This document shows, in pieces, positions 1-23,895 of a stretch of 23,895 nucleotides of DNA. Below the pieces are notes generated by a model that saw nothing but the letters and a program-made list of their open reading frames with translations, made no database searches and was not told the origin of the DNA. How positions within the stretch are numbered: the first letter of the stretch is position 1; every line of letters begins with the position of its first letter. Origin of the DNA: a virus. Position numbers and translations under genes: made by a program. Location: the IMG/VR virus record IMGVR_UViG_3300019886_000027, positions 1-23,895 of that record. One strand, 5' to 3'.

Positions 1-126
1 CCCGATGCCATTTGTAACCTGCTCGGCGCGGCACTAATTCAACACCAAAATCAGATTGAATTTTTGCTTTTTCGATTTTCTTTAGAATTCTTTTTCGCAT
101 TGATAGAAAATTCGCTTTTTATTTGA
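1..126 (+). CDS. C-terminal end of an upstream gene (5' partial)
   Basis: Frame 1 is open from the first base to TGA at 124-126 and gives 41 residues. The visible part starts PDAICNLLGAALIQ and becomes very rich in Phe and Leu (EFLLFRFSLEFFFALIENS). That suggests a hydrophobic, possibly membrane-associated C-terminus. No other forward frame is open across this stretch. It carries one copy of the GGCGCGG motif (25-31), which otherwise lies almost only inside genes of this window. Function cannot be assigned. A chance open frame is possible because the piece is short. Confidence 0.4.
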   Translation, partial: PDAICNLLGAALIQHQNQIEFLLFRFSLEFFFALIENSLFI

Positions 127-261
127 TGTGTTTTGAGTGGGTGTAGGTGTGGAGCATGTGTGTGCACGTCTACAGCATGAGTATACGCTACTAGGGTAGG
201 CGTGTCAAGGACTATATTGTCTTTGGTTTCATGGAGTTAGGCTCGATCCGGTCGGATGGCC

Positions 262-285
262 GATACCCCCTTGGGGTGGGGTATC
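262..285. repeat. Perfect 8-bp GC-rich hairpin
   Basis: GATACCCC (262-269) pairs perfectly with GGGGTATC (278-285) around an 8-nt loop that itself contains GGGG. No T-run follows, so it is a poor intrinsic terminator. The loop could compete by pairing with the CCCC arm, giving two alternative folds. Confidence 0.55.
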
Positions 286-450
286 CCTGACTGACTCTAC
301 TGTACCCAGATGAGATTGAAAACAAAGGATTTATTCGAGTAGGGGTTTAAGGTTTGGTCTTATGTTCTCTTTTATTAATATATCTTAATAATATATTAGA
401 ATCAACACAATCCAGGTACCTGAGTGTCAGTCACGGGGTGGGGGGTCCCT
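273..450. repeat. Imperfect direct repeat GGGGTGGGG..TCCCT, 273-288 and 435-450
   Basis: GGGGTGGGG followed two bases later by TCCCT occurs at 273-288 and again at 435-450. Weaker similarity (ACTCTAC / ATTCTAC) follows each copy. The copies lie 162 bp apart, inside the long inverted repeat. The G-rich runs are unusual for this A+T-leaning sequence. Confidence 0.5.
376..398. repeat. AT-only hairpin
   Basis: TAATATAT (376-383) and ATATATTA (391-398) form a perfect 8-bp A/T stem around CTTAATA. It could be an easily melted element near an origin or part of a promoter. The stem is weak and common in AT-rich DNA, so this is only a structural note. Confidence 0.35.
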
Positions 451-636
451 CAACCTATCCATTCTACACCACAATCCCATCTAACCCTATGAAAACACTC
501 ATGATAACCACCCAAACGTCATCACAAGCGTAGCATGGAACCATGCCCCAGACGTGCACAGACCTGCTTGTGGCGTGCGACCCCCCCAAATGACCCAGTT
601 TTATTGAAAATAATCACTCCTACCATCATTTTTTTC

Positions 637-664
637 TTGACTCCCTCCACCAGTATGGTATCAT
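637..664 (+). promoter_or_regulatory. Candidate sigma70-like promoter for the gene at 781
   Basis: TTGACT (637-642) and TATCAT (659-664) each match the -35 and -10 consensus at 5 of 6 bases, with a 16-bp spacer. Transcription would start near 671, leaving about 110 nt of leader before the ATG at 781. The position just ahead of an isolated gene supports the call. Confidence 0.45.
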
Positions 665-780
665 TACTCATGGCAACAACTAGAACGGCTTTCCTCATGA
701 CGCAAACACAAAGCGATGTAGCAGGGCAGGTCGGATCTAGCCTGTTAGCCACAAGAACACCTAAGAAAAGGATTCACAAA

Positions 781-1254
781 ATGTCGGAAGAAACGAAAGT
801 AGAAGTACCCCAGATTAACCGGACAGTTTTCGATCTCGACTCATTCGAGGATGTTTATCTCTTGAAAGAGGTTCCATTCACTCCCGCTACCAGTGTGGAG
901 GAAGCGCTGAAACGTCTGGGCGGAGATTCCGCGAAATTGTTGGAAGCTGTTAATGATGGTCTTTTGGCCGATGCAAAGCGCGTCGCGGCGCATGACACGT
1001 CGATTCCTTGGATGCAGGACGTGGAAACGGAAGATGGGAAAACAGTTCGGGAGCAATTTTCTGGCACCATCGCAGATTCAAAGGTCGTCAATGGTATGGT
1101 TCTCAACTTGGCAAAATCTGTGTACGGTTATAATAAAGCGGCTGCCGCGAAAGACAAGGCCGGAAAGACTAAGGCAAAGGAACAAGCGATGGCGTTTATT
1201 GCTGGTAACGAAGTTATCAAGAACGGCTTGAAGGAAAACGCTCTTCCTGAATAA
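781..1254 (+). CDS. Hypothetical 157-aa soluble protein
   Basis: The ATG at 781 is chosen because AAAAGGA (766-772) lies 8 nt upstream. The in-frame ATG at 535 has no such site and would put the promoter inside the gene. The product is charged, probably mostly helical, and free of membrane segments or cysteines. The middle (VEEALKRLGGDSAKLLEAVN) looks like a helical pair, and the C-terminal third is rich in Lys and Ala (YNKAAAAKDKAGKTKAKEQA), suggesting an exposed helix or nucleic-acid contact. I do not recognise the family. It is a stand-alone unit with its own promoter candidate and a terminator-like hairpin just downstream, so it may be well expressed. Confidence 0.75.
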   Translation: MSEETKVEVPQINRTVFDLDSFEDVYLLKEVPFTPATSVEEALKRLGGDSAKLLEAVNDGLLADAKRVAAHDTSIPWMQDVETEDGKTVREQFSGTIADSKVVNGMVLNLAKSVYGYNKAAAAKDKAGKTKAKEQAMAFIAGNEVIKNGLKENALPE

Positions 1255-1275
1255 TCGGGACTAAAGTACCATTTC

Positions 1276-1317
1276 AATCTCCTCTCATTCTGATATTATG
1301 GATGGGAGGAGATTTTC
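1276..1317 (+). terminator. Strong hairpin: terminator-like and holding the next gene's SD
   Basis: AATCTCCTCTCAT (1276-1288) pairs with ATGGGAGGAGATT (1302-1314). There are 12 Watson-Crick pairs and one G-U pair, extendable by two more pairs to a 9-nt loop. A short T tract (1313-1316) follows. It begins 22 nt after the stop of the gene at 781, so termination is reasonable. The right arm also contains GGAGGAG, the SD of the gene at 1322, so the same fold would hide that ribosome site in a readthrough transcript. Confidence 0.65.
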
Positions 1318-1321
1318 TATT

Positions 1322-1498
1322 ATGATACCATCATGGCTAACAGAAGTACCTGAAACAATCGAGACGTCGCGCGGATTCTCATTTATTAGCATTGTGAATG
1401 GGCAGCGGGAAACATACATTCCATTGTATGATAATAAAGGACACTACGTGGGGCATGTATCTGCACCTGCTGAAACCTTACACATGGGTATATGCTAA
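1322..1498 (+). CDS. Small hypothetical protein, 58 aa
   Basis: The ATG at 1322 lies about 10 nt after GGAGGAG (1305-1311), one of the best SD matches in the window. A longer in-frame start at 1298 would sit in the hairpin loop and lacks an SD. The product begins MIPSWLTEVPETIETSRGFS and contains a stretch resembling a small beta sheet (TYIPLYDNKGHYVGHVS). No family is recognised. The SD is in the right arm of the preceding hairpin, so translation may depend on melting or disruption of that fold. Its stop abuts a further tiny frame at 1499. Confidence 0.5.
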   Translation: MIPSWLTEVPETIETSRGFSFISIVNGQRETYIPLYDNKGHYVGHVSAPAETLHMGIC

Positions 1499-1579
1499 AT
1501 GCATACCCTCTTCGATTTTATCGCTGCATCAGCCATCATGGTACTATTTATAGAGGCGCTTTTGTCAATAGTACCTTAG
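1499..1579 (+). CDS. Possible 26-aa membrane peptide
   Basis: An ATG follows the previous stop directly (TAAATG), the same zero-spaced junction used by several clear genes here. The 26-residue product is almost entirely one hydrophobic helix (LFDFIAASAIMVLFIEALLS) ending before a TAG at 1577. It has the form of a small phage membrane peptide. There is no SD of its own, so it would rely on reinitiation. Its last third overlaps the promoter and GTAC cluster, so it could equally be a chance frame. Confidence 0.3.
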   Translation: MHTLFDFIAASAIMVLFIEALLSIVP

Positions 1580-1591
1580 TAATAGTACAAT
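1562..1591 (+). promoter_or_regulatory. Candidate promoter for the gene string from 1695
   Basis: TTGTCA (1562-1567) and TACAAT (1586-1591) each match consensus at 5 of 6 bases, with an 18-bp spacer. Transcription would start near 1598, giving a leader of about 97 nt to the ATG at 1695. That leader contains a short GC hairpin (GGCCG 1638-1642 with CGGCC 1649-1653). It is the first gap after a terminator-like element and precedes a long run of closely spaced genes, as expected for the main promoter of that run. Confidence 0.5.
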
Positions 1592-1604
1592 TCGCCAATA
1601 GTAG
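1568..1604. promoter_or_regulatory. Three AATAGTA repeats over the promoter (candidate operator)
   Basis: AATAGTA occurs at 1568-1574, 1581-1587 and 1598-1604. The copies cover the promoter spacer, the upstream edge of the -10 box and the expected start point. The outer two are CAATAGTA and lie 30 bp apart, about three helical turns. This placement is typical of repressor sites. A LuxR-type HTH protein is encoded at 3021 in the same gene string, so autoregulation is one inference. Confidence 0.4.
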
Positions 1605-1694
1605 GTACTGGTACTCCCCCAAAAGTACTAGTACCACGGCCGGACGGTCGGCCCTACTCCCTTTAGATCCATTCATATTAAAAAAGGAACTCAA

Positions 1695-1934
1695 ATGCAA
1701 ATTCAAAAAAATTTTCAAAATTTAGAAGAAATACCAGATTCTTGGTCCGCTGAACTTGGAAGACTTGTAGCTCAAGCGCGGGAAGATAATAAACTTCTCT
1801 TAACCATATATCATGAATTAATTTTTACTCCGGATGGTTTATGTAAAGAAATTGCTAAAGGTCGATTTAGATGGGGTGTTGTTAATTGGAAATTAATTGA
1901 TCGAACTCCTGATGTAAAAATAGATTATCCTTAA
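1695..1934 (+). CDS. Hypothetical 79-aa protein
   Basis: The ATG at 1695 follows AAAAAAGGAAC at good SD spacing. It is the first gene after the candidate promoter and operator. The product is charged and probably a mix of helix and strand (WSAELGRLVAQAREDNKLLL, then FRWGVVNWKLIDRTP). No membrane segment or cysteine is present and no family is recognised. It is followed five bases later by the next gene, so the two are surely cotranscribed. Confidence 0.65.
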   Translation: MQIQKNFQNLEEIPDSWSAELGRLVAQAREDNKLLLTIYHELIFTPDGLCKEIAKGRFRWGVVNWKLIDRTPDVKIDYP

Positions 1935-1939
1935 TCAAA

Positions 1940-2206
1940 ATGACTCAACAAGAAAAAATAATCAAATTCAGAAAAGCCCTCCACATCTTTTGGATAATTT
2001 CCCTGCGGGAAAAGATAGAACATGGAGAATTAGATTGGGTAATTGGAGAATTTCTTAAAGGAAATAATCTTAATCTACATGCAGATATTTTTTTAATAGC
2101 AAATGATATTATTTTTATGAATGCTCTTCTCGACGGCACTGAACCTGAAAAAGATGTCATCGACAAATTCATTAAACTTAAATATCCAAAATCATCAAAA
2201 CCATAA
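1940..2206 (+). CDS. Hypothetical 88-aa protein
   Basis: The ATG at 1940 lies five bases after the stop of the previous gene and has only a weak SD, so translation is probably coupled. The product is Lys- and Ile-rich with a hydrophobic C-terminal half (ADIFLIANDIIFMNALLDG). It is more likely a helical soluble protein than a membrane one. It resembles the preceding gene product in size and position, but no family is recognised. Confidence 0.6.
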   Translation: MTQQEKIIKFRKALHIFWIISLREKIEHGELDWVIGEFLKGNNLNLHADIFLIANDIIFMNALLDGTEPEKDVIDKFIKLKYPKSSKP

Positions 2207-2227
2207 TCAAACACAAAAGGTAGGCTT

Positions 2228-2494
2228 ATGCCCCCTCAATCAAGAATCTCGAAACGAGCCGCGCCCCAGTCTTTCGAGGAAATAAAAAAAGAATTCCACC
2301 GAATCCAACAAGCCTTTAGTCAACTACTCTTTGATGCAGAAACTTTCGAAGAGGGAAGGCTTGTTTTGAAAACTGAACAAATACTCATTCCACAAATTGT
2401 GGACAAACTACGGTTAATGAATGACCTACGGAACTTAGATCAAATTGCACTCGACCATCAAAAGGAAAATTCAAACAAAGATGAAACTATTTAG
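2228..2494 (+). CDS. Hypothetical 88-aa helical protein
   Basis: The start at 2228 follows AAAAGGTAGG at usable spacing. After a basic N-terminus (MPPQSRISKRAAPQSFEE) the rest is predicted to be two long amphipathic helices with heptad-like spacing of Leu and Ile (FEEIKKEFHRIQQAFSQLLF and the following EQILIPQIVDKLRLMNDLRN). It may form a coiled coil. The gene overlaps the next one by 14 nt. Function is not recognised. Confidence 0.65.
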   Translation: MPPQSRISKRAAPQSFEEIKKEFHRIQQAFSQLLFDAETFEEGRLVLKTEQILIPQIVDKLRLMNDLRNLDQIALDHQKENSNKDETI

Positions 2495-2846
2495 AAAATT
2501 TTTATTTTTTTTCAGCACCTTACTCTTTGGGCAAAGCCCGATTTGCCGAATCACAAACTTCTCCCCCGCCATTAAAATGGTTTCCTTCGGTCCCGCCTCC
2601 AGCGCTTCTGAAAGATGTGGTTTCTGGTTAAATTCACCCACCCCCGGCCATGTGCAAATTGCCTGTTATACGGCCTTGAATCCTATTCCAGTGCATAATG
2701 CTATTGAGACAATTTCCCTAATAGGGACTCAAGGGAATTGGACATTCCCCGATGGAGCAATAACCTGGCTAATTAAACCCGGTGCTTTTGAATTGGTCGG
2801 CGCCGCCTCCGATCAAATCGAAGTCAAATTAGTTGGGATATTCTGA
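2481..2846 (+). CDS. Secreted or membrane-anchored small protein, 121 aa
   Basis: The ATG at 2481 is preferred to a TTG at 2445 because it begins a classical signal-like sequence, MKLFRKFLFFFSTLLFG, with two basic blocks and then a hydrophobic core. The mature part is rich in Pro, Gly and strand-forming residues (WTFPDGAITWLIKPGAFELV) and would suit a small beta domain. There is no lipobox at Cys22, so it is not an evident lipoprotein. It overlaps the upstream gene by 14 nt and the downstream gene by one (TGATG). It could be an exported or virion-associated protein, but the role is unknown. Confidence 0.6.
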   Translation: MKLFRKFLFFFSTLLFGQSPICRITNFSPAIKMVSFGPASSASERCGFWLNSPTPGHVQIACYTALNPIPVHNAIETISLIGTQGNWTFPDGAITWLIKPGAFELVGAASDQIEVKLVGIF

Positions 2847-3130
2847 TGCCAAACAAGAAACACAATTCAAGGTCCGGTCAGAAAAATTTCCAATGTGATT
2901 TCTGCTCCACCCGCAACTCCTGGGTTACACAAATTAGAATTAGAGGCGAAGCGCAAGCTATGTGCCCAGAATGTATTGCAGAACTTGCAAGACAATGTAG
3001 AAAGGAAAAAGAAATTAACGATGCCTCAGAGAGGTTACATAAGTCAGAATCCGGCGCGGTTACCAGTGATTCCGATCGAGGAATTAGGAATCAGCCCATA
3101 CAAACAGAAACTCCTACGGATGCGCGTTGA
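2846..3130 (+). CDS. Zinc-ribbon protein
   Basis: The start at 2846 overlaps the preceding stop by one base (TGATG). The N-terminal half has two CxxC knuckles, Cys17/Cys20 (CDFC) and Cys40/Cys43 (CPEC), about 20 residues apart. This is a typical zinc ribbon for nucleic-acid or protein binding. The last 35 residues are polar and low in information, and they overlap the start of the HTH gene at 3021 by 110 nt in another frame. Either the ribbon gene simply runs on, or a +1 shift would join the ribbon to the HTH domain. A second CxxC...CxxC protein lies at 23530. Confidence 0.6.
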   Translation: MPNKKHNSRSGQKNFQCDFCSTRNSWVTQIRIRGEAQAMCPECIAELARQCRKEKEINDASERLHKSESGAVTSDSDRGIRNQPIQTETPTDAR

Positions 3131-3311
3131 TGGATTCTTACCAAAACAGATTGCTCATTTAGAGAATCTAAAAGAAGGTACAATTCATAATCACCTCTCA
3201 CAAATTTTCCATAAGCATGATGCAACAAGTTTGCTCGATTTTCTAATAAAAGTGGGCTGGATTAGAGTTATCTCTAACACTTCACAACCCTATGATTTAA
3301 GAGGAGATTGA
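3021..3311 (+). CDS. LuxR/GerE-type HTH DNA-binding protein, 96 aa
   Basis: From the ATG at 3021 the frame encodes a LuxR-type four-helix HTH at about residues 22-80. It reads GISPYKQKLLRMRVDGFLPK followed by the recognition part EGTIHNHLSQIFHKHDATS, close to the family pattern eIA..L..segTVknHls.If.Klg. There is no receiver or ligand domain, so it would be a stand-alone DNA-binding module. AAAGGA lies 14 nt upstream, rather far for an SD. A longer frame from 2895 is open, but its first 42 residues lie under the zinc ribbon and look like shadow. It may regulate this gene string; the AATAGTA repeats at 1568-1604 are a candidate target. Confidence 0.65.
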   Translation: MPQRGYISQNPARLPVIPIEELGISPYKQKLLRMRVDGFLPKQIAHLENLKEGTIHNHLSQIFHKHDATSLLDFLIKVGWIRVISNTSQPYDLRGD

Positions 3312-3314
3312 GGC

Positions 3315-3518
3315 TTGACAAAGAAGCGACGTAAGGTGTATGATAGGTTGTCACCCAAAATGCAACCAAAAAGTTCTGATGAAATTTATGCGGAACAAAG
3401 ACTAAAAGATTCCCCACTCCAATTCAATCCCAAAAAGGCTGAAAGTCATGAAACTAGACCCATCTCAAATTCACCAAGTTCTCAAACAAGCATCCCCGCT
3501 CTCAGCGACGAAGTCTGA
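3315..3518 (+). CDS. Basic, disordered 67-aa protein with TTG start
   Basis: TTG at 3315 is taken as start because GAGGAG (3301-3306) lies 8 nt upstream and the previous stop is at 3309-3311. The product starts MTKKRRKVYDRLSPKMQPK and continues as a Ser/Pro-rich, apparently disordered chain. Its last 71 nt overlap the next gene in another frame. The basic N-terminus suggests nucleic-acid contact. Function is not recognised. Confidence 0.5.
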   Translation: MTKKRRKVYDRLSPKMQPKSSDEIYAEQRLKDSPLQFNPKKAESHETRPISNSPSSQTSIPALSDEV

Positions 3519-3762
3519 GGAGCCGCGCCCAGCTTTTAAGAATCAACTCGAATTAAGTGGACTTGGGGAAGATGAAGTTCTATCGGCTATTGGTTCGGTG
3601 ATGCGTGGTGGAGAAACGGATCAAGTTAGGCTCCGCGCGGCTGAATTTGGTGCGAAATTGCATGGATGGACACAAAATGATGCAATCGCCGTCCCAAATG
3701 TAACGATCATCATTAAAGATGCACAAGTTGGTTCTATCAACTCTATTTTACTCCCAAGATAA
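3448..3762 (+). CDS. Candidate terminase small subunit
   Basis: The ATG at 3448 has AAGG 10 nt upstream. The 104-aa product has a helical centre (LGEDEVLSAIGSVMRGGETD, then QVRLRAAEFGAKLHGW) followed by a strand-like tail (VPNVTIIIKDAQVGSINS). This resembles the C-terminal oligomerisation and tail region of small terminases, where a helix of the type 'RLRAAELLGKHLG' precedes a 'VTI.I.' segment. Small terminase binds the packaging site and hands DNA to TerL. The N-terminal HTH expected for the family is not evident, and TerL lies 3 kb away instead of next door. It is also a little short, so the call is an inference. Confidence 0.45.
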   Translation: MKLDPSQIHQVLKQASPLSATKSEEPRPAFKNQLELSGLGEDEVLSAIGSVMRGGETDQVRLRAAEFGAKLHGWTQNDAIAVPNVTIIIKDAQVGSINSILLPR

Positions 3763-3777
3763 GGAAATTTCAAATCA

Positions 3778-4044
3778 ATGTCAACTGCCACAACTTCTTC
3801 ACCAACACCCGGGTCTGCTCTTGCAGCATCAACAGAACAAATAATCTACACATTGCATTATCGGCGTGGTGATAACCCCCACCCAATGCAAAAGAATTTC
3901 AAAGCATCCTCCGAACTGAAAATTCCTCAGCTCGTTGAGCGGTGTAAAACTTATTGCACCAACATGTCCTATCGCTTCATAAGCGTAGGGCCTTGGCTTT
4001 CCGATCTCTCGATGGATGAGAAAAAGCAACAGCAACTTGACTAA
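3778..4044 (+). CDS. Hypothetical 88-aa protein
   Basis: The ATG at 3778 follows AAGGAAATTT at SD spacing. An N-terminal Ser/Thr/Pro/Ala-rich arm of about 20 residues precedes a compact domain with TEQIIYTLHYRRGDNPHPMQ and two Cys (KTYCTNMSYRFISVGPW). The second half looks like an alpha-beta fold. No family is recognised. It stands three bases ahead of the lipoprotein gene. Confidence 0.6.
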   Translation: MSTATTSSPTPGSALAASTEQIIYTLHYRRGDNPHPMQKNFKASSELKIPQLVERCKTYCTNMSYRFISVGPWLSDLSMDEKKQQQLD

Positions 4045-4047
4045 CCC

Positions 4048-4395
4048 ATGCGAAAATTAATTTTTATTTCATTTTTATTTTTGTATGGATGTGGACAAGC
4101 TGTCATTCAGCATCCCGGCGCCGTCAATTCCTTTGACAATTATGCCTACGACACACTCCGAGTCGAAGAAAAAACCCTCCTTGATATAAAATCGAAACTC
4201 CCCACAACTACCGAGCTCACTCCGCTGTATGATGTTGCGAAGCAACAGTACAATACCACAATTTCTGCCTACAAAGTCTATCACCTCACTGCTGTGGCTG
4301 GTAGCAACCCGGATCAAACTGCACTTAATCAACAAATAATCGATTTGGTAGCAAAAGTTGCGGCTATCTTCCGCGCGGGAGTTACTACAAAGTGA
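4048..4395 (+). CDS. Small lipoprotein, 115 aa
   Basis: The sequence begins MRKLIFISFLFLYGCGQ: a basic start, a hydrophobic core and a lipobox L-Y-G-C with the lipidated Cys at residue 15. The mature part is mainly helical (LRVEEKTLLDIKSKLPTTTE onward). Phage lipoproteins of this size serve as outer spanins or superinfection-exclusion proteins. The adjacent membrane genes would fit either role, but no sequence feature decides. It overlaps the next gene by 4 nt (GTGA). No clear SD is present, so it probably depends on the gene before it. Confidence 0.65.
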   Translation: MRKLIFISFLFLYGCGQAVIQHPGAVNSFDNYAYDTLRVEEKTLLDIKSKLPTTTELTPLYDVAKQQYNTTISAYKVYHLTAVAGSNPDQTALNQQIIDLVAKVAAIFRAGVTTK

Positions 4396-4583
4396 CATTT
4401 GAACAAATTCTTGTGGAATTAGAGTTGGCGGCAGCAATAGCAGCAGCTACTGGGACTGGGGATGTGTCTGCCGGGGCAAAAATCGCTGATACCCTCATTA
4501 AAATTGCCCAAGTTGCTGTAAAAGCTCATCAAGATATCATCGGTGAGCCAATCGATTTGGATTTACTACAACCGATTGACTAA
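4392..4583 (+). CDS. Hypothetical 63-aa helical protein with GTG start
   Basis: GTG at 4392 overlaps the lipoprotein stop by 4 nt, a standard coupling signal. The product is two Ala/Ile-rich helices joined by a Gly-rich turn and ends with AHQDIIGEPIDLDLLQPID. That acidic ending resembles conserved endings of small phage proteins found near lysis or packaging genes, but I cannot name a family. The hydrophobic helices are not long enough to be clear membrane segments. Confidence 0.55.
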   Translation: MTFEQILVELELAAAIAAATGTGDVSAGAKIADTLIKIAQVAVKAHQDIIGEPIDLDLLQPID

Positions 4584-4585
4584 AA

Positions 4586-4897
4586 ATGTTGATTAGTGAT
4601 GATAATTTCACTAAAATAGCATTAGGTTTGATTAATTCAATCCCTTCTGTTATTGCTGGTATTGCTGGCATAGCTGCTAGTTATTTTGCGTATCGCGCAC
4701 ACGAAAGTGCAAAAGCAACACGGGTGATTGTGGATGATACTCAAGCTACTGCAAATCGGACAGAAGAAATTGCAGCTCGAACAGAGATAAATACTAATGG
4801 CAAGATGGAAGAACTTCTTTCAGTTACCAAAAGTAAAGCTTTTCAAGATGGTAAGAGAAGTGAGATAGATAACCCCGGAAATAAGGATACAAAATGA
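4586..4897 (+). CDS. Single-span membrane protein with coiled-coil tail (holin or spanin candidate)
   Basis: The product has one membrane segment at about residues 13-36 (LGLINSIPSVIAGIAGIAAS). It is followed by a polar helical region with heptad character (TQATANRTEEIAARTEINTN) and a charged C-terminus. One N-terminal span followed by a coiled coil is seen in inner-membrane spanins and in some small holin-like proteins. It sits between a lipoprotein-containing pair and another membrane gene, which it overlaps by 4 nt (ATGA). The lysis role is inferred from form and position only. Confidence 0.6.
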   Translation: MLISDDNFTKIALGLINSIPSVIAGIAGIAASYFAYRAHESAKATRVIVDDTQATANRTEEIAARTEINTNGKMEELLSVTKSKAFQDGKRSEIDNPGNKDTK

Positions 4898-5067
4898 CCC
4901 TCCAATCTTGGTTTTGGCTCTTTATGGCATTCTGGTTGATTTTTGGTTTCTGGCGTGGCTACAAGCCTGACGGACCTTATCAATTTGATGTTGCTGGTGG
5001 GCATCTTCTGACATTTATTTTATTTGCTATTTTGGGTTGGAAAGTGTTTGGATCTCCACTTCAATGA
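4894..5067 (+). CDS. 57-aa protein with two membrane segments (holin candidate)
   Basis: ATG at 4894 overlaps the previous stop (ATGA), and TGA is at 5065-5067. The translation begins MTLQSWFWLFMAFWLIFGFW, continues through a short polar loop (RGYKPDGPYQFDVAGGH), and ends with a second span, LLTFILFAILGWKVFG. Two short spans with a polar turn suit a small class II-like holin or another phage membrane protein. The frame is short but is supported by ATGA junctions at both ends. A different protein from a TTG at 5037 overlaps it and is not believed. Confidence 0.6.
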   Translation: MTLQSWFWLFMAFWLIFGFWRGYKPDGPYQFDVAGGHLLTFILFAILGWKVFGSPLQ

Positions 5068-5252
5068 GCCGTCAAATCAATATCACAAAACATTCCGCTT
5101 TTCAGTTCGAAATTAGACCAAAAGTTTGGTGTCTGAGTCTCGGCATCAACTTTCCCGACAAGATGATTTGGTTTAATTTCCTCATCTTTAATACGTGTCT
5201 GGTGTGGGGCGCTGAGCCTGGCTCTCTTTCCGAACAGGTTGTTTTCAATTAA
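5064..5252 (+). CDS. Hypothetical 62-aa protein with hydrophobic centre
   Basis: ATG at 5064 overlaps the previous stop by 4 nt (ATGA). A longer TTG start at 5037 is less likely because it would sit inside the membrane gene. The product has a polar N-terminus, a hydrophobic segment (MIWFNFLIFNTCLVWGAE) and a short polar tail. It may be weakly membrane-associated. It ends one base before the metallopeptidase start. No family is recognised. Confidence 0.5.
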   Translation: MSRQINITKHSAFQFEIRPKVWCLSLGINFPDKMIWFNFLIFNTCLVWGAEPGSLSEQVVFN

Positions 5253-5253
5253 T

Positions 5254-5760
5254 ATGGATTTACAGGGGATACTCTCGAACTTGTTGGGCAACAAAATCTC
5301 AACCGTAAGAACGGCAGATGGTACAACTTATGGTCCTGCGGTATCCCTTGTAACGCGAACTCCTATTGATTATACGGAAGATATGCCTTCGAATCGGCAA
5401 GGTGAGTATTTCCCTAAAGACAACAAGATTCGAATTAATCCTAATTCAAAAGGATTTCCAACAAAACAAGTTTTGAGACACGAACAGGTTCACGCGCTTC
5501 TGCAAGGATTGCCGCAAGCAGGGGCGCCACAGACAACTTCCGCGCCGGGGTTTATGGACATTGCGCGTAATATTCAGGGAACCCGCGCGGGGGATGTACA
5601 AGATGAAGTTCCTGCATATATGGCGCAGTCTCCGACATCTCAGTTCTATGGAATTTCAGATCAGCAGCGCAACGACTATATGAAGGGTCTTATGGATCAG
5701 CTAACGAAATTAGATCCAGGCATTGCTGCAAAGATGACAAGGCTCTCAGGAGTTAAATAA
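5254..5760 (+). CDS. HEXXH zinc metallopeptidase-like protein, 168 aa
   Basis: ATG at 5254 is preferred to a TTG at 5239 because it follows the previous stop by one base. The frame carries a zinc-peptidase motif, HEQVH (His76, Glu77, His80), in VLRHEQVHALLQGL. A candidate third ligand is Glu118 in QDEVPAYMA, the gluzincin-like arrangement of HEXXH followed by an acidic residue. The region ahead (EYFPKDNKIRINPNS) resembles the strand leading to the active helix. There is no signal peptide, so it acts in the cell or in the virion. Possible roles are processing of a virion protein, including prohead maturation, or cleavage of a host protein. No other protease is seen in the window. Confidence 0.6.
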   Translation: MDLQGILSNLLGNKISTVRTADGTTYGPAVSLVTRTPIDYTEDMPSNRQGEYFPKDNKIRINPNSKGFPTKQVLRHEQVHALLQGLPQAGAPQTTSAPGFMDIARNIQGTRAGDVQDEVPAYMAQSPTSQFYGISDQQRNDYMKGLMDQLTKLDPGIAAKMTRLSGVK

Positions 5761-6011
5761 TGGCTTCTCTCAATAAAACAGTTCGAGATACAGCTGCGAA
5801 AATGTCGGCGCTGCCGAAGCCTAAAGCTGGTTCTGCACATCGAATTTCTGTGCAAAAAGCAAAAGGTGGTTACATTTCCGAAACCGAATACAGATCATCA
5901 CATGATGGTCCTTATTATTATCCACCTGATAAAGCTGTACACAAAACTCTCAGTTCAGTGAAACAGCACATGGCTCATGCATTTAATGAAGCTGATGCTG
6001 ACGAGGCTTAA
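5760..6011 (+). CDS. Hypothetical 83-aa protein
   Basis: ATG at 5760 overlaps the peptidase stop by one base (TAATG). The product has a basic N-terminal half (VRDTAAKMSALPKPKAGSAH), a Tyr/Pro patch (GPYYYPPDKA) and an acidic end. Its position directly behind the metallopeptidase suggests a partner or substrate, but nothing in the sequence proves this. No family is recognised. Confidence 0.55.
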   Translation: MASLNKTVRDTAAKMSALPKPKAGSAHRISVQKAKGGYISETEYRSSHDGPYYYPPDKAVHKTLSSVKQHMAHAFNEADADEA

Positions 6012-6012
6012 T

Positions 6013-6138
6013 ATGAACAAAATGGATGCAATCCGCGCCGCTTTTAAGAAACACCTTAAGCCAGGATTTTCGACTAAAGCAGATACATCGAAGGAAGCAG
6101 CCACCAAAATTCATTCGGCGCGTGTTTCCAAGAAGTGA
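6013..6138 (+). CDS. Small basic 41-aa protein
   Basis: ATG at 6013 has GAGG (6003-6006) six bases upstream, and TGA is at 6136. The product begins MNKMDAIRAAFKKHLKPGFS and is rich in Lys, Ala and Ser. It fills the gap between its neighbours exactly, starting two bases after one stop and ending six bases before the next start. It also carries one CCGCGCC motif. The charge suggests nucleic-acid or capsid-interior binding. No family is recognised. Confidence 0.5.
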   Translation: MNKMDAIRAAFKKHLKPGFSTKADTSKEAATKIHSARVSKK

Positions 6139-6144
6139 GGAAAT

Positions 6145-6573
6145 ATGTTCGAAATTCAAATTCATCACTATCATCACTTCAATAATGATAGTCCAAACGA
6201 AATTAAGCCACTTCTAAAGGAGTTGCTTAGAATTGCTACACAAAACACCCAAACTCTCCAGGAGATAAAAATGACAGATCAGCAAGTAAGTGATGTACTC
6301 GATCAGGTAAATGCAACTACGAATGGAATCGCAGCACGTCAAACTGCGGATTCCACCACTTTGGGAACCGTGAAAACGGAACTCGAAGCATTGTTGGAAA
6401 CGCAGGGTCAACCTGGTGGAATTAGTGATGCAACTGCTGCAAAATTGCAATCGATGGCAACCACTATTGGTCAGTTGAAAGTAAATGCTGATGCCAATAG
6501 TACAGTTTTGGAAGCAATCGCAGCGGAAGGTCAGCCAATAGTTCCGCCGCCTCCGCCTCCTCCGGCTGGTTAA
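6145..6573 (+). CDS. Coiled-coil protein with polyproline tail, 142 aa
   Basis: ATG at 6145 follows GAGGAAAT at ideal SD spacing. The N-terminus has a His-rich strand (MFEIQIHHYHH). The centre is a long polar helical region (LLKELLRIATQNTQTLQEIK and onward, with Thr/Ala/Asp heptads), and the protein ends with seven consecutive prolines and AG. Long helix plus polyproline is typical of elongated virion or linker proteins. It is the last gene before the structured spacer ahead of terL. Role unknown. Confidence 0.6.
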   Translation: MFEIQIHHYHHFNNDSPNEIKPLLKELLRIATQNTQTLQEIKMTDQQVSDVLDQVNATTNGIAARQTADSTTLGTVKTELEALLETQGQPGGISDATAAKLQSMATTIGQLKVNADANSTVLEAIAAEGQPIVPPPPPPPAG

Positions 6574-6592
6574 TTTAGTCGGAATTTAAGTT

Positions 6593-6640
6593 CTCACAAC
6601 CAATAGATTCTTGCCAAAGACCATTTATGTGAGTTGTGAG
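6593..6640 (+). repeat. Stem-loop with perfect 8-bp stem and long loop
   Basis: CTCACAAC (6593-6600) pairs with GTTGTGAG (6633-6640) around a 32-nt loop. Only one base separates it from the next hairpin, so the two may stack as one structured RNA or DNA element between the coiled-coil gene and terL. Confidence 0.5.
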
Positions 6641-6641
6641 C

Positions 6642-6679
6642 AGTGGGGTTGGTTTCATGCAGGTGTTCCCAACCCCACT
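6642..6679 (+). terminator. Perfect 11-bp hairpin ahead of terL (terminator-like or other signal)
   Basis: AGTGGGGTTGG (6642-6652) pairs perfectly with CCAACCCCACT (6669-6679) around a 16-nt loop. No T-run follows, so a simple intrinsic terminator is doubtful. Alternatives are a transcript-end stabiliser, a cis-acting control of terL or part of a packaging site. Confidence 0.5.
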
Positions 6680-6700
6680 CTACCATCTTCGGCCATTTGA

Positions 6701-8185
6701 ATGAATTTAGAAATAGGTTTCGCCAACGATCAACAGAGAGAAGTTTTCTACGCGCGGGAAAGAAATCAATGTTTCTCCGGTGGATTCAATAATGGTAAAT
6801 CCTTCATCGGTTGTTTCAAACTCTTAGTTCTCCTCACCACATTCCCTCGATATAAAGTCGCGATTTGTCGCCAAGTCGGCGCGGATCTCAAAAAGACTAC
6901 TCGTCAAACCTTCTTCAAGATTTGCCCTAAAGAACTAATCGCATCCGATAATCAACAGGATGGGGTTACGGTCCTAATTAATGGATCAGTGATTTTTTGG
7001 TTACATCTTGATAAAGTGGATGAATCAACACTGCGCGGCTTAGAAGTCAATAGTGTGCTGGTAGATCAGGCGGAAGAAATTGAAGAAAAAGTTTTCGACA
7101 TTCTTCAGGCTCGTGTTGGAAGATGGGATGATGCAGAGATACCCCAACGATTGCTGGATGAAAACCCACTTTGGCCAAAGAATGAGAAAACGGGTAAGTA
7201 TATAGCACCGAGCTATTTTTTGTTACTCTGTAACCCTGATACCCAGTTTCATTTTATTTATCGTAAGTTTCATCCGGATTCTCTTGATCGGAACCCTGGT
7301 TATTTCTTCGCGGAAGGTGAATGGGATGCAGGTTTAGGCTCTGTCGAAGGCTACCAAGATGCACTTCTTCATGACGATGAGTGGAAAGAAAAATACATCA
7401 AAGGGAAATGGGGAATCTCAAATGCCCAAATTCACCGTCTGCTCTCCGAATCATTGTTGGACTACACACCAGAGCTGATAGATGAAATCAAAAGAAAAGC
7501 AAATATCTTCAGATCGATGGATCATGGGGAAACATCACCAACCTGTTGTTTGTGGGCAGCCTCACTTAGAGGAGTGTACATATTCTACAGAGAATATTAC
7601 ATGGCAAATGAAGTCATTAGTAAGCATCGTGCTAACATTGTCGAGCTTTCTGCTGGTGAATCTTATGCTGGGTCATATGCTGATCCTTCCATTTTTCATG
7701 TGGAAAGTCAAAAAAATGGTGGATTCTGGACAGTTGCGGATGAATACATCACAAGGGACATAGCCGCACCGCCGATAAGTTGGATTCCGGCGGATAACAA
7801 TGAGTTTGCAACTCGAAATAGGATAAATGAACTCCTTAGGGAATCCGGAAATTTTAAGCATCCGATCACAGGAAAAGATGGGAGTCCGGGTATTTATTTC
7901 ATTAAACGATCCGACAATTATCCCAATGGCTGTTACCATTCTATTACCCAACTTCAATCTCAAAGACGGAAACTTATTGGATATCATGAAGGAAAAGCTA
8001 TCTACGACGATGCTAGAGAAGATTCTCTCACGGACCATGCTTATGATCCGATTAGATATTTCATAGCAATGCATGGAACTCAGCGCCCCGCCGAACATCG
8101 GAAAGTGCCGAGAAATTCCATAAAATGGTTTAAGAATCAGATGAAAAAGAATAAAATTTTGACAGCCGGCTCAACATCTAACTAA
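6701..8185 (+). CDS. terL: Terminase large subunit
   Basis: This is the ATP-driven packaging motor and nuclease, 494 aa. The N-terminal ATPase has Walker A SGGFNNGKSF (residues 26-35), Walker B SVLVDQAEEI (about 118-127, Asp122, Glu125/126) and a coupling motif LLLCNPD (174-180). The C-terminal RNase H-like nuclease shows three acidic positions: Asp274 in SMDHGE, Asp328 in YADPS and Asp445/Asp449 in DSLTDHAYDPIRY. Length and order match family norms and all key residues are present. The ATG at 6701 has no evident SD, and the hairpins at 6593-6679 lie just upstream. It abuts the portal gene (TAAATG), so the two are translated together. It would engage the portal and a small terminase, possibly the product of 3448. 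Confidence 0.93.
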   Translation: MNLEIGFANDQQREVFYARERNQCFSGGFNNGKSFIGCFKLLVLLTTFPRYKVAICRQVGADLKKTTRQTFFKICPKELIASDNQQDGVTVLINGSVIFWLHLDKVDESTLRGLEVNSVLVDQAEEIEEKVFDILQARVGRWDDAEIPQRLLDENPLWPKNEKTGKYIAPSYFLLLCNPDTQFHFIYRKFHPDSLDRNPGYFFAEGEWDAGLGSVEGYQDALLHDDEWKEKYIKGKWGISNAQIHRLLSESLLDYTPELIDEIKRKANIFRSMDHGETSPTCCLWAASLRGVYIFYREYYMANEVISKHRANIVELSAGESYAGSYADPSIFHVESQKNGGFWTVADEYITRDIAAPPISWIPADNNEFATRNRINELLRESGNFKHPITGKDGSPGIYFIKRSDNYPNGCYHSITQLQSQRRKLIGYHEGKAIYDDAREDSLTDHAYDPIRYFIAMHGTQRPAEHRKVPRNSIKWFKNQMKKNKILTAGSTSN

Positions 8186-10021
8186 ATGGTTTCTAACAAA
8201 ACAAAACAGGTTGTTGACGATCAAATCTGGTCCTCACGGATCAGCAGTGCCAACAAATACCACAATTCGTGGGAAACCCTCTTCAAATGTAAAATTCTTG
8301 AAGATTATTATGAAGGTCGTCAATGGGCTAACGTCACAGACGGGTACAGTCCGTATACAATCAATAAGTTTTTTGAGACAATTGAAATCAAGATTGCTGA
8401 ATTCATCCCCACTTTCCCCAAATATCAAATCTCCGCGCGGGAAGCCAACAGCGACGATGATTTAGAATCAGCGGGCAGCGCCGCCACACTAAAGCAAGAT
8501 GTCCTCAATTCCATAATTATGGACAATAAGCAGCATTTTCGTCAAGAAATGGAGATGGCTTATAAAGACAGTTACTTTAGATTTGGAATGGTGGAAGTTG
8601 GGTACGCCGCGGATTGGATTCTCAATCCTAATGCACAGAAACCCCTATTGGCAAGTGGAACTGAAGTAAATCCGGGAAAGAAATCCAAGATTGTTCAGGA
8701 ACCCCCCGAACTCCCCGTCAATGAGCGTATTTATTTCAAACACATCGGTGCAAGACGTTTTAGAGTAGGTGGTGTAGACAATAAATATCTAAATCGCTGC
8801 TCGTGGGTTGGATATTATGAATTTGTCTATAAAGATGATCTTCTCGCTCTAAAAGGTGTCAAAAACTCCGATAAAATTCAAAATGCGATTCCCACCAATC
8901 ATGACCAAGATGTCATTTATGGGGACAGCGACCACGACAAAATTAAGAATGGTGCTGTTAAAATCTGGCATATTTGGGATCTCCGCGCCCAAAATCGACT
9001 CTTAATCCTCGATAGTCCTTGTGTGACAATTTATGAGAAGAAATTCAAAAGACTCCCTCTCTTTGATTATCGTCCTAATCGTCGCACTTCTACTGAAGGT
9101 TTTTATCCAGTGCCCCCTGCATTCCAATGGCTCTCCTCACAGGATGAGGTCAATGAAACGCGGGAATCACAGCGTGCTCATCGTCGGAGATTTGTCAGGA
9201 AGTTTCAAGTAGTTCAAGATTTTATTGATGATGAGGAAATTGAGAAATTCGAATCTGGTGCAGACGGCGCGCTTATTAAAGTTAAGCGTCCTGGGGCAAT
9301 CGGGCCTATTGAAAATGCCAGTATGGGTCAAGAGAATGACAAAGCAATGGTCACTTCTCAGGATGATCTTAACAAAATATCTGGTACTTCCTCTGAATCA
9401 CGCGGCGTTGCAGATCGTACTACAGCTACACAAGCGCAAATTATCAATCAGAGATCTGGTATCAGAGAGACACATGAGCGGGATCTTGTAGTTGATTGGC
9501 TTTGTAATATCGGTCGAGAAGTTCTTTTGACGGCGCGGGACAAATTCGTTATCGGTACATGGGCACAACTCACCTCAAATATCAAGGAACAGTTCCTTGG
9601 TCAGGTTGAACAAACAAATCCTGCTTATCAGTGGGTGAGTGCAGAGAAATTGCAGGATGGTTACGACTTTAGAATTGATGTAGATGTAACTTCGCTGAGT
9701 GAGAATGCTGCTCAAGATGAAAAACAAAAATTCATTGAGTTTCTTTCCGTTCTTGCTAATTACCCTGCTATCGCTTTTAGTCCCCTCCTTGTGCGTGAAG
9801 CTGCTTATCGCGTGGGCTATAGAAATGAAGCAGTAATTAAAGAATTACAGAAAATGGCATTGATGCAAGAATTAGGGAGACAGCAGCAAATAGGCCAAGC
9901 TCAACAAGCCGCAGGTGCTGGTCCTCAAAATGGCGCACAACAATTAGCGCAACAAATGACTCCTCCGACACAAACTCAGGTTACTCAACAAATTCAAAAA
10001 CAGGTTCCTGGGGTTCATTAA
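8186..10021 (+). CDS. Portal protein
   Basis: The 611-aa product directly follows TerL and precedes the scaffold and capsid genes, the usual portal place, and its length suits the larger podovirus-type portals. The N-terminal half contains wing and clip-type sequences (ETIEIKIAEFIPTFPKYQIS). The stretch SGTSSESRGVADRTTATQAQ, followed by IINQRSG, is like the stem region of portals, where a conserved 'TATE.Q' segment recurs. The last 60 residues are Gln-rich and probably disordered or a short barrel. The portal forms the dodecameric DNA channel at one capsid vertex and the dock for TerL and the adaptors. No SD is visible; the start lies directly after the terL stop. Confidence 0.85.
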   Translation: MVSNKTKQVVDDQIWSSRISSANKYHNSWETLFKCKILEDYYEGRQWANVTDGYSPYTINKFFETIEIKIAEFIPTFPKYQISAREANSDDDLESAGSAATLKQDVLNSIIMDNKQHFRQEMEMAYKDSYFRFGMVEVGYAADWILNPNAQKPLLASGTEVNPGKKSKIVQEPPELPVNERIYFKHIGARRFRVGGVDNKYLNRCSWVGYYEFVYKDDLLALKGVKNSDKIQNAIPTNHDQDVIYGDSDHDKIKNGAVKIWHIWDLRAQNRLLILDSPCVTIYEKKFKRLPLFDYRPNRRTSTEGFYPVPPAFQWLSSQDEVNETRESQRAHRRRFVRKFQVVQDFIDDEEIEKFESGADGALIKVKRPGAIGPIENASMGQENDKAMVTSQDDLNKISGTSSESRGVADRTTATQAQIINQRSGIRETHERDLVVDWLCNIGREVLLTARDKFVIGTWAQLTSNIKEQFLGQVEQTNPAYQWVSAEKLQDGYDFRIDVDVTSLSENAAQDEKQKFIEFLSVLANYPAIAFSPLLVREAAYRVGYRNEAVIKELQKMALMQELGRQQQIGQAQQAAGAGPQNGAQQLAQQMTPPTQTQVTQQIQKQVPGVH

Positions 10022-10022
10022 T

Positions 10023-10310
10023 GTGCCAGCAAAAAGACTTAATATCGAAACTCTGGCCTCCCTCCGACGGGTTTTAACTCCGAAGGAATCGAGATGCGTC
10101 GCAGATTTAATCTTTACTCCATTAGAAATGGATCTCTCTATTGGAGATTTAGATGTAGTTTTTGTAGGTCCTCCGAATGGCGGTGCGGGAACATGGCGCT
10201 ATTCAGAAGTACCAGTCGATGAATACATGAATTTTAGGGATGCCTCATCCCGTGGAACTTATTTCAATCTCTATATCAGAGACCAATACTCAAGTGAAAG
10301 GATCAATTAA
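10023..10310 (+). CDS. KTSC-domain protein, 95 aa
   Basis: GTG at 10023 begins two bases past the portal stop. Residues 43-89 match the KTSC domain pattern: strands with a Gly-rich turn, then VPVDEYMNFRDASSRGTYFN and LYIRDQY, like the family's 'VP..vy..f..A.S.G.yfN..IR..Y'. KTSC is named for its occurrence at the C-terminus of a lysyl-tRNA synthetase group and is common in small phage proteins of unknown function. The first 42 residues are a separate segment (LNIETLASLRRVLTPKESRC). Its place between portal and scaffold suggests a head-assembly or accessory role, which is inference. Confidence 0.7.
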   Translation: MPAKRLNIETLASLRRVLTPKESRCVADLIFTPLEMDLSIGDLDVVFVGPPNGGAGTWRYSEVPVDEYMNFRDASSRGTYFNLYIRDQYSSERIN

Positions 10311-11111
10311 ATGCCACCCGAAGATCAAGTTCAAGACGATGTAGAATTACCAGTAGGGGATGTTATAGATGATACGAACGACGATTCTATTGACGATTCT
10401 ACTGATGGTGATGTTCAGGACGACAATCAAAGCAACGATGAGGATTCTCCTGAAGAAGTTGCTGAAGCCAGAAGAATTTATAAACTTCTAAAAGACCCCA
10501 AAACGGCTACGAGTCTCGTAAGAGAGTTAGCCCACGCCGAGGGACTTTTAGATGGGACGCCCAATACGCCGAAGGACATTAAAACGGCGAAGGCGTCAAT
10601 AAAAGATATTCTCAAGGAAAAACTTGGGGATAAATACGATTTCCTCACGCCTGCATTGGCGGAGGCTTTCGAAACAATTCTCGCTGGTGAGCGGGAAACT
10701 CAGCAACAAAGCATCCAACAGATGCAAATCGATCAAACAAAGCGAGAGACGACAGATGTTTTGTCAAAACTCGCCAAAGAAACAAAAGGGGAGTCTCGCA
10801 AAGTAGAATCCCGAATGCTTGAATTAATGAATGAATTCCAGATCGGCCCTGGAGTTCCAATCGAGAAATACCTCCGTGGTCTTTATGCACAAGCGTCTGC
10901 TGCGCGCACCGCTACAAATGCTAAGAACACACAAAACGATAAAATTCGTCGAAATGCAAATGATGCACCTAGCCGATTGCAATCTTCCTCATCTGGGGCT
11001 GAAAATACCCGTATTAAAGATGCTGGAATCGATCCAAACAAACCGATGACTTTGAAAGAATCCGTCGCCTTTGCAGTCGCTCAACAGAGTCGTCAGGGAA
11101 CACGAAAATAA
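10311..11111 (+). CDS. Capsid scaffolding protein
   Basis: The 266-aa product has a strongly acidic, disordered N-terminus of about 50 residues (Asp and Glu runs). A helical middle follows (ARRIYKLLKDPKTATSLVRE), then Gln-rich coiled coil, then a basic, Asn/Ser-rich C-terminus. This composition and its place between portal and major capsid genes are typical of internal scaffolds, whose C-terminal helix binds capsid subunits. AAAGGA lies 7 nt before the ATG, which itself abuts the previous stop. No protease motif is seen within it. Confidence 0.8.
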   Translation: MPPEDQVQDDVELPVGDVIDDTNDDSIDDSTDGDVQDDNQSNDEDSPEEVAEARRIYKLLKDPKTATSLVRELAHAEGLLDGTPNTPKDIKTAKASIKDILKEKLGDKYDFLTPALAEAFETILAGERETQQQSIQQMQIDQTKRETTDVLSKLAKETKGESRKVESRMLELMNEFQIGPGVPIEKYLRGLYAQASAARTATNAKNTQNDKIRRNANDAPSRLQSSSSGAENTRIKDAGIDPNKPMTLKESVAFAVAQQSRQGTRK

Positions 11112-12188
11112 ATGTCTGTAACTTTTGGAGCATCCTCTGCTCCTTCGCAGGTAACACTTAATCTTGATAGTCTTTTTGGACAGTCCTTAGCTGCCTACAA
11201 AAAGACCTTGACGGATAATATTGGCGCAACTAACGCTTTCTTCTATGAAATGATGAAGAAGGACCTCTATGAGAGTCAAGAGGGAAGTTTCATTCAAATT
11301 CCGTTGATGTATGCTTTGGCTCCTGCCGATTCTTATGATGGTTATGACGAATTGTCTACCCTTCCGACAGACGGCATCACTGATGCTATTTTCCAATGGC
11401 GTCAATGCGCTTCTCCTATTGCTTATAGCGAGAAAGAACGAAAGCAGAACAAAAACAAAATCATCGATCTCGTTCAAAGTCGAATCAAGCAATCTGAAAT
11501 GGGCTTGCAAGAATATTTTGCACAGGCTCTTTTGTGGGGAGCGGCTGCTGATGGTGGTAGTTTGACGGCGGCGCGGACTTCTGCCATTAATGGATCTTCG
11601 AGTATTGATCCGCTTACGCTTCTCATTGCTTTTGACCCGACCACCTCAACTTCTATCGGCAATATTAATCAAAATACTTCAACCTGGTGGCGTAACAAAA
11701 CCAAAACCAGTGCAGCAACCACTTATGATGGTTTCCTTCTGGAATTGGATAACATCTTTAACAGCACCGCACTAGGAACTGGTGGAAAACCTACTCAGGT
11801 TCTCATGGATCAAATCACGTATGAACTTTTTGTTCATGCTCTCTATCAGAAATATCGTCAAATCAAAACCGATGAGAATTTCCCGTTTGAAAACACTCTA
11901 TACAAAGGCGCCCATGTTACAATGGACGACAAAGTACCGGATGTTTATACAGGAGTCACTTCGGCTGCGACGTATGGATCTGCTTATTTCATCAATGCAG
12001 CATTTTTCAAACTGATTTATGAAAAGGAATCAGATTTTGAATTGCTGAAGGATGAGAATGGCAAGTCCTTCCAAAAGCCCACCAACGGCGACAGCCGTGT
12101 CGCGCATATTGCGTGGATGGGAAATACCACTGTCAGCAATCGTCGTAAACAGGGTGTATTCGGTAAGATTGCTCGGACTCTCACGTAG
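11112..12188 (+). CDS. Major capsid protein (HK97-like fold presumed)
   Basis: The 358-aa product directly follows the scaffold. It begins with a helical N-arm (LNLDSLFGQSLAAYKKTLTD). It contains stretches expected of HK97-fold capsids: an extended loop region rich in strand formers (SFIQIPLMYALAPADSYDGY), a long spine-like helix (KNKIIDLVQSRIKQSEMGLQ) and a mixed A-domain with KPTQVLMDQITYELFVHALY. The C-terminus has FKLIYEKESDFELL and basic residues. Order, size and composition make the call firm, although no single motif proves the family. AGGGAA lies about 11 nt ahead of the ATG, which abuts the scaffold stop. Confidence 0.85.
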   Translation: MSVTFGASSAPSQVTLNLDSLFGQSLAAYKKTLTDNIGATNAFFYEMMKKDLYESQEGSFIQIPLMYALAPADSYDGYDELSTLPTDGITDAIFQWRQCASPIAYSEKERKQNKNKIIDLVQSRIKQSEMGLQEYFAQALLWGAAADGGSLTAARTSAINGSSSIDPLTLLIAFDPTTSTSIGNINQNTSTWWRNKTKTSAATTYDGFLLELDNIFNSTALGTGGKPTQVLMDQITYELFVHALYQKYRQIKTDENFPFENTLYKGAHVTMDDKVPDVYTGVTSAATYGSAYFINAAFFKLIYEKESDFELLKDENGKSFQKPTNGDSRVAHIAWMGNTTVSNRRKQGVFGKIARTLT

Positions 12189-12232
12189 AACGCCCTAGAG
12201 ATAAATAGGGAGAAAGAGGAAAGTTAAATCCT

Positions 12233-12745
12233 ATGAGAATGAAACAAGTCGGCAACAAGCGAGATCTGGTAGCGGTTGTTGTCCGAAATGCTGAAACCAG
12301 TGCTACAATCCCCGCCGAAATTCCTTTTGCTTTTGTAATGAATGCGACAAATGATGGTTTGGATGTTGTACTTCCTTCGACCGCAACTGGAGCAAAAGCC
12401 ACCTCTTTTGCAGCTGGAATTGCTCTTTCTGCGATGGCAGCGGGTGTTTATGGGGAATCCCAGGTTTGGGGTTTCTGCCAAAATGTGATTCTGAAACGTC
12501 AAACACGTTCAGATTCCACAGGTGATTGGTCTTCAAATGCGACTGGTTTTGTAACCGGACTTGCTTTGTTGATCGACACTGTTTATAATGCTATGTCAAC
12601 AGCAGCTTCGACGGGTGCAAGTATTTATGCACCAATCGCAGTTTTGGCGGAATCTGTTGCAACATGGGCTTCAACTGCTTCGAATACTGCCGATAGTCGT
12701 ACAGTTATTACAGTTGCGACCAAAGCATTTATTCGGATGATGTAG
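12233..12745 (+). CDS. Capsid decoration or stabilising protein candidate
   Basis: The 170-aa product lies just behind the major capsid gene and ahead of a terminator. It is rich in Ala, Thr, Ser and Val with little charge. It alternates between strand-like parts (DLVAVVVRNAETSATIPAEI) and small-residue helices (GIALSAMAAGVYGESQVWGF). This is the composition of small virion proteins such as decoration proteins. A 44-nt leader with AGAGGAAAG precedes the ATG. A start at 12239 is also possible. Assignment rests on position and composition. Confidence 0.55.
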   Translation: MRMKQVGNKRDLVAVVVRNAETSATIPAEIPFAFVMNATNDGLDVVLPSTATGAKATSFAAGIALSAMAAGVYGESQVWGFCQNVILKRQTRSDSTGDWSSNATGFVTGLALLIDTVYNAMSTAASTGASIYAPIAVLAESVATWASTASNTADSRTVITVATKAFIRMM

Positions 12746-12751
12746 AACTCA

Positions 12752-12775
12752 GCCCCCACCTGCAAAGATGGGGGC
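12752..12775 (+). terminator. Terminator-like hairpin with GCAA tetraloop
   Basis: GCCCCCA (12752-12758) pairs with TGGGGGC (12769-12775). After one C/A mismatch, CT/AG closes a GCAA (GNRA) tetraloop. It stands seven bases after the stop of the decoration-type gene. The T tract behind it is weak (ACTTCTC), so termination may be partial. It would end or attenuate the capsid transcript and protect its 3' end. Confidence 0.65.
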
Positions 12776-12811
12776 ACTTCTCAAATTCAAATAATCAAAG
12801 GAAAATATCTT

Positions 12812-13552
12812 ATGAAAATCATGATCGGCATCAACACACTCACTCAAATGGATCAACTCGCCTATACCAATCATTGTCAATTTTGGTATCATCTTGGTAA
12901 AGACTTCCCAGAAGTAACTTTTGCTCTCTCCAATCCCCGCCGAGCTTCCATCGACAGAATGCGTAATCAGACGGCGCGAGTTGCATTGGAAAACGATTAT
13001 GATTATGTCATGTTTATTGATGATGACGTACTTATTCCACTAGATGCTCTTCGACGCCTTTTAGACGCTAAGGCGGATATTGCTGCTGGATGGACGATTA
13101 TACGTGGTTATCCGTATAATAACATGTTTTTCAAGTTTGATGTAGATGGTAAGGATGTCATCTATTATAATGATTTTGTGCTCAATGAGCAGGGTTTAAT
13201 CGAGTGTGATGCAGTGGGATTTTCTTGTGTGCTCATTGATTGTAAATTGCTCAAGCGGGTTCCCCCACCATATTTCGTAACTGGTCTTTTCAATACTGAA
13301 GATGTTTATTTCTGTATCAAAGCAAAGAAGTTTGTTCCTGAAGTCTCTATCGTCGTAGACCCGAACGTAAAAACAGCCCACATCTTAGGATCTGAGGTGA
13401 TCGAACCCAACAATCGAGAAGCATACAAGAAATTCTTCGAGGAAGTTTATCCTGAAAATGTCCCGAAATTTCCTAAATTGACTGAGAATGGTGATAGAGG
13501 AACTGAATATCTTAAATATGTGAAAGAAGCTATCAAAGATGAAGTCTCTTAA
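12812..13552 (+). CDS. GT-A fold glycosyltransferase (family 2-like)
   Basis: The 246-aa product starts with a Rossmann-like strand (MKIMIGINTLTQMDQLAYTN). Its metal- and nucleotide-sugar-binding triad is Asp70-Asp72 in VMFIDDDVLIPLDAL, the DXD-type motif of GT-A enzymes. Further shared positions are EC...G..CVLID, an NTEDVYF acidic motif that could supply the catalytic base, and a His in VKTAHI. There is no membrane segment. AAAGGAAAA precedes the ATG. It overlaps the methyltransferase gene by 14 nt, so the two probably act on one glycan. The acceptor is unknown: virion protein, host surface sugar or another molecule. The protein at 16207 has the same motif series. Confidence 0.75.
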   Translation: MKIMIGINTLTQMDQLAYTNHCQFWYHLGKDFPEVTFALSNPRRASIDRMRNQTARVALENDYDYVMFIDDDVLIPLDALRRLLDAKADIAAGWTIIRGYPYNNMFFKFDVDGKDVIYYNDFVLNEQGLIECDAVGFSCVLIDCKLLKRVPPPYFVTGLFNTEDVYFCIKAKKFVPEVSIVVDPNVKTAHILGSEVIEPNNREAYKKFFEEVYPENVPKFPKLTENGDRGTEYLKYVKEAIKDEVS

Positions 13553-14072
13553 TTTGGGTTGTGGTGCTGCTAAGATTGCCGGCGCGGATAATGTCGATAT
13601 CAACCCAGATTGTAAAGCAGATCTTTCTTTTGACTTCAAAGGTCCTTTTCCCCTGCCGGATAATGTGTATGATGAAGTTTATCTTTTCCATGTAATTGAA
13701 CATATTGAGAAGAAATTTCATGTACAGCTCTTTAGCGAGATCCGACGGGTCATGAAAGCTGGTGGAATTCTTTATGTCAGCTACCCCGAATTTTCTAAGA
13801 TTGTTCAGAATTGGTTAATCAATAAAAATGCTGATCGAGTATTTTGGGAAGCAACGATTTATGGTCGCCAATCCTGGCCTTCTGATTATCATGTTTGTGC
13901 GATGGATACGCTTGATTTCAAGCAGTATCTCTACGAACGTGGTTTTAATATGATTTCACATCGACCAGAACCAATCGATCAATTCAACACAATTTGTAAA
14001 ATCGTAAAGGGTGAAGCCCCTATCATGTATGAGGAAGTGGTTTTTAATGAGATTTTCGCTAAGAAAGGTTAA
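13539..14072 (+). CDS. SAM-dependent methyltransferase, class I
   Basis: The 177-aa product has motif I LNLGCGAAK (residues 4-12), an acidic motif II VDINPD with Asp20, a post-motif LFHVIEHIEK (about 49-58) and a motif RRVMKAGGILYVSYPE. This is the order of small Rossmann methyltransferases that modify sugars, lipids or small molecules. Length is short, with little beyond the core, so substrate specificity may come from a partner. The ATG lies inside the end of the glycosyltransferase gene (14-nt overlap), so the two are translationally linked. The most likely job is O-methylation of the sugar or glycan made by its neighbour. Confidence 0.75.
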   Translation: MKSLNLGCGAAKIAGADNVDINPDCKADLSFDFKGPFPLPDNVYDEVYLFHVIEHIEKKFHVQLFSEIRRVMKAGGILYVSYPEFSKIVQNWLINKNADRVFWEATIYGRQSWPSDYHVCAMDTLDFKQYLYERGFNMISHRPEPIDQFNTICKIVKGEAPIMYEEVVFNEIFAKKG

Positions 14073-14074
14073 GA

Positions 14075-14371
14075 ATGGCAAATACGATTGATCGATTTGT
14101 TAGTGTGGGGACAGCACTACCAGATACCGCAAAAGTGGGGAAGTTGTTTTTTTTGCTCGGTACGCCCAATAAGTTATATGCCTGCAAAGTGGCAAATGCG
14201 TGGGTAGAAATTGGAACCCTGGATGCAAATGGTCTTTTTACTCCCGCCACAATTCAACCCTCTACAGCTTATAATGCAGTTGATGGAACGGTGGGCGGAA
14301 CTGGCGTAGCGACCATCGCTGGAACAACAACGATAACTTTTAAGAACGGATTGTACATTTCCAAGACCTAA
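14075..14371 (+). CDS. Small virion-type protein, 98 aa
   Basis: ATG at 14075 lies two bases after the previous stop, with AAAGG 8 nt upstream. The chain is rich in Gly, Thr, Ala and Val and looks like beta structure throughout (KLYACKVANAWVEIGTLDAN, then TVGGTGVATIAGTTTITFKN). Such composition is usual for small tail or fibre proteins of phages. The first half recalls short 'collar-like' segments that bind fibre tips. No family is certain. It abuts the adaptor gene at 14372. Confidence 0.55.
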   Translation: MANTIDRFVSVGTALPDTAKVGKLFFLLGTPNKLYACKVANAWVEIGTLDANGLFTPATIQPSTAYNAVDGTVGGTGVATIAGTTTITFKNGLYISKT

Positions 14372-14992
14372 ATGACCCGCGCCGAGCAAGAGTTGCGATT
14401 ACGCAATTATTTTGAGAATAACGACTATTACTCGTCATTCGACTTCTTGAACAGCATTCAAGATGGTTATGATGAAGTAATAGCATTTTCTGGTTGTATT
14501 GTCAAAGCTGCTGTTCTCCCTTTTACAGCAAACCTCACATACTATGATCTCCTTACACTTCTCCCCGACTACATTGGGTTAATCAGCATCTATAATACGG
14601 TGACAAATCGCTGGATGTCTCCAACATCTGAGAGGAAGATGGATAAGATCAGGCCAGATTGGGAAACCTGCTACGGTACTCCTGAACTCTTTTATCCGGT
14701 AAATCACCGCTTTTTAGCCCTTTACAGGAAACCTTCAGTTGTAGGTTATGGGAATTTCTACATCTATTACATAGCTTCCGCGCCGGCCCTAGCCGCAAAT
14801 GATACTATTCAAATTCCCACTGATTATGTAAGTGCACTCGAAGATTATTGCATTACAGATCTTCAGGAGCAAGCTCAAGAATTTTCCAAAGCTCTGATGA
14901 GATTTTCATCTTATCAAGAAAATTTAAGTCAATTGCAAAGATGGGCAAAATCATCTCGCCAGCCTGATCGGCTACCCAATTTGAGAGGTTAA
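14372..14992 (+). CDS. Head-tail adaptor-like protein 1
   Basis: The 206-aa product has an N-terminal helix, a strand-rich centre (YDLLTLLPDYIGLISIYNTV), a FYPVNHRFLALYRKPS segment and a C-terminal helical bundle. A strand-rich core between helical ends is the plan of podoviral adaptors that bridge portal and nozzle (gp4/gp6-like). It stands immediately ahead of a second protein of the same plan. The ATG follows the preceding stop directly (TAAATG) without a visible SD, so it depends on coupling. Confidence 0.6.
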   Translation: MTRAEQELRLRNYFENNDYYSSFDFLNSIQDGYDEVIAFSGCIVKAAVLPFTANLTYYDLLTLLPDYIGLISIYNTVTNRWMSPTSERKMDKIRPDWETCYGTPELFYPVNHRFLALYRKPSVVGYGNFYIYYIASAPALAANDTIQIPTDYVSALEDYCITDLQEQAQEFSKALMRFSSYQENLSQLQRWAKSSRQPDRLPNLRG

Positions 14993-14995
14993 GCT

Positions 14996-15703
14996 ATGGC
15001 AACAATCTGGTCTGATGATTTCCTCGAACAATTAGCGACTGATGCTGAACAAGAAATTCAGCAAGCGATAACCTGTATCTATCATAGGTTCTTTCTGACA
15101 ACAGTTGCTGGTACATCTATTTACACTCTTGATGGATTAGTGCGCGGAATTAAACGAATAACCTGGCGGGGCAGAAAAGTCGATCCTTGTTCTTGGGAAG
15201 ATTTGCACGCGCTTTCGCCCCATACTGCTGTTGTAGATAGTGGAAATAGGGTCGAAACCTCAGAAAGTAGACCATTCTGGTATGCTCTCCATCCTACAAA
15301 CATCCATGATATCCGATTTTATCCTACTCCAAATGAATCCTTTACTAATGTTGGAGACCCTTTTTCTCCCACTCCAAATGAAGCTAAATGCACTATTAGC
15401 TGCTGGAGGAATATTGATCTTACTAATCCTCTATACAGCCTCCCAGCTTATATTGATAGGCGGACTCGGAAAGCCTACATCTTGTGGAAAGCATTTGAAA
15501 AAGAGGGAAAAGGGCAAAATCTAACGGCATCGAAGTATTACGCACAGAAGTACAAATTCTTGATCGAACAATTCAGAGCCATTAATCAATCTCCTTATGT
15601 CAGCAAGCGATATTCATTAGATGATGGTACACTCAGTACCTTGGAAGCTAGACGATACCCAAAACCGACACTTCCTCCAAATTTTGAAAGGATTATTTAT
15701 TAA
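14996..15703 (+). CDS. Head-tail adaptor-like protein 2
   Basis: The 235-aa product has an Asp/Glu-rich N-terminal helix (SDDFLEQLATDAEQEIQQAI) followed by FFLTTVAGTSIYTLDGLVRG. It then has a 'W.g..l.p.s...l' part (ITWRGRKVDPCSWEDLHALS) and an ISCWRN block. A segment SRPFWYALHPTNIHDIRFYP is close to a pattern shared by gp6/gp4-type adaptors ('RP..Y.......i.fyP.P'). GAGAGGT lies 9 nt ahead of the ATG. It overlaps the next gene by one base (TAATG). The adaptor role is inferred from plan and gene order. Confidence 0.65.
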   Translation: MATIWSDDFLEQLATDAEQEIQQAITCIYHRFFLTTVAGTSIYTLDGLVRGIKRITWRGRKVDPCSWEDLHALSPHTAVVDSGNRVETSESRPFWYALHPTNIHDIRFYPTPNESFTNVGDPFSPTPNEAKCTISCWRNIDLTNPLYSLPAYIDRRTRKAYILWKAFEKEGKGQNLTASKYYAQKYKFLIEQFRAINQSPYVSKRYSLDDGTLSTLEARRYPKPTLPPNFERIIY

Positions 15704-16194
15704 TGGAAAACATTTCAGAAGGACCGGAAACGAAGCTCGTGGATGGGATTCGGCTTCGTGGTGCATTACGAATTGCTCTCTTAGACCCAGAAGGTAAAAT
15801 TCTTCAAGAACGAATAATCAATAATTTGATTGTTCTTGGGGGCCGCGCCTGGGTTTTAGGACAACTTGAAACAACCAATCAGGTAACAAGTCAAACGATT
15901 TCCCATATGGGAATTGGTTCTGGATTGGTTGCTCCTGTTACTGGAAATACAGGATTAGGACTTGAAGTAACTCGCCGTGCCATCGCTTCATTTGACACAA
16001 CTCTCTTAACTGCAAATCCACCCAGTTGGACTGCTCAATGCACTTTGGCAACAAACGAGGGAAATACAACCCTTGGAGAAGTTGCGATGTTCAATTCCAA
16101 CGCTGCTGGTACAATGCTCAACCGCGCCACATTTGCCTCTTTCGTCAAAGCTACTTCCAACACCCTCGCCATTTCGTTTACTATTTCTGCTTAG
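15703..16194 (+). CDS. Minor virion / tail-fibre-type protein, 163 aa
   Basis: ATG at 15703 overlaps the previous stop by one base. A first part (LRGALRIALLDPEGKILQER) leads into NNLIVLGGRAWVLGQLE and a long beta-rich end (ISHMGIGSGLVAPVTGNTGL, then EVAMFNSNAAGTMLNRATFA). This 'NLIV..G' start followed by 'MGIGSG...' and '..E...FN' is a recurring small domain in phage tail and fibre proteins. No cysteines or membrane segments occur. I would place it among the minor tail or decoration components. Confidence 0.6.
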   Translation: MENISEGPETKLVDGIRLRGALRIALLDPEGKILQERIINNLIVLGGRAWVLGQLETTNQVTSQTISHMGIGSGLVAPVTGNTGLGLEVTRRAIASFDTTLLTANPPSWTAQCTLATNEGNTTLGEVAMFNSNAAGTMLNRATFASFVKATSNTLAISFTISA

Positions 16195-16206
16195 TCGAAA
16201 GGATAT

Positions 16207-17232
16207 ATGCTTCAGAAACTTCATCATGGTCCGGGAATTGTGATTGGGCTTCCCACATTAGGGAGGCCCGTTTCAATAGATTGGGCACTTGCTTTCAAAT
16301 CTCTTAATCCCCCTATTAACTTTAACACAATCTTCCAAATCGTCCAGAATCAAGAAATTGGAGACGCGCGGCAGGCTATCGCTGAGATGGCTGTAGAAAA
16401 GGGAGCAAAATTCCTTTTCTTCCTTGGCGATGATGTTGTGGTTCCCTCACATACCCTCAGAAATCTCATTTATCGCCTTGAACAAGATGCAAGTATTGCA
16501 GTTGTGGGAGGTGTGTATTGTGCAAAAGCAACGCCGACATTTCCTCTTGTATTTCGAGGGAACGGCCAAGGCAGTTATTGGGACTGGAAAATTGGTGAGT
16601 TTTTTGAATGTACCGGACTGGGAATGGATTGTACTCTTATCCGCACTTCCGTGCTAGAAGGCTTAAGCAAACCCTGGTTCAAGACGGTAGATACTGATCA
16701 ATATTTTGATGGTTTGAATCAAGCGGAGGTTTGGACAGAGGACTTGTTCTTCTTCAACAAACTTGCAGAGGAGAAGCCTGAGGCGAAGGTGTATTGTGAT
16801 GGTGGTGTAATTTGTGACCACATTGATGTTTACGCGGGGAAGAAATACAATCTCCCTCCTACATCATTGCCAATGCGTCAAAAAGGCGCCATCAAAGATA
16901 AAAAGTGCCTCATCATTGGTCCCGCGCTGAATCTCCAAGACGATAGTTTTGACGTTACCACTTATGGAGATTATGACGGCGCGGATTATCGTGGTCCCGT
17001 CGGATTAATGCCTTTTGAAGAAGGACAATTTGATTTCTGCGTCGCACAGGGTGTGAGTGTCAACTTTCCTGATTACATCAAAGAAATCCTCCGAGTGCTC
17101 AAAGTTGGAGCGAAACTCTCTCTACTTCCTGGGGAATGGATGGATTATCAGAAAATGGCAGATTGGTTCAAACAACATCTCTCGATGGAATCAAAGATTG
17201 ATGGTAATTATCTGGAACTGACGAAAATTTAG
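16207..17232 (+). CDS. Glycosyltransferase fused to a degenerate methyltransferase-like domain
   Basis: ATG at 16207 follows AAAGGATAT at SD spacing. Residues 1-215 repeat the motif series of the gene at 12812: IVIGLPTLGRP at the start, Asp75/Asp76 in FLGDDVVVP, EC..LGMDCTLIR (from 134), WTEDLFFF (Glu178/Asp179) and a late His (DHIDVY). Residues 232-341 look like a small class I methyltransferase but have lost the usual Gly-rich loop: motif I reads CLIIGPALN. FDFCVAQGVSVNFPDYIKEI and LRVLKVGAKLSLLPGEW match the later motifs. Thus the two separate enzymes at 12812-14072 have a fused, partly degenerate counterpart here. The C-terminal part may be inactive, structural or have changed cofactor. 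Confidence 0.65.
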   Translation: MLQKLHHGPGIVIGLPTLGRPVSIDWALAFKSLNPPINFNTIFQIVQNQEIGDARQAIAEMAVEKGAKFLFFLGDDVVVPSHTLRNLIYRLEQDASIAVVGGVYCAKATPTFPLVFRGNGQGSYWDWKIGEFFECTGLGMDCTLIRTSVLEGLSKPWFKTVDTDQYFDGLNQAEVWTEDLFFFNKLAEEKPEAKVYCDGGVICDHIDVYAGKKYNLPPTSLPMRQKGAIKDKKCLIIGPALNLQDDSFDVTTYGDYDGADYRGPVGLMPFEEGQFDFCVAQGVSVNFPDYIKEILRVLKVGAKLSLLPGEWMDYQKMADWFKQHLSMESKIDGNYLELTKI

Positions 17233-17240
17233 GAGATCTG

Positions 17241-17726
17241 ATGGCTGGTAATATTACAGAAAAATTAGGTACTAACGGACAAACTCTTACCATTACTTTG
17301 GCCAGTTTAACAAACAATAGTTTGCGTCAATCTACTGTCATTGACAATACATCTGATCTATTTCAAGATGTTTTGTTGATGTTGAAGATTAAATCCGGTG
17401 CTTCCAGTACTGTATCGACTGGTGTAGTTAATGTTTACGCCTACGCTACTGTGGATAATGGAACCACATATACAGATACTGCAACTGGTACAGATGGTGC
17501 AATTACACCAACTTCTCCAACAAATCTTCGATTTTTAGGTCAACTCAATGTGGTTGCGAATTCCACAACTTATGTTGGTGGTCCTTGGTCTATCGCAGCT
17601 GCATTTGGTGGAATAATGCCTGCAAAATGGGGTATTGTTGTTGAGAATAAAACTGGTGGAACATTGGATGCCACTGAAGGAAGCCATGCGAAGTTGTATC
17701 AAGGTATCTATTCTCAATACACATAA
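17241..17726 (+). CDS. Virion surface or fibre-type protein, 161 aa
   Basis: AGGAG lies six bases before the ATG at 17241. The chain is rich in Thr, Ser, Gly, Ala and Val (VSTGVVNVYAYATVDNGTTY, then NVVANSTTYVGGPWSIAAAF) and appears to be a single beta-sandwich-like domain. It directly abuts the lectin-like repeat gene at 17727. Composition and position indicate a virion surface component. No family is recognised. Confidence 0.6.
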   Translation: MAGNITEKLGTNGQTLTITLASLTNNSLRQSTVIDNTSDLFQDVLLMLKIKSGASSTVSTGVVNVYAYATVDNGTTYTDTATGTDGAITPTSPTNLRFLGQLNVVANSTTYVGGPWSIAAAFGGIMPAKWGIVVENKTGGTLDATEGSHAKLYQGIYSQYT

Positions 17727-19148
17727 ATGGCACGATTCACTAAAAATGTCCTTTGGACACAAAAACCCCCACAAGGGACAGTTATAGTTCCTGGAAATTA
17801 TGCTCCAGATGTGATTGCTTGCCCGTTCAATGAAACACCTGGTGGGAAAGTTATATTCAATTATGCAACAGGACCATTTAATTTTCCCAGGAGTGGTACA
17901 ACAGTTAATACAGTTACAAGTTATGTGGGGGGTCGGCGCGGCTCACGTCTGAGAGTTACTGACGTTAATACAGCGATGGCATCATTCACAAATGGAGGTT
18001 CTTTTACTCCAACTGTTGGCGTGACAATCATTTGTGGATTTAAGAAAACAGATGCAACTCTTAGATCATCTGGTGCTTTTGGAACTAATGCAGCTTCAAG
18101 ACTTGGGGCACATTGTCCATTTAGTGATGGCGTCGTTTACTGGGATTGGGATAATGCTGGCGCGGGATTTAGAATTTCTAAATCAGGATTAACTTTTGGG
18201 GATGATATTTGGGCTTTCACAATGGGTCCTGTCAGAGGTCAAGAAATCTGGCAGAATGGAATTTTAGTAGCTACCGGATCTTATGGAGGCACACGAACTG
18301 CGAGTTCTCAAGATTATATAATCGGTAATCACAACACCACTTTAGCTGATCTTGTAGATTGGGATTTCTTTTATATGTGGAGTTACCAACTTCCACAAGG
18401 AGCGGTTCAGCAAATTTGTGAAAGACCTTTTAAGGTTTTTGATGGTAGTTATAAGACAAAGATTTGGGCAGGATTCCCCGCCGGATTCCTTCCTATCACA
18501 GAAACTCTCTCAGATACTCTTGTATTATCAGATGCTATTGGATTAGGATTTGGGAATGCTTTATTTGATTCTTTTACTTTCTCAGATGCATTCACAACGC
18601 TTGTTCCAATTTTAGGACTGAGTTTATCTGATACATTAAGTTTGTCAGATTTCGCTGCATCGACTCTTGGCTTAATCATATCAGAACAGCTTCTGCTCTC
18701 TGATCTATTAGATTATGGTCTTTCACTTCCTCTCTCAGATTCGGATTCAATAACTCTATCAGATGCTGTAATCTTCTTAATTGGAGTAGGATTAGGAAAA
18801 TCTGATACCCTCACATTCAGCGATGTATTGAGAATTGCAACTGATGTAAGAAGAACCCTCGGGGATAACATTTTATTGAGTGATTTCCTAGTCACTCTCC
18901 TCGCTGGATTGCCAACATATTCGGATAGCTTTGCTTTGTCAGATACGGCGCGGCTTGGCTTGTCACTTGGATTAAGTCAAAATGATTCTCTTGTTTTGTC
19001 AGATGCTGTACTATTGGCCATCGTCAATAATCTGATTGTGACCAAATCGGACACATTGAATCTCTCTGATAACATCGAGCTAAGTCTTACTGGTACTGGT
19101 AATTTGGACCAGTACATTCGACATTGGTTGAATGATGTTCCTAGATAA
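17727..19148 (+). CDS. Lectin-like (LamG-type) protein with ten SDxLxLSD repeats
   Basis: The 473-aa protein has a beta-rich N-terminal region (about 20-245) of concanavalin/LamG type (VTIICGFKKTDATL; IWQNGILVATGSYGGTRTA; LVDWDFFYMWSYQL). From about residue 257 it has ten repeats of about 20 residues with the pattern [S/x]D[S/T]hxhSDxhxh, for example SDTLVLSDA, DSFTFSDAF, SDTLTFSDV and DSLVLSDAV. It ends NLDQYIRHWLNDVPR. The N-terminal domain would bind a carbohydrate and the repeats would form an extended shaft or spacer. The ATG abuts the previous stop with no clear SD. The next gene carries five more repeats and the same ending. Confidence 0.65.
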   Translation: MARFTKNVLWTQKPPQGTVIVPGNYAPDVIACPFNETPGGKVIFNYATGPFNFPRSGTTVNTVTSYVGGRRGSRLRVTDVNTAMASFTNGGSFTPTVGVTIICGFKKTDATLRSSGAFGTNAASRLGAHCPFSDGVVYWDWDNAGAGFRISKSGLTFGDDIWAFTMGPVRGQEIWQNGILVATGSYGGTRTASSQDYIIGNHNTTLADLVDWDFFYMWSYQLPQGAVQQICERPFKVFDGSYKTKIWAGFPAGFLPITETLSDTLVLSDAIGLGFGNALFDSFTFSDAFTTLVPILGLSLSDTLSLSDFAASTLGLIISEQLLLSDLLDYGLSLPLSDSDSITLSDAVIFLIGVGLGKSDTLTFSDVLRIATDVRRTLGDNILLSDFLVTLLAGLPTYSDSFALSDTARLGLSLGLSQNDSLVLSDAVLLAIVNNLIVTKSDTLNLSDNIELSLTGTGNLDQYIRHWLNDVPR

Positions 19149-19516
19149 TGCCTACAACACTTACAACATCCGACCAGCTTACGCTGACAGATTCTCTCAT
19201 TCTGCATTTGGGGAATCCATTCACCCGCGCGGTAGGTGATAATCTTTTCCTGTCAGATTCAGCTCAATTTCTCGTTAATCTTCTCTCAAATCCCTCCGAT
19301 CATTTCACCTTTTCAGATCAACTTCGAATATTAAAATCAATCCAATTGGTCTTTGCCGACGCTTTCAGCTTCTCAGATAATTTAGTGGACCCGGTGGAAG
19401 CCGTGCAACTTCTCCTCTCTCTTTCAGATTCTCTTGTTCTATCAGATGTTGCTTCAATTTCATCGTCAGAAACATTAGAACAATACTTGCGGAGATATCT
19501 GAATGACGTTAGCTGA
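19148..19516 (+). CDS. Second SDxLxLSD repeat protein, 122 aa, with the same C-terminal tag
   Basis: ATG at 19148 overlaps the previous stop by one base (TAATG). The protein is almost only repeats: SDQLTLTDS, DNLFLSDSA, SDHFTFSDQ, ADAFSFSDN and SDSLVLSDV. It ends TLEQYLRRYLNDVS. That end matches the ending of the 473-aa protein in the pattern QY[IL]R..LNDV. It has no lectin part, so it may be a truncated duplicate or a second subunit of the same fibre. Its last 14 nt overlap the start of the endolysin gene, so the tag codons hold the endolysin ATG. Confidence 0.6.
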   Translation: MPTTLTTSDQLTLTDSLILHLGNPFTRAVGDNLFLSDSAQFLVNLLSNPSDHFTFSDQLRILKSIQLVFADAFSFSDNLVDPVEAVQLLLSLSDSLVLSDVASISSSETLEQYLRRYLNDVS

Positions 19517-19901
19517 AGCTAGTTTTGCAATTCTAAATGTTCTTGAAGGCGTCAGATTGAGGTCTTATAAGGATGTTGCAGGAATTTGGACAATCGGTTA
19601 TGGGCATACTGGGCCAGATGTTAAAGAAGGACAAATCATAACTCTGCAAGAAGCGCAAGTTTATTTTGAAACTGACACAAAACATCTTTTTGATATGGTA
19701 AGAGGACTTCCTCTTCAAAAAGCAGTAGCTTATGTCAGTTTTGGTTATAACTGTGGAGCTGGAGCATTGCGTAGAGTTTTGAATGGACAAGCCAAATTGA
19801 CAGATTTTACAAAAGCAGGTCGTCCTCTAGTTGAATATCCTTCACTTGTTGCACGTCGTAAATTTGAAGATGTTTTGATTCAAATGTCTGGAGTCGCATA
19901 G
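19503..19901 (+). CDS. GH24 endolysin (T4-lysozyme-type muramidase)
   Basis: GGAG (19491-19494) lies 8 nt ahead of ATG 19503. The 132-aa protein has the GH24 active-site pattern Glu15 (LEGVRLRSYKD), Asp24 (YKDVAGIWT) and Thr30, followed by IGYGHT. This is the same spacing as Glu11-Asp20-Thr26 of T4 lysozyme. The second half keeps the FGYNCGAGALRR part of the family. It hydrolyses the MurNAc-GlcNAc bond of peptidoglycan at lysis, or acts locally if packed in the virion. It is somewhat shorter than the usual 145-165 residues, without a signal peptide, so a holin would be needed for release. Confidence 0.85.
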   Translation: MTLAEASFAILNVLEGVRLRSYKDVAGIWTIGYGHTGPDVKEGQIITLQEAQVYFETDTKHLFDMVRGLPLQKAVAYVSFGYNCGAGALRRVLNGQAKLTDFTKAGRPLVEYPSLVARRKFEDVLIQMSGVA

Positions 19902-19903
19902 TA

Positions 19904-22900
19904 ATGGGGAATCTGACAAAATTAAATTGGCCAGGAGGATACTATCCCTCCCAAGATGCCATCGGCGGAAATCCAGAAACACTCTTACGAGCAGATAATC
20001 TCCAACAAGAACAGGAAGGTTCCCTTGGCCTGTGCAGAAGTATTTCCCAGATCAAAACCTTTAACGATGTAATTACCAATTTCTACAGCAAGACATATGG
20101 CGGGGTTGAATATCTTTATGCTGGGGTTGGTAGTTGTCAATCTGTCAAGGAATTCCTATTTGATGGGACGCAGCGTTTTACTGGGGATTTAATTAGTAAT
20201 GCGAATGGGCGTCCTGTTTTTGGAGATGCTTACGGACAGGTTTTAGTTTGTGCAGGATCACAGAGGCATAAATTCAATGGAGCAACTGTCTACAAACTTG
20301 GATTAGAGACTCCCCTCATTCCCATTCGATCCAAAAATCCTCAAACAAATGTAGTTGAGACTTTCATTGAAAATGCTGCTGAAGCGGAAATTGTACCTTC
20401 TGCACAAGGCGGCGCTGCTTGGACTTTGGGTGAAGGAACCTTAGATTCTTCTGACGATCATTCTGCCAAGTTTTTTCCTGATTCAACAACCAACCGCGCC
20501 GTGCTTTCATGTACCTTCACTCCACCAATTGACATCCTAAATATCGCCGCGCAACAAAGCACAAATCCAGGTAATGACACATTCTTCATGGATGTGCAAC
20601 TTGATGATCCCAATGCTTTCTCCTCAGTTCGGGTTAAACTGAATTTGGATGCTCTTGGACAGAATTATTATTGGTTTGAATGGACTGTACCTGGTTCTAC
20701 AGAATTTAGTCTTTCAAGAGATGCTTGGTCGAAAATTTCAGCATCCCGCTCCCAGTTTAATCGGCAAGGAGAAGATGTATCTCTTGATTGGAGAACGATC
20801 AAATCTATTGAAATTAGCGTTAATGCCGTAGCATCTACTTCATTTGTTTCAATCGCTACTCCTCGATTCATCGGTGGTATTAATGGGCAACTTTTAGGAA
20901 GTTACCAATATATCTATCGATGGATTAAAGATATGGGAACCTATTTGGCAAAAAGTCCATTTAGCCCCGTTTCAGAGACATTCACCGTTATCAATGGGTC
21001 TGTTTTTGTTCTCCCCGCCACTCCTACAGATCAAACAGAAGCAGGTGGATTGCAATTTTGTACGGTTGAGATTTATCGACGTTCGGTTCCATCTACCGAA
21101 TCTTACTTCAATTCCCTTACAGGACAATTTGCACAACTACCAGATATCTTGGATCAATTCTATTTGGTTTCAGATGGAACTGGTCCTGGTGCGTATACTC
21201 AGGATATTGTCGGAGATGTTGAAACACTTGAGAGAGATACTCCTGCCAACATATTTTTGGATTCAGTTCAAAATATTGCTGAGCCAATTGTAGACATCGT
21301 TGGAATTTATAATGACAGGGTTCTCTATCTGACGGCATCTTCGCTCTATCTTTCTGAGCGGTTAAATCCAGATTCCTATGATGTCCGCTATACATTGAAA
21401 TTCACAGGAGATCCTTTCGATACAAATTTTTGGATCAAATCTATCAATAATGCGACATTGATGTTGGGATCAAACCATGACCTTTATGAGATCAGTGGAA
21501 CTCTGCTCGATTTGCCAGACGGTACTCTTGATATCAATGTATACGCTTTTGGAGATGCTTATCCTCCTATTTCTCTTGATGTTGCTAAAGTTGATGGACT
21601 TCTTTTTTATGTCGCTGCTGATGGGGTGCGCACAACATCTGGATCTAATTCGAGCTTGTTAAGCCCACATCTCTCTCAATTGTTTCAGGGTATAGATTGT
21701 CATGGTGTTCCTGCTATTCAAATCTTCGCCAATGGAGTTCAGCGATATTATCTCACTGTTGGGCATGGGAAACTTTATGTAGCTTTGCCCCATACTGATG
21801 GATTGAGGAGATTGTTTGTCTACGATTTGATGAAAAAAATCTGGACAATGCGATCTACTTACATAACTGGTTGTCATACAACAGCTACAGATAAGGTTAT
21901 TTTCGCTGAGGGTGGTGTAGCATTTTTAGCAGATTCATCGAATACGTATTCTGGCGGCGCGGCACAACCCATTAATTTACTTACAGTTTATGACCATGAT
22001 GGAACCCCACGGAATCGCAAAGACACAGAAACGCTGAAACTTGTAGTTAATACAGGTGGAGCAAATGTCGATGTGTACCTTGGTGTGATGAAAGCCACTG
22101 GGACAAATATGATGTTTGTTAGAACTATTAACACATCAAGTTTACAGACAGTCTATATTTCGCTCAAAGAGATTAGTTTCTCTCTAGGTTTTCGTTATGC
22201 GCTTCAACTCATCGGCGCGGCTCTAACACAATTTCAACTGACCGAATACACAATCGAATACCTTCCAAGACCGGAGCAAATCAACTATGTTCGAATTCCT
22301 AATTCCAATCTGGGTTCTACCGGACGTAAACGATTTATTTCAATCCCTTTCGTCATTGATTGTTTGGCTGCTACTGTACGTTGTACTCCCATTATCGATA
22401 ATGCGTCTCTTTCAGCTACTTCAAACTTTACATCGATTGACCAAAAAGAAACCAAGAACCACTTCTTTCTCTCAGAGACGGTAGGAACGGATCTAGGTTT
22501 CATACTAGAGTCATTAGATGGGTCGCCGTTTGAATTAACTGGACCAGATTATAGCAAAGCTGTTAGTGAGACAATGCCCGCTCCTGCGGAGTTCTTGCTA
22601 ATCCCCCCGTCTGATTTTGGATCACCGAATCGTAAAAGAGCAACATCTATTAAATTCGAACTGAATACAAAAGGTGTTGATGTAACTTTCACGCCCCGTG
22701 TGGATCAGGTTGATTATCCTCCAATGACTTGTAATAGTGGAGAGGATAAGAAGAAAATCTTCGAATATTTCTTCAGTATTGCTCTTGGGGATTTCACTTG
22801 GTTTATGCTTGGAGGATCTTTTTTAGGTGTAAGTCCATTTGAGTTGTATGGTGAATTAATTCCGCAGAATCTAGAAATCTTTCCTCCTCGACTCAAATCA

Positions 22901-23533
22901 CTGTATCTAGCGGAGAACAATTATGGTGCGGCTGCTCGCAAACGGATTCGTACCCTTCCACTTGTTATTAATACTAACGGTTCTGATGTCACATATCAGC
23001 CTTATGTGGATGGTGTGCTTTATCCTCCTACTGTTCTTAATTCTGCAAAGAAAGCAACTCTTTATCATTTTTTTGCTACTGATTCTTTTGGGATTGACTA
23101 CGCTGGGTTTTTGTCTGGACTACAGCCTTTCGAATTCTACGAAATGGCGACTCCACTTGGTGTCGAAGTCTTGCCAGTTCCGAGAAAATTTGATCAATTG
23201 GGTCCTCTGCGTTTCGACAAAATTGGAAAACTCTTCTCACTTAGACTCAGAGTCATATTGGTGGGAACTACAACATCTATTCCTTTTGCTATCTATGGGG
23301 ATAATCAAGAAATGGATCCGACATACGACACTACTCCTCAATACAGTGGAGCTTTCCAGATAACTCCTGGGGAAGATGTTGTGGTGCAAGCAAATTTACC
23401 AAAAAGTGTTAATTCAACAATCTTCAGAGTAACTTTGGGACCAACGTTGGATGCGTTTCATAGATTTGATTTACAAGCAAAAGTAGCAATTAGTGGTATG
23501 GAAACTGATTCGAAATGGATGCCAATAAGATGA
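19904..23533 (+). CDS. Large tail nozzle / tail-hub-like protein with four C-terminal repeat domains
   Basis: This is the largest product, 1,209 aa. GGAG lies about ten bases ahead of the ATG. The N-terminus (GGYYPSQDAIGGNPETLLRA, then DNLQQEQEGSLGLCRSIS) matches the opening of podoviral nozzle or stabilisation proteins (T7 gp12 / P22 gp10 type). Residues 150-690 contain propeller-like blades such as VDIVGIYNDRVLYLTASSLY and FWIKSINNATLMLGSNHDLY. From about 700 to 1090 there are four similar domains of about 100 residues. The last three open around [YL]..P.......RKR..S.P...N..G and close with SPFEL or QPFEF. The last 115 residues are a distinct end. The nozzle interpretation is inferred from plan and position; the repeats may be an added receptor-binding or stabilising arm. 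Confidence 0.75.
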   Translation: MGNLTKLNWPGGYYPSQDAIGGNPETLLRADNLQQEQEGSLGLCRSISQIKTFNDVITNFYSKTYGGVEYLYAGVGSCQSVKEFLFDGTQRFTGDLISNANGRPVFGDAYGQVLVCAGSQRHKFNGATVYKLGLETPLIPIRSKNPQTNVVETFIENAAEAEIVPSAQGGAAWTLGEGTLDSSDDHSAKFFPDSTTNRAVLSCTFTPPIDILNIAAQQSTNPGNDTFFMDVQLDDPNAFSSVRVKLNLDALGQNYYWFEWTVPGSTEFSLSRDAWSKISASRSQFNRQGEDVSLDWRTIKSIEISVNAVASTSFVSIATPRFIGGINGQLLGSYQYIYRWIKDMGTYLAKSPFSPVSETFTVINGSVFVLPATPTDQTEAGGLQFCTVEIYRRSVPSTESYFNSLTGQFAQLPDILDQFYLVSDGTGPGAYTQDIVGDVETLERDTPANIFLDSVQNIAEPIVDIVGIYNDRVLYLTASSLYLSERLNPDSYDVRYTLKFTGDPFDTNFWIKSINNATLMLGSNHDLYEISGTLLDLPDGTLDINVYAFGDAYPPISLDVAKVDGLLFYVAADGVRTTSGSNSSLLSPHLSQLFQGIDCHGVPAIQIFANGVQRYYLTVGHGKLYVALPHTDGLRRLFVYDLMKKIWTMRSTYITGCHTTATDKVIFAEGGVAFLADSSNTYSGGAAQPINLLTVYDHDGTPRNRKDTETLKLVVNTGGANVDVYLGVMKATGTNMMFVRTINTSSLQTVYISLKEISFSLGFRYALQLIGAALTQFQLTEYTIEYLPRPEQINYVRIPNSNLGSTGRKRFISIPFVIDCLAATVRCTPIIDNASLSATSNFTSIDQKETKNHFFLSETVGTDLGFILESLDGSPFELTGPDYSKAVSETMPAPAEFLLIPPSDFGSPNRKRATSIKFELNTKGVDVTFTPRVDQVDYPPMTCNSGEDKKKIFEYFFSIALGDFTWFMLGGSFLGVSPFELYGELIPQNLEIFPPRLKSLYLAENNYGAAARKRIRTLPLVINTNGSDVTYQPYVDGVLYPPTVLNSAKKATLYHFFATDSFGIDYAGFLSGLQPFEFYEMATPLGVEVLPVPRKFDQLGPLRFDKIGKLFSLRLRVILVGTTTSIPFAIYGDNQEMDPTYDTTPQYSGAFQITPGEDVVVQANLPKSVNSTIFRVTLGPTLDAFHRFDLQAKVAISGMETDSKWMPIR

Positions 23534-23757
23534 AAAGTTCACAAATACACGAACCAACTCCCGACACAAAGTATCATGCAAGGCGACGTGAAGATATGAG
23601 AACTCGGACTAAGCAGTATGGATTTTATGTTGTTGCGAAAGAATCTCCCGCGCCGACGCTTTGTTCTGGATGTAAACGAGATTTAGTCGGAAGTAGTAAT
23701 TGGATTAAGATTAATGGATCTCCAATTTGTGGTGAATGTCTGAATGCGCTCGATTAA
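23530..23757 (+). CDS. Zinc-ribbon protein, 75 aa
   Basis: ATG at 23530 overlaps the previous stop (ATGA) and is preferred to an upstream in-frame ATG at 23515, which has no SD. The N-terminal half is basic (KYHARRREDMRTRTKQYGFY). The C-terminal half has two CxxC knuckles, Cys45/Cys48 (CSGC) and Cys67/Cys70 (CGEC), 18 residues apart. It is a single small zinc ribbon with a basic arm, suited to nucleic-acid or protein binding. It sits between two tail genes, an odd place for a regulator. It overlaps the next gene by 14 nt. Confidence 0.6.
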   Translation: MKSSQIHEPTPDTKYHARRREDMRTRTKQYGFYVVAKESPAPTLCSGCKRDLVGSSNWIKINGSPICGECLNALD

Positions 23758-23895
23758 ATCATTAGCGGATGTACAAATCGTTCTAAATCAACTCTTAAAT
23801 TGGCAATCCAATAAGGAATCTAAGGACTGGGATTTCAATGGATTGAGGATTAAGAATGCCTCTCCATCTAAAGATCCCTCAGATTATGTTATCCG
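23744..23895 (+). CDS. Start of a tail-fibre-type gene (3' partial)
   Basis: ATG at 23744, inside the end of the zinc-ribbon gene (14-nt overlap), opens a frame that runs off the window. The first 50 residues start MRSIKSLADVQIVLNQLLNW and include DWDFNGLRIKNASPSKDPSD. This 'NGLRIKNA.PS.DP.DYV' pattern recurs at the start of phage fibre and baseplate-type proteins, where it is followed by the fibre itself. The frame would likely encode the next tail-fibre gene. Confidence 0.7.
   Translation, partial: MRSIKSLADVQIVLNQLLNWQSNKESKDWDFNGLRIKNASPSKDPSDYVI

Follow-up and report, generated by a model that had tools for sequence, protein, structure and literature searches.

A short conserved tag on fibre-like proteins of an uncultured short-tailed phage, a candidate docking peptide for tail appendages

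An uncultured short-tailed phage, represented by a 23,895-base IMG/VR record (the window), encodes two adjacent proteins of very different size, P1 and P2, that finish in nearly the same short peptide. This raises the question of what such a tag does at the end of two chains, and whether it belongs to this gene pair or to a wider group of phage proteins. The preliminary description suggested that the tag is a docking or trimerising element, with P1 as the long and P2 as the short subunit of a single fibre.

A repeated shaft, a shared end and a variable head

The two genes and their parts are as follows.

17727-19148, + strand: P1, the long chain; open reading frame of 473 aa
17727..18500, + strand: N-terminal head of P1, residues 1-258, probably LamG/concanavalin-like, from weak similarity to LamG-headed relatives
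18513..19100, + strand: SD repeats of P1 (shaft), ten units of about 20 residues, from the repeat pattern and PHROG 12240
19104..19139, + strand: C-terminal tag of P1, LDQYIRHWLNDV, from the tag alignment; predicted short helix, residues 460-468
19148-19516, + strand: P2, the short chain; open reading frame of 122 aa with five SD repeats and the tag, a paralogue of the P1 C-terminus
19475..19510, + strand: C-terminal tag of P2, LEQYLRRYLNDV, from the tag alignment; predicted helix, residues 110-119

The stop codon of P1 and the start codon of P2 share one base (TAATG). Units of the form D-x-h-x-h-[STN]-D, spaced by 18-23 residues (mode 20), occur ten times in P1, with one unit starting with E, and five times in P2, far above the means of 0.13 and 0.07 units and the maxima of 3 and 2 obtained when the residues of P1 and P2 were shuffled 10,000 times; the ten and five repeats of about 20 residues that had been described from the letters are thus borne out. 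In the 20-residue consensus, D1, L3, L5, S6 and D7 are kept, and hydrophobic residues tend to alternate over positions 9 to 19, the pattern expected for short beta strands. AlphaFold monomer models, which are of low confidence (mean pLDDT 42.6 for P1 and 58.6 for P2), place two strands in each repeat of the P1 shaft, mostly at pLDDT of about 50-63, and end both chains in a helix spanning the tag. Fold searches with the P2 model returned no significant match. The profile of PHROG 12240, a family of unknown function, matches the SD region of P1 (E 3.5e-6), of P2 (0.01) and of relatives—10 of the 16 members in an alignment of relatives—and is uninformative on the tag.

With LDQYIRHWLNDVPR as the end of P1 and LEQYLRRYLNDVS as that of P2, each followed directly by the stop codon, the chains do carry the matching tags originally reported, with the nine-residue consensus Y[IL]R[HR][WY]LNDV. 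Residues 5-121 of P2 can be aligned to P1 residues 356-471 (37% identity, E about 1e-15), in register throughout—including a common R-x-x-G-D-N-h-h-L-S-D—and over the last five repeats of P1. By this alignment, P2 arose long ago as a paralogue of those five repeats and has kept their register. The duplication that had been proposed from nearly identical ends is therefore upheld, but near-identity is confined to the tag, and the likeness of the two tags is accounted for as well by selection on the tag as by duplication. The age of the duplication follows from the sole close relative found, locus L003, in which the same gene pair encodes chains of 592 and 124 aa, ending in YIRHYLNDVPR and YLRRYLNDVS, respectively, and is followed by a lysozyme gene and then by a protein that is 81% identical to the 1209-aa protein of the window. 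Orthologues in the window and L003 are 54-55% identical, and paralogues 37-40%; the duplication thus predates the split between the two.

No Pfam match, with the LamG profile included, was found for the P1 head. In a six-sequence comparison, it showed weak similarity to two LamG-headed relatives, L012 (E 0.002) and L039 (E 0.005), and it is probably LamG/concanavalin-like on this basis; the LamG profile PF13385 itself matches L009 at 1.8e-17 and L012 at 5.3e-6, the latter just below the curated cut-off. The L003 long chain has the shaft and tag of P1 and an N-terminal head of another type, unrelated to that of P1, indicating that these proteins vary at the N-terminal end and are conserved at the C-terminal one. 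Furthermore, the same shaft and tag carry LamG heads in L009 and L012, an F5/8C-like head in L043, a cohesin head in L018 and no head in L007, L019 and L020.

Relatives of the tag and the tail genes beside it

The search for other phage proteins ending in the tag was run in two ways. An SD-repeat profile made from four C-termini found 15 further loci, in every one of which the protein has SD repeats and ends in the tag, 1-7 residues from the stop codon. The 1209-aa protein was used as a second query, avoiding selection by the tag, and 19 of 21 records found with it have the tag (10 of the 12 that were new relative to the tag search), the two tagless records, L034 and L046, being contigs that start at or inside the gene of the query protein. 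In all, the tag was seen in about 24 distinct phages; its absence from relatives of either chain, named at the outset as an observation that would count against a common element, was not encountered, and it survives in both. Variants ending directly at the stop codon include AYLRRYLGDVPR (L033), TYYRRYLNDVVR (L043), TYLRQYLNDVIN (L039) and YIRRHLNDIR (L040), and in L047 and L048 the tag is followed by 23-27 residues, with the L048 copy (YYRRYLDD) having been identified through alignment with L047 and not by profile. Three candidates from strict DNA scans, L004, L005 and L028, were ruled out as chance matches.

The 50,697 named phage records searched yielded no relative with the tag: tblastn with P1, P2 and tag-bearing peptides gave no match, in a search in which the low-complexity filter may mask the repeats, and nozzle and portal queries gave none either. 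Relatives of the major head protein were found in a Bradyrhizobium phage and two Manatee Spring phages, all distant, and the tag profile gave nothing better than E 1.9 on their records. One module, in L052 (JAHFMX010000009.1), lies on a 42.6-kb phage-like contig within a bacterial metagenome-assembled genome of about 1.2 Mb ('bacterium isolate nzgw467'); no second nozzle was found among 380 genomes of the phylum of that assembly, so the host link is weak and no host can be named from it. On the same contig, a tagless protein of 533 aa with SD repeats is encoded at L052:7065-8666, in addition to a separate tagged chain at 10943-12028.

The tag genes lie among the following tail genes of the window.

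14372..14992, + strand: adaptor 1 (SU10-type), alternative docking partner; PF24175 SU10_adaptor, E 1.5e-10
14996..15703, + strand: adaptor 2 (SU10-type), alternative docking partner; PF24175 SU10_adaptor, E 3.4e-11
19904..23533, + strand: nozzle-like tail protein of 1209 aa, candidate docking partner, from gene order beside SU10-type adaptors

Both adaptor matches exceed the curated cut-off. The label 'nozzle' rests on gene order, with no family match, and a nine-member profile of the 1209-aa protein gave no PDB sequence match and no link to solved nozzles. Homologues of this protein, at 27-81% identity, occur in nearly all tagged genomes; BLASTP self-comparison detected no internal repeats in it, and a hand-cut alignment suggests three. 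In a tree of these homologues, the position of L042 was disregarded, its row probably being out of frame. The association of the tag with adaptor and nozzle genes is constant. The two tandem adaptor genes are kept in most other loci, with their order relative to the tag gene varying. A gene at 16207-17232 encodes a fusion of glycosyltransferase-2-like and methyltransferase-like parts, each scoring slightly below its curated Pfam cut-off, and most loci keep this gene next to the tag gene; second glycosyltransferase-like and methyltransferase-like genes lie at 12812-13552 and 13539-14072.

Two records, L051 and L029, contain the tag and no SD repeats. In L051, a collagen-like fibre protein (L051:7223-7999) has the tag at its N-terminus, its first residues being MSEETDYLRRYLADPEG; collagen triplets (PF01391, 3.9e-13) come next, and a separate domain closes the chain. 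The gene lies between those of adaptor 2 and the nozzle, 1 nt upstream of the latter, with its start overlapping the adaptor 2 stop (ATGAGTGA). Between the two adaptor genes, L051 also encodes a likely tailspike of 668 aa, whose C-terminal domain is that of a K1 capsule lyase (L051:4404-6410; PF24146). In L029, a 54-aa protein (L029:2023-2187) has two tags 31 residues apart in a tandem unit, and one small gene separates it from the downstream nozzle gene. When the tag model was rebuilt without these two records and searched against 4,304 ORFs, L029 (E 2.8e-10) and L051 (0.013) were recovered, the next hit being a chance match at E 1.9. The N-terminal position is thus known from a single genome at a modest E of 0.013, and a search for relatives of L051 recovered L051 itself and nothing else. 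The 15703 gene is missing in both records and the 16207 gene has distant matches only, with the adaptors and nozzle kept; the 12812 and 13539 genes are both present. Thus, it is the tail ring that the tag follows, and not the neighbouring glycosyltransferase-like protein of the 16207 gene.

Docking and its alternatives

From these comparisons, P1 and P2 are best read as fibre- or spike-like tail proteins that the tag docks to the tail, most likely at the nozzle or adaptor ring (probability about 0.55). The SD repeats would form a beta-structured shaft, presumably a trimeric fibre, and the tag, generalised as Y-[LI]-R-R-Y-L-N-D-V, a short amphipathic helix. Since the tag occurs on very different fibre-like proteins beside a tail-tip gene, its role is probably that of a plug by which interchangeable fibres are held on the virus tail. 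With the tag C-terminal in most members, the variable N-terminal head would be the outward-facing end, opposite to the polarity of ordinary fibres, which attach by their N-terminus. Two chains probably share the docking site in the window: P1 with its lectin-like head, and the headless P2. The L029 protein, with its two tags, could bridge two docking sites. Adjacency of genes also fits other roles of the tag.

The main rival is that the tag serves trimerisation or registration, with three amphipathic tags packing together to start or lock fibre folding from either end of the chain, and with no binding to the virion. What is likely a trimeric shaft does terminate in a predicted amphipathic helix, and collagen-like proteins, such as that of L051, require a nucleating end. 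However, a peptide of nine residues is small to trimerise on its own; Y, R, N and D, which are among the most conserved positions, are polar or aromatic, as in a specific interface; and a double tag in a 54-aa protein makes little sense for fibre registration. The occurrence of the tag without repeats, N-terminal in L051 and in tandem in L029, likewise favours docking. Trimerisation is therefore considered unlikely, and of the two roles first suggested for the tag, docking is preferred.

Less probable still is that the tag acts at an assembly stage, as a site for a phage chaperone, protease or modifying enzyme (for example, the neighbouring glycosyltransferase or methyltransferase), and is not a structural joint. 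The glycosyltransferase-like and methyltransferase-like genes (those at 12812, 13539 and 16207) are conserved in the cluster, but the 16207 gene, the nearest to the tag gene, is only distantly matched in L029 and L051, which keep the tag, and no conserved cleavage-like position was seen. The presence of the 12812 and 13539 genes in both records leaves this reading some probability.

We give similarly little credence to P1 and P2 forming one heteromeric fibre, in which long head-bearing and short headless subunits would be joined through a tag-mediated core. Tagged paralogues adjoin in the window and in L003, and L059 encodes a tagged pair of one headless chain and one LamG-headed chain (LamG by similarity to L012). 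These three are, however, the only loci with two tagged chains, most tagged genomes having a single one, so function does not call for hetero-assembly, and a fibre built of a long and a short subunit is not supported as a rule; two separate homotrimers at equivalent docking sites explain the pair equally well.

Finally, the tag might be conserved as DNA, through an AATGA within it that gives the next gene its start codon. In the window, the start codon of the gene after P2 (19503) does sit within the P2 tag, and the downstream ORF likewise starts within the NDV codons in L003 and L039, but the next gene starts elsewhere in most loci, so gene overlap cannot account for the conservation. Moreover, AAC in some tags removes the ATG, and Y, R and L stay the same although their codons vary freely. 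Five of the eight residues of the core Y-x-R-x-x-L-N-D are nearly invariant: in 28 copies, Y1, R3, L6 and D8 do not vary and N7 is present in 25, with R3 and L6 each using all six of their codons and a pooled pN/pS of 0.13. The codon data already largely refute this last reading, to which we attach next to no probability.

Known docking systems and implications

Short docking peptides of receptor-binding proteins are already known, as is C-terminal virion attachment with variable N-terminal domains. In Klebsiella phage, an N-terminal docking peptide of about 30 aa anchors RBP2 to the T4gp10-like domain of RBP1 (PMC13073335). There, as would be the case here, interchangeable receptor-binding modules dock to the virion through a short conserved peptide; the likeness is one of description, and whereas the RBP2 peptide is longer, N-terminal and bound to another receptor-binding protein, the tag has nine residues, is mostly C-terminal and is encoded beside adaptor and nozzle genes. 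In phage SU10, the short tail fibre gp16 docks on the fibre-dock loop of nozzle gp17 via Tyr23-Ile24-Tyr25, within a short, aromatic and hydrophobic contact segment (PMC9509320). The adaptor and nozzle organisation of the tail is shared with SU10, whose adaptor family both window adaptors match, but SU10 fibres are attached by their N-terminal part (PMC9509320), unlike the usually C-terminal tag; no closely spaced trio of conserved tryptophans was found in the window nozzle. In T4 Hoc, a conserved C-terminal part binds the virion and variable N-terminal domains face outward (PMC10385173), an arrangement resembling that of the P1-like proteins, although Hoc uses a folded capsid-binding domain on the head, in contrast to a peptide that is associated with tail genes. 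P1-like proteins are the opposite of an N-terminally anchored tail fibre with a conserved N-terminus and a variable C-terminal tip, the usual polarity being seen among tagged proteins in L051 only.

Neither the tag peptide itself nor the combination seen here (nine residues, at either end of the chain or repeated in tandem, on unrelated shafts) came up in the literature searched. We tentatively propose, as a possibility that falls somewhat short of even odds, that across a clade of uncultured phages this helix of nine residues docks tail appendages universally and whatever its position in the chain: C-terminal in reversed-polarity fibres with N-terminal receptor-binding heads, N-terminal in collagen-like fibres, and doubled in a possible bridge peptide. 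If this is true, a phage lineage can swap whole fibre architectures, and even their polarity, while keeping one tiny plug, and the tag would provide a sequence handle for receptor-binding proteins of uncultured phages that are absent from family databases.
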